Both the position numbers and the translations under genes were made by a program. 64,000 nucleotides of DNA, taken from the NCBI GenBank assembly GCA_016177795.1, contig JACOUM010000012.1:1-64000 (forward strand). Direction: 5' to 3'. The stretch is from Nitrosomonadales bacterium. Its GTDB lineage: Bacteria > Pseudomonadota > Gammaproteobacteria > Burkholderiales > Gallionellaceae. Shown here piece by piece: positions 1-64,000 of this stretch. Position 1 is the first letter of the stretch. Each line of letters starts with the position of its first letter. The notes under the pieces were generated by a model. That model was not told the DNA's origin and searched no databases. It saw only the letters and a program-made list of their open reading frames with translations.

Positions 1-166
1 CCGGAGTCAGTAAGGGCAGAGAAGGGCAGCCAACATTGCGAACAGCCTCGAGGGCTCATGACAGACTCGGCTTCAGCCCCTTCTCCTGGCTCGCTGCGAA
101 TATCCTATTCTCTGCGAGTTGGTGCAAGCATAGGATGACAGCCTGGGTGGATAAATCAACGATTCT

Positions 167-1000
167 CTAAGCCAGCAGATTCACCAGTCCATCCAGCCCG
201 ACAAAGTTCAGCGCGTAACTGGCCTGTTCGCGCACCACCGGCTTGGCGTGGTAGGCGATACTGATGCCCGCCCGCGCCATCATCTTCAGATCGTTCGCAC
301 CATCGCCCATGGCGATGACCTGTTCCGGCCTGAGCTCCAGCTCCTCGCGTATTTTCACCAGCCAGTCGGCCTTGCCCTGTGCGTCAAATATCTTGCCCAG
401 CACCCTGCCGGTCAGTTTTCCGTCAATGATTTCCAGCGTATTGGCATGGGCAAAATCGAGTTGCAATCTCGCCTTGATGCGCTCGGTGAAAAACACAAAT
501 CCGCCGGAAACCAGCAGTGTCCTGATACCGTGCTCCTTCAGTCTGGCCAGCATCATTTCGGCGCCGGGATTGAGTTGCAGGCGTTCGTCATAGACCCGTT
601 GCAAGGCACGTTCGTCCAGCCCCTCCAGCAAAGCCACACGGCGGCGCAGGCTCTCGGCAAAGTCGAGTTCGCCGCGCATTGCCGCTTCGGTAATCGCCGC
701 CACCTGCGGCTTGAGCCCCTGCATGTCGGCAATTTCGTCGATGCACTCGATGGCAATCAGCGTGGAATCCATGTCCATCACCAGCAGCCCGAAATCCTTC
801 AGCGAGCGGCCGCGCGGCACGAAGCCATAATCCAGCTGGTGCTCGAAACAATAGGACGCAAGCCCGGGATGCGCCTGCGCATCCGGCAGGCGATAAACAT
901 GCTCGGCAATCTGTTCGCGCTGATTGCTCTGCGCCAGATTGGCAAGATGGTCCAGATGTATGGCAGCGACAGGATGGGTAGCTTGAATGATGAGGTTCAT
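167..1000 (-). CDS. serB: Phosphoserine phosphatase SerB
   Basis: Last step of serine biosynthesis: hydrolyses L-phosphoserine to serine in the cytoplasm. HAD-superfamily motifs are all visible in the 277-residue protein: DMDST (nucleophile Asp76 and acid Asp78), the VSGGF loop near 164-168 with Ser165, a conserved GK-AD lysine near 210, and GDGANDLKM at 232-240 for Mg binding. The open frame extends 21 codons upstream, but that part is basic and unconserved, and family proteins begin near MNLIIQA, so I chose the ATG at 1000. A short N-terminal ACT-like region precedes the HAD core. The gene is divergent from the pentapeptide-repeat gene, with about 150 bp between them. No terminator is evident downstream; bases 1-166 show no gene. 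Confidence 0.95.
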   Translation of the reverse strand: MNLIIQATHPVAAIHLDHLANLAQSNQREQIAEHVYRLPDAQAHPGLASYCFEHQLDYGFVPRGRSLKDFGLLVMDMDSTLIAIECIDEIADMQGLKPQVAAITEAAMRGELDFAESLRRRVALLEGLDERALQRVYDERLQLNPGAEMMLARLKEHGIRTLLVSGGFVFFTERIKARLQLDFAHANTLEIIDGKLTGRVLGKIFDAQGKADWLVKIREELELRPEQVIAMGDGANDLKMMARAGISIAYHAKPVVREQASYALNFVGLDGLVNLLA

Positions 1001-1153
1001 GGATTTAATCAGGGATGCAAAAATAATCGGACGCCGTTCCGGCTGGCGGTGATTATCCGTCATTTTGCGCGAGTTTTCCCGCTCGACAAAAAGATTAAAA
1101 CGGATAGAGGCGGTAAACTACTGCAAATTGTTTAAATGTGTGAGGAAAATTCC

Positions 1154-1768
1154 GTGAAAATTCTTGCAAGCTGCTTCGTCGTCATCGCCGCACTGCTGCC
1201 TGTTTCCACGGCAGAGGCGCGGCAAACCATCAACGGTTGCGAGATCAAAAGAAGAACCAGTTGCCCCGGCGTCAATCTTTCCGGCATGGACCTGACCAGG
1301 TCGAATCTGTCGAATGCCAACCTGTCGGGCGCCGACCTGTCCGGCGCCAACCTGAGCGGCGACAGGATCACCGAAGCCAATCTGACCAAGGCAAATTTAT
1401 CCGGCGCCAACCTCTCGGGAACCATTCTGTCAATCAGCTACATGAACAACGTGAACATGTCGCGCGCCGATCTCAGCAAGGCCGACCTGTCGCAAAGCAC
1501 CCTGCCGGACGCCAATCTCAGGGAAGCCAATCTTGTCGGCGCAAATTTATCGCTGACCAATCTCAAGGGTGCCGACCTGACCGATGCGACCGCAACGGGT
1601 GCAGTATTCATCATGGCCAATCTGGTCAACGCCAACCTGACCCGCGCCGACCTGACCGAGGCCACGCTGGTCGGCGCCGATATGCGCAACGCCATTCTGG
1701 AGGGCACAAAATTTTGCCGGACCACCATGCCGGACAGAAGCATCAATAACAGCAACTGCCCGAAATAA
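1154..1768 (+). CDS. Secreted pentapeptide-repeat protein
   Basis: A 204-residue protein with a Sec signal peptide (basic start, hydrophobic ILASCFVVIAALLP, cleavage after AEA) followed by about 26 tandem pentapeptide repeats of the A(D/N)LSx type from about residue 40 to 190. Such repeats fold as a right-handed quadrilateral beta-helix. The function of secreted versions is mostly unknown; Qnr-like DNA mimicry is unlikely for an exported protein. Four cysteines (two before, two after the helix) could form disulfides, consistent with the periplasm. I chose GTG at 1154 because GAGGA lies seven bases upstream; an ATG at 1136 is also in frame. It appears to be a single-gene unit ending at a strong terminator. 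Confidence 0.8.
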   Translation: MKILASCFVVIAALLPVSTAEARQTINGCEIKRRTSCPGVNLSGMDLTRSNLSNANLSGADLSGANLSGDRITEANLTKANLSGANLSGTILSISYMNNVNMSRADLSKADLSQSTLPDANLREANLVGANLSLTNLKGADLTDATATGAVFIMANLVNANLTRADLTEATLVGADMRNAILEGTKFCRTTMPDRSINNSNCPK

Positions 1769-1870
1769 CTATTCCTGCTCCAGCAAGGCCGGCCGGAATG
1801 GTACAGCGAACCTGATTTGCTTTGCCATGCCGGACTCGCGCCGGCATCCGGCATTTATCTCGCCCCAATA

Positions 1871-1903
1871 AACCAACCCCGCCGAATGGCGGGGTTGGTT
1901 TTT
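1871..1903. terminator. Bidirectional intrinsic terminator
   Basis: A perfect 13-bp stem (AACCAACCCCGCC / GGCGGGGTTGGTT) closes on a GAAT loop and is followed by T residues on the plus strand. It sits between two convergent genes (pentapeptide-repeat gene and FecR gene) and probably serves both. Confidence 0.85.
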
Positions 1904-1936
1904 GCAAGCAACTCTCAGAGCGGGCAAGAAACCGGC

Positions 1937-3808
1937 TTATATCGGCGGTGTGCCTGACACCTGATACACCTGCACCGATGAGGTGCGTTCCCCTGTCTGC
2001 TCTAGACCTCCAACCGGTGTAGGCCTGGTCGATATGCCGGCCGCCAAGCCCTGCGCATTGGCACCGAACAGCATCGGCGATACTGTAGCAGTAACGGAAC
2101 CAGGGCAAGCCCCCCCTGTACAACCCGCATTGGCAGTAATCTGACTAATAGACGTCGTGGTGCCGACATCGGTCCAGCCAGCATTGCTGGAATTATAAGG
2201 CAGTTGCGAAATAGTAACTGGCACGGGAGCGATAGTGCCAAAGCTCAGGCTGTAACTGCTACCAGAAGGCATGTTCCATGCCGCACCGGTAAGACTAATA
2301 GCTGCCCCGCCCGGATTGAAGGTGATTCCAACCGTGCCACCGTTGGTGATCGTGCCTACATTACCGTTCTGGTCAGTGGGATTGGTGCCGCCCACCCAGG
2401 TATAGGAATACGTACCGGTGGTCGGCAGTGCCGCAAGATTCACCAGGTCGCCGGTCGCCCAATGTTCATAATTGGTCTCGCTGTAGGCCTGCCCTGCAAA
2501 GGTGCCGGTCAGCACCGTGCCACTGGTGGTCATCATATAGCGCCCCCAACTGAGGTTGCCTGCTGCCGCATTCAACCCCACATTCGTGGAAACAGTCTTG
2601 GTCCAAGTGAAACTCGCCGTTCCGTCTAAGATACCGGTGCAATTAGTAAAGCAATTCGAACCGCTGAAATCGTAATAGCCCCAAGTTCCGCTACGGCTAT
2701 AGGCATTAGTAAAGAAAGTTAGTGGCGTTCCCAGATTAACCACAATCTCCGCGAACATCATCTTGTTGGAATCGGGCTGCTGCAGCAGAGCAGCATTCAG
2801 AACGGTGAGTGTGCCTTGATCGACTCCGGCATCACTGTAACCGAATCCCCAAGGGCTTCCGCTGTAAACCACCCCGCCGATTTTATAGGGTTTATTGCTG
2901 ATTCCTGTCCAAGCGCTGACCCAGGCAAACTGATAGGGATAGGACTGGCCGCCGCCGATCAAGCCACCGGACACGTTGGTCTGCACCGCACCTTGCTGTG
3001 CTGGCACGAATTGCGTGTCCGCCGCGATTTGAACTGAAGCGGATGTCGCCCCAGTGGGCTGGGTGGTCACTGCCGTGCTGGCCTGCTGCCTGGTGTCGGC
3101 GGTTTCACTGCCCTCGCCGGCGACGACCGTGCCTGCGGGAGGCTTGCCCTCTTTGCTCTTTGCCTGTCCTTCCAGCTGGTCGCGCAGGAACGATGGCGGT
3201 GCCAGCAACGGTTTTGGCAGTGCATTTGCACTGGGCACATGGAAGAATTCGTTCTTGCCGAATTCTTTCTCGCCGGCCTGGTTGGTCACCGCGATGCGCC
3301 CGTCCGTCACCCCGCCAAACAGGCCATCCTCGGCCTGGCTGCCGTCCTTGTTGAAGCAGTCGCCGGCACACTGCGCCAGCACAAAGTGTGTGCCGCGAAT
3401 CCCGATCGTGGCGGTGGCCGCCTTGACGGCATAGTTGTCCCGGTTGTAACGTCCAATCAGGCCGGTGATAGCGCGCATCCCGCCTTTCACCAGACTGAAA
3501 AACGACTTGCCAATGTTGGTCTTTTCCTCGAACCTGTAGTCGTCAATGCGGAATTCCGAATTGGAACGCAATGCGGTAATGCCCTCGTCGGTAAAACGCA
3601 CCTGCATGTTGCTGGCCTCGCCCACGCGCAGGGTGTCTCCGGTTTGCACTTCGGCGCCACGGGTCAATTTGACCACGGCGCCGTTCCTGAGCGCGCTCGT
3701 ATCGCCCACCGCGACAAGCACTCTGCCGACCGGTTCGGCATGCACAACAGAACCACCAAATGCCAGCAGCAAAGTTGCAGAGATGATAGATAGTCCAATA
3801 TTTTTCAT
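1937..3808 (-). CDS. Secreted FecR-domain protein, putative Slam-type cargo (locus 1)
   Basis: 623 residues. Signal peptide 1-24 (MKNIGLSII...VVHA) has no lipobox cysteine, so the protein is released or cell-surface rather than lipidated at the inner membrane. Residues about 30-150 are a FecR domain with the motif block FFSLVKGGMRAITG then ATIGIRGT, which is shared almost word for word with the second locus at 31379-32842. There is no N-terminal sigma-regulator helix bundle or transmembrane anchor, so this is not a classical FecR anti-sigma factor. A Thr/Gln/Gly-rich linker (about 240-290) precedes a long Gly/Ser/Thr/Tyr-rich beta-type region. The C-terminus carries paired cysteines (CTGGAC) and a LFGANAQGLAAG motif resembling the small barrel of TbpB-like proteins. 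Thirteen bases separate it from the upstream Slam-like gene. Start chosen by the signal peptide; the open frame extends 57 codons upstream without signal-like character. Confidence 0.75.
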   Translation of the reverse strand: MKNIGLSIISATLLLAFGGSVVHAEPVGRVLVAVGDTSALRNGAVVKLTRGAEVQTGDTLRVGEASNMQVRFTDEGITALRSNSEFRIDDYRFEEKTNIGKSFFSLVKGGMRAITGLIGRYNRDNYAVKAATATIGIRGTHFVLAQCAGDCFNKDGSQAEDGLFGGVTDGRIAVTNQAGEKEFGKNEFFHVPSANALPKPLLAPPSFLRDQLEGQAKSKEGKPPAGTVVAGEGSETADTRQQASTAVTTQPTGATSASVQIAADTQFVPAQQGAVQTNVSGGLIGGGQSYPYQFAWVSAWTGISNKPYKIGGVVYSGSPWGFGYSDAGVDQGTLTVLNAALLQQPDSNKMMFAEIVVNLGTPLTFFTNAYSRSGTWGYYDFSGSNCFTNCTGILDGTASFTWTKTVSTNVGLNAAAGNLSWGRYMMTTSGTVLTGTFAGQAYSETNYEHWATGDLVNLAALPTTGTYSYTWVGGTNPTDQNGNVGTITNGGTVGITFNPGGAAISLTGAAWNMPSGSSYSLSFGTIAPVPVTISQLPYNSSNAGWTDVGTTTSISQITANAGCTGGACPGSVTATVSPMLFGANAQGLAAGISTRPTPVGGLEQTGERTSSVQVYQVSGTPPI

Positions 3809-3821
3809 GTCACACCCCATT

Positions 3822-5195
3822 TTAAAGTTCGTAACGTGCCTTGACTGAAACCACTTCGCGTCCGTAGCGGAACAGGCCGATGTTGGAGCCCTGATCCAGT
3901 ATCTGCGCCTCGGCGCGAACGCTGAACTGCTTGGTGTAAAAATAGGACACCGACCCGTCCAGCCCCCAGGAGGTGTCATGCCGCCTCTCGCTGCCCGCCG
4001 TAAAGATATCCCGATACTTGTTTTCCTGGTAGCCGATGCCCGCGCTCACCCCCCAACGCTCGGCGGGGGTCATCGCGAACGAAACGCGCGCACCGTAGAT
4101 GTCGCGCGACAAATCGGCGCGGTTACGCTGGTTGCTTTCCTCGCCATAATTCCCGGAAACGGTGATGACGGGCTGATAAGGCATCGCGAGCGCATGCGCC
4201 CATGCGCCGGAAATGCCGATGAAGTCCGAGTTGCGATCTGTTAACACACTCAACACAGGGCCACCTGCCTTGTCCTTGGTCAGGTAAATATTCATGTCGT
4301 CGTAGTCGAACCGTGCCAGCTGCGCCCCCAGGGTGAGGCGATTGAATTGGTCAAGCTGGTGGTTCCATTCCCCGTTCAGCCCATAGCTCAGCAGGTAACT
4401 CTGATTGTCCACCCAGCTCTGGGAAAGAAAAGCGCCGCCCTTGTACAGATTTCTCTCCTTGAGGTAGGAAACTCCTCCGGTAGCGCCCAGGCTGTGCTGA
4501 TCGAACACATCGTTATTACTGCCCAGATGCCGCCGCGCATCGACCCCGCCTGCGCCATACAGAGAGACACCCGGCGAAACGGGATAGGTACCCTGCACCC
4601 CGGCGCTCGCCGTCAGGAAAGTATCCTGCTCACGGGCGGAGATGGAATTGGACGAAACGGCCGGGAGCGTGCCGAGTCCCGGTATTTGCGGGGTGGCTCC
4701 GCTGCTCAGGCCGGCGTTGATGTTTGTATCCACGCCCAGACTCGCTTCCACGTAAGCTTTCGCGGTTGGCTGGTAGCGTGATTCACGGGTACGGATAGCG
4801 TCCAGATAGCGCTCGATCGCGATCTTCTGGTTGCCTGTGCTGTTCGGCAACAAGGTTTCGAATTCATCGCGGGCACGCTGATCCTCACCGAGGATGAAGT
4901 AGCCGCGCGCCAGTTGGAAGCGCGCATCGCCATTGTCAGGAAATGACAGGATGTATCGCTCCAAAGCCAATACCCCTTCCCCGGGATGCCCTGCGTCAAT
5001 GGCCGCAATGCCGTAGAAAAAATCGAAGGCCGGATCGCCCAGCAGCTCCGGGGATACTCGCCCGAGCTGGTATGCTTCCTGAGCCTTATTTTGCTCCAGC
5101 AAAGAGCGTATCTCGTCCGCCGGTGCCGCCCATACCGCTGAATGGAACAGCAGCAGGTTGACGACAACGGCCGAAATTAAAGAACGACGAATCAT
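3822..5195 (-). CDS. TPR plus beta-barrel outer-membrane protein, Slam-like (locus 1)
   Basis: 457 residues. Sec signal peptide (MIRRSLISAVVVNLLLF...VWA), then TPR-type helices from about 25 to 150 (repeat pattern AxQLGxxxP..AFDFFYGIAAIDAGxPGEG...), then the junction AYVEASLGVDTNINAG and about 300 residues of alternating amphipathic strands ending KARYEL. The TPR domain followed by a C-terminal barrel that opens with a G-x-D-(S/T)-N-(V/I)-N motif is the architecture of surface lipoprotein assembly modulators (Slam, DUF560). Known Slams move TbpB-like lipoproteins or soluble haemophore cargo across the outer membrane. The downstream FecR protein is the obvious candidate cargo. ATG at 5195 has AGGGAG upstream. 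The Slam assignment is from recognition of architecture, not alignment. Confidence 0.7.
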   Translation of the reverse strand: MIRRSLISAVVVNLLLFHSAVWAAPADEIRSLLEQNKAQEAYQLGRVSPELLGDPAFDFFYGIAAIDAGHPGEGVLALERYILSFPDNGDARFQLARGYFILGEDQRARDEFETLLPNSTGNQKIAIERYLDAIRTRESRYQPTAKAYVEASLGVDTNINAGLSSGATPQIPGLGTLPAVSSNSISAREQDTFLTASAGVQGTYPVSPGVSLYGAGGVDARRHLGSNNDVFDQHSLGATGGVSYLKERNLYKGGAFLSQSWVDNQSYLLSYGLNGEWNHQLDQFNRLTLGAQLARFDYDDMNIYLTKDKAGGPVLSVLTDRNSDFIGISGAWAHALAMPYQPVITVSGNYGEESNQRNRADLSRDIYGARVSFAMTPAERWGVSAGIGYQENKYRDIFTAGSERRHDTSWGLDGSVSYFYTKQFSVRAEAQILDQGSNIGLFRYGREVVSVKARYEL

Positions 5196-5233
5196 TATTT
5201 TTCTCCCTGATTGTTTTAACCCTGACTGATGGC

Positions 5234-5263
5234 AGTATCTCCCCATACCCGCAGTTCGGTCAA
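5234..5263 (-). promoter_or_regulatory. Candidate sigma70 promoter for Slam-like/FecR locus 1
   Basis: Reading the minus strand: -35 TTGACC (5258-5263), 18-bp spacer, -10 GATACT (5234-5239), placing a start site roughly 30 bases before the ATG at 5195. Matches to consensus are 5/6 and 4/6. Confidence 0.5.
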
Positions 5264-5287
5264 TAAGCCAGAAGGCCTATTTTCCGG

Positions 5288-5962
5288 CTATATCAACCCT
5301 TTTTCCGCAAACGACAACACTTGGCCTACCGCCACCACGAAGTGATCCAGCACGCGTACATCCACCAGTCCGAGCGCCTGTTTCAGGGCGTTGGTCAGAT
5401 GCTGGTCGGCCTGGCTCGGTTCGGCGACACCGGAGGGATGGTTGTGCGCGAGAATCACGGCGGCGGCGTTGTGCGCCAGGGCGCGCTTGACCACTTCGCG
5501 CGGGTACACGCTGGTCTGGCTGAGCGTGCCGTGAAACAATTCTTCCGAGGCGATTACGCGATGCTGGGTGTCGAGAAACAGCGCCAGAAAAACTTCCTGC
5601 TGCCGCCCGCCGAGCAATAGCCGCAAATAATCGCGCACCGCGCGCGGCGAGTTGAACGCATCGCCATGCTGCAATTCTTCCTGCAAGGCGCGCCGCGACA
5701 TCTCCAGCACGGCTTGCAGTTGCACGTATTTCGCCTGCCCCATGCCGTGCGTTTCGCAAAAATTCGCCTCGCCGGCGGCAAACAGTTGGGTGAGGCTACC
5801 GAATTTGCCAATCAGCTCGCGCGCCAGATCCACCGCACTCTTGCCGGTCACACCGGTGCGCAGAAAGATCGCCAGCAACTCGGCATCGGATAACGATGAA
5901 GCACCGCGCAGGAGGAGCTTCTCTCTGGGACGTTCTCCGGCGGGCCAGTCAGTGATACTCAT
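5288..5962 (-). CDS. radC: RadC family JAB-domain protein
   Basis: 224 residues. An N-terminal helix-hairpin-helix-like region ([16 protein letters not shown]) is followed by an MPN/JAB domain with the metal motif HNHPSG and the downstream Asp of SQADQH. The family is conserved, but its original DNA-repair role has been withdrawn. AGGAG seven bases upstream supports the ATG at 5962. The start codon overlaps the TGA of a short upstream ORF (5959-6087) that begins with a near copy of the RadC N-terminus. It runs away from coaBC, whose promoter must lie in or near that upstream ORF. Confidence 0.93.
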
Positions 5963-6087
5963 GCTTGATTCTCCTGTGGCAGCTTTTGGCTTCGGCATAA
6001 CCTGAAGGTTAGCCTTCGCCGCAACAAGCCGCTTCGCGGCGTGTTGTCTCTGGGGCGCTCGAATTCAGGCCAGTCGGTGATTGCCAT
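5959..6087 (-). CDS. 42-codon leader ORF duplicating the radC start
   Basis: ATG at 6087 with GGGAGG six bases upstream opens a 42-residue frame whose first residues [14 protein letters not shown] closely match the RadC N-terminus [14 protein letters not shown]. Its TGA overlaps the ATG of radC (ATGA), in a different frame. Between the duplicated segments lies a stem CAACAAGCCGC-TTC-GCGGCGTGTTG. The arrangement suggests a partial tandem duplication of the radC 5' end, now either a relic or a translationally coupled leader. No function can be assigned to the peptide. Confidence 0.45.
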
Positions 6088-6137
6088 AACAGCCTCCCAG
6101 CCCGGACGGGCGGTTTCTTGATAAGATGCGCGGCATT

Positions 6138-7331
6138 ATGGAACAACAATCGGCAAAACGCATCCTGCTCGGCATCACCGGCGGCATCGCGGCCTACAAG
6201 GCGGCGGAGTTGCTGCGCCTGCTGATGAAACAGGGTATGGAGGTGCAGGTCGCGATGACCGAGGCGGCTTGCCAATTCATCACGCCGACCACGATGCAGG
6301 GATTATCCGGCAAACCGGTTCTTACCTCGCAATGGAACGACACCGGCAATGGCATGGCGCATATCAACCCGAGCCGCGCTGCCGATGCGATTGTAATCGC
6401 ACCCGCGACCGCCGATTTTATCGCCAGGCTGGCGCATGGTCTGGCGAATGACCTGCTTTCTTCGCTATGCCTGGCACGCAATTGCCCGCTGCTGGTCGCG
6501 CCGGCGATGAACCGCGAGATGTGGCAAAACGCGGCGACGCAGCGCAACATCGCACAACTGCTTGCCGATGGCGTGCAGGTGCTTGGACCGGACTGCGGCG
6601 TGCAAGCCTGCGGCGAGCAAGGCATGGGACGGATGCTGGAGGCGGAGCGATTGGCGCAGGACATTGCGGCATTTTTTCAGCCCAGGCAACTCCCCGGCAA
6701 GAGAATTCTGATTACCGCCGGGCCGACTTACGAGGCGATCGATGCGGTGCGCGGCATCACCAACCGCAGTTCCGGCAAGATGGGCTATGCCGTTGCGCAG
6801 GCCGCGCTGGAACAGGGCGCGGAGGTGGTGCTGGTGTCTGGTCCGGTAGCACTCGCCAAACCGCCGGGGGTGCAAGGCGTGGATGTGGTGAGCGCCGCGC
6901 AGATGTTCGAGGCGGTGCAGCAACATGTTGGCGATTGCGATATTTTCATCGGCGTGGCGGCGGTGGCGGATTACCGCGTCGCGCAGCCGAGCGAACAGAA
7001 AATCAAGAAAAGCGCGGGTTCGCTCACGCTGGAACTTGTGCCCAATCCGGATATTCTGGCGCATGTCGCCAGCCTGCCGCATCCGCCGTTCTGCGTGGGC
7101 TTTGCCGCCGAAAGCGAGAATCTCGCGGAATATGCCGAGCAAAAACGCCGCGCGAAGAAGCTGCCGCTGCTGGTGGGCAATCTCGCGCAACAGGCCATCG
7201 GCAACGACGACAACGAACTGGTCTTGTTTGACGACAGCGGCAGCCACATCCTGCCGCGTGCCGATAAATTCACGCTGGCGCGTCAATTGATGCAGCACAT
7301 TGCACTTCGTTACAAAGGAGCAGGCAAATGA
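6138..7331 (+). CDS. coaBC: Bifunctional phosphopantothenoylcysteine decarboxylase/synthase CoaBC
   Basis: Coenzyme A biosynthesis: joins cysteine to 4'-phosphopantothenate (CoaB, CTP-dependent) and decarboxylates the product (CoaC, FMN). The N-terminal flavoprotein half shows [10 protein letters not shown], the active-site His of [15 protein letters not shown] and the substrate-clamp Cys in [10 protein letters not shown]. The C-terminal half begins [13 protein letters not shown] and contains [15 protein letters not shown] at 6138 matches family N-termini; an in-frame ATG at 6126 is possible, and neither has a strong ribosome-binding site. The last codons overlap dut (ATGA), so the two are translationally coupled. 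The coaBC-dut order is standard in proteobacteria. Confidence 0.95.
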
Positions 7332-7783
7332 AACATATTTCTGTCGATGTCAGGATTCTCGACCACCGTTTGCATGACAGCATGCCCGGCTATGCGACTG
7401 CCGGTTCGGCCGGAATCGATTTGCGCGCATGCATCGATCACAACATGGTGATCCAGCCCAAGCAGTGCGAACTCATCCCCAGCGGCATCGCCATCCATCT
7501 TGCCAACCCCGGCTATGCAGCGATGATTCTGCCGCGCTCGGGACTGGGGCATAAGCACGGCATTGTGCTGGGCAATCTGGTCGGGTTGATTGACTCCGAT
7601 TACCAGGGGCAGATTTTTGTTTCGCTGTGGAACCGCAGCCAGATTCCCTTCACGCTGATGCCGATGGAACGCATGGCACAGCTGGTGATCGTGCCGGTGA
7701 TGCAGGCAAAATTCAATATCGTGGAAGAATTTCCGCTGAGCGAGCGCGGCAGCGGGGGATTCGGCAGCACCGGCAAGCATTAA
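7328..7783 (+). CDS. dut: Deoxyuridine 5'-triphosphate nucleotidohydrolase
   Basis: Hydrolyses dUTP to dUMP and PPi, preventing uracil incorporation and feeding dTMP synthesis. All five trimeric dUTPase motifs are present in 151 residues: [10 protein letters not shown] (1), [11 protein letters not shown] (2), GLIDSDYQG (3, catalytic Asp), ERMAQLVI (4) and the C-terminal [10 protein letters not shown] (5). The start overlaps the coaBC stop, with AAAGGAG just upstream. A terminator follows immediately. Confidence 0.96.
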
Positions 7784-7810
7784 AAAAGCCCGGCCGAAGC
7801 GGGCTTTTTT
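7783..7810. terminator. Bidirectional intrinsic terminator after dut
   Basis: AAAAAAGCCCG / CGGGCTTTTTT stem with a 7-base loop. It has U tracts in both directions and lies between the convergent dut and PEGA-lipoprotein genes. Confidence 0.9.
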
Positions 7811-7823
7811 ACACAGTGCAAAA

Positions 7824-8852
7824 TCAGCGTTCCAGGTTCAATTCCATTTCGGTGTTATCGCCTTTGCGCACCGATACCTTTTCGGTGACCATCCTGTAGC
7901 CTTCCAGTTTCACGCTGATGGCGTGTACGCCAGGCTCCATTTCCAGGCGCAACGGGGACAGGCCGTAATACACGCCATCCAGATACACCTTGGCGCGTGA
8001 CGGGCTGGTATTCACCAGCAACAGTCCTGTGGTATCGCTGGCACGCGGCATATAGGCAGGCGGCGGAACCGGCTGCATGCCGTGGCTCGGCATCATGGTT
8101 GCCGGGGTTGCCGGCGCAGGCTTGGCGGCAGTGGGCGCGACATACACCGTCACGCCGGGAATCGGCTTGGTACCTGCTGTCAGGTTGAACAATTCCGGCT
8201 GTGATACCATCAACGACGCGCTGACCGCTTCTACGGTCTTGTTGCTGGCAACGCGCAATTCCTTGTTCAGATAATCGACTATATCCTCTTTGTTATTGCC
8301 GGAAACTCCGGCGAAGCGATCGTGCTTTTCGGTTACCAGGCCCGACCACACCACCTTGCCGGTAGCCAGATCTTTCAGCGTAGTCTCGATCGCGATGTTT
8401 ATTTCGTCGCGTTCCCTGACATTCAGAGTCAAATCCTTGATGGCCCCGAACACTTCAAACAGGGCGTTGCTGGCGCTGCTGCCTTCCAGTACCTGGTAGC
8501 CTTCTGTGTCAAAGCGTGTTTTGATGGCCGTTGTGACAATGTTCGCGATCTCCTGGTCGAGCAGCAACTCCTTGCCATCCACGCCGCGAACGCGCTGCGT
8601 GGTTATTCCCAGCAAACGAGGATTGCTGTGCTTGCGCTGGTCGACATACTTGTTGACGCGCAACGTCGCAGCATACTTGAGGGTGGTCCCGGTGCTGCTG
8701 CCAGTCGTCTTTTTTCCGGTAGCGGTGCTGAGTGCACTGTCGCCGCCATTAAACCAGCCGTTGACGGAATCCTTGGCATTCTTGACACTGGAACACCCGG
8801 CAACGGCAGACAACAGCATAACCAGCGCAACGCGCCGCAACAATGAATTCAT
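7824..8852 (-). CDS. PEGA-domain lipoprotein
   Basis: 342 residues. Lipoprotein signal with lipobox AVAGC (Cys21) after the hydrophobic run ALVMLLS. The middle (about 60-230) resembles a CsgG/curli-type alpha-beta domain: a hydrophobic beta segment, FDTEGYQVLEGSS, then LATGKVVWSGLV. A proline/alanine linker leads to a C-terminal PEGA domain (about 275-340: NTSPSRAKVYLDGVYYG, then LEGYRMVTEKV). PEGA domains are common on envelope-surface proteins. GAGGTG upstream supports ATG at 8852; the frame extends 53 codons further into a tandem repeat. It lies downstream of the CBS gene in the same orientation and may be co-transcribed. The role is unknown beyond envelope location. Confidence 0.75.
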   Translation of the reverse strand: MNSLLRRVALVMLLSAVAGCSSVKNAKDSVNGWFNGGDSALSTATGKKTTGSSTGTTLKYAATLRVNKYVDQRKHSNPRLLGITTQRVRGVDGKELLLDQEIANIVTTAIKTRFDTEGYQVLEGSSASNALFEVFGAIKDLTLNVRERDEINIAIETTLKDLATGKVVWSGLVTEKHDRFAGVSGNNKEDIVDYLNKELRVASNKTVEAVSASLMVSQPELFNLTAGTKPIPGVTVYVAPTAAKPAPATPATMMPSHGMQPVPPPAYMPRASDTTGLLLVNTSPSRAKVYLDGVYYGLSPLRLEMEPGVHAISVKLEGYRMVTEKVSVRKGDNTEMELNLER

Positions 8853-8865
8853 GAACTTCACCTCA

Positions 8866-8901
8866 GGATTTTTCAAGCGTATCGGATTTTTCAAACGTAT
8901 C
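8866..8901. repeat. Tandem 18-bp direct duplication
   Basis: GGATTTTTCAAGCGTATC at 8866-8883 is repeated with one substitution at 8884-8901. The second copy touches the stop codon of the CBS gene, so the duplication lengthens the spacer to the lipoprotein gene. Confidence 0.8.
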
Positions 8902-9496
8902 AGCCGCGCGCGATCACGGCTTCGATTTCGGCGAAAGTATGCGCCAATTCGAAGCTTTGAATTTGGGCGCCCAGCTGGCGGGCGATTTGGGTAATGGAAA
9001 ACAGGCCGCACACCGTTTGCCCGCCATCCGCGCCTTCAGCTACCACCAGCGCGTGCTGCCGGTTGGATTTTTTAAGGCTGGCGACAACCTGCCCGACTTT
9101 GGCATGCTGCACATCGTCAATCTTCAACACTTCCAGTTCGCCTTGCGGGGTCATGATATCGCGCACTGTGATGTCGGCATGGGTACCGCCCATGTTTTGC
9201 AGGAAACGCATCGGCCTTTCTCCCAGCACATCGGTTGCCGTCAGCAACCCCGCCAGCTGCTCGTTGTCATCCAGCACCAGCAGCATACGCACGCCATAAC
9301 GGATCATTTTGGCATTGGCCCTGTCCATCGAGGTTTGGGCGCGTACGCCGACCAGCGAAACCTTGCTCAAATCGGTCATCACGTCCGTCGCCGGGTCGCT
9401 CAGTTTGACGCGCTCCGGAAGAACCTGCACCGGATGTGCAAAAGACGAACCTGCTTTCAACGGAAAAGATTGCAGGGGGGTATATTCCTTGATCAC
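8900..9496 (-). CDS. CBS-domain pair protein
   Basis: About 198 residues with two CBS motifs (about 40-95 and 110-175): residues such as TSMDRANAKMIRYGVRMLLV followed by LTATDVLGERP, then VRDIMTP, and HALVVAEGADGGQTVCGLFSITQIARQ. CBS pairs bind adenosine nucleotides and act as energy or ligand sensors; no effector domain is fused here. I chose GTG at 9496, eight bases after AAGGAG, because the longer GTG at 9505 overlaps that ribosome-binding site. It lies downstream of rppH by about 35 bp on the same strand. Confidence 0.78.
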   Translation of the reverse strand: MIKEYTPLQSFPLKAGSSFAHPVQVLPERVKLSDPATDVMTDLSKVSLVGVRAQTSMDRANAKMIRYGVRMLLVLDDNEQLAGLLTATDVLGERPMRFLQNMGGTHADITVRDIMTPQGELEVLKIDDVQHAKVGQVVASLKKSNRQHALVVAEGADGGQTVCGLFSITQIARQLGAQIQSFELAHTFAEIEAVIARG

Positions 9497-9531
9497 AACT
9501 GCCACTCCTTGAAAAATTTACTGAAAACTAT

Positions 9532-10050
9532 CTATGCCACATGATGCACATGTGACGAACAGACAGCGTTATTTTTTTGCGCGGGAAGATAACGCACCAG
9601 TTCGTTGAGCGCCCTCGTGTAAACCTCGCGCTTGAATTCGATTACGGCGTTGATATCCAGCCAATAATCATTCCAGCGCCACGCATCAAACTCGGGATGC
9701 GTGCAGGCACGCAGACAGACATCACAATCACGACCCGTCAGGCGCAACAAAAACCAGATCTGTTTTTGTCCACGATAGCCGCCGCGCGATTCACGCTTGC
9801 TCCAGCTTTGCGGAACCTCATAGCGCATCCAGTCACGGGTGCGTCCGAGTATTCTCACATGTTCCGGCATCAAGCCGACTTCCTCGCGCAATTCGCGGTA
9901 CATCGCCTGTTCCGGAGTTTCGCCATGCTGGATGCCGCCTTGCGGAAATTGCCACGCATGCTGCCGCACCCGCTTGCCCCAGAACACCTGATTCCTGTCA
10001 TTCGTGATAATGATGCCGACATTCGGGCGGTAGCCGTCTCGGTCTATCAT
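9532..10050 (-). CDS. rppH: RNA pyrophosphohydrolase RppH
   Basis: Removes pyrophosphate from the 5' end of triphosphorylated mRNA, starting RNase E-dependent decay. The 172-residue protein begins [17 protein letters not shown] as the family does and contains a full Nudix box ([20 protein letters not shown]). It ends in a variable His-rich tail (HVHH). It diverges from proS across about 140 bp that must hold both promoters. Confidence 0.95.
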
Positions 10051-10192
10051 TTGCCACTCTATTCGGTTAATTTCAATGGATGGATTCTTTCACATTTCCC
10101 CTGTTATGGAAAGCGAATGTGCCCCGCCATACCGAATGGCACGCATTCCCTGTAAAATTGCGCCTTCGTTTTTATTACCGGGCCGTCTCACC

Positions 10193-11917
10193 ATGCGCGT
10201 TACACAATTCTTTATCTCCACTCTCAAGGAAGCCCCGTCCGAGGCCGAGCTGCCCAGCCACAAGCTGATGCTGCGCGCGGGCTACATCAAGAAGCTGGCC
10301 AGCGGCCTGTATACGTGGATGCCTTTGGGTTTGCGTGTGCTGCGCAAAGTGGAAAACGCGGTACGCGAAGAAATGGATAAAAGCGGCGGCATCGAACTAT
10401 TGATGCCTGCCGTGCAGCCCGCCGAGCTGTGGCAGGAGACCGGACGCTGGGCGGTATTCGGCCCGCAGATGCTGAAAATCAAGGATCGGCACGGCAACGA
10501 TTTCTGCTTCGGCCCGACCCATGAAGAGGTGATTACCGACATCGCGCGGCGCGAAATCCGCAGCTACCGCCAGTTGCCGGTCAACTTCTACCAGATCCAG
10601 ACCAAGTTCCGCGACGAGGTACGTCCGCGCTTCGGCGTGATGCGCGCACGCGAGTTCGTGATGAAGGACGCCTATTCGTTCCATGCCGACTATGCGAGCC
10701 TGGAGCAGACCTACGAGTCCATGCACGACACCTACAGCCGCATCTTCACCCGCCTCGGCCTGCAGTTCCGCGCCGTCGCGGCAGACACCGGCGCGATCGG
10801 CGGCAGCGGTTCGCATGAGTTTCATGTGCTGGCCGATGCGGGCGAGGATGCGCTGGCGTTCTGCCCGGATTCGGATTACGCAGCGAACGTGGAGCTGGCA
10901 GAGGCCGTCGCACCAGACACGTCCCGCGCCGCGGCGACACAGGAGATGCAGAAGACCATTACACCTGGCGTAAAAACTATCGAGGAAGTCGCTACATTCT
11001 TTAACAGCACCACACAAAACATACTGAAGACCATTGCCGTAGTCACTCACAAAGGCGAATTCGCGCTGCTGCTGCTGCGCGGTGACCACCAGCTCAACGA
11101 GCTCAAGGCCGGCAAGCTGCTCGGCGATTTCCGCTTCGCCAGCGACGACGAGATCGAAACCAATATGCGCTGCCGTGCCGGTTATATCGGGCCGTATGAC
11201 AAGCATCACATCACGATAATTGCAGATCATGCGACTAGCGTGATGAGCGACTTCATCTGCGGTGCCAATGAAAATGGCTATCACTTCAGTGGCTGCAATT
11301 GGGAAGACTTCAAAGCACCATGGGAAAATCCTTCCAAGAAAATTGAGTTTGCCGACATCCGCAACGTGGTCGCGGGCGATCCTTCGCCGGACGGTAAGGG
11401 CCTGCTTTCAATCTGCCGCGGTATCGAAGTCGGCCACATCTTCCAGTTGCGCACCAAATATTCCGAAGCGCTCAACGCCACTTTCCTCGACGAGAGCGGC
11501 AAGTCGCAAATGATGGAGATGGGCTGTTACGGCATCGGCGTGTCGCGCATCGTGGCTGCCGCCATCGAGCAGAACTTTGACGAACGCGGCATCGCCCTGC
11601 CCGCTGCGATGGCACCGTTCCAAGTCGCCATCGCACCCATCGGCTTCAAGAAAAGCGAGGCCGTGCGCAACGCAGCAGAGCAGCTCTATACCGAGCTGAG
11701 CGAGGCGGGCATCGAAGTATTGCTGGATGACCGCGACGAGCGTCCCGGCGTGATGTTCGCCGATATGGAACTGATCGGCATCCCGCACCGCATCGTCATC
11801 GGCGAGCGCGGTCTGAAAGACGGCAACGCGGAATATCAGGGACGCCGCGATACTGCGGCACAGATTATTCCCTTGCAAAGCGCGCTGGAGCTCGTAAAAT
11901 TAAAACTATGCAGCTGA
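10193..11917 (+). CDS. proS: Prolyl-tRNA synthetase (bacterial, with editing domain)
   Basis: Charges tRNA-Pro. The 574-residue protein starts [19 protein letters not shown], typical of the family. Class II motif 1 ([19 protein letters not shown]) is followed by motif 2 ([20 protein letters not shown]), an INS/YbaK-type editing domain inserted at about 230-390, motif 3 ([10 protein letters not shown]) and a C-terminal anticodon-binding domain. The frame is open 39 codons upstream, but only the ATG at 10193 fits the family start. The last 10 bases overlap the downstream transglycosylase gene. Confidence 0.96.
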
Positions 11918-12558
11918 CCGACCGCAAAATCTCGCGCCGTCTTGCCTTGCCGCTGTGTCTGGCGGGACTGCTTTTCACCTGCGGCGCTTCCGCCGGCTCG
12001 CAGGTGTATGTGCCACTCTCCGCCAGCGTGCGCGCGGGGATGCAGCGTAGCGTGTCGGACCAGGCAGCACCCAAACTGGCGTTCGCTACGCAACATGAGG
12101 CAAATGCATGGCTGAACGAAATGTCGCGGCGCCTGCAAAATCGTATCCAGGATGCCGATTTCCGGCTTGATTTCCTGCGCACAGTGCATTACGAGGCGAC
12201 CCGCGCCGGACTGGATCCGCAACTGGTGCTGGGGCTGATCGAGGTGGAAAGCGGCTTCAAGAAATATGCCATCTCTCGCGCCGGTGCGCGCGGCTATATG
12301 CAGGTGATGCCGTTCTGGATAAAGGAAATCGGCATGCCGAAAGACAATCTGTTCCATCTGCGCACCAATCTGCGCTACGGCTGCACCATCCTGCGCCACT
12401 ACCTGAAAATCGAGAAGGGCGACCTGTATCGCGCGCTCGGCCGCTATAACGGCAGCCTGGGTCGTCCCGAATATCCGAACCTGGTGCGCGCCGCTTGGCA
12501 TAACAACTGGGCGCTGCCGCACCGCACCGTCAGCAACACCTCTATTCCTGCTAGTTGA
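11908..12558 (+). CDS. Lytic transglycosylase (SLT domain)
   Basis: 216 residues. Signal peptide ([18 protein letters not shown]), then an SLT lysozyme-like domain: catalytic Glu in [19 protein letters not shown], then [10 protein letters not shown] and ALGRYNGS. It cleaves the MurNAc-GlcNAc bond of peptidoglycan in the periplasm, forming 1,6-anhydroMurNAc. It is shorter than MltC/Slt70 and without a lipobox, so probably soluble. Overlap with proS indicates translational coupling; its 3' end overlaps the convergent thioredoxin gene by 8 bases. Confidence 0.88.
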
Positions 12559-13009
12559 ATTTCTTGCTTTTGATGTAAGCCTCGATGCTTTCGCGCGTCA
12601 CTTCCCCGGGCTGATAACTTACCTGCTCGCCGTTTGGTGCGTATAAATAGCTGGTCGGCAGCACCTCCATCTCGCCGATTTGCGCTGCAATCTCTTGATT
12701 GCCCATCACCACCGGATAGCTGATGCCGCGCGCCTTGGCGAAATCAACCACTTTCTTGCTGGAACCGGAATCCATGGCGATGCCAATCACCACCAGATCA
12801 TTGTCCTTGTGTGCATTGTGCAAGCTGGACAATTCAGGAATTTCGGTCACGCATGGCGGACACCATGTCGCCCAGAAATTTACCAGCACCCATTTGCCGC
12901 GATAATCCGCCAAACGGTGCGTTTTGCCCTGCGTATCCTCCAGTGAAAAACCCGCCGCATAGCCGGAAAGCGGCAGGATCAACAACAGCAGTAACCAGCG
13001 CAACACCAC
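12551..13009 (-). CDS. TlpA/ResA-like periplasmic thioredoxin
   Basis: About 152 residues: a membrane-type signal (LRWLLLLLILPLSGYAAG), then an AhpC/TSA-Redoxin fold with the active site FWATWCPPC and the cis-Pro loop VLPTSYLYAPNG. Members reduce disulfides of apocytochromes or other periplasmic proteins. A GTG at 13009, one base beyond the upstream stop, gives a sensible signal peptide; the longer frame would overlap the neighbour. It is third in a run behind a cytochrome c peroxidase and a small secreted protein, which fits a periplasmic redox or haem-maturation task. Confidence 0.82.
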   Translation of the reverse strand: MVLRWLLLLLILPLSGYAAGFSLEDTQGKTHRLADYRGKWVLVNFWATWCPPCVTEIPELSSLHNAHKDNDLVVIGIAMDSGSSKKVVDFAKARGISYPVVMGNQEIAAQIGEMEVLPTSYLYAPNGEQVSYQPGEVTRESIEAYIKSKKFN

Positions 13010-13010
13010 T

Positions 13011-13595
13011 TTAGAAAAGGGGGTGCATAGGCTTATCAAACCACAACCGTTTGCGTTCTGGCCCGTAGGTGCCAATCAACTTCCATTTACCGGCTTCTTT
13101 GACCAGCACATGCTCCTGGTTATTCCAATTATCAATGGTAATGGGCCCTTTCTTGATGTCAGGCACCCCCAGAAGAAGCCCATTGCACTGGAAGATAACC
13201 ATGTTCTTCTCTGTCGAAATTTTTTCAAGTTTCATGTTGTGGCGCATTGCCATGGCATCAAACGTGGAAAATATTCTTTCCCATATCTGTTTTGCAGCCT
13301 TTTTATCATGTATTCCGTTGCTATAGTTGTCCGAATATAGCTCCATCAGGGCTTCCAGGTCTTTTGTTTCAATGGCCTTTTCCGCTGCCTGGAAAAACGT
13401 CATCACTTCATTAAAGGTCTGCTCCCCCAGCTTTTGTTTCGCAGCGGGATCGACTTCCAGGGAATATTTATCCGAGAGTCTGTGCTCGCTCCCCATGGCG
13501 ACACCCGTAAAGAGGAAGGCCGCAATCATAATGGGTGCGCCAAACATGACGGCCAAGCGGTTTATGGTGTCCATGCGATTTGTACGAAAAGTCAT
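13011..13595 (-). CDS. Secreted NTF2-like (SnoaL/DUF4440-type) protein
   Basis: 194 residues. An N-terminal hydrophobic signal or anchor (MFGAPIMIAAFLFTGVAMG) is followed by a fold resembling the cone-shaped NTF2-like superfamily: AAEKAIETKDLEALMELYSD, then a sheet ending EAGKWKLIGTYG. Such domains bind small ligands or act as stability partners. No catalytic residues are recognisable. AAGGAG upstream supports ATG at 13595. It sits between the cytochrome c peroxidase and TlpA genes with very short gaps, implying one transcript. Confidence 0.65.
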   Translation of the reverse strand: MTFRTNRMDTINRLAVMFGAPIMIAAFLFTGVAMGSEHRLSDKYSLEVDPAAKQKLGEQTFNEVMTFFQAAEKAIETKDLEALMELYSDNYSNGIHDKKAAKQIWERIFSTFDAMAMRHNMKLEKISTEKNMVIFQCNGLLLGVPDIKKGPITIDNWNNQEHVLVKEAGKWKLIGTYGPERKRLWFDKPMHPLF

Positions 13596-13633
13596 AGCTA
13601 ACTCCTTTGATAGTTTACGGTAATGCACTCCGC

Positions 13634-14803
13634 TTATTTTGGAAAAGAATCCGGTGGCGCAATATGCTGCCACCCCCGCCCACTCAGCGTCCTCAGAAAA
13701 GCCACCAAGTCCGCCTGCTCCTGCTTTGTGAGATCCAGCCTGACTAACTCCGTCTCCGGAGAAGGCTCTCCCTCGGTCTTCCCTTTCTCATAATACTCCA
13801 GCATTTGTTCCAAGGTACGATTCGGACGCCTCATTTCGACGTCCAGGAACGGATTGGCAATGCCCCCGCTGTTGTATAGAGTCACCGTCTCTTCCAAAGT
13901 TGCAAAAGTTCCGTTGTGCATGTAGGGCGCTGTGTTGGCAATTTCCCTGAGCGTCGGTGTCTTGAAGGCGCCAATATCCTGCTCCTTTCCGGTGAAATTA
14001 TAACGGCCAAGGTCGACACGAACGGTGTCCCAATCGACGCCAAGATTGTGATATCTCTCATCGGTGAAATTCGGCCCATTATGGCATTGCGAACAACGCG
14101 CCTTGCCTTCAAAAAGCTCCAGTCCCCGTTTTTCTGCCTCATTGAGTGCCTGCTGATCTCCCGCCTTGAATTCATCATATCTGGCATTGCCGGAAACCAC
14201 GGTACGTTCAAAGGCTGCAATCGCCTTGGCCAGGTCATCTATATTCACCTCCTTGGCAAAGACCCTTTTAAACCAGCTTCTGTATCCCTTGATATCAGCC
14301 ACTTTTTTAACGAGCAGCTCGTGGCTGGGCATGGCCATCTCTGTTGGATTGATTAACGGTAACTTGAGCTGTTCTTCCAGCGAGCCTGCTCTGCCATCCC
14401 AGAACTGTTCCCGGGAAAATGCCCGGTTGATAATCGTCGGCGCATTTCTGCCCCCTGCCTGCAGGCCCACCCCGAGGGATACCTGGCGTTTATCTGAAAA
14501 AGCTGCCTGCGGGGAATGGCAAGTAGCGCATGAGACGGTATTATCGCTGGAGAGCCGCGGATCAAAAAAAAGCGTGCGCCCCAACGCTACCTTATCTCTG
14601 CTCATCGGGTTATCAGGGGGCAGATAAAAATCTGCCCGATCCAGACCTTTTGGCAGTTCCAGCTCAAAGTCCTCGAACTTCATCGTCTGGGCAGTGGGAA
14701 AGCTTTCAGCCAGCACATTACCCGCAAAAAAGACCCCGAGGGCAAGTCCCATGCAAATGCCGCAACTGCCACGGCGGACATCAATATCCCACGGAATGAT
14801 CAT
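13634..14803 (-). CDS. Di-haem cytochrome c peroxidase (MauG/CcpA family)
   Basis: Periplasmic peroxidase reducing H2O2 with electrons from c-type cytochromes. Two c-haem sites are present: CATCH (about residue 92) and CSQCH (about 236). The family motif GRTLFFDPRLSSDNTVSCATC and the second-half PTLREIANTAPYMHNG (Met ligand region) are clear. A hydrophobic stretch (CGICMGLALGVFFAGNVLA) near residues 14-32 is the signal. Length 389 is normal. First gene of a three-gene minus-strand run with the NTF2-like and TlpA-like proteins. Confidence 0.92.
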   Translation of the reverse strand: MIIPWDIDVRRGSCGICMGLALGVFFAGNVLAESFPTAQTMKFEDFELELPKGLDRADFYLPPDNPMSRDKVALGRTLFFDPRLSSDNTVSCATCHSPQAAFSDKRQVSLGVGLQAGGRNAPTIINRAFSREQFWDGRAGSLEEQLKLPLINPTEMAMPSHELLVKKVADIKGYRSWFKRVFAKEVNIDDLAKAIAAFERTVVSGNARYDEFKAGDQQALNEAEKRGLELFEGKARCSQCHNGPNFTDERYHNLGVDWDTVRVDLGRYNFTGKEQDIGAFKTPTLREIANTAPYMHNGTFATLEETVTLYNSGGIANPFLDVEMRRPNRTLEQMLEYYEKGKTEGEPSPETELVRLDLTKQEQADLVAFLRTLSGRGWQHIAPPDSFPK

Positions 14804-14901
14804 CTCAACACTTTTTCGATGCAGGAGTCCAGAAGACTGCGCCTCGATAACAATAGTTCACTCGTGCGATGATAACAAGCGATTGCGAACGTTCCTATCG
14901 A

Positions 14902-15993
14902 CTAGACGTTAAAACGGAAGTGCATGATATCCCCATCCTGCACGACATACTCCTTGCCTTCTACCCGCATCTTGCCGGCATCTTTCGCACCCTGCTCGCC
15001 CTTGTATTTCACGAAATCGTCATAGGCGATCACCTCGGCGCGGATGAAGCCGCGCTCGAAATCGTTGTGAATCACGGCGGCAGCCTTGGGGGCGGTATCG
15101 CCCTTGTGGATAGTCCAGGCGCGCACTTCCTTCACGCCGGCGGTAAAGTAGGTTTGCAGACCGAGCAGGTTGTAACCGGTGCGGATCAGGCGGTTCAGCC
15201 CGGGCTCGGCCATTCCCGCATCTTCCAGAAACTCCTGCTTGTCCGCATCGGAAAGCTCGGCAATTTCCGCTTCCAGCGCGGCGCAGATCGGCACCACCGG
15301 CGCGCCCTCTCCGGCGGCGAATTCTTCCAGACGAGCCAGCAATGGATTGTTGCTGAAACCGCCTTCCGCAACATTGGCGACGTACATGGCGGGCTTGATG
15401 GTGAGCAGGCATAGCGGCTGAAGCAGCGCAAGCTGTTCGGTATCCAGCTTCAGCATGCGCGCCGGCTTACCCTGGTTGAGATGCGCGGAAACTGTCTCCA
15501 ATAATGCGCCCAATTTGGCGGCATCCTTGTCGCCGGATTTCGCCAGCTTGCTGTTGCGCTGCTGCGCTTTTTCCACGGTGGCGAGATCGGCCAGCGCCAG
15601 TTCGGTGGTGATGGTTTCGATGTCGGCGATTGGGTCTACTTTGCCGGCCACATGGATCACGTTGTCGTTCTCGAAGCAGCGCACCACATTGACAATGCCG
15701 TCGGTCTCGCGAATGTTGGCGAGAAACTGGTTGCCCAGCCCTTCGCCCTTGCTTGCTCCCGCCACCAGCCCGGCGATGTCCACAAACTCGGTGATCGCAT
15801 ACTGCATCCGTTGCGGTTTGACGATTTCCGCCAGCGCCGCCATGCGCGCATCCGGCACTTCGACGATGCCGACATTCGGCTCGATAGTGCAGAACGGATA
15901 GTTTTCCGCCGCGATGCCGGCCTTGGTCAGCGCATTGAACAGGGTAGATTTACCCACGTTGGGCAAACCGACAATACCGCATTTGAGACTCAT
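14902..15993 (-). CDS. ychF: Redox-regulated ATPase YchF (Obg family)
   Basis: Universal ribosome-associated P-loop NTPase that prefers ATP (NKxE type G4 motif) and is linked to oxidative stress. 363 residues start [20 protein letters not shown] (Walker A) followed by [17 protein letters not shown] (G3), a coiled-coil insertion and a C-terminal TGS domain ending [18 protein letters not shown]. Normal length and start. It lies downstream of the tyrosine phosphatase gene across about 100 bp that contain two small hairpins. Confidence 0.97.
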
Positions 15994-16022
15994 ACTTTGT
16001 TTCCTTTTTGATTAAATGTCAT

Positions 16023-16077
16023 ATGTACACAGAAGTACATGAGGATTCCGGGCACCGCCCGGCCCCGTTCCGGAATC
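16023..16077. other. Two adjacent intergenic hairpins
   Basis: ATGTAC/GTACAT (16023-16040) and GATTCCGG/CCGGAATC (16044-16051 with 16070-16077, enclosing an inner CCGGGC-ACC-GCCCGG) lie between the phosphatase gene and ychF. There is no U tract, so termination is unproven; transcript attenuation or processing is possible. Confidence 0.4.
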
Positions 16078-16096
16078 GCGCAACAGAGTTATGTCG

Positions 16097-16585
16097 CTAT
16101 GTATAACGATCGAAATGCTGTTGCCGGATATGCTGCAATAATCCTTCCGCCGCATCTTCCACCATATCCAGTACGCGCTCGAAGCCATCCGCACCGCCAT
16201 AGTAGGGATCGGGCACTTCGCGTTCGGCGTGGTGGCGGGCGTATCCGAGGAACAGGTGCGGGTTGCCGCCGCCAAGCCTGGCCAAGCGTTGCAGGATGGC
16301 AAGATTAGCATGATCCATCGCCAGCACGTAGTCGAAGCGCTCAAAGTCTTCCACGCCGACCTGCCGCCCGCGCAGACCGCTCATGTCATAACCGCGCTGC
16401 TGCGCCGCCCGCTGGGTGCGCGCATCCGGCGGATCGCCGATATGATAGTCATGCGTTCCCGCCGAATCGACCAGGATGTGCTCGGACAATCCCGCATGCT
16501 CGACATACTGCCGGAACACCGCCTCCGCGGTAGGCGAGCGGCAAATATTGCCCATGCACACAAAAAGAACAGAAACCTTATTCAC
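16097..16585 (-). CDS. Low-molecular-weight protein tyrosine phosphatase
   Basis: About 162 residues. The P-loop VCMGNICRSPTAEA (nucleophile Cys near 10, Arg near 16) and the general acid in DPYYGG define the LMW-PTP family. Such enzymes act on bacterial tyrosine kinases or phosphosugar substrates; without a capsule cluster nearby, the target is unknown. I chose GTG at 16585 (VNKVSVLFV); an in-frame TTG at 16591 is possible. The start lies immediately beyond the stop of the clpB 3' remnant, as if once in tandem with a clpB gene. Confidence 0.88.
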   Translation of the reverse strand: MNKVSVLFVCMGNICRSPTAEAVFRQYVEHAGLSEHILVDSAGTHDYHIGDPPDARTQRAAQQRGYDMSGLRGRQVGVEDFERFDYVLAMDHANLAILQRLARLGGGNPHLFLGYARHHAEREVPDPYYGGADGFERVLDMVEDAAEGLLQHIRQQHFDRYT

Positions 16586-16587
16586 AA

Positions 16588-16722
16588 TCAAACAACTTTC
16601 TCGAACTTAATCACCCCACCCATGCATCCTACCTTAATGGTGTCTTTGGCGGCAAAGCGACCTTCCACTACAGCCTTCCGACAGGCTCCGGACAAACCTT
16701 GTTCAGAGGATTTTCCAATGGC
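16588..16722 (-). pseudogene. Decayed 3' fragment of a clpB gene
   Basis: The last 27 codons before the TGA at 16588 ([16 protein letters not shown]...GGVIKFEK) match the C-terminus of the intact clpB at 17847 in 22 of 27 residues and 63 of 81 bases by my hand alignment. Further upstream a LENPL-encoding stretch (16704-16718) also matches, but about 26 unrelated bases and a frameshift separate it from the rest. Most base differences are silent, so the fragment probably comes from a separately evolved clpB copy rather than recent neutral decay. No start signal is visible. Confidence 0.75.
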
Positions 16723-16864
16723 AAAGGTTTCGTTAAGCAGAAAAAGGCGGCGGCATTGCCATCGTGCCAACTATAATTGCCAAAAGAATACATTTGGATT
16801 GACGAGCTCAAAAAAAATAAATTTGAAGCCGCCCCTTTAACTCTTGCTTCTCTATACTGTTACC

Positions 16865-17584
16865 GTGAACGAGGAAGAAACAAAGCTTGCACCCACCGTT
16901 GAGCGGCCGCCCATACTTGCCTTGCACCAGTTGTTCAAGACGACCGAAGGGCGCATCTTATTGCTGGGTATTGCGCTCGCGCTCGCCGGTCTCATTGTCA
17001 TGGGGCTGGTCGCTCTTTGGTCGCCGCAAACCTCGAGCATGATGGGCGCAATGAGCTTCTCCAACCTGATCTTTGGCCGGGCCGTATCCATGTCCATAGG
17101 TTATGCCAACGGTTACAGCCACGCCCTCGTGGTACCGGTGAATATATGGGTGGAGACCGTGGAGGTGTTGCTGTTTTACCCCGTGTTCGTTTTTAGCATG
17201 CGCAAGTTGGTGGAGTTTCCAAGACTGCGGCGCTTTCTTGATCGCACGCAGGAAGCCGCCGAGCGCCACCATGGCAAGGTGCGCCGCTACGGCATCGCCG
17301 GGCTTTTTATCTTCGTCTGGCTCCCCTTCTGGATGACCGGGCCGGTGGTGGGTAGCGCTATCGGTTACCTGCTTGGTTTCCCCGCATGGCTGACGCTGTT
17401 GATCGTGCTCACCAGCACTTACATCGCCATGGGAAGTTGGGCTTATCTGCTGTTTGACCTCTATACCCGTGCCGCCGCCTTCGGTCCTTGGGCGACTGTA
17501 CTGATTGTTATCCTTACCATGCTTATTATCCTCGTTAGCTACCTGCTCAATCGGCGCGGAAATAGCCACAAAATATCGGAGTGA
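16865..17584 (+). CDS. Small multidrug-export-type membrane protein (PF06695-like)
   Basis: About 239 residues with about five transmembrane helices (near 30-52, 95-118, 148-172, 178-200, 215-235). The segment MRKLVEFPRLRRFLDRTQ followed by YGIAGLFIFVWLPFWMTGP and GSAIGYLLGF resembles the putative small multi-drug export family, related to the DedA/VTT fold. Transport function is not proven for the family. Start uncertain: GTG at 16865 or TTG at 16844; neither has a clear ribosome-binding site. It is the only plus-strand gene between the clpB remnant and clpB and looks like an inserted passenger. Confidence 0.7.
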   Translation: MNEEETKLAPTVERPPILALHQLFKTTEGRILLLGIALALAGLIVMGLVALWSPQTSSMMGAMSFSNLIFGRAVSMSIGYANGYSHALVVPVNIWVETVEVLLFYPVFVFSMRKLVEFPRLRRFLDRTQEAAERHHGKVRRYGIAGLFIFVWLPFWMTGPVVGSAIGYLLGFPAWLTLLIVLTSTYIAMGSWAYLLFDLYTRAAAFGPWATVLIVILTMLIILVSYLLNRRGNSHKISE

Positions 17585-17807
17585 TTAAAAGTACTTGCCC
17601 CTGAAGAAAACCATGCTGAGGCCAGGAAGATAATCAACAAATGGGAATCGATTCGACCGGCTGCGGAAGATCCAGAACCGTAAGTACATACACCCGGAGG
17701 AACCCTGATTTTCATTACAGGAGTCATGGTCGGCGCGGGGATAATGTATTGGATATTAAAAGTGCCAGCCGCTTAAAATCAAAGGGGGTTAGTGTCGATA
17801 TATTTTC

Positions 17808-17841
17808 AAGGAAGAAGCCCGGCATGCCGGGCTTCTTCCTT
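17808..17841 (-). terminator. clpB terminator (perfect 17-bp palindrome)
   Basis: AAGGAAGAAGCCCGGCA followed directly by its exact reverse complement, six bases past the clpB stop. Very stable stem with a pyrimidine-rich 3' arm. The preceding 220 bases (17585-17807) hold no gene I can support. Confidence 0.8.
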
Positions 17842-17846
17842 GTTGT

Positions 17847-20432
<2,586 letters not shown>

Positions 20433-20467
20433 GGTCGCTCCTTAATGAAAACATCAAACTACCTGCT

Positions 20468-20495
20468 AAGTGGGGAAAGGTGACAGAAATTTCAA
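20468..20495 (-). promoter_or_regulatory. Heat-shock (sigma32) promoter of clpB
   Basis: On the minus strand: TTGAAA (20490-20495, preceded by G), a 14-base spacer, then CCCCACTT (20468-20475). This fits the sigma32 consensus CTTGAAA-N11-16-CCCCATNT closely. Transcription would start about 28 bases before the clpB ATG. Confidence 0.75.
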
Positions 20496-20512
20496 CCCCG
20501 GACTCCATCCTT

Positions 20513-20535
20513 TATACTGTACGCCATACTGTATA
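20513..20535 (+). promoter_or_regulatory. nadC promoter region with paired ATACTGTA repeats
   Basis: Two ATACTGTA direct repeats (20514-20521 and 20526-20533) with a 12-bp period lie 24-43 bases before the nadC start. Each contains the near-palindrome TACTGTA. TATACT (20513-20518) could be the -10 element, with only a weak -35. The repeats may be an operator for an unidentified regulator; this is inference. Confidence 0.35.
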
Positions 20536-20556
20536 CCCCGTGGGGGAGAATGCACC

Positions 20557-21399
20557 ATGCTGCATCTGAATCTTACCCAATATATTCATGACAACGTATC
20601 TGCCGCGCTCGACGAAGACATCCGTGGCGGCGATATGACCGCGCAATTGATTCCCCGCCTGCAGACTGCAACAGCCAGCATCGTCTCGCGTCAGACAGCG
20701 GTGCTGTGCGGCACGCTGTGGCTTGAAGAATGCTTTCTCAGCCTCGACCCGGATTGCAAAATCAGGTGGCTGGCGCAGGAAGGTGCAGTTGTTCAGCCCG
20801 ATCAGCAACTATGCGAAGTGCGCGGGAATACGCGCGCCCTGCTCAGCGCGGAACGCAGCGCGCTTAACTTTCTGCAAACCCTGTCCGGCACCGCCACGCT
20901 GGTGCGGCGCTATGTGGACGCCGTTGCGGGCACCGGGGCAAAAATCATGGACACGCGCAAGACCCTGCCCGGGCTGCGTATGGCGCAAAAACACGCGGTT
21001 CGCGTCGGCGGCGGATATAACCAGCGCACCGGACTGTTTGACGGTGTGCTGATCAAGGAAAATCACATCACTGCTGCGGGCAGCATCCGCGCGGTGCTGG
21101 AACAGGCGTTCCGCATCACCCCGCCGGGGATACCCATCCAGATCGAAGTGGAGAACATGGCGCAATTCGATGAGGCGTTCCATGCCGGCGCGCGGCTGAT
21201 CCTGCTCGATAATTTTTCTCTGGTGGACATGCAGGCCACCGTGACCTATGCCGCCAAACGCGTCGAACTGGAAGCCTCCGGCGGCATCAGCCTGGAGAAT
21301 GTGCGCCTCGTCGCGGAGACCGGCGTGGACCGTATCTCCATCGGCGCGATGACCAAAGATGTTGTGGCAGTGGATCTGTCGATGCGCTTCGAAAGTTAG
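20557..21399 (+). CDS. nadC: Nicotinate-nucleotide pyrophosphorylase (quinolinate phosphoribosyltransferase)
   Basis: De novo NAD synthesis: quinolinate plus PRPP to nicotinate mononucleotide, CO2 and PPi. 280 residues with family motifs DEDIRGGDMTAQLIP, ERSALNFLQTLSGTAT, MDTRKTLPGLR, VGGGYNQRTGLFDGVLIKEN and a C-terminal EASGGISLENV...ISIGAMTKD. GGGGAGA eight bases upstream fixes the ATG at 20557. nadA lies elsewhere in this window (51689), so the pathway is split. Confidence 0.95.
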   Translation: MLHLNLTQYIHDNVSAALDEDIRGGDMTAQLIPRLQTATASIVSRQTAVLCGTLWLEECFLSLDPDCKIRWLAQEGAVVQPDQQLCEVRGNTRALLSAERSALNFLQTLSGTATLVRRYVDAVAGTGAKIMDTRKTLPGLRMAQKHAVRVGGGYNQRTGLFDGVLIKENHITAAGSIRAVLEQAFRITPPGIPIQIEVENMAQFDEAFHAGARLILLDNFSLVDMQATVTYAAKRVELEASGGISLENVRLVAETGVDRISIGAMTKDVVAVDLSMRFES

Positions 21400-21402
21400 C
21401 TC

Positions 21403-22215
21403 ATGTGCCAATTGCTCGGGATGAACTGCAACGTCCCCACCGACATCTGCTTTTCCTTCACCGGTTTCCAGCGGCGCGGCGGCGGAACCGACGTGCATGC
21501 CGACGGCTGGGGTATCGCGTTCTTCGAGGGCAAAGGGGTGCGGCTGTTCCTCGACCCGCTGCCTTCCGCGCAGTCGCCCATTGCCGAACTGGTGCGCAAA
21601 TATCCGATCCGCTCGCTGAACGTGATCGCGCATATCCGCAAGGCGACGCAAGGCGTGGTGACGCTGGAGAACACCCATCCCTTCATGCGCGAGCTGTGGG
21701 GGCGCTATTGGGTATTCGCCCACAACGGCAATCTGCCGCAGCTCCAGCCGCAACTCGACGGCGGCTTCGTGCCGGTGGGCGATACCGACAGCGAGCACAT
21801 TTTCTGCTGGCTGCTGCAAAGCCTGCGGAAGCGCTTCGGCAATGCGCCGCCCGGCCGCGATGCGCTGTTCGCCGCGCTGCACGAACTCATCTATCCGCTT
21901 TCCGGCATGGGCATCTTCAATTTCATGCTGTCCAACGGGGATTGCCTGTTCGCGCATTGTTCCACCGAATTGAGCTACATTGCCCGTCGCGCGCCGTTCA
22001 ATATGGCGCACCTGATGGACGAGGATGTGCAGGTGGATTTCAGCCAGGTGACCACGCCGGACGACCGCGTGGCAATCATCGCCACCCTGCCGCTCACCGA
22101 CAACGAAGCGTGGATCACCATGCCGCCCGGCAGCCTGTGGATGTTCCATGAAGGCGAAGCGGCGGCGCACCTGGCAACGACGCCCAGCCCGGTCAAATCG
22201 CTTTCCGGCAGTTGA
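21403..22215 (+). CDS. Class II glutamine amidotransferase (YafJ-type)
   Basis: 270 residues beginning MCQLLGMNCN: Cys2 becomes the N-terminal nucleophile of an Ntn-hydrolase glutaminase domain after Met removal. Further motifs are HADGWGIAFFEG, HIRKATQG, NTHPF and FAHNGNL (oxyanion Asn-Gly). There is no fused synthetase domain, so the acceptor is unknown. It begins three bases after the nadC stop, suggesting coupling with NAD synthesis, though amide transfer to an NAD precursor is not shown by the sequence. Confidence 0.85.
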   Translation: MCQLLGMNCNVPTDICFSFTGFQRRGGGTDVHADGWGIAFFEGKGVRLFLDPLPSAQSPIAELVRKYPIRSLNVIAHIRKATQGVVTLENTHPFMRELWGRYWVFAHNGNLPQLQPQLDGGFVPVGDTDSEHIFCWLLQSLRKRFGNAPPGRDALFAALHELIYPLSGMGIFNFMLSNGDCLFAHCSTELSYIARRAPFNMAHLMDEDVQVDFSQVTTPDDRVAIIATLPLTDNEAWITMPPGSLWMFHEGEAAAHLATTPSPVKSLSGS

Positions 22216-22266
22216 ATCCGGCTGCCACACCCCCATACAGTCAACCATGCAACCCCGAGAAAAACC

Positions 22267-22701
22267 ATGACCGATCCCCTGCATATCGTCTGCCCCCGCT
22301 GCGACGGCATCAACCGCGTGCCTGTCGCCAGGCTTCACGAGCACCCTGCCTGCGGCAAGTGCAGGCATGCCCTGTTCGATGCGCACCCCGCAGAACTGAG
22401 CAGCGGCAATTTTGCCCTGCATATCAGCCGCAACGACATCCCGGTGCTGGTGGATTTCTGGGCGCCGTGGTGCGGCCCATGCCGCATGATGGCTCCCGCC
22501 TTCGTGCAGGCCGCAGCGCAGCTCGAACCGCTGATGCGTCTGGCAAAGCTGAACACCGAGGAGGCGCAGGAACTGGGGGGGCGCCTCAACATCCGCAGCA
22601 TCCCCACCCTCGCACTGTTCAAGGGCGGGCGCGAAATTGCGCGTCAGGCCGGCGCGATGGATGCAGCCGGTATCGTACGCTGGGCGCGCAGCAGGATTTA
22701 G
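22267..22701 (+). CDS. trxC: Thioredoxin 2 (TrxC type, with zinc ribbon)
   Basis: 144 residues. The N-terminal zinc ribbon (CPRC at 9-12 and CGKC at about 34-37) followed by a thioredoxin fold with WAPWCGPCRMM and cis-Pro RSIPTLALF is the signature of TrxC, a cytoplasmic disulfide reductase often linked to oxidative stress. Starts 51 bases after the amidotransferase gene, probably in the same transcript. A separate trxA is at 37709. Confidence 0.9.
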   Translation: MTDPLHIVCPRCDGINRVPVARLHEHPACGKCRHALFDAHPAELSSGNFALHISRNDIPVLVDFWAPWCGPCRMMAPAFVQAAAQLEPLMRLAKLNTEEAQELGGRLNIRSIPTLALFKGGREIARQAGAMDAAGIVRWARSRI

Positions 22702-22750
22702 TCCGCAACAAACACTGCGGGGGTGACTTCGCCTGGCCAGGCATTGCCGA

Positions 22751-22826
22751 ACCACGAAGATCCAGAAGGCCGCGAAGAACCCGTGACAGCCATAAAAAAT
22801 TCGTGTGCTTCGCGTCCTTCGCGGTG
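22751..22826. repeat. Intergenic ACCACGAAG/CTTCGCGG inverted element
   Basis: The spacer between trxC and the tautomerase gene is built from ACCACGAAG-like and CCGCGAAG-like words, with CCGCGAAG at 22770-22777 and its exact complement CTTCGCGG at 22817-22824. This composition recurs as a dispersed repeat in many bacteria; its identity here is from recognition only. Confidence 0.45.
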
Positions 22827-22853
22827 AAACATATTTTTACCAAGGAGACCGTT

Positions 22854-23039
22854 ATGCCCTACGTCAACATCCGCATCGCCGGCACTTTAAGCCGCGAACA
22901 GAAGCGGCAAATCGCCGCCGAGTTCACCGACACGCTGGAACGCATTGCGCTCAAACCCGCGCCGTATACTTACATCGCGTTTGATGAGTTGCCCGACGAA
23001 AACTGGGCGATTGCCGGGAAGCTGCTGGATGAAGAATAG
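22854..23039 (+). CDS. 4-oxalocrotonate tautomerase family protein
   Basis: 61 residues, the usual length. After Met removal the N-terminus is Pro-Tyr-Val-Asn-Ile, giving the catalytic Pro1 of the tautomerase superfamily; TLSREQKRQIAAEFTDTLER forms the first helix. Likely cytoplasmic keto-enol tautomerase of unknown substrate. AAGGAG lies seven bases before the ATG. It is too short to judge a pathway, but lies just before the metabolic cluster starting at 23241. Confidence 0.82.
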   Translation: MPYVNIRIAGTLSREQKRQIAAEFTDTLERIALKPAPYTYIAFDELPDENWAIAGKLLDEE

Positions 23040-23240
23040 TCTTATAATGCGCCGGCAATCATGCTTTGAGCATAGATGATGAGTTTTGCCATTCGAGCCT
23101 CAAGTTATAAGGGGCGCGTTCGCCGGATGTTGTGGTTGAAAGGTCTTTGCTCACCACATCTCGGCACCGGGAGTATTTACCCGATCCCGTGGACGATACA
23201 TGCCATCACCCTGGTTATTGACCGCCCTGATTAATGACAT

Positions 23241-24428
23241 ATGCGTGATATGCGCTCTCCAGAGCAACCACAAGTGCCGATAAGCCCTTTAATAAAGCGG
23301 CAATTTCTCGCGTCATCCTTGCCCGATTGGAGCGGCGATCCATCAAATCTGGACGAATACGTAATCGGTGTTCTCCCCGGTGAAGGAATTGGGCCGGAAA
23401 TAATCGGTGTCACGCTGGACATTCTCGAACACCTCAGCGACGTTTCGGCAAAACGGTTCGACATCTCTATTGGAGGCAAAATTGGCCTGCCCGCCAGGAT
23501 CGAGTCTGGCAACGCGCTATCCCGGGAGGTTATTGAATTTTGCCAGTCGGTCTTCTCGCGCCGGGGTGCCATCCTGTGTGGGCCGGGCGGCGGGCGCTTT
23601 GTCTATGATTTGCGCGCCCGTTTCGATCTTTTCTGCAAATTCACCCCGATACGGCCGACCTCCGCGCTTGACGATATCGGTGCGATCAGGCCCGGCAGCC
23701 GTGCCGAGGTTGATCTGGTCGTCGTCAGGGAAAATACGGGCGGATTGTATTTCGGGGAATGTGCAGCCATTGCGGACAACGAAAAATCGGCACGCCACTA
23801 CTTTGAATATAAAGAAGAGCAAGTTCAAAGAATCCTGAAAGTCGCCATCACTCTGGCAAGCATGAGACGCAACAAACTGGGCGTGGTGCTGAAACCGGAT
23901 GGAATACCTTCCATAAGCAGACTCTGGCAACAAAAACTGGATGAACTGGCGGTAAATTCCGGCGTAGATTGCCAGATTCTTGAAGTCGACAATGCCATGT
24001 ATCAAATCATCGCCGATGCAAAAAGCTTCGATGTCATCGTGGCTCCCAATATGTTTGGGGACATATTGTCAGACGGGGCAAGTCTGCTGCTTGGATCGCG
24101 GGGCCTCTCCTTTTCCGGAAATTTTGATGCTGCCGGGCATGCGGTCTATCAGACGGGGCATGGTGCCGCATATGACCTGGCCGGTTCGGATACGGCCAAT
24201 CCGATCGGCCAGATTTTCTCTCTTGCCATGATGCTTCGAGAAAGCTTTGGCCTGCATCGTCAGGCTTCCGCCATAGAATCGGCGGTTGCGGAAACGCTGC
24301 GTGACGGATGGCGAACCGCAGACATCGCCGCGCCCGGCAGCAAGGTGGTAGGCACGAGGGAAATGGGAAAGCGTATCGGCGACAAGCTCAAGGAAAAAAT
24401 GGCTGCAACAGCGGCCGCCGGATCATGA
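23241..24428 (+). CDS. Isocitrate/isopropylmalate dehydrogenase family enzyme
   Basis: 395 residues. Beta-decarboxylating dehydrogenase fold: IGVLPGEGIGPEIIGVTLD (N-terminal cofactor region), VVVRENTGGLYFGE (catalytic Tyr), KPDGIPSISRLWQQK (catalytic Lys), APNMFGDILSDGASLL (metal Asp) and GHGAAYDLAGSDTANPIGQI. Substrate residues are unlike true LeuB or Icd: RARFDLFCKFTPIRP replaces the LeuB-type arginine loop. It carries a 40-residue N-terminal extension and a C-terminal KEKMAATAAAGS tail. Expected reaction is oxidation and decarboxylation of a 2-hydroxy acid (3-alkylmalate-like), giving a 2-keto acid. Its TGA overlaps the next gene's ATG. Start uncertain (23241 or 23250). The 200-base upstream leader has small hairpins but no clear promoter. 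Confidence 0.8.
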   Translation: MRDMRSPEQPQVPISPLIKRQFLASSLPDWSGDPSNLDEYVIGVLPGEGIGPEIIGVTLDILEHLSDVSAKRFDISIGGKIGLPARIESGNALSREVIEFCQSVFSRRGAILCGPGGGRFVYDLRARFDLFCKFTPIRPTSALDDIGAIRPGSRAEVDLVVVRENTGGLYFGECAAIADNEKSARHYFEYKEEQVQRILKVAITLASMRRNKLGVVLKPDGIPSISRLWQQKLDELAVNSGVDCQILEVDNAMYQIIADAKSFDVIVAPNMFGDILSDGASLLLGSRGLSFSGNFDAAGHAVYQTGHGAAYDLAGSDTANPIGQIFSLAMMLRESFGLHRQASAIESAVAETLRDGWRTADIAAPGSKVVGTREMGKRIGDKLKEKMAATAAAGS

Positions 24429-26476
24429 CACCCGCTCTTCTGCTAATCGATTTACAGAATGACTTTCTGGAACGTCCGGGTCTTTACCCGGAGAGCGGGC
24501 GGCTGCTTTCAAGTATTGGCGCGCTACTTACCGGCTTTCGGCAAAGAAAGTTCCCGGTCGTACACATACACACCGTGATTCGCTCCGATGGGGAAAATCG
24601 CATGCCGCACTGGAAGGAAAGCGGATGCTGGGCGTGTATCGAAGGCACGCCGGGCGCGCTCGCCCCTCATGCTCTGGCACCTGCCGGAAATGAAACCGTC
24701 ATTACGAAGCGGTTTTTCAGCGGCTTCGAATCCGGGTCGTTGCATGAGCACCTTCAGGCAAACGGGATCGACACCCTGATTGTGGCCGGCCTCTACACTC
24801 ATGGCTGCGTGCGCGCCACCGTTCTGGATGCCTATGCAAAAGGCTACACCGTATGGGTTGCGGCGGATGGAATCGCCTCCGCGGAACATGAACATGCGCA
24901 ACTGTCGCAGCAGTGGCTGAACGGAAGGGCAGCCCGTTTTCTCGCGTCGTCGGAGATACTCAGGGCGACAGGTGAAAAACCGCAACGCCCTGGCGGATGG
25001 GATGAGGCGCGGTTCCCTGCTGCCTGTATTGATGGAATATGGGCAGACGAAGAAAATCTTCCGCTGTACCAGCATCACAATCCTTCCAGTTCATCAGAAC
25101 TGCTGGCACAAGTACCAATCGCAGACGCCAGACTTGTCGACCAGGCGGTGCAAGCCGCATCACAGGCCCAGTCAGCCTGGGCAGAAACCTCGCATGAGGA
25201 GCGGTTGTCCATCCTGGCTAATTGGGCCGACAAAATGGCGGCGCGCAAAGATCGTCTGATCGAAATCCTGATCATGGAAATTGGCAAACCCCGCAGAGAC
25301 GCAACCGAGGAAGCCGACCGGGCGGTGGCGCATGTTCGGGCAACCGTGCAACTACTGCAAGGAATCGCCCGGCAACCCGCCGCAACGGATGGCAGCTTCA
25401 GTGTGCGTGACCGTCCGGTTGGAACCATCGTCCTTGTCACGCCATGGAACAATCCGGTCGCGATTCCCGTCGGCAAGATCGCGCCTGCCCTCGCCTTCGG
25501 CAATGCCGTGGTGTGGAAACCGGCCTTGCCGACACCGCGCGCGACGATGGCGGTGATAGACAGCCTGAAAGATGCGGGCATTCCCCCGTCCCTGCTGAGC
25601 GTTCTGTTCGGGGACAGTGAGACAGTCCAGTCCATCATCGCCCACCCGCTGACATCCGCCATTTCTCTCACCGGCTCCGGTAATACCGGCCGCCAGGTTG
25701 CGGCACTCTGCAGACGGCTCGGGAAGCCGTTGCAGGCGGAGCTTGGCGGCAACAATGCCGCTATTGTCATGGCGGATGCGGATCTTGAACATGCAGTCAA
25801 GGCATTGGCTGTATCGGCTTTCGGTTTTGCCGGACAACGCTGCACGGCAACACGGCGGATAATCGTCGATGCCGCAATCCGGGATCGGTTTATCGAGCGT
25901 TTCATCAGCGAAATCCGTTCATTGAATATCGGCGACCCGGCGCATCCGATAACGCAAGTCGGCCCGCTGATCTCGGACGCCCACCGTAATAAAATCATGC
26001 AGGCAGTGCAGCGCGCGGTGACCACTGATCGCGCTCGGCTGCTTTGCGGCGGATCAATACCCGCCGGGTGCTCAACCGGAAACTGGTATCTGCCGACATT
26101 GATCGATGGTGTCGCCCCCGACTCCCGCATCGTCCAGGAAGAGACCTTCGGTCCGGTTGCCGTAATCCAGCCGGCAACCGGCTTCGATGCCGCGATGCAA
26201 CTCTGCAACGGCGTCGCGCAAGGCCTGGTTGCAAGCCTCTACAGCCGGGACGAGGGATTGCAGCGGCGTTTCCTTGAAAATGCGCAGGCCGGCATTCTCA
26301 GAATAAACCCGGCAACTTTTGCCGTGCATGCAACCGCGCCTTTTTGCGGCTGGAAAGCATCCGGAATCGGCCCGGCAGAACATGGCCGATGGGACAGGGA
26401 GTTCTACACGCGGCCACAGGCCATTTACGACAGCGGCACGGCGCAAACCGAAATACGCAGGGAAACGGATTCATGA
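24425..26476 (+). CDS. Cysteine hydrolase (isochorismatase family)-aldehyde dehydrogenase fusion
   Basis: 683 residues. The N-terminal isochorismatase-like hydrolase (about 1-180) has the complete triad: Asp9 (LLLIDLQNDF), Lys95 (ITKRFFSGF), Cys128 (THGCVRATVLDA). The C-terminal aldehyde dehydrogenase (about 215-683) shows TPWNNPVAIP, LTGSGNTGR, the general base Glu439 (LQAELGGNN), nucleophile Cys473 (GFAGQRCTATRR) and EETFGPVAV. The hydrolase would cleave an amide or vinyl ether and the dehydrogenase would oxidise an aldehyde with NAD(P). Fusion implies sequential use on one substrate, but neither substrate is known. ATGA overlaps join it to both neighbours. The frame is open 39 codons upstream, but that part lies inside the dehydrogenase gene. 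Confidence 0.85.
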   Translation: MTPALLLIDLQNDFLERPGLYPESGRLLSSIGALLTGFRQRKFPVVHIHTVIRSDGENRMPHWKESGCWACIEGTPGALAPHALAPAGNETVITKRFFSGFESGSLHEHLQANGIDTLIVAGLYTHGCVRATVLDAYAKGYTVWVAADGIASAEHEHAQLSQQWLNGRAARFLASSEILRATGEKPQRPGGWDEARFPAACIDGIWADEENLPLYQHHNPSSSSELLAQVPIADARLVDQAVQAASQAQSAWAETSHEERLSILANWADKMAARKDRLIEILIMEIGKPRRDATEEADRAVAHVRATVQLLQGIARQPAATDGSFSVRDRPVGTIVLVTPWNNPVAIPVGKIAPALAFGNAVVWKPALPTPRATMAVIDSLKDAGIPPSLLSVLFGDSETVQSIIAHPLTSAISLTGSGNTGRQVAALCRRLGKPLQAELGGNNAAIVMADADLEHAVKALAVSAFGFAGQRCTATRRIIVDAAIRDRFIERFISEIRSLNIGDPAHPITQVGPLISDAHRNKIMQAVQRAVTTDRARLLCGGSIPAGCSTGNWYLPTLIDGVAPDSRIVQEETFGPVAVIQPATGFDAAMQLCNGVAQGLVASLYSRDEGLQRRFLENAQAGILRINPATFAVHATAPFCGWKASGIGPAEHGRWDREFYTRPQAIYDSGTAQTEIRRETDS

Positions 26477-27291
26477 AACAGCTGGATGACTGGACGAGAT
26501 ACGCCGCAAAATTCCTGGCTTCGGGTCAACGCCCGCATTTTGCCCCGGCAAGAGAAATTCTCGATATCCACCAGCAGCAAATCGACCATGCCAAAGGGGA
26601 CAAGTGCGCGCAGCTGAAAACCCTCATTCTGGGCGCAACGCCGGAATTGGCCGATCTGGCGCTGGCAAACAACTGCCGTGTGCTGCGGGTCGATTGCAAT
26701 CCCGTCATGTTCGAAGCCGCGAAATCACGCCAGAAGATTGCGGATCGTTCGAATGAAACCATTGTCATCGGTGAATGGCTCAATCTGCACATGATTGGCG
26801 ACGGAGAGATCGACCTCGTGCTCGGCGATGCGTCGCTCAATAACATTCCTCACGCACTGATGCCGCAGTTTCTGAATGAAATTGCGCGCATCACCCGCCC
26901 GGGCAGCCTGATTTCGATAAAACAGATCCTCTTCCCCGATGAGAAGGTCGCCAGCTACGAGTTCCACAATGCCGTCAACGCCTACCGGACAGGTAAAATC
27001 AGCGACAACGAGTTTTATCGGATTCTCCGATTCTACAGTTTCATTGCCGAAGGTTACGACCCGATAACCCATGTGCTCGATGCAGAAAAAGTCTTCGCTG
27101 CCATTCAGAAAAGGCATGCGATGAACCAACTGACCGATGCTGAATTCGAATTTCTCTACTCGAGACACAACACCATACAGCACACCATCTATACACAGAC
27201 GGCGCAACGGCAATTGTTGGAACGGCTGGGGGATTGCAGAATCGTGCAACAGGGCAATGAACTGTTCAAAGTGTGCGTGATACGAAGATGA
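26473..27291 (+). CDS. Class I SAM-dependent methyltransferase-like protein
   Basis: 272 residues. A Rossmann-type core: LKTLILGATPELADLA (motif I, an ILGxTPE variant rather than GxGxG), LRVDCNPVMFEAA (acidic residue at the end of beta2), IDLVLGDASLNNIP (motif IV) and ARITRPGSLISIK. The C-terminal part is helical and basic. The target atom is unknown. It starts and ends in ATGA overlaps with the dehydrogenase fusion and the ligase, so it very likely acts in the same pathway. Confidence 0.72.
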   Translation: MKQLDDWTRYAAKFLASGQRPHFAPAREILDIHQQQIDHAKGDKCAQLKTLILGATPELADLALANNCRVLRVDCNPVMFEAAKSRQKIADRSNETIVIGEWLNLHMIGDGEIDLVLGDASLNNIPHALMPQFLNEIARITRPGSLISIKQILFPDEKVASYEFHNAVNAYRTGKISDNEFYRILRFYSFIAEGYDPITHVLDAEKVFAAIQKRHAMNQLTDAEFEFLYSRHNTIQHTIYTQTAQRQLLERLGDCRIVQQGNELFKVCVIRR

Positions 27292-28706
27292 TGACGTCTA
27301 AAAGCGAAATGCCTTCCTGTACCGACAAAGCCCGCAACTTTTGGGATACACAATACAGATCCGCCGTCAGCGGGATCGGCTGGCCCGCCATCCCGGCACC
27401 GGTTGCCGCAAGCAAGCTGGCCCAGTTGTTCCAGCTCGAGCAAAGCCAGTGGTGGACACCCGGGCAATTGCAGGACATGCAATTCCGGCAATTGCAGCAG
27501 GTCGTGAGGTTCGCCTGTGAAACCGTTCCCTTCTACCGGCAGCACCTGAAAGAATTTCCCGGCATTCACAAGATCGATCCGGAATCCTGGCGCAATCTGC
27601 CGATACTGAGCCGTCAGGCCTTGCACCGGGCCGGCCAACAACTCAGGAGCGAGCGCATACCCAAAGAACATGGACGCCAGATTCCGGTCAGGACATCGGG
27701 CTCGACCGGAATGGTGGTCGAAGTGCTCGCCACCGATCTCACCCAGTTCTTCTGGCAGGTGTTCTGCCTGCGCGACCATCACTGGCATCGGCGCGACATG
27801 CAGGGCAAGTTGCTGGTCATTCGCTACATCAAGGATCAGACCGGGAAGTCGGCAGACGGCCTGCATAACCGGGGCTGGGGAAGCGCGACCGATGATGCGA
27901 TACACACCGGCCCGGCCGCGCTTTACAGCATCCTGCTCGACGTTCCCTGTCTGGCCGCACGCCTGATGGAAGAGAAACCGGCCTATCTGTTAAGCCACCC
28001 CAGCGTGCTGCTGGGATTGGCGCAGCATTGCCTGGATAACGGTATTCGCCCGCACGGCTTGCAGGAAGTCCGTTCGCTGGGCGAGAGCCTGCCCGAATCG
28101 CTGCGCGATTTATGCCATAGGGCATGGGGAGTGCCGCTGGTCGACGTGTACTCCTGCCAGGAGGCCGGATACCTCGCTTTGCAATGCCCGGAGCATGAGC
28201 ACTACCACGTGCAGTCCGAGAATGTATTGCTGGAAGTGCTCGACGATGCAGGCCGGCCATGCAAGCCCGGTGAAATTGGACGCGTGGTGATTACCAGCCT
28301 GAATAACTTTGCCACGCCGCTGATCCGCTATGAGCTCGGCGATTACGCCGAGGTGGGAGAACCCTGTCCCTGCGGCCGCGGCCTGCCCGTCCTGAAACGC
28401 ATCATGGGGCGCTATCGCAACCTGCTTACGCTCCCGAATGGGGAACAGCGCTGGCCCAGGCTGGGCTACGAGAGCCCATTGCAAGAGATCGCGCCGATTG
28501 AACTGATGCAGATGATTCAACACAGCGTCAACGAGATCGAGGTGCGTCTGGTCATGCCACGCCCTTTGACTGAAGCGGAAAAAACCCGCCTCGGCGCATT
28601 CATCCACAAGAATCTGGGGCACCCCTTCCAGCTCCGATTCGAATACGTCGACACGATTCGCAACAGCGCCAATGGAAAGCTGGAGCAGTTCATTTCGAAG
28701 TTGTAG
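27288..28706 (+). CDS. PaaK/CapK-like acyl-adenylating ligase (first paralogue)
   Basis: 472 residues. ANL-superfamily enzyme related to phenylacetate-CoA ligase and coenzyme F390 synthetase: ETVPFYRQHLKEF near 85, the phosphate loop RTSGSTGMVVEV, VDVYSCQEAGYLALQCP (adenine region), RYELGDYAEV (ATP ribose Asp) and a Cys-rich PCPCGRGLPVLKRIMGR hinge. Expected to activate a carboxylate as acyl-AMP, then transfer to a thiol or amine. No carrier-protein gene is present. Start is the ATG overlapping the methyltransferase stop. Close paralogue of the convergent ligase at 29928. Confidence 0.8.
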   Translation: MMTSKSEMPSCTDKARNFWDTQYRSAVSGIGWPAIPAPVAASKLAQLFQLEQSQWWTPGQLQDMQFRQLQQVVRFACETVPFYRQHLKEFPGIHKIDPESWRNLPILSRQALHRAGQQLRSERIPKEHGRQIPVRTSGSTGMVVEVLATDLTQFFWQVFCLRDHHWHRRDMQGKLLVIRYIKDQTGKSADGLHNRGWGSATDDAIHTGPAALYSILLDVPCLAARLMEEKPAYLLSHPSVLLGLAQHCLDNGIRPHGLQEVRSLGESLPESLRDLCHRAWGVPLVDVYSCQEAGYLALQCPEHEHYHVQSENVLLEVLDDAGRPCKPGEIGRVVITSLNNFATPLIRYELGDYAEVGEPCPCGRGLPVLKRIMGRYRNLLTLPNGEQRWPRLGYESPLQEIAPIELMQMIQHSVNEIEVRLVMPRPLTEAEKTRLGAFIHKNLGHPFQLRFEYVDTIRNSANGKLEQFISKL

Positions 28707-28813
28707 AGAGTAAACCGCCGTGCGTTGGAATCTGCCATGTCCTGCGAGCTGCTAAAATGGCCGCCGTCACTGCATTGCATCATTTCAGTCATTAAAGGTA
28801 TTCCACCTGCACC

Positions 28814-29803
28814 ATGAACGATCTTCTCGCATCTGTGTTGCGCATCACACCGGAGCCGTACCGCCATCTGGATGACATGCAGATCCATCGCCTGCTCACC
28901 CGGGACCCGCAACGATACATGGGCTACATCCGTGCGCAGCTCGAAGGCATCGCCAACGGCCATGCCTCGCTGGATCTTCGGCCCAAGCAGGTGTTCAGCG
29001 ACCCCGAAGGTGCCGGCGATTTCCGCGTCATGCCCTGCGTGGTGCGCAACGGGACGGATGTGCGCAAAACCGTCAAGCTGGTGGGAACCAATGTCGCCCA
29101 ATCCCTGATCCCCGACCAGATCACCGTGGGCAAGGCCTTCGCGCTGCATCCGGCGGAAGATTTCGTCACCCATATTTTCGATGCCTGCCTGCTGTCTTCC
29201 GCCAGGACCGGCGTCTGCGCGGCACTGGCACTGGACTGGCTGTCCGATCGTCGCAACAGAACCGCCATCGTCGGAGCCGGAAGGGTAGGCTACTACGCCG
29301 CCTTCTACGCCGCATCGCTGGGCGGAGTGGATGAAATCAGCCTGTCTGACAGGGATCCCGCCAGAGCGGCCAGAACCGCCGAACTGCTGGGTAAACAGTT
29401 TCCGGCGACACATTTCCGGGCGCATGGCATCGGGGAAACACGCGATTGCGATGCGCTGATTCTTGCCACCACCAGCACCGTACCCATCTGCAGCCCGGGC
29501 AACTGCAACGCCCCGGTAATCATCAGCCTGGGTGCGGACAGTGAATGCCAGCACGAACTGGATCAGTCGTGGGCGGGGGTTGCCGACATCTACGTGGACA
29601 CGCTGGATTCCGCCAACTTCGGCGACCTGCTGGCCTGGCATGAGGCCGGACTGATCGCGCTGGAGGAGGTCACCGACATGCTGGGCATCTTGCGCAACGG
29701 CGTATCCCGGCACGGTAGCAACACGCGCATCTTCATTTCCACCGGATCGGCGCTGTTTGACAATCTCACCATCGGCTACCTGATCGACAATGCCCGCGAT
29801 TGA
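28814..29803 (+). CDS. Ornithine cyclodeaminase/mu-crystallin family enzyme
   Basis: 329 residues. NAD(P)-binding signature AIVGAGRVGYYAAFYAASLG near 153-172, preceded by a substrate domain with the conserved lysine of KTVKLVGTN and followed by SLSDRDPARAARTAELL and ALILATTSTVPI. The family includes ornithine cyclodeaminase, alanine dehydrogenase and imine or opine-type reductases such as SbnB. The sequence does not show which. It lies 107 bp after the ligase on the same strand and is probably part of the cluster. A palindromic element follows its stop. Confidence 0.78.
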   Translation: MNDLLASVLRITPEPYRHLDDMQIHRLLTRDPQRYMGYIRAQLEGIANGHASLDLRPKQVFSDPEGAGDFRVMPCVVRNGTDVRKTVKLVGTNVAQSLIPDQITVGKAFALHPAEDFVTHIFDACLLSSARTGVCAALALDWLSDRRNRTAIVGAGRVGYYAAFYAASLGGVDEISLSDRDPARAARTAELLGKQFPATHFRAHGIGETRDCDALILATTSTVPICSPGNCNAPVIISLGADSECQHELDQSWAGVADIYVDTLDSANFGDLLAWHEAGLIALEEVTDMLGILRNGVSRHGSNTRIFISTGSALFDNLTIGYLIDNARD

Positions 29804-29813
29804 GCCGTCAAGT

Positions 29814-29898
29814 GTAGGTCGGGTTAGGCGCTGCTTTTGCGCCGTAACCCGACACTCGGCGGCGGATCGTCGGGTTACGCTTCGCTAACCCGACCTAC
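29814..29898. repeat. Palindromic intergenic element (GTAGGTCGGGTTAG type)
   Basis: A perfect 14-bp inverted repeat, GTAGGTCGGGTTAG (29814-29827) and CTAACCCGACCTAC (29885-29898), encloses further nested arms (GTAACCCGAC and GTCGGGTTAC, plus a GCGC hairpin). It lies between the convergent cyclodeaminase-like and ligase genes. It may act as a bidirectional transcription barrier or be a REP-like mobile repeat. Confidence 0.75.
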
Positions 29899-29927
29899 GA
29901 CTTCTAACTGCTTTTCCCGGGATAACG

Positions 29928-31277
29928 CTACCCGCCAATCAGTGAAATGAAATCCTCGTATTTGAAGTTTGCGCTGCGCTCGATCTGTTGCACGTGGCGG
30001 AGCTCGATCTCAAACGGATAACCGAGGCTCTCCTGCAGGGCACGGATAAAGCGTTGCTGCTGTTCCGGCGTCAGCGGTTGATCGATTGCAAGGCGTGCCT
30101 CGATCCGCCGCGGGCTGTGCTGCACCAGTTGTATCTGCCGGATCAGCGCAATGCCGGTCCATGTCTCCGCCGGGAAGCTCGGCCAATGCCGCGTGCCATC
30201 GGGCAGCACCAGCATGTTGCGCTGCCGCCCCATGATGCGCTTCAACACCGGCAGGCCGCGCCCGCATGGGCATGGCTCGCCCACTTCCGCATAATCGCCG
30301 TTGGCATAGCGTAGCAGCGGCATGGCGAAATTATGCAGGGTGGTGATGACCACCCTGCCGACTTGGCCCGGCGCGCAGGGCTGCCCTCCGGCATCAAGAA
30401 TTTCCACCAGCAGATTCTCGGCCTGCACATGGTAGTGCTCATGCGCCGGGCATTGCAGCGCGATGGTGGATACCTCTTCGGCACTATAGACATCGGTGAC
30501 CGGCACGCCCCACGCTTTGCTGCACGTATCCCGCAAGTCTGCCGGCAGCGTCTCGCCGAAGGTGCGCACTTCGCGCAAATTTCCGATGCGCGTGCCGGTC
30601 TCGAGGCTGCGCCGCGCCAATGCCAGGATGTTGGAGGGATGACTCAACAGATAGTCGGGGTTTTGTTCCCTGAGCCACGCCAGTTGCACGTCGATGTCGC
30701 TGGCGATATTGAGCATGACGCTTGGGCCGGTGGCGTAAACCGCATCCGTGGCAGGCCCCCAGCCCTGCAGCGTTGCGCTATCGATCTTGGTGCGGATCGC
30801 CGCCAGCCTGGCGGATAAATCGCGCCGATGCCACAGATGATCGCGCAGCGTCAGCGCGCTGCCGAAGAAGTGGGTGACTTCGCTGCCCAGCACCTTGATC
30901 GGTTGCCCGGTGGAGCCGGATGAGCCGAAGCTGAGAAACTTGCCGTGATCCGGCGGGAGCTTGCTGGTCACCAGCGCGTCGCCCGCCGACTGGATTTCGG
31001 CGCGGGTGAGCAGCGGCAGTTGGAAGAAGGCAGCGGCGGCGAATCCGCTGCACGGGTCGAAGCGGGCCGCAGCGAAGCGCTGCCGGTAAAAAGGGACGGT
31101 CTCGCTGGCATGCCGCAGCAGCGGCGCAAGCTGTTGCAACTGCCGCTCGCGCAAAGTTTCCGGCGGCAACCACTGGCTTTGCTGCAACTGGAACTGCATG
31201 GCCAGCATGCTCGCCCCGACCGGCGGCGGCATCGCCGGCCAGCCGATGCCGGGAACTATGCTGTGAGGGAGGAGCAT
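29928..31277 (-). CDS. PaaK/CapK-like acyl-adenylating ligase (second paralogue)
   Basis: 449 residues, clearly paralogous to the ligase at 27288 throughout: shared GIGWPA near the N-terminus, ETVPFYRQ, SSGSTGQPIKV, YLLSHPSN, VTDVYSAEEVSTIALQCPAH and the identical hinge GEPCPCGRGLPVLKRIMGR. The C-terminal subdomains differ more, suggesting different acyl substrates or acceptors. It lacks about 17 N-terminal residues of its paralogue. It faces the cluster convergently across a palindromic element, so it has its own promoter. Confidence 0.8.
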   Translation of the reverse strand: MLLPHSIVPGIGWPAMPPPVGASMLAMQFQLQQSQWLPPETLRERQLQQLAPLLRHASETVPFYRQRFAAARFDPCSGFAAAAFFQLPLLTRAEIQSAGDALVTSKLPPDHGKFLSFGSSGSTGQPIKVLGSEVTHFFGSALTLRDHLWHRRDLSARLAAIRTKIDSATLQGWGPATDAVYATGPSVMLNIASDIDVQLAWLREQNPDYLLSHPSNILALARRSLETGTRIGNLREVRTFGETLPADLRDTCSKAWGVPVTDVYSAEEVSTIALQCPAHEHYHVQAENLLVEILDAGGQPCAPGQVGRVVITTLHNFAMPLLRYANGDYAEVGEPCPCGRGLPVLKRIMGRQRNMLVLPDGTRHWPSFPAETWTGIALIRQIQLVQHSPRRIEARLAIDQPLTPEQQQRFIRALQESLGYPFEIELRHVQQIERSANFKYEDFISLIGG

Positions 31278-31336
31278 CGTGACTTCAGGCGGTTATCAAA
31301 CATCCTGCGCAAAAAGGTTAACGCAGTTCACGCAGG

Positions 31337-31362
31337 GCGGAAGCCCCGCAGGGGCGTTCCGC
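31337..31362 (-). terminator. Stem-loop downstream of FecR locus 2
   Basis: GCGGAA-G-CCCC / GGGG-CG-TTCCGC stem with a GCA loop, 17 bases past the FecR stop on the minus strand. There is no clear U tract, so it may protect the 3' end rather than terminate. Confidence 0.4.
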
Positions 31363-31378
31363 TCTATAGGTCTGGAGA

Positions 31379-32842
31379 TTAATACATGTTGGGGTCAATC
31401 CCATCCGGCCCCGCCGCCGATTTCGTGAATGCGGCGACACCGGCGACGTTGCCAGAGGAGTAAGGATCATCGAAGGAATAGGCCACCCCGGCACGGGATG
31501 CGTTGGCGCCGGCGAAGAACCCGGCGACATTGGCATAGCACCCCTCACTGCAATAGCCCGAGCCCGTGGCGGTTCCCGATCCCGAGAAGGTAGAGCCGCT
31601 GTTGATATCCATGCCGGTGGCGGTGATGTCATAGCTGCCGGCCGCCGGGAACGCTATCTGCAGGCCAACATCGACCGTACGCGAACCAAAATAGGCGGTC
31701 AGCGAACCGCCGTTCAGGGTGCCGACCCCGCCCTCGAAACCGTCGCCGGTCGGCAGCGTCCCGCCGAGCAGAGAATAGGTGGCGGTGATATTGCTCATCG
31801 CATCTATGTCGGCCTGGGGAGTGGGGAGTCCCACCACGTAGTGGAAGGTATCACCTGTATCCCCGTTCGTTAGGTGCATAGGATGCGGATAAGGATAATT
31901 TTCGTCAGTAATTCCGCCGTTCCAGCGGCCCCAGCCGATGATGCCATCGGTGGCTGAGAATGAGACACTGGCCGTTCCCAGCGCGCCGCCTTCCGCTCCG
32001 TCATATTGGATCAACTGGCTGGTGCTACTGAAGGTGGCCGTCACGTCAGCTGTGTAGCTCCAGAGATCAATGCATCCATCTTCACAGGAATCATAGCGAT
32101 ATGCATTGGCCAGGACATAGCCGGGGCCGGAAATCAGCGCCACCGGAAGAATGGCCAGGCCGCCCGTAGCATCACGCTGTTCCGCCTCGCTGAAATACTC
32201 ATCCAGGGGCTTGAGGAAACCCGCCGGTGGAGTGCTCGGCTTCTGAAAGGTGAATTCAGGCGCAGTATTGAAGTCGGCGACATAAGCCGCTTCGCCCGAG
32301 GTGACCACCAGCGTGCCGGCATTGTTGGTCAATGAGATCGCGCCCTCGCCGACGTTCACCAGCAGGCCCTCGCCCTCCTGCACGGCATTGTAGCCGGTGC
32401 CGCGGATGCCGATGGTGGCCGCCTGCGTGGCGACCCGATAGGTGTCGCGGTTGGTGCGGCCGATCGCGCCGGTGATCGCCCTAAGGCCGCCCTTCAACAG
32501 GCTGAAGAATCCCTTTTCCTTGCCGTCGGTCTTGTTCTCATACTGGTATTCATCCACCCGGAACTGGCTGCCGGGCTGAAGTGAGACATAGCCGCCATCG
32601 CTGAAACGGATTTGCGCCCGCGCGCCCGCAGCCGTATTGATCGCATCGCCGGCATTGATGACAGCGCCCTTGGCAAGCGGGCGCTGGATACCGTCGGGCG
32701 CTACCGCCACGACCTCGCCGATCACGAAATCCGCACGGCCGGCGACGATACAGTACCCGGTCACCGGATAGGCGGCCGAAACCATCGCCAGCAGAATCGC
32801 CTGATGGCTCAATTTCAATTTAAAGTGCTGTTGAGGAAACAT
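31379..32842 (-). CDS. Secreted FecR-domain protein, putative Slam-type cargo (locus 2)
   Basis: 487 residues. Signal peptide about 1-30 (hydrophobic AILLAMVSAAYPVTGYC), then a FecR domain with GFFSLLKGGLRAITGAIGR and ATIGIRGTGYNAV, closely matching locus 1. A mid region (about 180-390) is rich in Gly, Ser, Thr and aromatics. The last 110 residues contain TAYFGSRTVDVGLQIAF, a cysteine pair (CSEGC) and VAGFFAGANASRAGVAYSF, very like the C-terminal handle barrel of TbpB-like Slam substrates (compare the family pattern FYGPxAxExGG). It has no lipobox in the usual position and no transmembrane anchor. It lies 18 bases downstream of the Slam-like gene; AAGGAG supports the ATG. Confidence 0.78.
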   Translation of the reverse strand: MFPQQHFKLKLSHQAILLAMVSAAYPVTGYCIVAGRADFVIGEVVAVAPDGIQRPLAKGAVINAGDAINTAAGARAQIRFSDGGYVSLQPGSQFRVDEYQYENKTDGKEKGFFSLLKGGLRAITGAIGRTNRDTYRVATQAATIGIRGTGYNAVQEGEGLLVNVGEGAISLTNNAGTLVVTSGEAAYVADFNTAPEFTFQKPSTPPAGFLKPLDEYFSEAEQRDATGGLAILPVALISGPGYVLANAYRYDSCEDGCIDLWSYTADVTATFSSTSQLIQYDGAEGGALGTASVSFSATDGIIGWGRWNGGITDENYPYPHPMHLTNGDTGDTFHYVVGLPTPQADIDAMSNITATYSLLGGTLPTGDGFEGGVGTLNGGSLTAYFGSRTVDVGLQIAFPAAGSYDITATGMDINSGSTFSGSGTATGSGYCSEGCYANVAGFFAGANASRAGVAYSFDDPYSSGNVAGVAAFTKSAAGPDGIDPNMY

Positions 32843-32860
32843 GATTTTCTCCTTCTAGCG

Positions 32861-34186
32861 TTAGTTGAAATCCCGGCGCAGGCTTATGCTGAGCACCGTC
32901 CGGTCATAATCGTTGATAACGATATTGGAATCGTTGCGGGTATAGCTGAATTGCGGGGTGATCGTCCAACCCGGGACAGGAATATAGCTGGCGCCCACTC
33001 TCAGGTCGGTCTGCGTATCCCCGCGGCTCACCAGGAACAAAGGCTCCTGCCCGCCATAATTGCGTGACTCCAGGCTCGCCGAGCCGAACAGCTTCATTTT
33101 TGGATTGATACTCATTTCGCCGCCGGCACGCGCGCCAATAAGTTGATGCCCCAGATAGGCTACATTGGCCTGCTTTTCCGCTTCTTCGCCCGCATAGCCG
33201 CCGACATAAACGACCGGTGCATAGGCGCCACCCAGTGCGCGGGCATAGGCCGCGCCCAGCACAGTGCGGTCGGCATCGCGCACATTCTGGCCGGGATAAC
33301 GCAACTCGCTGTATTGCAGGTAAACACTGACCTGGCTGCTATTGTCCAGACTGCGCATCCATTGTGCCGTCAGGCCGGTTGCATCGCGATAGCGGTTATT
33401 GTCAACTTCGAAGTTGCTCAACTGCAGTGCCGCCGAATAACTGTCGTCACCCTTGGTCAAATTGACGCCGAGGTTGCCGTCCAGCCCTTTGGTATCGAAA
33501 ATGTCATGCGATGAATTGACGCGCTGGTTGAAATTCACGCCGCCGAACACCGCCCACTCGGGAGAAAATGGATGCCGCACATTGAAACCGCCGGCGGCAC
33601 CGGCGTAATTGTCATGCAGCTTCACGCCGTTGGCACTCAGCGTGGCAATCGCTCCGCCAAAAGCCGGGATCGCCACCTGGCTGCTGCCGGTCGCGCTGTT
33701 CACGTTGCTGTCCGCGCCGACTGCCGCTTCAAGATAACCTCTCATTGTGGTGCGTTCACCGGCAGTGGCCTTCTCAATGGCATCGAGAAACTTCTGGATG
33801 GTGACGCTCACCTCTTTGGGAGGATCCTGCTGTTTGACCGTTTCAAATTCCTGCTTTGAGGTTGCCGTTTCGCCCGTTGCCAGATAGGCCCGGGCGATTT
33901 CTGCGCGCGCCTGCAGGTGGTCTGGCTTGACGGCCAGCACCCGCTCCAGCGCAAATATCGCCTCATTGGGCTTGCCGCTGTCCAGTGCGGCGATGCCGAG
34001 CCGGTAATCGTAATCCGGGTCACCCGCACGCTCGGATTGATACGGTAGCAGCAACGTATAAGCTTCCTGCGCCTTGCCGCCCTTGAGCAGCTTGTCCGCC
34101 TGCCTCACCAGATCATCTTCAACCGCCAACGCAGTACCGGACAACAACAGGGTCAATATGAGAAACCATTTTTCCACGTTGATCAT
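32861..34186 (-). CDS. TPR plus beta-barrel outer-membrane protein, Slam-like (locus 2)
   Basis: 441 residues. Signal peptide (NVEKWFLILTLLLSGTALA), TPR-type repeats at about 25-150 (ADKLLKGGKAQEAYTLL; LGIAALDSGKPNEAIFALE), then GYLEAAVGADSNVNSATG opening a C-terminal barrel of alternating strands ending LSISLRRDFN (aromatic near the C-terminus, as in outer-membrane barrels). Same architecture, length and position as the locus 1 protein, and the repeat-to-barrel junction motif is shared. ATG at 34186 has AAAGGGAG at good spacing; an ATG two codons upstream is too close to it. Predicted exporter of the downstream FecR-domain protein. Confidence 0.7.
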   Translation of the reverse strand: MINVEKWFLILTLLLSGTALAVEDDLVRQADKLLKGGKAQEAYTLLLPYQSERAGDPDYDYRLGIAALDSGKPNEAIFALERVLAVKPDHLQARAEIARAYLATGETATSKQEFETVKQQDPPKEVSVTIQKFLDAIEKATAGERTTMRGYLEAAVGADSNVNSATGSSQVAIPAFGGAIATLSANGVKLHDNYAGAAGGFNVRHPFSPEWAVFGGVNFNQRVNSSHDIFDTKGLDGNLGVNLTKGDDSYSAALQLSNFEVDNNRYRDATGLTAQWMRSLDNSSQVSVYLQYSELRYPGQNVRDADRTVLGAAYARALGGAYAPVVYVGGYAGEEAEKQANVAYLGHQLIGARAGGEMSINPKMKLFGSASLESRNYGGQEPLFLVSRGDTQTDLRVGASYIPVPGWTITPQFSYTRNDSNIVINDYDRTVLSISLRRDFN

Positions 34187-34261
34187 TTGCATTCTCCCTT
34201 TGATGTCCATCTGAAAAATCTTGTCTAAACGATAATGCATAATCTGTTTTTGGTTCAGGGC

Positions 34262-34290
34262 ATTATTCGCCGCAAATAGCATTCCGTCAA
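34262..34290 (-). promoter_or_regulatory. Candidate sigma70 promoter for Slam-like/FecR locus 2
   Basis: Minus strand: -35 TTGACG (34285-34290), 17-bp spacer, -10 AATAAT (34262-34267). The transcript would have a leader of about 70 bases. A GATAATGCATAATC motif (34231-34244) between the start site and the gene has a loose resemblance to a Fur site; this is weak. Confidence 0.55.
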
Positions 34291-34421
34291 TCCCAGGTGA
34301 GCAGGCACACCGTGCCCATTACCACCCCTGCCGATTTCGTTGCCTGGTTCCCTTCGGAATTAAGAGCCGCCACTTTCTGATAAGAGGCAAAATTACCCAT
34401 CAGCATCGTTGCAATCGGTTG

Positions 34422-35156
34422 TCATTCCAACCAGATAAACGTACCCATGCGCCCGGTCACGCCGTCGCGGCGGTAAGAAAAAAACTGTGTATGCTCGCGG
34501 CAGGTGCAGCGGCCGCCGCCGTAAATTTGCCTGATGCCCAGCGCATTGAGGCGCAGCCGCGCCAAGGCATAAATATCGGCAAACCACTTGCTGCGCTGCC
34601 CCGGAACGAAAGCCGCGGCCGCCTGCGGTTGCGCGGCGACAAAGGCCGCACGCACCTCATCGCCCACCTCAAAATTATCCTGGCTGATTGCCGGCCCGAA
34701 CCACGCCATGAGACCATGCGGCGCAACCTCCATCGCCAGCACGGCAGCTTCGATCACGCCGGCCGCCATGCCTTTCCATCCGGCGTGCACCGCACCGACT
34801 ACACTGCCCTGTACGTCGCACAGCAGCACCGGCAGGCAATCGGCAGTCATCACTACGCATACTGCCGCACGCTGCCGCGCGATGCAGGCATCGGCCTGTG
34901 GAAGGCAGTCTGTATGGTCAGCATTGACGACACGCGTGCCATGTATCTGTTCCAGCCATACCGGTTCGCTGGGCAACAGCGTGTTGAGCAGCATGCGGTT
35001 GCGCGCTACTGCCAGCGGGTTGTCACCGACATGACTACCCAGGTTGAGGCTATCGTAGGTTGCAATGCTCACGCCGCCTTGGCGGGTAGTCTGCAAGGCT
35101 TTGACCCCGGCTGGCGCAGGCCAGTCGGGAATGATGCAATGTTTGAGCAGGTTCAT
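34422..35156 (-). CDS. pgeF: Laccase-domain peptidoglycan editing factor PgeF (YfiH)
   Basis: 244 residues. Cu-oxidase_4 family: VVMTADCLPVLLCD, VHAGWKGMAAGVIEAAV and the C-terminal RCTCREHTQFFSYRRDG, which carry the Cys and His metal ligands. E. coli YfiH hydrolyses mis-incorporated L-Ser from UDP-MurNAc-Ser during cell-wall synthesis; older annotation calls it polyphenol oxidase. It lies downstream of rluD on the same strand, a widely conserved pairing (rluD-yfiH), with a palindromic repeat between them. Confidence 0.9.
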   Translation of the reverse strand: MNLLKHCIIPDWPAPAGVKALQTTRQGGVSIATYDSLNLGSHVGDNPLAVARNRMLLNTLLPSEPVWLEQIHGTRVVNADHTDCLPQADACIARQRAAVCVVMTADCLPVLLCDVQGSVVGAVHAGWKGMAAGVIEAAVLAMEVAPHGLMAWFGPAISQDNFEVGDEVRAAFVAAQPQAAAAFVPGQRSKWFADIYALARLRLNALGIRQIYGGGRCTCREHTQFFSYRRDGVTGRMGTFIWLE

Positions 35157-35173
35157 GGCATTACATTATTTTC

Positions 35174-35256
35174 GTAGGTGCGGATTTATCCGCGCAGAAA
35201 CGGGCGAATGAAAACGAGCGAAGCGAAGTTTCGAGCTTGCGGCCATTCGCTCCTAC
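35174..35256. repeat. Palindromic intergenic element (GTAGGTGCGGATTTATCCGC type)
   Basis: GTAGGTGCGGATTTATCCGC at the left and CATTCGCTCCTAC at the right form an imperfect inverted repeat, with inner arms GCGAATG/CATTCGC and a GCGGAT/ATCCGC hairpin. It resembles the GTAGGAGCGAATTTATTCGC repeats seen in many proteobacteria. It reaches into the last codons of rluD and supplies its stop. Confidence 0.6.
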
Positions 35257-36254
35257 CCCTCATCCGTAAGCGAGGAGACCGCTTCGCGAATTTGTCGCAG
35301 CAGTTGCTGCATATCCTGCGGCAGATCCGCCTCCCACTCCATGATCACTCCGGTGACTGGATGTTCCAGTGCCAGACGCGTGGCATGCAATGCCTGACGG
35401 GGAAAGCCATGCAACAGAGCGCGCAGTTGCGGCACGCATTTTTGCGCGCCTTTCAGGTACACGCTGTCACCGACCAGCGGATGGCCGATGTGCGCCAGAT
35501 GCACGCGTATCTGGTGCGTGCGCCCGGTTTCCAGACGGCAGCGCAGCAAGGTACAACTCGGAAATTTCTCTTCCACCCGATAATGCGTAAGGGCGGGCTT
35601 GCCACTTTCCACCACCGCCATCTTGACGCGCTGCGCGGGATGGCGGCCTATCGGTTCATTCACCATCGCGCCGTGCCGCACCTCGCCCCACACCAGCGCC
35701 AGATATTCGCGCTTCACGCTGCGGCTTTGCAACTGCCGCACCAGTGCGGTTTGCGCAGTCAATGTCTTGGCGACGACCAGCAGGCCGCTGGTGTCCTTGT
35801 CGAGGCGATGGACAATACCGGCGCGCGGCACTTCGGCAAGTTGCGGCGCATGATGCAGCAGCGCGTTCAGCAGCGTGCCTTCCCAGTTGCCGCTGCCGGG
35901 GTGCACCACCAGCCCGGCCGGCTTGTTGATGACCAGCAGCGCTTCGTCTTCATAAACGATATCGAGCGCGATATCCTCGGCCTGATATGGCTGTTCGGCA
36001 GGATGCGCCTGCGGCAGCACGACGACTGTTTCACCGCCCCATACTTTCTGTTTTGCGGTAGCGGCCGCGCCGTTCAGGCTGGCCTGCCCCGCCGCAATCC
36101 ATTCCTGCAGGCGGCTGCGCGAGTACGCCGGCAGCAGCTTCGCCAATACCTGATCGAAACGCATACCCGCGCAGTCATCGGGTACGATGAAGGCCTGCGA
36201 GTCAGCGACGGCTGAGCTATAATGAGCGCGCAAATTTTTTTCGGATTCAGCCAT
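35253..36254 (-). CDS. rluD: 23S rRNA pseudouridine synthase RluD
   Basis: Modifies uridines 1911/1915/1917 of helix 69 in 23S rRNA. 333 residues: S4-like domain (about 30-85: DQVLAKLLPAYSRSRLQEWI), catalytic core with RLDKDTSGLLVVAKT (catalytic Asp), REYLALVWG, and RTHQIRVHLAHIGHPLVGD. The open frame extends 29 codons upstream into bamD; the ATG at 36254 gives a plausible N-terminus, but a TTG at 36233 is also possible. The start codon shares bases with that of divergent bamD (CATG). Confidence 0.9.
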   Translation of the reverse strand: MAESEKNLRAHYSSAVADSQAFIVPDDCAGMRFDQVLAKLLPAYSRSRLQEWIAAGQASLNGAAATAKQKVWGGETVVVLPQAHPAEQPYQAEDIALDIVYEDEALLVINKPAGLVVHPGSGNWEGTLLNALLHHAPQLAEVPRAGIVHRLDKDTSGLLVVAKTLTAQTALVRQLQSRSVKREYLALVWGEVRHGAMVNEPIGRHPAQRVKMAVVESGKPALTHYRVEEKFPSCTLLRCRLETGRTHQIRVHLAHIGHPLVGDSVYLKGAQKCVPQLRALLHGFPRQALHATRLALEHPVTGVIMEWEADLPQDMQQLLRQIREAVSSLTDEG

Positions 36255-37041
36255 GCGCCACAGTTTAACTGTATTCCTGCTGCTCACGTTAGCCGCTTGC
36301 AGCATTTTCGAACCTCTGCCGGATGGCTCCGCGCCAGTCAAGCAAGTACCCGTCGAGGAAATCTACAGCCAGGCCAAAGAAGAATTGAATGACGGAAATT
36401 ATAGTGCCGCCATCAAGCTGTATGAAACGCTGCAATCGCGCTATCCCTATGGACGCTATGCGCAGCAGGCATTACTGGAGATGGCCTACGCCCATTATCG
36501 CCAGGGTGAGGCCGAACCAGCGGTCTCTGCCGCCGAGCGTTTCATCAAGCAATACCCCAATAATCCGCATGTGGATTACGCCTATTACGTAAAGGGGCTG
36601 GCCAACTTCAATGGCGAGATCAGCCTCCTGCAGTCGCTGGGCGGGCAGGATCCCACCGAGCGCGATCCAAAAGCGGCGCAGGACTCATTCGCCGCGTTCA
36701 AGGATCTGGTGACGCGCTTTCCCGATAGCAAATACGCGCCGGACTCCCGCTTGCGTATGCAATATCTGGTGAACGCGCTGGCGAAATATGAGCTGCATGT
36801 TGCCCGCTATTACCTGCGCCGTGGCGCGCATATTGCTGCGGTCAACCGCGCGCAGGGCATTTTGACGCAATACCCGAACAGCCCTTCGACGCGGGATGCG
36901 CTGGAAATCATGGTGCAAGCCTATGACGCGCTGGGCATGGCCGATTTGCGCGACGACGCGCAGCGTGTGCTGGCAAACAACAGCAATGCGCCCGCCGGTA
37001 ATAGCCCTGCCGGGAAATCCTGGTGGCGATTCTGGAAATAA
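36253..37041 (+). CDS. bamD: Outer membrane assembly lipoprotein BamD
   Basis: Essential partner of BamA in inserting beta-barrel proteins into the outer membrane. 262 residues: lipoprotein signal with lipobox TLAAC (Cys16), then five TPR repeats (IYSQAKEELNDGNYSAAIKL, YPYGRYAQQALLEMAYAHY, YPNNPHVDYAYYVKGL, FPDSKYAPDSRLRMQYL, HIAAVNRAQGILTQYPNSPS). Normal length with a short C-terminal tail. Divergent from rluD with overlapping start codons; the 3' end overlaps the Nudix gene by 19 bases. Confidence 0.94.
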   Translation: MRHSLTVFLLLTLAACSIFEPLPDGSAPVKQVPVEEIYSQAKEELNDGNYSAAIKLYETLQSRYPYGRYAQQALLEMAYAHYRQGEAEPAVSAAERFIKQYPNNPHVDYAYYVKGLANFNGEISLLQSLGGQDPTERDPKAAQDSFAAFKDLVTRFPDSKYAPDSRLRMQYLVNALAKYELHVARYYLRRGAHIAAVNRAQGILTQYPNSPSTRDALEIMVQAYDALGMADLRDDAQRVLANNSNAPAGNSPAGKSWWRFWK

Positions 37042-37619
37042 ACTTCTGCCCATCCTGCGGCAGCGCAGTTGAACTGCGCTGCCCGGACAACGACGATCGC
37101 CGGCGCCACATCTGCGTTGCCTGCGGCATGATCCATTACCAGAACCCCAAGATGGTAATCGGAGCAATTCCGGAATGGGAAGATAAAATCCTGTTATGCC
37201 GCCGCGCCATCGAACCGCGTTACGGCTTGTGGACATTGCCCGGCGGTTTTATGGAAAACGGCGAGACCACGACCGAAGCGGCGATCCGCGAGACTCTGGA
37301 GGAGGCCAACGCGCGTATCGCGATCGGCGATTTATATTCAATGTACAGCCTGCCTTATATCGACCAGGTGCACCTGCTGTTCCGCGCCAGGCTGCTTGAC
37401 CCGGATTTTTCCCCTGGCGCAGAAAGCCTGGAAGTCAGACTGTTTGCCGAGCACGAAATCCCGTGGGATGAAATCGCTTTCCGCCCGATTAAATATAGCC
37501 TGAAGCATTATTTTGAGGATCGCCGGAGCGGGCGCTTTGGCTTACATATAGGCGAACTGGCGACCCCCTCGCAAACAAGTGAACGCACAGCACTTCACAG
37601 TACGGCTATTTTTGGTTAG
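37023..37619 (+). CDS. Nudix hydrolase with N-terminal zinc ribbon
   Basis: 198 residues. Zinc ribbon CPSC...CVAC (about 9-33), then a Nudix domain with LPGGFMENGETTTEAAIRETLEE. The fold resembles the family that includes the ribbon-bearing NADH pyrophosphatase NudC, but the NudC SQPWPFPQS motif is absent, so the substrate is open. GTG start at 37023 inside the end of bamD implies translational coupling. The C-terminal tail (about 165-198) is not conserved-looking. Confidence 0.82.
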   Translation: MAILEINFCPSCGSAVELRCPDNDDRRRHICVACGMIHYQNPKMVIGAIPEWEDKILLCRRAIEPRYGLWTLPGGFMENGETTTEAAIRETLEEANARIAIGDLYSMYSLPYIDQVHLLFRARLLDPDFSPGAESLEVRLFAEHEIPWDEIAFRPIKYSLKHYFEDRRSGRFGLHIGELATPSQTSERTALHSTAIFG

Positions 37620-37708
37620 GATGCAGCCTGAAACTTGGCAGCCCATCCCCCGAAATCTAGCCGCGTATTGCACTTCCGATCAATTTTTATCAAAGTGAGA
37701 CCCTGACC

Positions 37709-38035
37709 ATGAGCGAACATATCCAATACGTTTCCGATGCCACTTTTGATGCCGAAATACTACAGTCGCCCCTGCCTGTGCTGGTGGATTACTGGGCTGA
37801 GTGGTGCGGCCCGTGCCGGATGATTGCGCCCATCCTGGACGAAATCGCCAAGGAATATGCCGGCCGCCTGAATGTCGCCAAGCTGAATGTGGATGAAAAC
37901 CAGCAAACCCCGCAAAAATTCGGTATTCGCGGCATTCCGACCCTGATGTTGTTCAAGAATGGCAATATCGAGGCCACCAAAGTCGGCGCACTGTCCAAAT
38001 CACAATTGACAGCTTTTATTGACAGCCACATCTAA
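37709..38035 (+). CDS. trxA: Thioredoxin 1
   Basis: 108 residues, the standard length, with active site [10 protein letters not shown], buried Asp27 region LPVLVDYW, and cis-Pro RGIPTLMLF. General cytoplasmic dithiol reductase (ribonucleotide reductase, PAPS reductase, methionine sulfoxide reductase). trxA-rho adjacency is conserved in proteobacteria; the 153-base gap before rho may hold the rho leader. Confidence 0.96.
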
Positions 38036-38188
38036 AGCGTTTACTGTCGCACCCGCATTGCCTTCCGGTATCGTCCTCCAGCAACTCAAAATACGAAACG
38101 AATACGTTCCAGGCCATGCGGGCGGCTATCTTCCACCCGATCAAACCCCTTATCTTCTTGCTCTTCTCATATTCACTCTCGCATTGCT

Positions 38189-39445
38189 ATGCATTTATCT
38201 GACATAAAAACCAAACACATCACCGAACTCGTTGAAATGGCTGCGGCCAATCAAATCGAAAATGCCAACCGAATGCGCAAGCAGGATCTGATGTTTGCGC
38301 TGCTGAAAAGCCATGCAAAAAAAGGCGAAAGTATTTTTGGCGACGGCACACTGGAAATTCTGCCGGATGGTTTCGGTTTCCTGCGCTCACCGGATACCTC
38401 TTACCTGGCCGGCCCGGATGACATTTACGTCAGTCCCAGCCAGATTCGCCGCTTCAACCTGCACACCGGCGACTCGATTGAAGGCGAGATTCGCACCCCG
38501 AAGGATGGCGAACGCTATGTCGCACTGGTCAAGGTGGACAAGGTCAACGATGAGCCGCCTGAAAATGCAAAAAACAAAATCCTGTTTGAAAACCTGACGC
38601 CACTATTCCCGACTGAACCATTGATACTGGAGCGCGATATCCGCGCCGAAGAAAACATCACCGGACGCATCATCGACATCGTCGCACCGATCGGCAAGGG
38701 GCAGCGCGGTCTGCTGGTGGCCTCGCCGAAATCCGGCAAGACCGTGATGCTGCAACATATTGCACACTCCATCTCGTCAAACAATCCCGATGCTATCTTG
38801 ATTGTACTGCTGATCGATGAGCGCCCCGAAGAAGTGACCGAAATGACCCGCACGGTGCGCGGCGAGGTGGTCGCCTCCACCTTTGATGAGCCGGCCAGCC
38901 GCCATGTCCAGGTCGCAGAAATGGTCATGGAAAAAGCCAAACGTCTGGTCGAACACAAAAAGGATGTCATCATCCTGCTTGATTCCATCACCCGCCTGGC
39001 GCGCGCTTACAACACCGTGGTCCCCTCTTCCGGCAAGGTATTGACCGGCGGTGTGGACGCCAACGCGCTGCACCGCCCGAAGCGCTTCTTTGGCGCAGCG
39101 CGCAACATCGAGGAAGGCGGCTCGCTGACGATCATCGCCACCGCGCTGGTGGATACCGGCTCGCGCATGGACGACGTGATCTACGAGGAATTCAAGGGCA
39201 CCGGCAATATGGAAATCCACCTGGATCGCCGCATGGCCGAGAAACGCATCTACCCGGCGATCAACGTCAACCGCTCCGGTACACGCAAGGAAGAGTTGCT
39301 GATCAAGCAGGACATCCTGCAAAGAATCTGGCTGCTGCGAAAACTGCTCTATCCGATGGACGAACTGGAAGCGATGGAATTTCTGCTCGACAAGATCAAG
39401 GCCACCAAAAACAATGCGGAGTTTTTCGACTCCATGCGCCGTTAA
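38189..39445 (+). CDS. rho: Transcription termination factor Rho
   Basis: Hexameric RNA helicase for factor-dependent termination. 418 residues: N-terminal Rho_N ([18 protein letters not shown]), RNA-binding cold-shock-like domain with [22 protein letters not shown], Walker [13 protein letters not shown], Walker [19 protein letters not shown]-loop and C-terminal [20 protein letters not shown]. Start and length standard. Confidence 0.97.
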
Positions 39446-39453
39446 AAATGGTT

Positions 39454-39481
39454 TTGACGAGGCCGGATATTTAGGTATAAT
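39454..39481 (+). promoter_or_regulatory. Strong sigma70 promoter for rplU-rpmA
   Basis: TTGACG (39454-39459), 16-bp spacer, TATAAT (39476-39481); start site expected near 39488, giving a leader of about 32 bases. Confidence 0.85.
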
Positions 39482-39519
39482 CCGCGCCTTCGCAAAAACC
39501 GCAATAAATCGAGGTTGTT

Positions 39520-39831
39520 ATGTACGCAGTCATTAAAACCGGTGGCAAACAATACCGTGTTACGTCCGGTGAAACTTTGAAAGTCGAAATCATCCCCGGC
39601 GACGTGGGCAGTGCCATCGTGCTGGACAAGGTGCTGATGGTAGCCGACGGCGACAAGCTGTCCGTGGGCAAACCTTTGCTGATCGGAGCTTCGGTAAATG
39701 CGACCATTGTGTCGCATGGCCGCGGCGACAAGGTACGCATCTTCAAGATGCGCCGCCGCAAGCACTACCAGAAAAATCAAGGTCATCGTCAAAACTACAC
39801 CGAAATCCGCATTGACGGTATTTCCGCGTAA
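39520..39831 (+). CDS. rplU: 50S ribosomal protein L21
   Basis: 103 residues starting [14 protein letters not shown] with the conserved [16 protein letters not shown] signature near the C-terminus. Structural component of the 50S subunit. First gene of the rplU-rpmA unit, with a consensus promoter just upstream. Confidence 0.98.
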
Positions 39832-39852
39832 TTTTCGTAAGGAGCAGATAAC

Positions 39853-40110
39853 ATGGCATCAAAAAAGGGCGGCGGCAGTACCAGTAACGGACGCGACTCA
39901 CACTCAAAACGACTGGGGGTGAAGAGCTACGGCGGCGAATTGATCAGCGCGGGCAGCATCATCGTGCGCCAGCGCGGCACCAAACTTCATGCAGGCGAAA
40001 ACGTCGGCATGGGCAAGGATCACACGCTGTTTGCCAAGATCACCGGCAAGGTAGTATTTGCCACAAAGGGCGCGCTGAGGCGCAAAACAGTTTCGATCGT
40101 CGCCGCGTAA
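39853..40110 (+). CDS. rpmA: 50S ribosomal protein L27
   Basis: 85 residues. The N-terminus [20 protein letters not shown] reaches the peptidyl-transferase centre; [19 protein letters not shown] is the family signature. AAGGAG upstream. Followed by an intrinsic terminator before obgE. Confidence 0.98.
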
Positions 40111-40132
40111 ACCGCGCAGCTCGAAGCAAATC

Positions 40133-40159
40133 AGCCCTATCGCAAGGTAGGGCTTTTTT
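40133..40159 (+). terminator. Intrinsic terminator after rpmA
   Basis: AGCCCTA/TAGGGCT stem with a short loop (40133-40154) followed by a T tract, 22 bases after the rpmA stop. Confidence 0.85.
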
Positions 40160-40170
40160 ATTTGCGGTAA

Positions 40171-41244
<1,074 letters not shown>

Positions 41245-41252
41245 AGCCAAAT

Positions 41253-42371
41253 ATGGGAACAGCATTAAATCGATGCAAACGCATTGTCGTCAAAGTAGGC
41301 AGCAGCCTGGTGACCAATCAGGGCGCCGGGCTCGATCTTGACGCGCTGGGCAACTGGGCGCGCCAGATCGCCGCACTCAACGCCGGCGGCCACGAGGTGG
41401 TGCTGGTCTCCTCGGGCGCGATTGCCGAAGGCATGCAGCGTCTCGGCTGGCGCACCCGCCCCGCTTCGATACACGATTTGCAGGCCGCTGCCGCAGTCGG
41501 GCAGATGGGGCTGGTACAGGCTTATGAAAGCTGTTTCCGCCAGCACAATCTGCACGCTGCACAGGTGCTGCTCACTCACGCCGACCTGACCAATCGCGAA
41601 CGCTATCTGAATGCGCGCAGCACGCTGACCACCTTGCTCTCGCTGCGCGTCATTCCCATCATCAACGAAAACGACACGGTGGTGACCGACGAAATCAAGT
41701 TCGGCGACAACGACACGCTGGGCGCATTGGTCGCCAACCTGATCGAGGCCGACCTACTCATCATCCTTACTGACCAGAATGGGCTATACACTGCCGACCC
41801 GCGTAAAGATCAAAACGCCACACTGGTCAGTGAGGCGCAGGCTGGCGATGCGCAACTGGAAAATATGGCGGGTGGTGCAGGCAGCCATCTGGGCCGCGGC
41901 GGCATGATCACCAAGATACTCGCGGCGAAACGCGCGGCGCGCAGCGGTGCGCATACCGTCATCGCCTCAGGGCATGAGCGCGATGTGCTGTTGCGCCTGC
42001 TGCAAGGCGAAGCCATCGGCACGCTGCTCACCGCCCCGACCCTCACCCTTGCAGCACGCAAACAATGGCTGGCCGGTCATTTGCAGGTTGCGGGGAAACT
42101 GGTGCTGGATAGTGGCGCAATCAAGGCGTTACGCACCGGCGGAAAGAGTTTGCTGCCGATCGGTGTCAGCAGCGTATTCGGGGAATTCGAACGCGGTGCC
42201 GTCGTCGCCTGCGTCGGCGAAGATGGCAGCGATATCGCGCGCGGCCTGACCAATTACAACGCCAAGGAAGCGCGGCTAATTGCGCGACATGCCAGCCGGG
42301 AAATCGAGGCTTTGCTCGGCTACGGCGGTGACGAAGAAATTATCCATTGCAACAACTTGGTGCTGCTGTAA
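41253..42371 (+). CDS. proB: Glutamate 5-kinase with PUA domain
   Basis: First step of proline synthesis: ATP-dependent phosphorylation of glutamate. 372 residues: amino-acid-kinase domain ([61 protein letters not shown]) followed by a C-terminal PUA domain (about 275-372). Eight bases after obgE, so probably co-transcribed. Confidence 0.96.
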
Positions 42372-42416
42372 GGCAGCACCATGACTTTCAACTTGCCAAC
42401 TTTTTCGCCATAAAAA

Positions 42417-43367
42417 TTACAATCCCGCGACACGATGATCAGCTTGCCGGGACGCGGTCATTTCACCCTGACCCGCGCGCCGGCCTTTCGCCGCTTTATT
42501 GACACCTTCCACCCATCTCTTGATGCGGTTGGCATCCCCGATGCGGGTAAGTTTTCCCCAGGAATCGAGCAATACGATAATCATTTGTCGCTCATTGATG
42601 GTCGCCTCCATCACCAGGCAGCGCCCCGCCTCGCTGATAAAACCGGTCTTGCTAACACCGATATCCCATGACGCATTTTTAACCAGCGGGTTGGTGTTGA
42701 CAAAGCGCATCGCGCGCCCTTTCCAGTTGTCTACGGAATAGGAGGGAGTGGTCGTATATTGATGAATCAAGGGATAGCCGCGCGCTGCGGCAACCATCTT
42801 GACCAGGTCGTGCGCGGTGGAAATGTTGTCGCTGCTTAATCCGGTGGAGTCAATAAAACGCGAGTCCTGCATATCGAGCTCGCGTGCTTTTGCATTCATT
42901 GCCGCAATTGCTGCGTCATATCCCCCCGGATAAGTACGTGCCAAGGCAGATGCCGCACGGTTCTCCGAGGCCATCAATGCCAGCTTGAGCAGTTCGCTGC
43001 GGGTAAGTGTCATGCCGATGCGCAAACGTGAATGCGTGCCTTTAAGCGTATCAATATCGGCCACATCAATGCTGATTTCTTCGTCCAGCGGCAGCTGTGC
43101 ATCCAGCACCACCATTGCAGTCATCAATTTGGTAATGGAGGCGATGGGAGCCTGCACGTCGGAATTCTTGCTGTACAGCGGACGCTGCGTCTGCTGATCG
43201 TATATCACTGCAATCGCGGAACGCAGCCTGGGTTCAGAAGCGGCCCTGGATGCTGATCCGGACGCGGCGCGCTGCGGCTTCAGCGAAGAGTCATTTGCGC
43301 CACGCTCTCCCGCGTGGGCGGCCAGCATTGGTCCGGTCAATAGACAGATCAGCAATATTTTTTTCAT
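42417..43367 (-). CDS. pbpG: D-alanyl-D-alanine endopeptidase (PBP7-type)
   Basis: 316 residues. Signal peptide (MKKILLICLLTGPMLAAHA), then the S11 penicillin-binding fold: ASITKLMTAMVV (catalytic SxxK), SEN, and VSKTGFISEAG (KTG). Cleaves D-Ala-mDAP cross-links or stem peptides in the periplasm. The start is set by the signal peptide and GGGAGG upstream; the frame runs 34 codons further. Convergent with proB. Confidence 0.9.
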   Translation of the reverse strand: MKKILLICLLTGPMLAAHAGERGANDSSLKPQRAASGSASRAASEPRLRSAIAVIYDQQTQRPLYSKNSDVQAPIASITKLMTAMVVLDAQLPLDEEISIDVADIDTLKGTHSRLRIGMTLTRSELLKLALMASENRAASALARTYPGGYDAAIAAMNAKARELDMQDSRFIDSTGLSSDNISTAHDLVKMVAAARGYPLIHQYTTTPSYSVDNWKGRAMRFVNTNPLVKNASWDIGVSKTGFISEAGRCLVMEATINERQMIIVLLDSWGKLTRIGDANRIKRWVEGVNKAAKGRRAGQGEMTASRQADHRVAGL

Positions 43368-43423
43368 GGACAACCTCCCGTTACCGCTTATTGCCGCGAA
43401 GCATACCTGAATATCGATATAAA

Positions 43424-45220
43424 TCAATAGGCAGGATAAATTTGTTCCTCTTGCTTCTGAAGATTCCACATTTGCGCATAAATCCTGTTCTGCGCCAGCA
43501 ATTCACGGTGCGAACCGCGCTCGACAATACGCCCCCTGTCCATCACCAATATCTGATCGGCATCCACCACAGTGGACAGACGGTGCGCAATGACCAGCGT
43601 GGTACGGTTCTGCGCAATCGTACGCAGCTCGGCCTGAATCGCCTTTTCCGATTTTGAGTCGAGCGCGGAAGTGGCCTCATCGAAAATCAGTATCGCCGGA
43701 TTTTTCAGAATGGCGCGCGCGATCGCCACGCGCTGCTTCTCGCCGCCGGACAGCTTCAGGCCGCGCTCGCCGACCATGCTCTCATAGCCCTGCGGCAACG
43801 ACTCGATGAATTCATGGATGTGCGCGGCCTGTGCCGCGGCGATGATCTCGTCGCGCGTTGCATCAGGACGGCCGTAGGCGATGTTGTAATAAATCGTATC
43901 GTTAAACAGCACGGTGTCCTGCGGCACGATGCCGATCGCCGCACGCAGGCTGCTTTGTGTCACCTCGCGGACATCCAGCCCGTTGATGAGAATACGCCCC
44001 TGCTGCACGTCATAAAAGCGGAACAACAGGCGCGACAGCGTCGATTTCCCGGCACCGCTCGCCCCGACCACCGCCACGGTGCGTCCCTCCGGGATCGCAA
44101 AGCTCACATCGAACAGAATCTGCCGGTCCGGCGCATAACCGAAGCTGACCCGTTCGAATTGCACCCCTGCCTGGTCCACCGGCAAAACTTGCGCATCCGG
44201 CGCATCGGCTATTTCGCGATGCTCATGCAACAGGCTGAACATTCTTTCCATGTCCGCCAGGGCGTGGCGGATTTCGCGATAGACAAAGCCGAGAAAATGC
44301 AGCGGCATGTACAGCTGGATCATGAACACGTTGACCAGCACCAGGTCTCCCAGTGTCATCTTCCCCTTTACCACTTCGTCGGCAGCCAGCAGCATCAGCG
44401 CCGTAATGCCGATCGCGACAATAAGGCTCTGCCCGGCATTCAAGTAGGCAAGCGAGGTCGTATTGCGCACCGCCGCGACTTCCCAGCGTTGCATATTCTC
44501 GTCATAACGCCGTGCCTCATATTGTTCATTGCCGAAATATTTTACCGTTTCATAATTCAGCAGGCTGTCGATGGCACGGCTGTTAGCCTTGGAATCGAGA
44601 TCGTTCATGGAACGGCGCACCACCATGCGCCACTCGGTGACGAACAGGGTGAACGCGATATAAATCAGCAGCGTGACAAACGTGATCACCGCGAACCACG
44701 CGTTATATTTGCTGAACAGAATTGCCGCCACCAGACCGATTTCCAGCAGGGTGGGCAGGATGTTGAACAGCATGAAGTTCAGCAGGAAACTGATGCCGCG
44801 CGTGCCGCGCTCGATATCGCGCGACATCCCGCCGGTCTGTCGGTCGAGATGAAAGCGCAGGCTGAGACTGTGCAGGTGCTCGAACACCTGCAATGCCACA
44901 CGCCGGATCGCGCGCTGCGTTACCTTGGCGAACACCGCGTCACGCAGCTCGCCGAACAGCGTGCTGAACAGGCGCAACACCCCGTAACCGATAACCAGAA
45001 ACACCGGCACGGCCAGTACCGCATGAGAGGAATCCAGCGCGTCGATAATCTCCTTTAGTACCAGCGGAACGGAAACATTGGCGAGCTTGGCGAGCACCAG
45101 TAAACCCAGTGCGACGACCACGCGCCACTTGAATTCCCACAAATAAGGCAACAGGGAACGGATGGTCTGCCAATCGGCGCGAGAGCCGTTGCTTGATGGT
45201 CGAATCCAGGAAGAACGCAT
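43424..45220 (-). CDS. ABC exporter of the Atm1/HMT type (fused permease-ATPase)
   Basis: About 598 residues. Six-helix ABC transmembrane domain (about 20-320) with the Atm1-type stretch NYETVKYFGNEQYEARRYDE, then an ATPase domain: Walker A VGASGAGKSTLSRL, signature KLSGGEKQRVAIARA, Walker B ILIFDEATSALD, and H-loop IAHRLST. Homologues export glutathione-related sulfur compounds or metal conjugates. ATG at 45220 is chosen; another in-frame ATG at 45250 exists, and neither has a good ribosome-binding site (the 45220 leader oddly contains CACCTCCTT, an anti-Shine-Dalgarno word). Confidence 0.85.
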   Translation of the reverse strand: MRSSWIRPSSNGSRADWQTIRSLLPYLWEFKWRVVVALGLLVLAKLANVSVPLVLKEIIDALDSSHAVLAVPVFLVIGYGVLRLFSTLFGELRDAVFAKVTQRAIRRVALQVFEHLHSLSLRFHLDRQTGGMSRDIERGTRGISFLLNFMLFNILPTLLEIGLVAAILFSKYNAWFAVITFVTLLIYIAFTLFVTEWRMVVRRSMNDLDSKANSRAIDSLLNYETVKYFGNEQYEARRYDENMQRWEVAAVRNTTSLAYLNAGQSLIVAIGITALMLLAADEVVKGKMTLGDLVLVNVFMIQLYMPLHFLGFVYREIRHALADMERMFSLLHEHREIADAPDAQVLPVDQAGVQFERVSFGYAPDRQILFDVSFAIPEGRTVAVVGASGAGKSTLSRLLFRFYDVQQGRILINGLDVREVTQSSLRAAIGIVPQDTVLFNDTIYYNIAYGRPDATRDEIIAAAQAAHIHEFIESLPQGYESMVGERGLKLSGGEKQRVAIARAILKNPAILIFDEATSALDSKSEKAIQAELRTIAQNRTTLVIAHRLSTVVDADQILVMDRGRIVERGSHRELLAQNRIYAQMWNLQKQEEQIYPAY

Positions 45221-45304
45221 GTCAAGGAGGTGAAAATAACCGGAGCGCATTATAGCTGCACGGCATGCACGAAACGGCGGCTTGCTCAGATATTCACTTG
45301 CGCA

Positions 45305-46492
45305 TCATTGCTTATGAACCGTTTCATGATACCCCAGCATACCGATCAGCAGGCGCACGACACCATAACTGAGCCGCGCGAGCAGGCGGCCCGGGAAATT
45401 GCGGGGCCCGCCATATTCTTTCCCGATACGCACTGCGTCATTGGTAAGCGCAGCCAGCAAACTCGCCCGCAACTCCCCGGCAAAGCCGACATTCCGCACG
45501 GCGAGATTGGCCTCGCGCGCCAGCAGCAAGCTGAATGGATCAATGTTGGAAGAACCCACAGTCGCCCATTGCCCGTCCACTACGGCGACCTTGGCGTGCA
45601 GGTAGCTGGCCTGATACTCATGAATCTCGATTCCCGCCGCCAGCAGACGGTCATAGAGCGCATGAGTCGCGTAATGCTGCAGGCGATATTCAACTTTTCC
45701 CTGCAACAGCAACACTACGTGGATACCGCGCTGTGCCGCTTGGACCAATGCATGACGAAAGGCGCGCCCGGGCAGAAAGTAAGCATTGGCAATAATGATT
45801 TCACGCTGCGCACCGTCGATGGCATCCAGATAGGCCCGTTCAATGTCACGGCGATGGCGCAAATTGTCACGCACCAGAAAAACAATTTCCCGTGCATCAA
45901 CGCGCTCCTGCCGGTCCAGGATAAACCGTTTGATTTCCTGGCCGCGTCTGCGGAAACTGGCCCACGACACCATTCCCCACAAATGCCGCATGGCGGCATG
46001 GATTTCGCCTGAATTTGCGCCCTGCATGCGCACCGCATAGTCCAGCCGCGGGATGGAAAAAATACGGGGTACCGGAATGTCGTCAATGATATTGATGCCG
46101 CCGACGAAAGCCACCTCGCCATCCATCACCGCCAGCTTGCGATGCAGGCGGAGCAGGCGGCGTTTCCGGCTGCGGCGCAACGTAAAGGGGGAGATTTCAC
46201 GCCGGAACCATTGCACTTCAACCCCTGCCGTGCGCAACTCATCCACCCAGTGTTGCGGCAGCTCCGCCGAGCCAAAACCATCCAGCAACACCCGCACTGC
46301 CACCCCGCGCGCAGCGGCACGCTGCAGCGCAGCGGCAACCATGCGTCCGATTTCATCCGCCGCAAAGATATAGGTTTCCAGGTAAATTGAATGGCGCGCG
46401 GCATCGATATCCGCGCACAGTTGCGGGAAAAATGCCGTGCCGTTTTGCAGCAAGGTCAGTTGATTTCCGGCGACCTGATGACGGTTACTCAT
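45305..46492 (-). CDS. clsB: Cardiolipin synthase (ClsB type)
   Basis: 395 residues. Phospholipase D superfamily with two HKD motifs: HRKLAVMDGEVAFVGG (near 120) and HAKVAVVDGQWATVGSSN (near 305). N-terminus NQLTLLQNGTAFFP aligns with ClsB LLENG. Transfers phosphatidyl groups to make cardiolipin at the inner membrane. The ATG at 46492 fits family length; an ATG at 46531 with GAGG upstream overlaps the preceding gene by 23 bases and is possible. In E. coli clsB also sits next to an EEP-family gene (ybhP), as here. Confidence 0.9.
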   Translation of the reverse strand: MSNRHQVAGNQLTLLQNGTAFFPQLCADIDAARHSIYLETYIFAADEIGRMVAAALQRAAARGVAVRVLLDGFGSAELPQHWVDELRTAGVEVQWFRREISPFTLRRSRKRRLLRLHRKLAVMDGEVAFVGGINIIDDIPVPRIFSIPRLDYAVRMQGANSGEIHAAMRHLWGMVSWASFRRRGQEIKRFILDRQERVDAREIVFLVRDNLRHRRDIERAYLDAIDGAQREIIIANAYFLPGRAFRHALVQAAQRGIHVVLLLQGKVEYRLQHYATHALYDRLLAAGIEIHEYQASYLHAKVAVVDGQWATVGSSNIDPFSLLLAREANLAVRNVGFAGELRASLLAALTNDAVRIGKEYGGPRNFPGRLLARLSYGVVRLLIGMLGYHETVHKQ

Positions 46493-46508
46493 GTCCGTTT
46501 CAGGCAAT

Positions 46509-47273
46509 TCATTCCGGCTCGACCGGCCCATGCCGCCTCAACCGGGTCGAGAGCGCGGCATGGTCGGACAGGCGTTGCCAATTCCCGCCGACATGCACAT
46601 CGCTATGCAGCACGCTGAAGCCGCGCACGTAAATGCGATCCAGACGCAGCAGCGGCAGGCTCGCCGGGTAGCTGCGCGCCGGACTCCCGCTATGCAGATG
46701 GAATACATCATGCATGCCCAATTCGTTTGCCATGGTTCTGCTCACCTGATTGCGCCAGTCATTGAAATCACCGGCAATGATCAGAGGCATATCAGGAGGA
46801 ATTTCATTCCGCACATGCTCAATCAGCGCACGCACCTGTTCCTGCCTGCCCCTGGCAAACAGGCCAAAGTGCACGCACAAGCAATGCACACGCTGCCGCT
46901 CGGCGAGATCAATCTCGCAATGCAGCAGCCCGCGGCTTTCAAAGCGATGCGCGGAAACATCGACATTCAGCGAATGCATGATCGGAAAGCGGCTGAGTAT
47001 CGCGTTGCCGTGATGCCCCGCCTCATATACTGAATTCTTGCCGTATACGCGGTGCGGCCAGATTTCTTCCGCGATGAATTCATGCTGCGCCACGCCCGGG
47101 TAGTTATGAAAGCGCTCGGCATGGCGCGTATGCTCGCCCTGCACTTCCTGCAAAAATACGATGTCGGCATTCAACTCGCGCAGTCGGTCGCGCAACTCAT
47201 GCACCACCACGCGGCGATTGAAGTGGGAGAAGCCCTTGTGGATGTTATATGTCGCGATGGTTAGCGTTTGCAT
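46509..47273 (-). CDS. Endonuclease/exonuclease/phosphatase family protein (YbhP-like)
   Basis: 254 residues with the EEP fold: ATYNIHKGFSHFN (metal-binding Asn), VFLQEVQ (metal Glu), HFGLFARGRQEQV, IIAGDFNDWR (catalytic Asp/Asn) and LDRIYVRG...LSDHAAL (His). No signal peptide. Could act on phospholipid or nucleic acid. The tight gap to the cardiolipin synthase gene (ybhP-clsB order) favours a lipid-related role. Confidence 0.85.
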   Translation of the reverse strand: MQTLTIATYNIHKGFSHFNRRVVVHELRDRLRELNADIVFLQEVQGEHTRHAERFHNYPGVAQHEFIAEEIWPHRVYGKNSVYEAGHHGNAILSRFPIMHSLNVDVSAHRFESRGLLHCEIDLAERQRVHCLCVHFGLFARGRQEQVRALIEHVRNEIPPDMPLIIAGDFNDWRNQVSRTMANELGMHDVFHLHSGSPARSYPASLPLLRLDRIYVRGFSVLHSDVHVGGNWQRLSDHAALSTRLRRHGPVEPE

Positions 47274-47399
47274 AAGGCAATATTCAACCCGGTCGTCTGA
47301 AACCGGCCGGCAATCGTCATTACGGGCGTTTTAGCAAACCGGGATACGACCCTTGATGCCGCCTGGTCTCCATGCCCGCCACGCCAGGCAGTGCAAAAC

Positions 47400-48611
47400 T
47401 TACATCAACTTCTTCACTCGTGCCTGCCAGGCCTGAATCCAGCCGGGCAGATCAACGGCAGGCATGGGATTGGCGATCAAGTAGCCCTGAGCGAGGCCGC
47501 ACTCCGTACTGCGCAGCAGATCCCAGTCGCCTATCTCTTCAACCCCCACAGCCACGATTTCCGTGCCCAGTTGCTTCGCCATATTCAGGCAGGCGTCGTA
47601 CTTCGCCCTCACCTTTTTATCGGTTGAGGCATGGTGCACAAAACTCCGGTCGATCTTGATCTCATCGAAAGGAATGCCGCGCAACTGCGCCAATGAAGAA
47701 TACCCGGTGCCAAACTCGTCGATCGAGATGCGGAAGCGCTTCAGACGCAGCCGGGTCAATGTTTCAAGTGGCGCGCGCAGGTCGTTCATCGGTATCCAGC
47801 TTTCCGACACTTCCAGCATGACCTTCTGCGGCGACACACCTGCTTCGGTCACGAGGCCGGCAACGAAATCCGCAAAATCCAGTGATGCCAGGCTGTTTAT
47901 CGACACGTTGACGGACAACTGCAACGACAGCCCCGCTTCCTGCCAGGCCTTTAACTCGGCCAGCGCGCCAGTCAGCACCACGCGGGTCAGGTCCTTGATC
48001 AGGCCGCGCGACTCGGCCACGCCGATGAACTTGGAGGGAAGCACCATGCCATCCCGGGGATGGTTCCACCTCACCAGGGTTTCCACGCCCATCACCTGAC
48101 CGGTGGCGAGCGACACCTTGGGCTGGTAATAATTGACCAGTTCGCCGTTGGCGATGGCAGTACGCAAATCCTCCGCGCTGCGAATTATATTTGCCGCCGG
48201 GGTATGGTCTTGATATGAAGGATTCCACTTCGCAATTAACGCCGCCAGATCTTCCGGCCTGACGGGCTTGAGCAGATGGCCCAGCACCGGGATTTTATGC
48301 GCCCGCACCAGTTTCTCGGCGGCCTGCAGCATCTGCTCATCTTCACCGCTGAACAGGACGAGACTACCGGTGTAACGGTGCTCGACCAGGTGGCGCACGA
48401 ACTCCACCCCGTCCATTTCCGGCATATTCAGGTCCAGCAGGATCACATCCGGCTGAGCACCCGGGCTATCGACCAATTCCAGCCCTGCACGTCCATTGTC
48501 GCAGGTGGAAACTGCGGTGTATCCCGAGTTCTCCAGCATGCGCGCGAGCAGCTTGAGCGTGAACTGGTCGTCATCGAGCACCAGAATCTTGATTTTGGAT
48601 TTGTTCGTCAC
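47400..48611 (-). CDS. Response regulator with REC and EAL domains (EAL probably inactive)
   Basis: 403 residues. Receiver domain 5-130 with acidic pocket DDD (13-15), phospho-acceptor Asp60 (ILLDLNMPEMDG) and Lys114. EAL domain about 145-395 retains Glu176 (in ETL rather than EAL), Asn234, Glu266, Asp297, Lys318 and Gln374. However, the second Asp of DDFG is Glu298 (IDEFG), and the Glu of the AEGVE motif is Val354 (AVGVE). Both positions are normally needed for metal-dependent c-di-GMP hydrolysis, so this is more likely a c-di-GMP-responsive or protein-binding module. It lies downstream of the hybrid kinase on the same strand. Confidence 0.85.
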   Translation of the reverse strand: MTNKSKIKILVLDDDQFTLKLLARMLENSGYTAVSTCDNGRAGLELVDSPGAQPDVILLDLNMPEMDGVEFVRHLVEHRYTGSLVLFSGEDEQMLQAAEKLVRAHKIPVLGHLLKPVRPEDLAALIAKWNPSYQDHTPAANIIRSAEDLRTAIANGELVNYYQPKVSLATGQVMGVETLVRWNHPRDGMVLPSKFIGVAESRGLIKDLTRVVLTGALAELKAWQEAGLSLQLSVNVSINSLASLDFADFVAGLVTEAGVSPQKVMLEVSESWIPMNDLRAPLETLTRLRLKRFRISIDEFGTGYSSLAQLRGIPFDEIKIDRSFVHHASTDKKVRAKYDACLNMAKQLGTEIVAVGVEEIGDWDLLRSTECGLAQGYLIANPMPAVDLPGWIQAWQARVKKLM

Positions 48612-48750
48612 TTTGAAAGCCTATCATGAATAGCGCAGTCCATGCACTGCGCGAAATATATCAGAGATTAAACCGTTGAAGCCGTTGTCACCCCATCCCT
48701 GAAGACAACGGCATATCATGCAGCATCCGCACCATAGCAGAATGTGCGCT

Positions 48751-51588
48751 TTAATGCCCATCCAGATAACGATCAACACGCGCCAATTCATGCTCAAACC
48801 CGGGCAGCAGGATCGCCAGTGTTGCAGAGTCGCCGGCCTTGCCGGCCTGTTCCATCTCGGCACACAACTCGCCCAGTGCCAGCGCGCCTACCGAGCGGGA
48901 CGAGGACTTCAGCCTGTGCGCCAAGGCACCGGCAGCCATTGCCTGCCCCGCCGCGCAGGCGGCGCGTAACTCCACTGCCGTCTTGGCCGCGCTGATGCGA
49001 AAGTCGTGCAGAAATTCGCGAATCATCGCCTCGTCGTCACCGACCAACGCCTTGAGCGCGTTCACGTCAACCGGGGCGGTCGCCCCGGTATCCGGTGGCG
49101 CGAGTGGCGCTGTTTCGGCTGGCAACGAACCGGGAATAACCACCGACAGCCATTTTTCCAGCACCGCTTTCAGGTCGGCCAGTTGCACCGGCTTGCTCAG
49201 GTAATCGTTCATACCGGCGGCGCGGCAGCGCGCGGCCTCACCCTTGAGCACGCTGGCGGTGATGGCAATGATCGGTATGCGCTGCTTGCCGGCTGTGCCG
49301 GCACGGGTTTCATTGGCGGAATTTTCAGCGGTGCGGATGGCGGTAGCCAGTCCGTAGCCGTCCATTTCCGGCATGAACAGGTCGGTGAACAGGATGGCGT
49401 AATCGCCGCTCTGCCAGCGCTTCAGTGCCTCGCGGCCATTGCTGGCGATGTCGGCTACTTGCCCGAGCAACAGGAATTGTTGCTGGATGACTTTCTGGTT
49501 AATCTCGTTGTCTTCGGCGACCAGAATCAGCCTGCCCGTGCGGCGCACCTCCTCCCGTGACAACTGGGGAATTACCGCAGCAGCGCTGCGCTTGTCATTC
49601 GCTTCGGGCTGTTTGGCCCGGTCGACGGCATGCGCTACCGCCTCCAGGAACACACGGCGATGCATCATCTCGGCGTCCAGAACGACCAGATCGGCTGCCA
49701 GATGCCGGAACTGCCGGCGTCCGCCGCGCTCGATGGTGACGAAGCGGGCATCCAGACCTCGGGCGCGGACAGTGGCGCGCAGTTCATCCAGCGGCGGGCT
49801 GACACTTGCGCCATCGATAATCACGACGCACAGGCCGGCCGGCCGGCCGATGATCCATTGCCTGATAGCCGCCAAGTCCGCTGCCCGCTCGACCATCGCA
49901 TCCTCATACACAAGATAGGCGGCAAGATCATCGGCCAGACTCCCCGGCCCGCCCGCCACCAGACAGGCCAGCCCTCTGAGCAGAGAGGGCTCCTCATGGA
50001 TTGCAGGATTTACAGGCGCCCGCTCGAAGGGAATGCGCACATTGAATGTGGAGCCCTTGCCCGGCACGCTGTGCAGCGTGATATCACCGCCCATCATTCT
50101 TGCCAACTGGCGGGAGATGGCCAGTCCCAGCCCGGTGCCGCCAAAACTTCGGGTGGTAGAGGCGTCCGCCTGCGTGAATGGTTCAAACAAACGCGCCTGG
50201 GTTTCTTCACCCATGCCGATACCGTTGTCGGCGACATGAAATTCCAGCGTGACCCGTTCTGGCGTGCTTTCAGCCAACAGGGTGCGCATCGACACCCGGC
50301 TCTGCCGCTGCTGCCCACCGGAGAACTTGATGGCGTTGTTGACCAGGTTGAGCAATATCTGGCGCAACCGCCCGGCATCGCCCATGACCTGTGAAGGAAT
50401 GCCCGGATCGGTAAACAGCATCAGTTCCGTGCCATTCTTCATGGCCAGGGAAGACAGGGTTTCGCAGATTCCTTCCACCACATCGTCGACGGATATGGGC
50501 AGGTTGTTAATCTGGAAATTGCCGGCCTCGATCTTGGAGAAATCGAGGATGTCGTCGATGATAGCCAGCAGGGCAAACGCCGAATGATGGGCGATATTCA
50601 GCATCTCCAATTGCCGGCCATTCAGGCTGCTCTGCTGCAGCATTTCGATCATGCCGATCACACCGTTCATCGGCGTGCGAATCTCGTGGCTCATGGTGGC
50701 AAGAAAGGCCGATTTGGCACGGCTGGCCTGCTCTGCCTCCAGCCAGGCATGCGCCAGTTCGTCGGTACGCGCCAGCACTTTTCCTTCCAGCTCCGCGTTG
50801 AGACGGTCGAATTTATCGATCAGCTCGGCAGTGTGTACCGAGGTGTAGTTGAATGCCGACACCAGTTCGCCGATCTCGTCGCGCGAACGATAATCCATGC
50901 TTATACCTCGCTCACCGGCGGCGAAACGCCGGGTTAAATCGGCCAGAGTGAGGACCGGCACGGTGATCCGCGAGCGCACGTAGTAAAAAAGCCAGAGCAT
51001 GATCAGGATTCCCAGCGCCTGCGCCAGATAAGTGAAGAAATCCGCCCGCAGGTTTGCGGTGTGCACGGCTTCTTCCAAGGCGTCCACCACGTGGTCGGTC
51101 TCGACCAATATCATTGCCGCGGCGGCGGCCACTTCGCGCTGGGCTGCCAGTCGTCCCTCCAGATCCGGCTCCGCCAGCACCTGTTCCAGCGCGATGTGCT
51201 GGCGCTGCCAGGTTTGAACGACATGCTGCAGATGTTCTTCCAGTTGGTCGCCGGCGCTGCGCATCAGCGGAGGAAGACGCGTGATCTCGCGTTCCACCTG
51301 GGCATAATGCATCAGAAATTCGCCTTCCAGTTTCATTTCCAGCTGCCTGGCAGCCTCGCTCGGCTCCATCACGAAGCTGGCCGATTGCAAGGCGACTTGC
51401 TGGGAGAGATAGCGCAGCCGCCCGCTCTGGTTGATGAGCTCGGCAGCGTTCGCGATGTTGCCATATACCTTGTTGATGAAATACAGGTTGCCGCCGGCGA
51501 GCAGCATGAGCAGCAGGAACATCCCGCCCAGCTTGACGCCCATCGGCCAACGGCGAAGCGGGACAGGGAATTCAGGTGACTTGGCCAT
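48751..51588 (-). CDS. Hybrid sensor histidine kinase (PilJ/NarX-like sensor, HAMP, HK, REC, HPt)
   Basis: 945 residues. Transmembrane helix 1 at about 20-38, a periplasmic helical sensor beginning [16 protein letters not shown] (type IV pili methyl-accepting/NarX-like motif), helix 2 at about 188-204, HAMP (about 205-260), HisKA with phospho-His301 ([11 protein letters not shown]), an HATPase domain, a degenerate receiver-like stretch (about 545-660), a true receiver ([13 protein letters not shown]; Asp of [12 protein letters not shown]) and a C-terminal HPt ([14 protein letters not shown]). An unorthodox phosphorelay. The REC-EAL regulator 139 bp downstream is a plausible target. The ligand is unknown; NarX-like domains sense nitrate/nitrite, but the P-box is not evident. 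Confidence 0.87.
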
Positions 51589-51688
51589 GGTTATTCCAAA
51601 TGCAGCTTATTGAACCAGGCATGGATTATGGCACTAAAACAAATCGGCCTGTTTCCAGCAAGCCGCAATGATTGCATGCAACTACGAA

Positions 51689-52786
51689 TTACGCGTTGCC
51701 GATGCCGCGCGTCGGCAGACCGATCTGTTTGGCGAAATCCAGCATGCGCCGGATCGGTAACACGGCACGCTGAATGAGCGCCGGATCGACAAGTATCTCG
51801 TTCTTGCCGCTTTCCAGCACTTCGGCCAGATTGAGCAGGCCATTCATCGCCATCCACGGGCAATGGCTGCAACTGATGCAGGTCGCCCCCTGGCCGGCGG
51901 TAGGCGCCTCGATGAACACCTTGTGCGGCGACAGGGTGCGCATCTTGTGCAGGATGCCGTTATCGGTCGCAACGATGAATTCAGCGGCATCAAGTTGCTG
52001 CGAGGCCTTGATGAGCTGCGTGGTGGAGCCGACCACATCGGCCAGTTTGGCCACCGCGCGCGGCGCTTCGGGGTGCACCAGCACTTTGGCCTGAGGGTGC
52101 AGCGCCTTCAGTTCGAGCAATTCCTGCGCCTTGTATTCGTCATGCACCACGCACGAACCCTGCCACAGCAGCATATCCGCGCCGGTCTGTTCCTGGATAT
52201 AACTGCCCAGGTGCCGGTCCGGCGCCCACAGAATTTTCTCGCCGCGCTCCTTGAGATGTTTGACGATGGGCAATGCGATCGAGCTGGTCACCATCCAGTC
52301 GGCGCGCGCCTTCACCGCCGCGCTGGTATTGGCATACACCACCACGGTGCGATCTGGATGCGCGTCGCAGAACGCGCTGAACTCGTCCGCCGGGCAACCC
52401 AGATCGAGCGAGCACTCCGCCTGCGGGTCGAGCATCAGCACGCGCTTCTCCGGATTGAGGATCTTCGCAGTCTCGCCCATGAAGCGCACGCCGGCGACCA
52501 CGATGGTCTTCGCCGGATGCTGATGGCCGAAGTTGGCCATATCCAGCGAATCGGACACGATGCCGCCGGTTTCCTCCGCCAGGTCCTGCAAGTCGGAATG
52601 CACGTAATAATGCGCTACCAGCACCGCATCCTGCTCCTTGAGCATGCGCTTGATGCGTGCGATCAACTCGGCCTTCTGCTCCGGTGCCGGTTCCTGTGGC
52701 TGCTTCGCCCACGCCTGCGCCATGCTGCAGCCAGTCTGCGCAGCGTCGGGGTGGTCATACGGGATGTAAATAATGTCTTCGCTCAT
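51689..52786 (-). CDS. nadA: Quinolinate synthase NadA
   Basis: Condenses iminoaspartate with dihydroxyacetone phosphate to quinolinate using a [4Fe-4S] cluster. 365 residues with [35 protein letters not shown], the cluster cysteines in [20 protein letters not shown] and [12 protein letters not shown], and [21 protein letters not shown]. The ATG at 52786 overlaps the nudB stop (ATGA), which decides this start over the frame extending 32 codons upstream. Confidence 0.95.
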
Positions 52787-53238
52787 GGCATTTTCATGCT
52801 CGCACGCTGCGGCAACTCCAGTATCGCCGCGCGATTGCTCGGTGAAAAAACTTTCTCCGCCGCATCCTGCCACGCCAGCCACTGGAAGTTCAAGTGCTCG
52901 CGCGGCATCAATTGGACAGCGACAGGATGCGGCAGTTGCAGACCGAACACATGCTCTGTATTGCGCGTGATGCCAGGCGGATAACGGTGGCGCCAGTGCG
53001 GGTAAATCTCGTAGTCATTCTGCTTCTGCCAGTCGCTCAGCGCATATTGTGACGCATCCAGCCCTGTTTCCTCGCGCACCTCGCGTATTGCAGTGTCACA
53101 CAAAGTTTCACCGGGCTCGCAACTGCCGGTGACCGACTGCCAGTAACCGGGATGGTCGGCACGCTCCAGCAACAGTACGTCAAGGCTGGCGGTATGGACC
53201 ACCACCAGCACCGAGACCGGCTGTTTGTAGTGCAACAT
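52783..53238 (-). CDS. nudB: Dihydroneopterin triphosphate diphosphatase NudB
   Basis: 151 residues. Nudix box [22 protein letters not shown] preceded by [20 protein letters not shown], typical of NudB, which removes pyrophosphate from dihydroneopterin triphosphate in folate synthesis. AGGAG upstream suits the second of two adjacent ATGs (53238). It is near aspS, as in many proteobacteria, but here two extra genes and a hairpin-rich spacer intervene. Its stop overlaps the nadA start. Confidence 0.88.
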
Positions 53239-53289
53239 CATACTCCTGGCCTTAGTTCGAAGGCGAGACAAGGCGGCATCGAGTGAGCG

Positions 53290-53351
53290 ACGCTGAAAAC
53301 GAATGTTTCAGCGTACGCTAACTTCGCCTGCGAAGTTAAGCCCGAAAGGGC
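53290..53351. other. Cluster of three intergenic hairpins
   Basis: Three stems in about 60 bases: ACGCTGAAA/TTTCAGCGT-type (53290-53314), a perfect TAACTTCGC-CT-GCGAAGTTA (53319-53338), and GCCC-GAAA-GGGC (53340-53351, a GNRA-loop hairpin). Lies between barstar and nudB on their shared strand. It could end the aspS transcript, structure the nudB leader, or be a mobile repeat. Confidence 0.6.
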
Positions 53352-53426
53352 GGCGGCAGCTACAGTGCTTATAGCACGACCAGGAGCGAACAAAGATGCC
53401 AGCACAGTATCGCCGATGAAATGAGG

Positions 53427-53825
53427 TCAGGCGAAGAATACCCAGAACGGCTTGTTGCGCTGCCGCCAGTACACCACCGTATCGGCGAGGATGTCCTGCG
53501 CAATTTCGCGGTCGTTGGCAGACAGGCCGAAGGTACCGCTGACGTTGCGCAACAGCAGCACATAACCGGCCGCCTCACCGCACCACGACAGATCGCACAG
53601 ATCGTCGGCCAGTGCATCCCAGTTTGCGCCGAACTCGGGCGGAAAACCGGCGGCGCGTGCCAGCGCGTTGAGCAGGTTCTGCTTGCCCTTGACGCCCTTG
53701 ATATCTGCGTCGAACAGAGGAAAGTTTGCTTCACTGGCGGCAGCACGCAACTCGTCCACGCCGCACGCCAGCGAGTAGCTGCCCGCTGCTTGCAAATCAT
53801 TTAGTTGTTGGGCCAGCGGATTCAT
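53427..53825 (-). CDS. Barstar-family ribonuclease inhibitor
   Basis: 132 residues with the barstar core: FDADIKGVKGKQNLLNALA, FPPEFGANWDALADDLCDLSW and a C-terminal strand KPFWVFFA. Acidic helix 2 residues (Asp-Leu-Cys-Asp-Leu) correspond to the barnase-binding face. It starts two bases after the stop of a barnase-type RNase gene, making an RNase-immunity pair. AGGGA precedes the ATG at 53825. Slightly longer than Bacillus barstar (about 90), with an extra N-terminal helix. Confidence 0.88.
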   Translation of the reverse strand: MNPLAQQLNDLQAAGSYSLACGVDELRAAASEANFPLFDADIKGVKGKQNLLNALARAAGFPPEFGANWDALADDLCDLSWCGEAAGYVLLLRNVSGTFGLSANDREIAQDILADTVVYWRQRNKPFWVFFA

Positions 53826-53827
53826 GG

Positions 53828-54199
53828 CTATTCCCTGATGCGTTTGAAGGTTTGGTAATGATCGGCAGAGTAATAACATTCCACTGATTCTCCACACACG
53901 ATACGGCGTGCACCGCGATTGCGCGCGCCGGGTGTTTCAACAGTGTATTCATGATAGTAGCCGCGCTGCTGCTGCGGCAAAATGCGCTCATGGTTTCCGA
54001 ACGCCGCACCGTCGCGCTCGTAGGGAAACGGCCCGCCCTGCCTGATGGCCTGCAGCGTATCGCGCGCCTCGGCGGGCAATTCGGCCACTGCGATGACCGG
54101 CAGGCCGGGCTGCATCACCGGCTCGGCCTGTCCGGGCGGCAGCCACAGCAGTGCTGCCGATAATATCCACCAGAACCGCAATGCGCGGGACGTCTTCAA
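53828..54199 (-). CDS. Secreted guanyl-specific ribonuclease (barnase/RNase Sa family)
   Basis: About 123 residues. Signal peptide ([20 protein letters not shown]), then the N1/T1 RNase domain: [21 protein letters not shown], then [11 protein letters not shown] (catalytic Glu), ARRIVCG (catalytic Arg) and [11 protein letters not shown] (catalytic His). Two cysteines flank the last loop. It cleaves RNA at G residues outside the cytoplasm; the inhibitor gene follows at once. I chose TTG at 54199, which overlaps the aspS stop (TTGA), because it gives a normal signal peptide; longer forms would lie inside aspS. Confidence 0.83.
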
Positions 54200-55998
54200 C
54201 CCTTGGCGACCTCCACCGATGCCTGCACATGCTTGCGCAGGTGGATATGCAGATCGCGCAATTGTTTCTCGTCCACTGCGCTTGGCGCTTGCGTCAGCAG
54301 GCATTGCGCGCGCTGGGTCTTGGGGAAGGCGATCACGTCGCGGATCGATTCGGCGCCGGTCATCATGGTGACGATGCGGTCCAGCCCGAACGCCAGCCCG
54401 CCGTGCGGCGGTGCGCCGTATTGCAGCGCGTCGAGCAGGAAGCCGAACTTGAGTTGTGCCTCTTCTGCGCCGATGTTGAGCGCGCGGAATACCTGGCTTT
54501 GCACTTCTTCCTTATGAATACGCACCGAGCCGCCGCCGAGTTCACTGCCGTTCAGCGCAAGGTCATAGGCCTTCGCCAGGCAACGTCCGGGATCGCTTTC
54601 CAGCAGGTCGAGATGCTCGTCCTTGGGCGCAGTGAACGGATGGTGGCAGGCGGTCCAGCGCTTCTCTTCCTCGTCGTACTCGAACATCGGGAAATCCACC
54701 ACCCACAGCGGCTCCCAGGCGTTGCCGTTGACGTAGCCCTTTTCGTGGCCGATCCTGCTGCGCAGCGCGCCGAGCGCGTCGTTGACGATCTTGGTCTTGT
54801 CGGCGCCGAAGAAAATCAGGTCGCCGTTCGCAGCGCCGGTGCGTTCGACGATGGTCTTCAGCGCCGCCTCGTGCAGGTTCTTCACGATCGGCGATTGCAG
54901 GCCGGTTTCGTTGAGCTGCGCGATGTCGTTGACCTTGATGTAGGCCAGTCCCTTCGCACCGTAAATCTTCACGAATTCGGTGTAGCCGTCGATCTCGCCG
55001 CGCGTCAATGCCGCGCCGCCCGGCACGCGCAGCGCCGCGACGCGCCCGTTTTCAGAACTTGCGACTCCGGAGAACACCTTGAATGCGACATCCTTCACCG
55101 CGTCGGTCACTTCGGTCAGCTCCAGCGTGATGCGCAGGTCCGGCTTGTCGGAGCCGTAGCGCCGCATCGCCTCGGCATGAGTCATGCGCGGGAACGGGTT
55201 GGGCAGGTCGACATCCAGCGCTTCCTTGAACACGGTGCGCATCAGTTCTTCCATCAGCGCAGTGATCTGCGTCTCGGTCAGGAACGAGGTCTCGATATCC
55301 ACCTGGGTGAATTCCGGCTGGCGGTCGGCGCGCAGGTCCTCGTCGCGGAAGCATTTGGTGATCTGGTAATAGCGGTCGAAGCCGGACACCATCAGCAACT
55401 GCTTGAACAACTGCGGCGACTGCGGCAGCGCGAAGAACTCGCCGGGATGCACGCGCGACGGCACCAGATAGTCGCGCGCGCCTTCCGGCGTGGACTTGGT
55501 CAGCATCGGCGTCTCGATGTCGATGAAGCCGCGGCTGTCGAGAAAGCGGCGGAATGCCATCGCCACCTTGTAGCGCAGCATCATGTTCTTCTGCATCTGC
55601 GGGCGGCGCAGGTCGATCACGCGATGGGTCAGGCGCACGTTCTCCGACAAATTCTCGTCGTCGAGTTGGAACGGCGGTGTCACCGAGGTGTTCAGCACCT
55701 CAATCTCGTGGCACAGCACTTCGATCTCGCCGCTGGTGATGTTGGGATTGGTCGTGCCTGCCGGACGATGGCGCACCCTGCCGGTAACGCGCAAGACGAA
55801 TTCATTGCGCACCGATTCGGCGATCCGGAACATCTCCGGGCGATCCGGATCGCAGACGATTTGCGCCAGGCCTTCGCGGTCGCGCAGGTCGATGAAAATC
55901 ACCCCGCCGTGGTCGCGGCGGCGATGCGCCCAGCCGCACAGGCTGACCGTCTGGTCGAGTTGGTCGATATTGAGCAGTCCGCAATAATGAGTTCGCAT
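54196..55998 (-). CDS. aspS: Aspartyl-tRNA synthetase
   Basis: 600 residues, bacterial type. N-terminal OB-fold ([26 protein letters not shown]), class II motif 2 ([22 protein letters not shown]), the GAD insertion domain (about 280-420) and motif 3 ([13 protein letters not shown]). It charges tRNA-Asp, and possibly tRNA-Asn depending on the GatCAB status of the organism. Middle gene of a minus-strand series fmdB-like, DUF502, aspS, RNase, barstar. Confidence 0.97.
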
Positions 55999-56024
55999 AG
56001 TTAAGCTTTAAGAAAAAAACGTGG

Positions 56025-56642
56025 TTAATCCTGGGTAAGTGCGTGTGGCTGGGCCGCTTCCGGCGTGGCCACCACGCCCATCGACACGATGGTGCGCAAC
56101 GCCACATCCACGGTCATATCCAGTTCGATGGTATCAACCTTGCGCACATAGAAATAAAAACCGTTTACCGGACTCGGCGTGGTAGGAATGAATACCGCGA
56201 CATACTCTTCGTCGAAACGGTTGCTCACCTCGCCCGGCACGCTGGTCTGAAACGCCAGCGACCATGCGCCACGGTGTGGGTAGCGCACCAGCAGCACCTT
56301 GCGGAACGAGTTGCCGCTGCCGGACAGCAGGGTATCGCTGACCTGCTTCACCCCCTTGTAAATGCTGCCGACAAAAGGAATATGCAGCATCCCCTTTTCG
56401 GACGCGTCCCACAACCGTTGGCCGAACACATTGCGGATCAGCAGGCCGGTCAGCAGTACCACGCCCAGCGTCAGGATGATGCCCAGCCCGGGAATGTGAA
56501 CGGGCAGCAGGTTGTCCGGATGCCAGTGCGCCGGCAGCAACAGCAGGGTTTGATCCATCGTGCCGATGATCAAGTCCAGCACCCACAGGGTGATGCCGAG
56601 CGGAACCCAGACCAGCAGGCCGGTAATGAGATATTTTTTCAT
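56025..56642 (-). CDS. DUF502 membrane protein
   Basis: 205 residues with two N-terminal transmembrane helices (about 5-27 and 50-72: GIILTLGVVLLTGLLI) followed by RLWDASEKGMLHIPFVGSIYKGVKQVSD and a soluble domain (SGSGNSFRKVLLVRYP; VFIPTTPSPVNGFYFYV). These are DUF502 family features; function unknown. Its position just before aspS, six bases after the zinc-ribbon gene, is typical in betaproteobacteria. Confidence 0.88.
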   Translation of the reverse strand: MKKYLITGLLVWVPLGITLWVLDLIIGTMDQTLLLLPAHWHPDNLLPVHIPGLGIILTLGVVLLTGLLIRNVFGQRLWDASEKGMLHIPFVGSIYKGVKQVSDTLLSGSGNSFRKVLLVRYPHRGAWSLAFQTSVPGEVSNRFDEEYVAVFIPTTPSPVNGFYFYVRKVDTIELDMTVDVALRTIVSMGVVATPEAAQPHALTQD

Positions 56643-56648
56643 CGGCGA

Positions 56649-56888
56649 TCAGCTCGCCATCGGGCAAGTACCCGATGCCGCGCAAGGAGCGCACTCAGCC
56701 TTGGGCTTGTCCTTGAAGTCGGTGGCGTAATAACCGTTACCCTTCAACTGAAAACCTGCGGCAGTCAATTGCTTGGTGAATGTTTCCTTGCCGCATTCCG
56801 GGCAAACGACGAGTCGCGCATCGCTCATCTTCTGCATCACGTCCCGTTGCAGGCCGCAACTGGAACATGCATAAGCATAAATAGGCAT
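56649..56888 (-). CDS. FmdB-family zinc ribbon protein
   Basis: 79 residues. N-terminus MPIYAYACSSCGLQRDV with a second pair CPECG forms a zinc ribbon; the C-terminal part (TKQLTAAGFQLKGNGYYATD) is the FmdB signature, followed by a Cys-rich tail. GGAGGA precedes the ATG at 56888. Putative regulatory or assembly role, not established. First gene of the aspS series; the 200 bases upstream hold no other gene. Confidence 0.88.
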   Translation of the reverse strand: MPIYAYACSSCGLQRDVMQKMSDARLVVCPECGKETFTKQLTAAGFQLKGNGYYATDFKDKPKAECAPCAASGTCPMAS

Positions 56889-57089
56889 GAATCCTCCTAT
56901 CGGGTGATTTTCAAAGGCGCGCATTATACATTAGGGGGTGTCATTTTAGAGATGCAAATTGCATCCCGAGGCCCGCGAACAGGCCGCAAAAATGGGCGAA
57001 CGGCCTTTCTTACTAGATTCCGCCCAATGGCTTATCTGGAATAAATCTGCTGCGCGATTCCGCAACGGGAAAGTTTTGGGGATTTGGTT

Positions 57090-57665
57090 TTACGCGCTAT
57101 GCAGTTTCAGCATCGCCGCTTCCTGCTTGCCCGCAATAATGAGATCGGATATCTCAAGTGCGCGTTGCACCGCCTGCTCGATCAAGGCCCGCTCTTCCTT
57201 GCGCGGATCATTCAATACGAAATTAACCACTTCGGCACGCTCGCCCGGATGACCGATACCCAGGCGCAGACGCCAGAAATCCCTGGTGCCGAGATGCGCG
57301 ATGACGTCCTTCAAACCATTATGCCCGCCGTGTCCGCCGCCCAGTTTCAGGCGCGCCACACCGGGCGGCAGATCCAGATCGTCATGCACCACCAGAATTT
57401 CGGCCGGGGCGATCTTGTAGAACTGCGCCAGCGCGCCAACCGACCGCCCGCTGGCGTTCATGAAGGTCTGCGGCTTGAGCAGCAGCATCTCCCGGCCGTG
57501 CAACTGGCCGCGCGCGGTCAGGCCATGAAATTTGGCCTCGTTTTTGAAGCTCAGATTGTGCAGGCGCGCGAGTTCGTCCACCCAGCGGAAGCCGACGTTA
57601 TGCCGGGTGGATTCGTATTCGCGCCCGGGGTTGCCCAGACCGATAATCAAACGTATTGCATCCAT
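57090..57665 (-). CDS. pth: Peptidyl-tRNA hydrolase
   Basis: Releases tRNA from prematurely dissociated peptidyl-tRNA. 191 residues: [21 protein letters not shown] (catalytic His), [22 protein letters not shown], and [13 protein letters not shown]. Follows rplY after a terminator-like stem, the usual prs-rplY-pth order. Confidence 0.97.
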
Positions 57666-57678
57666 GGTATCTGAATGA

Positions 57679-57715
57679 AAAAACCCGCCATGCCGTTATC
57701 AGCAATGGCGGGTTT
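57679..57715 (-). terminator. Intrinsic terminator between rplY and pth
   Basis: AAACCCGCCAT (57681-57691) pairs exactly with ATGGCGGGTTT (57705-57715). On the minus strand it is followed by six U residues, so it reduces read-through from rplY into pth. Confidence 0.85.
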
Positions 57716-57733
57716 CATTAAGGATATACCCGT

Positions 57734-58405
57734 TTACTTCTTGGCTTCCTTGGCGGCTGGTGCAGCGGCGGCTGGCGCTGCAGCGGCGGCAGATGCTGCG
57801 GCAGCGGCTTCCGCTTCGGCTTCTGCTTCGACCGCGCCGCGCGGTACTTGCACGGTGGCCACCACCGCTTCTGCGGTATGTGTGCCGTGCGCAGCGGCTT
57901 CCACGCCCTTGGGCAGCTTCAACTCGGCCACGTGCACGGAATGTCCCAGTTCCAGCTTGCCCAGATCGACTTCAATGAAGGCCGGCAAATCAGCGGGCAG
58001 GCAAATGATGTCCAGTTCGTTCATCACATGGCTGATCTTGCCGCCACCAGTCTTCACGCCCGGCGCGATGTCCGCATTCAGAAAGTGCAGCGGCACCCTG
58101 ATATGCATCTTCTTGTTTGCGTCTACGCGCTGGAAGTCGATGTGCTGCACTTGCTGGCGGAAGGGATGCATCACGAAGTCACGCAGCAGCACGGACTCCT
58201 TCTTGCCGTCCAGATTCAGCGTCAGCACGGAAGCATGGAACGCCTCCGAGCGCAGCTTGTGGTACAGCTCGTTGTGATCCAGTTCAATCATTACGGCATC
58301 GCCGGAGCCATAGACAATTCCTGGCGTGCGGCCGGAATTGCGCAGACGGCGGCTCGCACCCGTACCTTGCGCCTTGCGGGGTGTTGCATTGATTTCGATA
58401 GTCAT
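57734..58405 (-). CDS. rplY: 50S ribosomal protein L25 (CTC form)
   Basis: 223 residues. L25/TL5 domain binding 5S rRNA ([26 protein letters not shown]) plus the C-terminal CTC domain ([17 protein letters not shown]) and an Ala/Glu-rich low-complexity tail (about 190-223). GGAGAAG supports ATG at 58405; the longest frame starts 14 codons earlier. Follows prs as usual. Confidence 0.95.
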
Positions 58406-58487
58406 ATCACTTCTCCAAAAAAAACAGAATCGTCCGCGACCAGACAATTCTTACACTGCAACAATCAACATGACTGCTGCTTATTTC

Positions 58488-59438
58488 TTACTCAGTGAAC
58501 AGCGAGCTCACCGATTCTTCACTATTGATGCGGCGGATTGTTTCCGCCAGCAATTCTGCCGTGCTCAACTGGCGAATGCGCTTGCAATTGCGTGCCGCCT
58601 CATTCAGCGGAATGGTATCGGTGACCACCAGCTCATCGATCGCGGAATTCTCGATGCGCTCGATTGCCGGGCCGGACAGTACCGCATGGGTACAGTAGGC
58701 CAGCACACGCGCCGCACCCTTCTCCTTCAATGCGTTGGAAGCTTCGCACAGCGTGTTGGCAGTATCCACCATGTCGTCCATGATCAGGCAGGTGCGCCCC
58801 ACCACATCACCGATGATATTCATCACCTTGGCCACATTCGGTTTCGGACGGCGCTTGTCGATAATCGCCAGATCCGCTTCCAGTTCCTTGGCCAGCGCAC
58901 GGGCGCGCACCACGCCGCCCACGTCCGGCGATACCACGATCAGGTTCGGGTAATTGTTCTTCCACACGTCGGACAGCAGGATCGGGCTGGCATAGATGTT
59001 GTCCACCGGAATGTCGAAAAAGCCCTGAATCTGGTCGGAGTGCAAATCCATGGTCAGCAGCCGGTTCACGCCGGCACCGGTAAGCATGTCGGCCACCACT
59101 TTGGCGGTAATCGCGACGCGCGCCGAACGCGGGCGGCGGTCCTGGCGCGCATAGCCGAAATACGGCATCGCAGCGGTGATCCTCCCGGCGGAAGCGCGCT
59201 TCAGCGCGTCCACCATCACCATCACCTCCATCAGATTGTCATTGGTCGGCGCGCAAGTGGATTGCAGCACGAACACGTCCTTGCCGCGCACATTCTCAAG
59301 CAGCTCCACCATCACCTCGCCGTCGGAGAAGCGACCCACCTTGGCGCGCCCGAGATGGATGTGGAGATACTGCGCAACCGCTTCAGCAAGCTTAGGGTTG
59401 GCATTGCCGGTAAATACCATCAAGCTGTCGTAGGACAC
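58488..59438 (-). CDS. prs: Ribose-phosphate pyrophosphokinase
   Basis: Makes PRPP from ribose 5-phosphate and ATP for nucleotide, His, Trp and NAD synthesis. 316 residues: [42 protein letters not shown] and the PRPP loop [13 protein letters not shown]. The GTG at 59438 (VSYDSLMVF) is chosen over TTG at 59444 and ATG at 59420: AAGGGG sits six bases before it and it matches related N-termini. Between tRNA-Gln and rplY. Confidence 0.96.
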
Positions 59439-59566
59439 GTACAACCCCTTAATAAATCGAAAACAACAGGGCCAGCGCCCCGAGACTTTGTTTTGGCTAC
59501 AGCCGCTCGCTTTGCGAGCTTAACGTTCGTTCTGCTCACGTTAAGCCTGCGCCGAAACTTGCGTTT

Positions 59567-59641
59567 TGGCTGGGGAGGCAGGGATCGAACCTGCGAATGC
59601 CGGAATCAAAATCCGGTGCCTTACCACTTGGCGACTCCCCA
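59567..59641 (-). tRNA. tRNA-Gln (anticodon TTG)
   Basis: Minus-strand cloverleaf: acceptor TGGGGAG/CTCCCCA, anticodon stem CCGGA/TCCGG around loop TTTTGAT (anticodon TTG), T-arm GCAGGTTCGATCCCTGC and an encoded 3' GCCA. 75 bases. Lies between ispE and prs, a location common in betaproteobacteria. Confidence 0.96.
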
Positions 59642-59646
59642 ACAAC

Positions 59647-60507
59647 TCAATTGAGCACCCAGTCATGCAACGGATGCCTCGTTAAACCTTGCGCCACCAC
59701 GCCGCGCATATCCTGCGGCAACCGGGCCAACACCGCCTCGGCCTGGCTGCGGCCGGAAAATTCGGCGAATACGCAGGCACCCGACCCGGTCATCATCGCT
59801 TTGCCAAAATTATTCAGCCAAGCCAGGTGGCGTGCCACTTCCGGATAGAGCTTGCAGGCCACGGGCTGCAGGTCGTTGCGCAACTGTTCCTGCCTCTCCG
59901 GAAGGGCGCGCATTGTGATAGAAACCGTATCGCGTGTCAATTCAGGATGCCCAAAAATCTGCGCGGTCGGCACCTGCACTGGCGGAAACAGCACCACATA
60001 CCATGCTTCCGGCAAGGGACAGGCCTGCAATACCTCGCCCACACCCTCGGCGAAGGCATTCTCACCGAACACGAACAGCGGCACATCCGCGCCCAGCCGC
60101 AGTCCGATCTGCATCAGCCGCTCGCGTGACAAACCCAGCGACCACAGGCGGTTCAGCGCGATCAGCGTGGTCGCCGCATCCGAGCTGCCGCCACCCAGCC
60201 CGCCGCCCAGCGGGATGCGTTTTTCCACCGCGATGTCCACGCCGGAATCGCAGCCGGTCTCGCTTTGCAGCAACCGCGCGGCGCGCACGCACAAGTCCCG
60301 TTCCTCCGGCACACCTTCGATAGCATTGGTGCGATGCACCACGCCATCCTCACGCAGGGTGAAATGCAAGGTATCGTGCAGATCGACGAAACGAAACAGG
60401 GTTTGCAGCAGGTGGTAGCCGTCCGGCCTGCGTCCGACCACATGCAGAAACAGGTTGAGCTTGGCGGGAGCGGGGCAACTGAGGGTCGGTTTCACCGCGC
60501 TTCCCAC
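59647..60507 (-). CDS. ispE: 4-diphosphocytidyl-2-C-methyl-D-erythritol kinase
   Basis: MEP isoprenoid pathway GHMP kinase. 286 residues: [22 protein letters not shown], the ATP loop [17 protein letters not shown], and [12 protein letters not shown]. Start overlaps the lolB end by 16 bases; followed six bases later by tRNA-Gln. The lolB-ispE-tRNA-prs-rplY-pth order is highly conserved. Confidence 0.97.
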
Positions 60508-61055
60508 TCGTCGATCAGCAGTTGCATCTGCAGGGCATCACGCGTCAATTCCAGGTGTGCCGGCAGACTGCTCGCTGCATCGCCGGCGTAGCGCAGATAG
60601 CGCACCTCCCAGCCGCTCTGGCGCAATACTGCCATCCTTCCTCCGGCATCGCGCTCGATCTGCGCCTCGCCCTCCGCCATCGGCAGCGCCAGCACCCAGT
60701 AGTGCAAGCCGCTCAACGGCAGATGCCAGCCCAACACCTGCTGCATCAGCGATTCCACATCGCCGGCCTGGTAACGCTTGTCGCCATCCTCCAGCGTCGC
60801 GTTTTGCGCATCGCGATACACGCGCGCTGCCGTCTGTCCCAACGGTGCAAGCAGCAATAACTCGTCGGACTGCGGCCGGTGCACCCAGCGCAACCCGGCG
60901 GAATGGCGCGTGCCATTATGCCTGACCGCGACGCGCCCGTTCAGCGTGAACGATGCGATATCGGGCTGCACCGGGCGTAGCGCCGGAACGGGAGGCGTCG
61001 GCAACGACGAGCAACCGCCCAGCAGACACAGCCAGAGCAGGAGCGGCAGACGCAT
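60492..61055 (-). CDS. lolB: Outer membrane lipoprotein receptor LolB
   Basis: Accepts lipoproteins from LolA and inserts them into the outer membrane. 187 residues: lipobox LLGGC (Cys15), [36 protein letters not shown], and the lipid-insertion region [17 protein letters not shown]. The ATG shares one base with the stop of the TPR lipoprotein gene (TAATG). Confidence 0.92.
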
Positions 61056-62791
61056 TATTGCCCGGTGAATTTTTCGATGACCGTCCGCAACGGCACGTTG
61101 CCGGGATGCGCCTTGAGGCTGTCCTGCCAGACTTTTCCGGCTTCATCCTTGTCGCCGCGCATCCACAGCACCTCGCCCAGGTGCGCGGCGATTTCGGGAT
61201 CGGGGTTGCTGGCAAACGCGCGGCGCAGCATGGCCAGGCTCTCGTCCAGCCTGCCGCTGCGATAGTAGCCCCAACCCACGCTGTCCATGATGGCGGCATC
61301 ATCGGGGGCAAGCTGCAACGCTTTCTCGACCAGCTCAAGCGCCTCCGGAATGCGCTCATTGCGTTCCAGCAGGCTGTAGCCGAGCGCGTTGAGGGCATGC
61401 GCATGATCCGGTTTGATCTGGATCAGTTTGCGCATCAACTGCTCGAACACTTCCGGCTTGCCGATCTTTTCCGCCATCATGCCGGTTGCGTACAGCAGCT
61501 CGGGATGATTGGGCAGTTTCTCCAGGCCCTGCTGCAAAACCTGGTATGCATCTTCCACCCGCTTCGCTTCATGCAGCAATTGGGATTCGAGCAGGATCAT
61601 TTGCACACGCTGCTGATTGTCGGCGGCGGGCGTCTGGTGCAGATATTCGCGCGCCTCGTCCAGCTTGCCGGACTTGTGCCACAAGTAGACTACGCGCAAC
61701 TGTGCGGCGAACTGGTACCCGCCGCCCTTGACCTCGCGGTAATGTGCTATCGCCCGTTCTTCGTCCTCTTTCGCCTCGCTCAGCTGCCCGAGGTAATACT
61801 GCACCGTGTTCTGGTCCACTTTGCCTTTGCCGAGCAACTGCCGGAGCTGCGCCTCCGCATCCTGCAAGTCGTTCAGTTGCAGGGAAATCAGCGCAATCGC
61901 GAACGCTATATCCGGATTGTTCGGATTTTCTTTTGCCAGGCGCTGAAATTCATTGCGCGATGCCTTGTACTGTTTTTGCTCCAGCAGCATGCGGGCGTAT
62001 TGCAAACGGATTTCGCGCATGTCCGGATAATCGGACAAATAGCGGCGCAATGCCTCCAGCGCCTGCTGCGGCGCGCTTTTCAGCAATATTTGCGCTTCCA
62101 GCGAGACCGCCGTGCCCCATTTCGGCCGCAGCTTGCGTGCCTGACGCACCTCATCCAGCGCAAGTCCATCGTCGCCTGCCTGCCGCGCCAGTTGCGCTAC
62201 CGACCAATGTGCCTCGGCGATCTGCGGATAGGGTTGTGCGAGATCGCGCATCAGCTTCAAGGCGGCGGGCTTGTCCGGATATGATGCAACCATCTGGAAA
62301 ATCTGCATGAACTCGTTGCCCTGGTTTTCCTTTTCCGCTTCCAGGATCATGGCCAGTTCCGGTTGCGCCTCATCCAGTTTTCCACCGCGCAACAATATCG
62401 AAGACAACATGCGCGCCGCGAAAATTGAAGTCGGCTCAACTTCACGCCAATATCTGAGCGCATCAATTGACTTGCTCATGTCGCCGGACTCGACTGCCAG
62501 TTGCGCGGCGCGCTTGGCCAGGCGCGGGTCGCCGGTTTGTTTGGCAATATCTGCGCTGCTTCTTACCGCCAGCGCCTTGTGTCCGCGCTGGTTGGCAATT
62601 TCGGTCAACAGGAATTCATAGAGCAACTCATCGCTCAATTCCAGGTCAGGCAATACCGGCAGAACTTCCGCATCAACTTTTGCGTGTGGATGGTGCGGCG
62701 CAACCGGCTGTGCCGGTTCGGTACGCGGGGGAGTTTGTGCGCAGGCGGTGAGCAACAAACAGCAGACAATCAGATAATTCGGTTTGGTCAT
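61055..62791 (-). CDS. Outer-membrane-type TPR lipoprotein
   Basis: 578 residues. Lipobox LLTAC (Cys16), a short Pro-rich segment, then TPR units through the whole protein (for example ALNALGYSLLERNERIPEAL; AIMDSVGWGYYRSGRLDESL; AAHLGEVLWMRGDKDEAGKV). It lies just before lolB, where a large TPR protein is conserved in betaproteobacteria. It may scaffold envelope complexes, but no partner is shown. ATG at 62791 set by the lipoprotein signal; the frame extends 10 codons upstream. Confidence 0.86.
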   Translation of the reverse strand: MTKPNYLIVCCLLLTACAQTPPRTEPAQPVAPHHPHAKVDAEVLPVLPDLELSDELLYEFLLTEIANQRGHKALAVRSSADIAKQTGDPRLAKRAAQLAVESGDMSKSIDALRYWREVEPTSIFAARMLSSILLRGGKLDEAQPELAMILEAEKENQGNEFMQIFQMVASYPDKPAALKLMRDLAQPYPQIAEAHWSVAQLARQAGDDGLALDEVRQARKLRPKWGTAVSLEAQILLKSAPQQALEALRRYLSDYPDMREIRLQYARMLLEQKQYKASRNEFQRLAKENPNNPDIAFAIALISLQLNDLQDAEAQLRQLLGKGKVDQNTVQYYLGQLSEAKEDEERAIAHYREVKGGGYQFAAQLRVVYLWHKSGKLDEAREYLHQTPAADNQQRVQMILLESQLLHEAKRVEDAYQVLQQGLEKLPNHPELLYATGMMAEKIGKPEVFEQLMRKLIQIKPDHAHALNALGYSLLERNERIPEALELVEKALQLAPDDAAIMDSVGWGYYRSGRLDESLAMLRRAFASNPDPEIAAHLGEVLWMRGDKDEAGKVWQDSLKAHPGNVPLRTVIEKFTGQ

Positions 62792-62950
62792 GACAATATG
62801 CTTTTTGTAGTGAACGCGCATATTAGGTTATATCCGGCTCAATCCACAACTTTGCCGGCTGCATATTTCTGGCGGATATGGCAATTTTCAACACACTGCC
62901 GCAGCAGATTGATGCCGCCATTTAATAGGGATGCACTGCCTTGAACTGTA

Positions 62951-63859
62951 TTACCCGAACGAAGGCATTTGCAGCAGCCAGCCGAGGCCGCCCAGTGCGC
63001 CAAAGAGAATCGCCAGGTGCGCCCAGCCCCAGAACAGGTAGCGGCGCGATAATTTTTCCGGCGTCAGATTGCTGATCAGGAATAATTTGCCGTCGCGCGG
63101 CCGGCCGATGATGTGGATGTCGGGTTGGGTATGCGCTTCACGCCGCTTTTTTGTCACTTCACGCTTGGCCGCCTGGCGCGCCAGCATCCATTCCTGCATA
63201 TCCAGTTCGCCGTCATTGTTCAGGTCAAAGCGTTCGCGCAGCGCGGGCATGTCCTTTTTCCATTCGGCGAGCAGTGCATTGAGTTCGGCTCGTGTGTCGA
63301 ATTCCGCGCTCAGGCTGCGCGTACGGAAATCGCCGATGACATAGATGCTGTCGTTGTGAATGAACTTCCACTCGGTGTAGCGATAATTCCCTTCGATCCA
63401 CTGGTCATGGTGTTTGGTGATGATCTCGGCATGCTCGGGATCGACCACGCAATCGCCGCTGTCATCGCGCAGCACGAACGAATCGCTGCTTTCGCCGCTA
63501 TCGATAGTACGCCATGAATCGCCATCCTTGGTGCTGTGTTTCTCTTCCACCTCGTAGCGGTACCACAGGCAGGGCAGCGCGCGCAGTTTGCTGATCAGCG
63601 GTTCGCCGTAAGGCCTGCCGCGCCCGATCAGTTCCACGTAGCCCTGCGCGGCGGAGGCGACTTTCGAAGTCGGCGTATCGCGCACCATGCGCAGCCGGTG
63701 CAGCGCCGACAGCCAGGCGAAAAAACTGATGAGCGCCATCACCGACAGCGTGCCCAGCCAGCCAGCGCGCGACTCCAGTTTGATACCGGCCAACAGCAGC
63801 AACAGCTGCGCGCCGGAGGTAACCAGTTGTGCGTATTCGCGGCGCAGCCTGACCAGCAT
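62951..63859 (-). CDS. GIDE-domain membrane protein with EF-hand
   Basis: 302 residues. Transmembrane segments near 15-25/32-50 and at about 272-294, between them a domain like the GIDE/MULAN module (VELIGRGRPYGEPLISKLRALPCLWYRY..., FVLRDDSGDCVVDPEHAEII). Inserted at about 210-225 is an EF-hand loop DLNNDGELDMQEW with all calcium-ligand positions (D, N, D, E as position 12). Bacterial homologues commonly lie beside lemA, as here (5-base gap). Function unknown; Ca-dependent control is an inference. A variant with no RING. Confidence 0.75.
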   Translation of the reverse strand: MLVRLRREYAQLVTSGAQLLLLLAGIKLESRAGWLGTLSVMALISFFAWLSALHRLRMVRDTPTSKVASAAQGYVELIGRGRPYGEPLISKLRALPCLWYRYEVEEKHSTKDGDSWRTIDSGESSDSFVLRDDSGDCVVDPEHAEIITKHHDQWIEGNYRYTEWKFIHNDSIYVIGDFRTRSLSAEFDTRAELNALLAEWKKDMPALRERFDLNNDGELDMQEWMLARQAAKREVTKKRREAHTQPDIHIIGRPRDGKLFLISNLTPEKLSRRYLFWGWAHLAILFGALGGLGWLLQMPSFG

Positions 63860-63864
63860 GACAA

Positions 63865-64000
63865 CTAACTGAAGAGCTGCTTCATGTCCACATCCGCCTT
63901 CTCACTGGCAGAAAATTCCAGCAGCGGCTTTGCGCCGAAATTGAACAGCGCAGCGATGATACTGGCGGGAAATACTTCGATCTGCACGTTATTGATATTC
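63865..64000 (-). CDS. lemA: LemA family protein (3' end only)
   Basis: Only the last 44 codons are in the window; the gene continues beyond 64000. The fragment reads NINNVQIEVFPASIIAALFN then FGAKPLLEFSASEKADVDMKQLFS, which fits the conserved LemA C-terminus (N-x-x-I-Q-x-F-P then a phenylalanine-rich segment). LemA proteins are inner-membrane coiled-coil proteins of unclear function, often found with GIDE or TPM-domain genes. It precedes the GIDE gene in the same operon. Confidence 0.8.
   Translation of the reverse strand, partial: NINNVQIEVFPASIIAALFNFGAKPLLEFSASEKADVDMKQLFS

Follow-up and report, generated by a model that had tools for sequence, protein, structure and literature searches.

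The window, the whole stretch of 64,000 nucleotides analysed here, contains two minus-strand gene pairs of the same design, each a predicted outer-membrane exporter followed by a secreted FecR-domain protein. The first pair and its features are:

3822..5195, minus strand: predicted SlipAM exporter P0001 (T11SS/Slam-type, outer membrane), 457 aa, assigned by PF04575 and aligned barrels
4833..5012, minus strand: TPR-like segment of P0001, residues 62-121 (TPR_16 24.2 bits, below the cut-off of 32.7)
4716..4736, minus strand: GVDTNIN, junction of the TPR part and the barrel of P0001, residues 154-160
1937..3808, minus strand: putative FecR-domain T11SS cargo P0002, 623 aa, ATG at 3808
3737..3808, minus strand: signal peptide of P0002, residues 1-24, read by eye, ending ...VVHA-E, without a lipobox
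3206..3733, minus strand: FecR/retention-like beta domain of P0002, residues 26-201, from PF04773 and fold matches
2939..3196, minus strand: probable linker of P0002, T/Q/A/P-rich, residues 205-290 (pLDDT below 50 for 222-292)
1958..2608, minus strand: C-terminal TbpB-like lobe of P0002, residues 401-617, from the lobe HMM and Foldseek
2105..2122, minus strand: Cys pair C563/C568 of P0002, ahead of the motif strand, read from the sequence
2036..2071, minus strand: LFGANAQGLAAG motif of P0002, residues 580-591
1871..1900, minus strand: perfect 13-bp inverted repeat with a 4-nt loop, 3' of the cargo stop, read from the sequence

The second pair spans 31379-34282, and its cargo gene starts 18 bases past the exporter:

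32861..34282, minus strand: second predicted SlipAM exporter P0003 (PF04575 35.2-35.3 bits, cut-off 22, plus TPR_19 at 44.7 bits, cut-off 25), 30% identical to P0001
31379..32842, minus strand: second putative FecR cargo P0004, 487 aa (PF04773 55.3 bits, cut-off 24)

Position 5195 fits as the end of P0001, and an alternative in-frame ATG lies at 5246. The inverted repeat is terminator-like with a weak T tail, and is absent from the repeat-scan listing.

Profile matches support the prediction that P0001 is an outer-membrane exporter of the T11SS/Slam family. It scores 24.7-29.8 bits against SlipAM (PF04575; Pfam cut-off 22), the sole barrel family above its own cut-off for this protein, and OMP_b-brl and BBP2_2 fall slightly under theirs. 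A signal-like N-terminus leads into a TPR-like part, the GVDTNIN junction and a C-terminal beta region, the architecture that a sequence-only reading had described at 3822-5195 as a TPR plus beta-barrel protein with a G-x-D-T-N-I-N junction. Among 19 aligned barrels, 17 match SlipAM and 18 match TPR_19 at E <= 0.01, and G154, D156 and N158 of the P0001 junction are invariant. A PDB profile search with the barrel showed TPR proteins and OmpX, and no Slam, among the 60 of 101 matches listed, and searching the PDB with the single sequences of P0001 and P0002 gave no useful match. That reading had also allowed for an unrelated porin family, and none came out above its Pfam cut-off.

Because the FecR gene has its ATG at 3808, it begins 13 bases past the stop of the barrel gene. 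P0002 is indeed the large secreted FecR protein described there: it scores 35.4 bits against FecR (PF04773; cut-off 24), and a Pfam scan to E 1 found no further family. The scanned neighbours of the pair are radC and a pentapeptide-repeat gene, with no sigma factor among them. An identity as a FecR anti-sigma protein was rejected because FecR is the sole Pfam domain, the scanned neighbours hold no sigma factor and a lobe is fused to the FecR domain, in agreement with the earlier remark that anti-sigma features and a lipobox are lacking.

To place the pair among its relatives, 80 loci were picked by barrel similarity, largely from environmental genomes; they contain 83 barrel ORFs and 5610 ORFs that entered the lobe search. 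The cargo alignment comprises 36 sequences: P0002 and P0004 plus 34 drawn from these loci. It leaves aside cargo with several lobes, cargo that are cut off or truncated, part of the mid-sized cargo (L133, L155 and L161 among them) and L135, from a bin with a pathogen name, while the locus counts took in all 80 loci. None of the 36 aligned cargo, P0002 and P0004 included, has a lipobox pattern; among the 76 FecR ORFs of the 80 loci it occurs in four, three of which have it in the signal region. A cargo without a lipobox could be released from the cell. G582 of the LFGANAQGLAAG motif is invariant in the 36 cargo, where the relatives' version reads G-F-F-A-G-x-N-A-x-R-A-G-x-x-Y, and many relatives have a C..GC-like Cys pair.

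Predicted models of both cargo were then compared with the PDB by Foldseek. The P0002 model is of moderate quality (pLDDT 65), with a second stretch of pLDDT below 50 at residues 300-403; the P0004 model reaches pLDDT 79 and shows eight strands within 353-474, in blocks of pLDDT 74 to 96. All 17 P0002 matches at E <= 0.001 are TbpB, fHbp or FecR-type anti-sigma domains, and the next are LbpB (E 0.0055) and NHBA (E 0.0094). For P0004, all 32 matches at this threshold are TbpB, hemophilin/HphA, LbpB, NHBA or fHbp, or else PupR/BDI_1681. Among T11SS proteins, TbpB gives the best fold match to both models, at E 4.8e-5 for the P0002 lobe on the weaker model. The FecR half of P0002 resembles PupR (6ovk) and BDI_1681 (4m0n), and the model aligns with a cell surface anchoring domain (5ix9) at E 0.06 with a TM score of 0.77 by target over 62 columns. 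These models support the view that the two C-terminal lobes share the fold of solved T11SS cargo, TbpB foremost. The earlier suggestion that the C-terminal motif and Cys-pair segment resembles a Slam-substrate barrel is thereby upheld at the level of fold, TbpB and NHBA having been matched by both models and HphA by that of P0004.

A lobe profile built without the window proteins nevertheless recovers both P0002 (E 2.2e-11) and P0004 (E 4.4e-46), and nothing else among the 217 window ORFs of at least 90 aa. The likeness of the two lobes is therefore greater than chance. Neither protein matches the TbpB_B_D or slam_lipo models; slam_lipo matches 6 of the 36 aligned cargo, at best with 37.2 bits against a cut-off of 80. 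Two relatives carry both domains by Pfam: the L084 cargo (FecR 33.9 and TbpB_B_D 41.1 bits; cut-offs 24 and 26) and, in a distant genus, a single L190 protein beside SlipAM (FecR 51.7 and TbpB_B_D 30.3 bits; same cut-offs). The link from lobe to TbpB rests on the fold matches and these two relatives, as a profile-profile comparison of the lobe family with the TbpB_B_D-scoring L084 lobe gave a probability of 0.4% and no bridge.

The pairing recurs across genomes. A FecR ORF lies next downstream of 75 of the 83 barrel ORFs in the 80 loci, and we rejected chance adjacency on this count; counted per barrel ORF, 63 have a lobe-bearing partner. The pairing also bears on a further reading, in which the barrel is a porin or a polysaccharide-export TPR-barrel and the FecR protein a periplasmic neighbour. 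The modest SlipAM score of P0001, with OMP_b-brl and BBP2_2 just under their cut-offs, and a match of P0003 to EpsL (30.8 bits, far under the cut-off of 275) lean that way. Against these stand SlipAM as the sole barrel family over its cut-off, a partner lobe with a T11SS cargo fold and the pairing itself. We consider this reading highly improbable, and a porin identity was judged unlikely on the Pfam result.

The lobe HMM matches 65 of the 5610 ORFs, 61 of them direct FecR partners; all 34 training rows of the profile lie among its 62 matched FecR ORFs. The other four matches are direct partners without FecR (L162 and L170), a tandem second cargo (L113) and a 77-aa fragment (L107). Intact FecR partners carry the lobe by this profile in 57 of 64 cases and have none in seven; a motif-pattern test passed 55 of the 64 intact cargo ends, but by eye missed L148, L149 and L169 and wrongly accepted L174. 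FecR cargo reach 2949 aa with several lobes in tandem. In a phylum sample, whose best SlipAM matches score up to 335 bits, FecR directly follows 13 of 44 SlipAM matches, the FecR matches entered being mostly those on contigs with a SlipAM match. The six of these downstream partners that were fetched, all from outside the window, are short proteins of 262-407 aa that lack a lobe. Thus there are also partners with FecR alone.

Since lobe-less FecR partners exist, FecR rather than the lobe may be what the barrel needs. FecR would then be the working partner of the barrel: in the periplasm it would bind the TPR part, whether as a substrate, a gate or a regulator, while the lobe would be a passenger added in some lineages. 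In addition to the lobe-less partners, which make up 7 of the 64 intact ones near the picked barrels and all six fetched in the phylum sample, the closer tracking of TPR identity by FecR than by the lobe (Spearman 0.75 against 0.59, rows related) is consistent with this. We nevertheless regard it as improbable: lobe-bearing partners without FecR occur at L162, L170 and L068, a C-terminal barrel unifies the known T11SS cargo according to PMC12282271, and a number of the short FecR ORFs may come from broken genes.

Mean pairwise identity is 0.47 for FecR, 0.50 for the exporter TPR part and 0.32 for the lobe, and the identity of FecR exceeds that of the lobe in 623 of 630 comparisons. This conservation is odd for a surface part that binds a ligand, and it weighs against export of the whole cargo, with FecR as an effector binding a surface ligand and the protein released like hemophilin or otherwise held. 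The FecR fold matches, which are anti-sigma regulator domains such as the PupR cell-surface signalling domain, and the CHASE2 cyclase genes that adjoin some pairs weigh the same way. Whole-cargo export has precedent in known soluble T11SS cargo, whose effector lies at the N-terminus and whose barrel lies at the C-terminus (PMC8406197, PMC12282271). The NCBIfam models LipL45 and Lsa33 match 32 and 31 of the 36 cargo, at scores that, where seen, are far below cut-off; both are Leptospira proteins, and Lsa33 is by name a surface adhesin. We hold whole-cargo export to be a serious but lesser possibility, and export of the FecR domain itself is less well supported than the rest of the sequence-only interpretation.

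We think it probable that the two pairs belong to a T11SS branch whose cargo carry an N-terminal FecR/LapA-retention-like domain in place of the lipid or handle of known cargo. Family membership, gene pairing and cargo fold are computed; export, topology, ligand and the role of FecR we infer. Cargo and exporter would enter the periplasm via Sec signal peptides. There, SlipAM would use its barrel and TPR part to recognise the C-terminal lobe of the cargo, a handle with an eight-stranded TbpB-type barrel, and would carry this lobe over the outer membrane. Lobe export is likely, and because SlipAM would transport the lobe, this fast-evolving part would lie outside and bind a ligand. The FecR domain, a putative relative of LapA-type retention modules, would remain at the N-terminus of a cargo without a lipid anchor, joined to the lobe by a flexible linker. 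On balance we expect this domain to stay periplasmic, a position favoured by its conservation, its likeness to retention modules and the CHASE2 gene neighbours, and to tether the protein; from there it may relay a signal.

The CHASE2 neighbours suggest a surface-to-cytoplasm route, in which the exported lobe senses a ligand and the periplasmic FecR domain engages a partner in the inner membrane; in some genomes this partner would be a CHASE2 adenylate/guanylate cyclase. The gene order FecR cargo, SlipAM, CHASE2 protein occurs in four species of one distant genus, and for one of them, L190, Pfam confirms CHASE2 and cyclase as well as FecR and TbpB_B_D. CHASE2-like ORFs lie in 9 of the 80 loci against 0.81 expected, the expectation coming from a different detection method; several of the nine are related, and the Pfam check was confined to L125 and L139. 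The same genus has two further SlipAM-matching genomes, G108 and G242, and G108 (L184) is without the three-gene operon; the two CHASE2 matches of the source genome sit on another contig, and by eye FecR and CHASE2 genes adjoin without SlipAM too. The match of the FecR halves to PupR by fold, and a Burkholderia operon that encodes a CHASE2 histidine kinase together with a LysM-FecR protein (PMC5192318), speak for such signalling, which we nonetheless find doubtful. Equally tentative is the more specific idea of a widespread and mostly environmental T11SS branch that makes surface receptors tethered through their exporter: SlipAM would thread the lobes out, with periplasmic FecR as plug and as transmitter to partners in the inner membrane, CHASE2 cyclases or others. 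If so, signalling would be a function of the T11SS, in parallel with the TonB-receptor/FecR route at the cell surface.

The combination of FecR and a TbpB-like lobe in one cargo beside SlipAM would be the new part; the T11SS, its exporter and its cargo fold were already known. Our literature search found no paper reporting FecR fused to T11SS cargo, so the earlier expectation that a FecR-domain Slam cargo would be new stands within the literature searched; a separate FecR regulator gene in a Slam cluster has been published (PMC11233812). According to PMC12282271, all seven experimentally verified T11SS exporters come from the animal-associated cluster 1, and according to PMC8406197 the remaining nine clusters, mainly from water and soil organisms, have no characterised protein. 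The pairs described here would give divergent T11SS barrels a concrete and recurrent cargo class, with FecR where known cargo carry a lipid or handle. Two questions become testable: what divergent T11SS barrels load, and how non-lipidated cargo are retained by the cell. If FecR remains periplasmic, the T11SS could also signal.

Slam with TbpB or LbpB likewise places a SlipAM/DUF560 gene beside a cargo ending in handle and barrel, but the window cargo lack a lipobox and have FecR at the N-terminus, and the window exporters score far below the best phylum-sample SlipAM matches (24.7-29.8 and 35.2-35.3 against up to 335 bits). FecR/PupR cell-surface signalling anti-sigma proteins share FecR (PF04773) over its cut-off and the PupR fold match, whereas the window cargo have an N-terminal signal peptide, a fused lobe and, in the Pfam scan, no anti-sigma part or other domain. 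The LapA-type retention module of giant adhesins is likewise an N-terminal beta domain on a surface protein, and retention_LapA (NF033682) matches 33 of the 36 aligned cargo at scores that, where seen, are under the curated cut-off (P0004 40.3 bits, cut-off 50; P0002 no match). LapA adhesins use a T1SS, whereas the exporter here is a SlipAM barrel. LapG (PF06035) has no match in the source genome, which is 74% complete, and LapG-like [TAP]AAG words occur in 13 of the 36 cargo at inconsistent positions. A LapA/T1SS adhesin proper was rejected on the sub-threshold NF033682 scores, the lack of a LapG match in that incomplete genome and the SlipAM exporter.

Soluble hemophore T11SS (HrpB/HrpC, hemophilin, HphA) also have non-lipidated cargo with one C-terminal barrel, and hemophilin and HphA match P0004; the window cargo differ in their N-terminal FecR domain, and the likeness seen is one of fold, which need not extend to heme binding. 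Multi-lobe T11SS proteins of the Sphingomonas and Psychrobacter types have tandem handle-barrel lobes, as do the long FecR cargo, but their N-termini carry P-T or PTD repeats rather than FecR according to PMC12282271, whose main text contains no mention of FecR. In a Lysobacter cluster, FecR, Slam and cargo likewise occur together, in the order sigma factor, FecR, TonB receptor, Slam lipoprotein, Slam. In that cluster FecR has a regulator gene to itself, next to the sigma factor (PMC11233812), whereas in the window it is fused to the cargo.

Two gene pairs of the same build lie on the reverse strand of the window, each with a barrel gene of the SlipAM/Slam exporter type (P0001 at locus 1, P0003 at locus 2) and a FecR-domain cargo gene (P0002 and the 487-aa P0004, respectively).

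5195–3822, reverse strand: barrel ORF (P0001), 457 aa; signal-like N-terminus, then TPR-like part, GVDTNIN junction and beta region
3808–1937, reverse strand: FecR ORF (P0002), 623 aa; signal peptide, then FecR domain, probable linker and beta-rich C-terminal part
34282–31379, reverse strand: second SlipAM–FecR pair of the same build (P0003, P0004)
29928–31277: AMP-binding-like gene, 3′ of the second pair

Thirteen bases separate the barrel ORF from the FecR ORF at locus 1, and the beta-rich part of the 623-aa protein holds a LFGANAQGLAAG strand and a Cys pair. The sequence-only reading correctly described this locus as a barrel with a TPR part and junction followed by a secreted FecR protein, and the pair is a real, conserved two-gene unit. 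The exporters of the two pairs are 30% identical; P0002 and P0004 are 35% identical in their FecR parts and match weakly at the C-terminus. A pentapeptide-repeat protein with a signal-like N-terminus is encoded at 1136–1768 (+), convergent with the locus 1 cargo gene.

SlipAM (PF04575) is the sole barrel family above the Pfam cut-off in either window barrel (P0001 29.8 bits, P0003 35.2 bits; cut-off 22), and these two are the SlipAM matches of their own genome (1.65 Mb, 74% complete). Across 61 genomes, comprising this one and its relatives, the barrel protein is matched in 33 and the FecR protein in 46, the latter mostly via the FecR part. A third FecR protein in the same genome (contig C7, 125747–126514, a 276-aa frame) lies away from the SlipAM matches.

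To follow the pairing, we took the best 80 of 241 confirmed candidate loci from named genomes, found with a barrel alignment led by P0003; because that alignment was built from barrels with known FecR partners, these loci are close kin of the query barrels. The 80 loci contain 83 barrel ORFs of more than 300 aa, and for 75 of them the next downstream ORF on the same strand matches the FecR profile. Sixty-four of these partners are intact, 57 with the cargo C-terminal lobe (a TbpB-like handle and barrel part) and seven without it (L116, L134, L147, L150, the first of L157, L172 and L174); the other 11 are cut by contig ends, and four retain the lobe. Among the eight barrels without FecR, three are at contig ends (L130, L154, L171), two precede a gene on the opposite strand (L145, L173), the first barrel of L147 is followed by a remnant, and two have partners with the lobe and no FecR (L162, L170), a type also seen in L068. 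Lobe partners thus occur without FecR and FecR partners without the lobe, so neither part is universal. Near radC in L073, L074, L078, L085 and L092, a lipoprotein-like gene and SlipAM precede a 225–280-aa lobe-less FecR gene, whose products may be broken or separate parts. In L063, a 605-aa SlipAM-type barrel (7076–8893) has an N-terminal part that we take to resemble an AMIN domain; next come a 1849-aa FecR protein and what is presumably a parvulin-like gene.

A lobe profile of 166 positions, searched against the 5610 ORFs of the 80 loci, matches 65, of which 34 are training rows; 61 are direct FecR partners, and the other four are a tandem second cargo (L113), the two partners without FecR (L162, L170) and a 77-aa fragment (L107). 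Built without the window proteins, the profile recovers P0002 (E 2.2e-11) and P0004 (E 4.4e-46) and nothing else among the 217 window ORFs scanned in all. Large cargo contain several lobes: the 2949-aa FecR cargo of L083 (1638–10487), a very large protein for type 11 secretion (T11SS; Slam, SlipAM, DUF560) to move, has six clear matches, and the 1384-aa cargo of L084 has four by reading, one above the TbpB_B_D cut-off (41.1 bits). L084 is the only one of a 26-protein set to pass that model; neither P0002 nor P0004 does, and a profile comparison of the lobe family with the L084 lobe gave no match. A 570-aa protein adjoining SlipAM in L190 exceeds the cut-offs for both FecR (51.7) and TbpB_B_D (30.3).

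The sequence-only reading also likened the cargo C-terminus to Slam-substrate barrels, and the predicted structures support this with TbpB-type matches for both window cargo. The AlphaFold2 model of P0002 (36 cargo in the alignment; pLDDT 65) is ordered in the FecR part and much of 401–617. Of its 714 Foldseek matches in the PDB, 17 have E <= 0.001, all TbpB, fHbp or FecR-type anti-sigma domains, with LbpB (E 0.0055) and NHBA (E 0.0094) next; 5ix9, titled a cell surface anchoring domain, aligns over 62 columns (TM 0.77 by target length, E 0.06). The P0004 model (28 cargo; pLDDT 79) has eight strands in 353–474, and 32 of its 1105 matches have E <= 0.001, all TbpB, LbpB, hemophilin/HphA, NHBA, fHbp or, for the FecR half, PupR/BDI_1681. 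Query-length TM scores are low, at most 0.28, probably because the good match covers just a part of each query; single-lobe scores by target give cleaner figures (NHBA 0.63, TbpB C-lobe 0.47, HphA 0.44).

A phylum-wide sample of 200 genomes yielded 44 SlipAM matches, with FecR within 1500 bases downstream in 13, including the two of the window, and upstream in four more. For the 17 matches of at least 60 bits, FecR is downstream in none and upstream in three. The six cases examined (L191–L196) of the 11 downstream ones outside the window encode FecR proteins of 262–407 aa with no lobe-profile match; as all six are short and lobe-less, the downstream type seen beyond kin of the window barrels is FecR-only. 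The upstream type, found in L190 and its genus, combines FecR and lobe. Several of the short lobe-less proteins beside SlipAM (L191–L196; L096, 3496–7954) have Pro-rich ends.

CHASE2-like genes occur in nine of the 80 loci, where the rate in 44 relatives' genomes would give 0.81, although several of the nine are related, two are Pfam-checked, and the two figures come from different searches. Four species of one genus (L190, 1907–7212; L197; L198; L199) share the order FecR cargo, SlipAM, CHASE2 protein, with domains confirmed in L190; of the two further genomes of this genus with SlipAM matches (G108, G242), the one examined, G108 (L184), lacks the order. A CHASE2 protein also follows some lobe-less FecR partners (L191, L096). 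A Burkholderia biofilm operon with LysM-FecR and a CHASE2-kinase has been described (PMC5192318).

Over 36 exporter–cargo pairs, mean identity is 0.50 for TPR, 0.47 for FecR, 0.37 for the barrel and 0.32 for the lobe, and FecR exceeds the lobe in 623 of 630 comparisons among rows related to one another. FecR is nearly as constrained as the exporter and so easier placed at the exporter side than outside. The NCBIfam LapA retention model matches 33 of the 36 cargo, with scores seen below its curated cut-off, and does not match P0002; in LapA-type systems the retention module is periplasmic (PMC13090378). Together, conservation, retention likeness and CHASE2 context suggest that the FecR domain more likely stays inside.

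The sequence-only reading had held that a FecR-domain cargo would be new, and the literature searched bears this out, with no report of such a T11SS cargo. FecR has no occurrence in the main text of PMC12282271, which sets out about ten T11SS cargo architectures, or of PMC8406197; searches found no paper treating FecR together with DUF560 or T11SS, and wider ones, among the papers listed, none joining FecR to a T11SS cargo. Same-strand FecR genes lie 6.5–9.3 kb upstream of higher-scoring SlipAM in G154 (C85), G181 (C3) and G126 (C2), clusters that are perhaps of a Lysobacter-like sigma–FecR–receptor–Slam type. The one paper found to mention both FecR and surface lipoprotein assembly describes that Lysobacter cluster: besides a sigma factor and a TonB receptor it has FecR as a separate regulator, and it includes a Slam and a TbpB-like lipoprotein that depends on Slam (PMC11233812). 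In contrast to that separate regulator, the FecR–lobe fusion is a new cargo variant within a known secretion kind, with predicted export of the cargo across the outer membrane.
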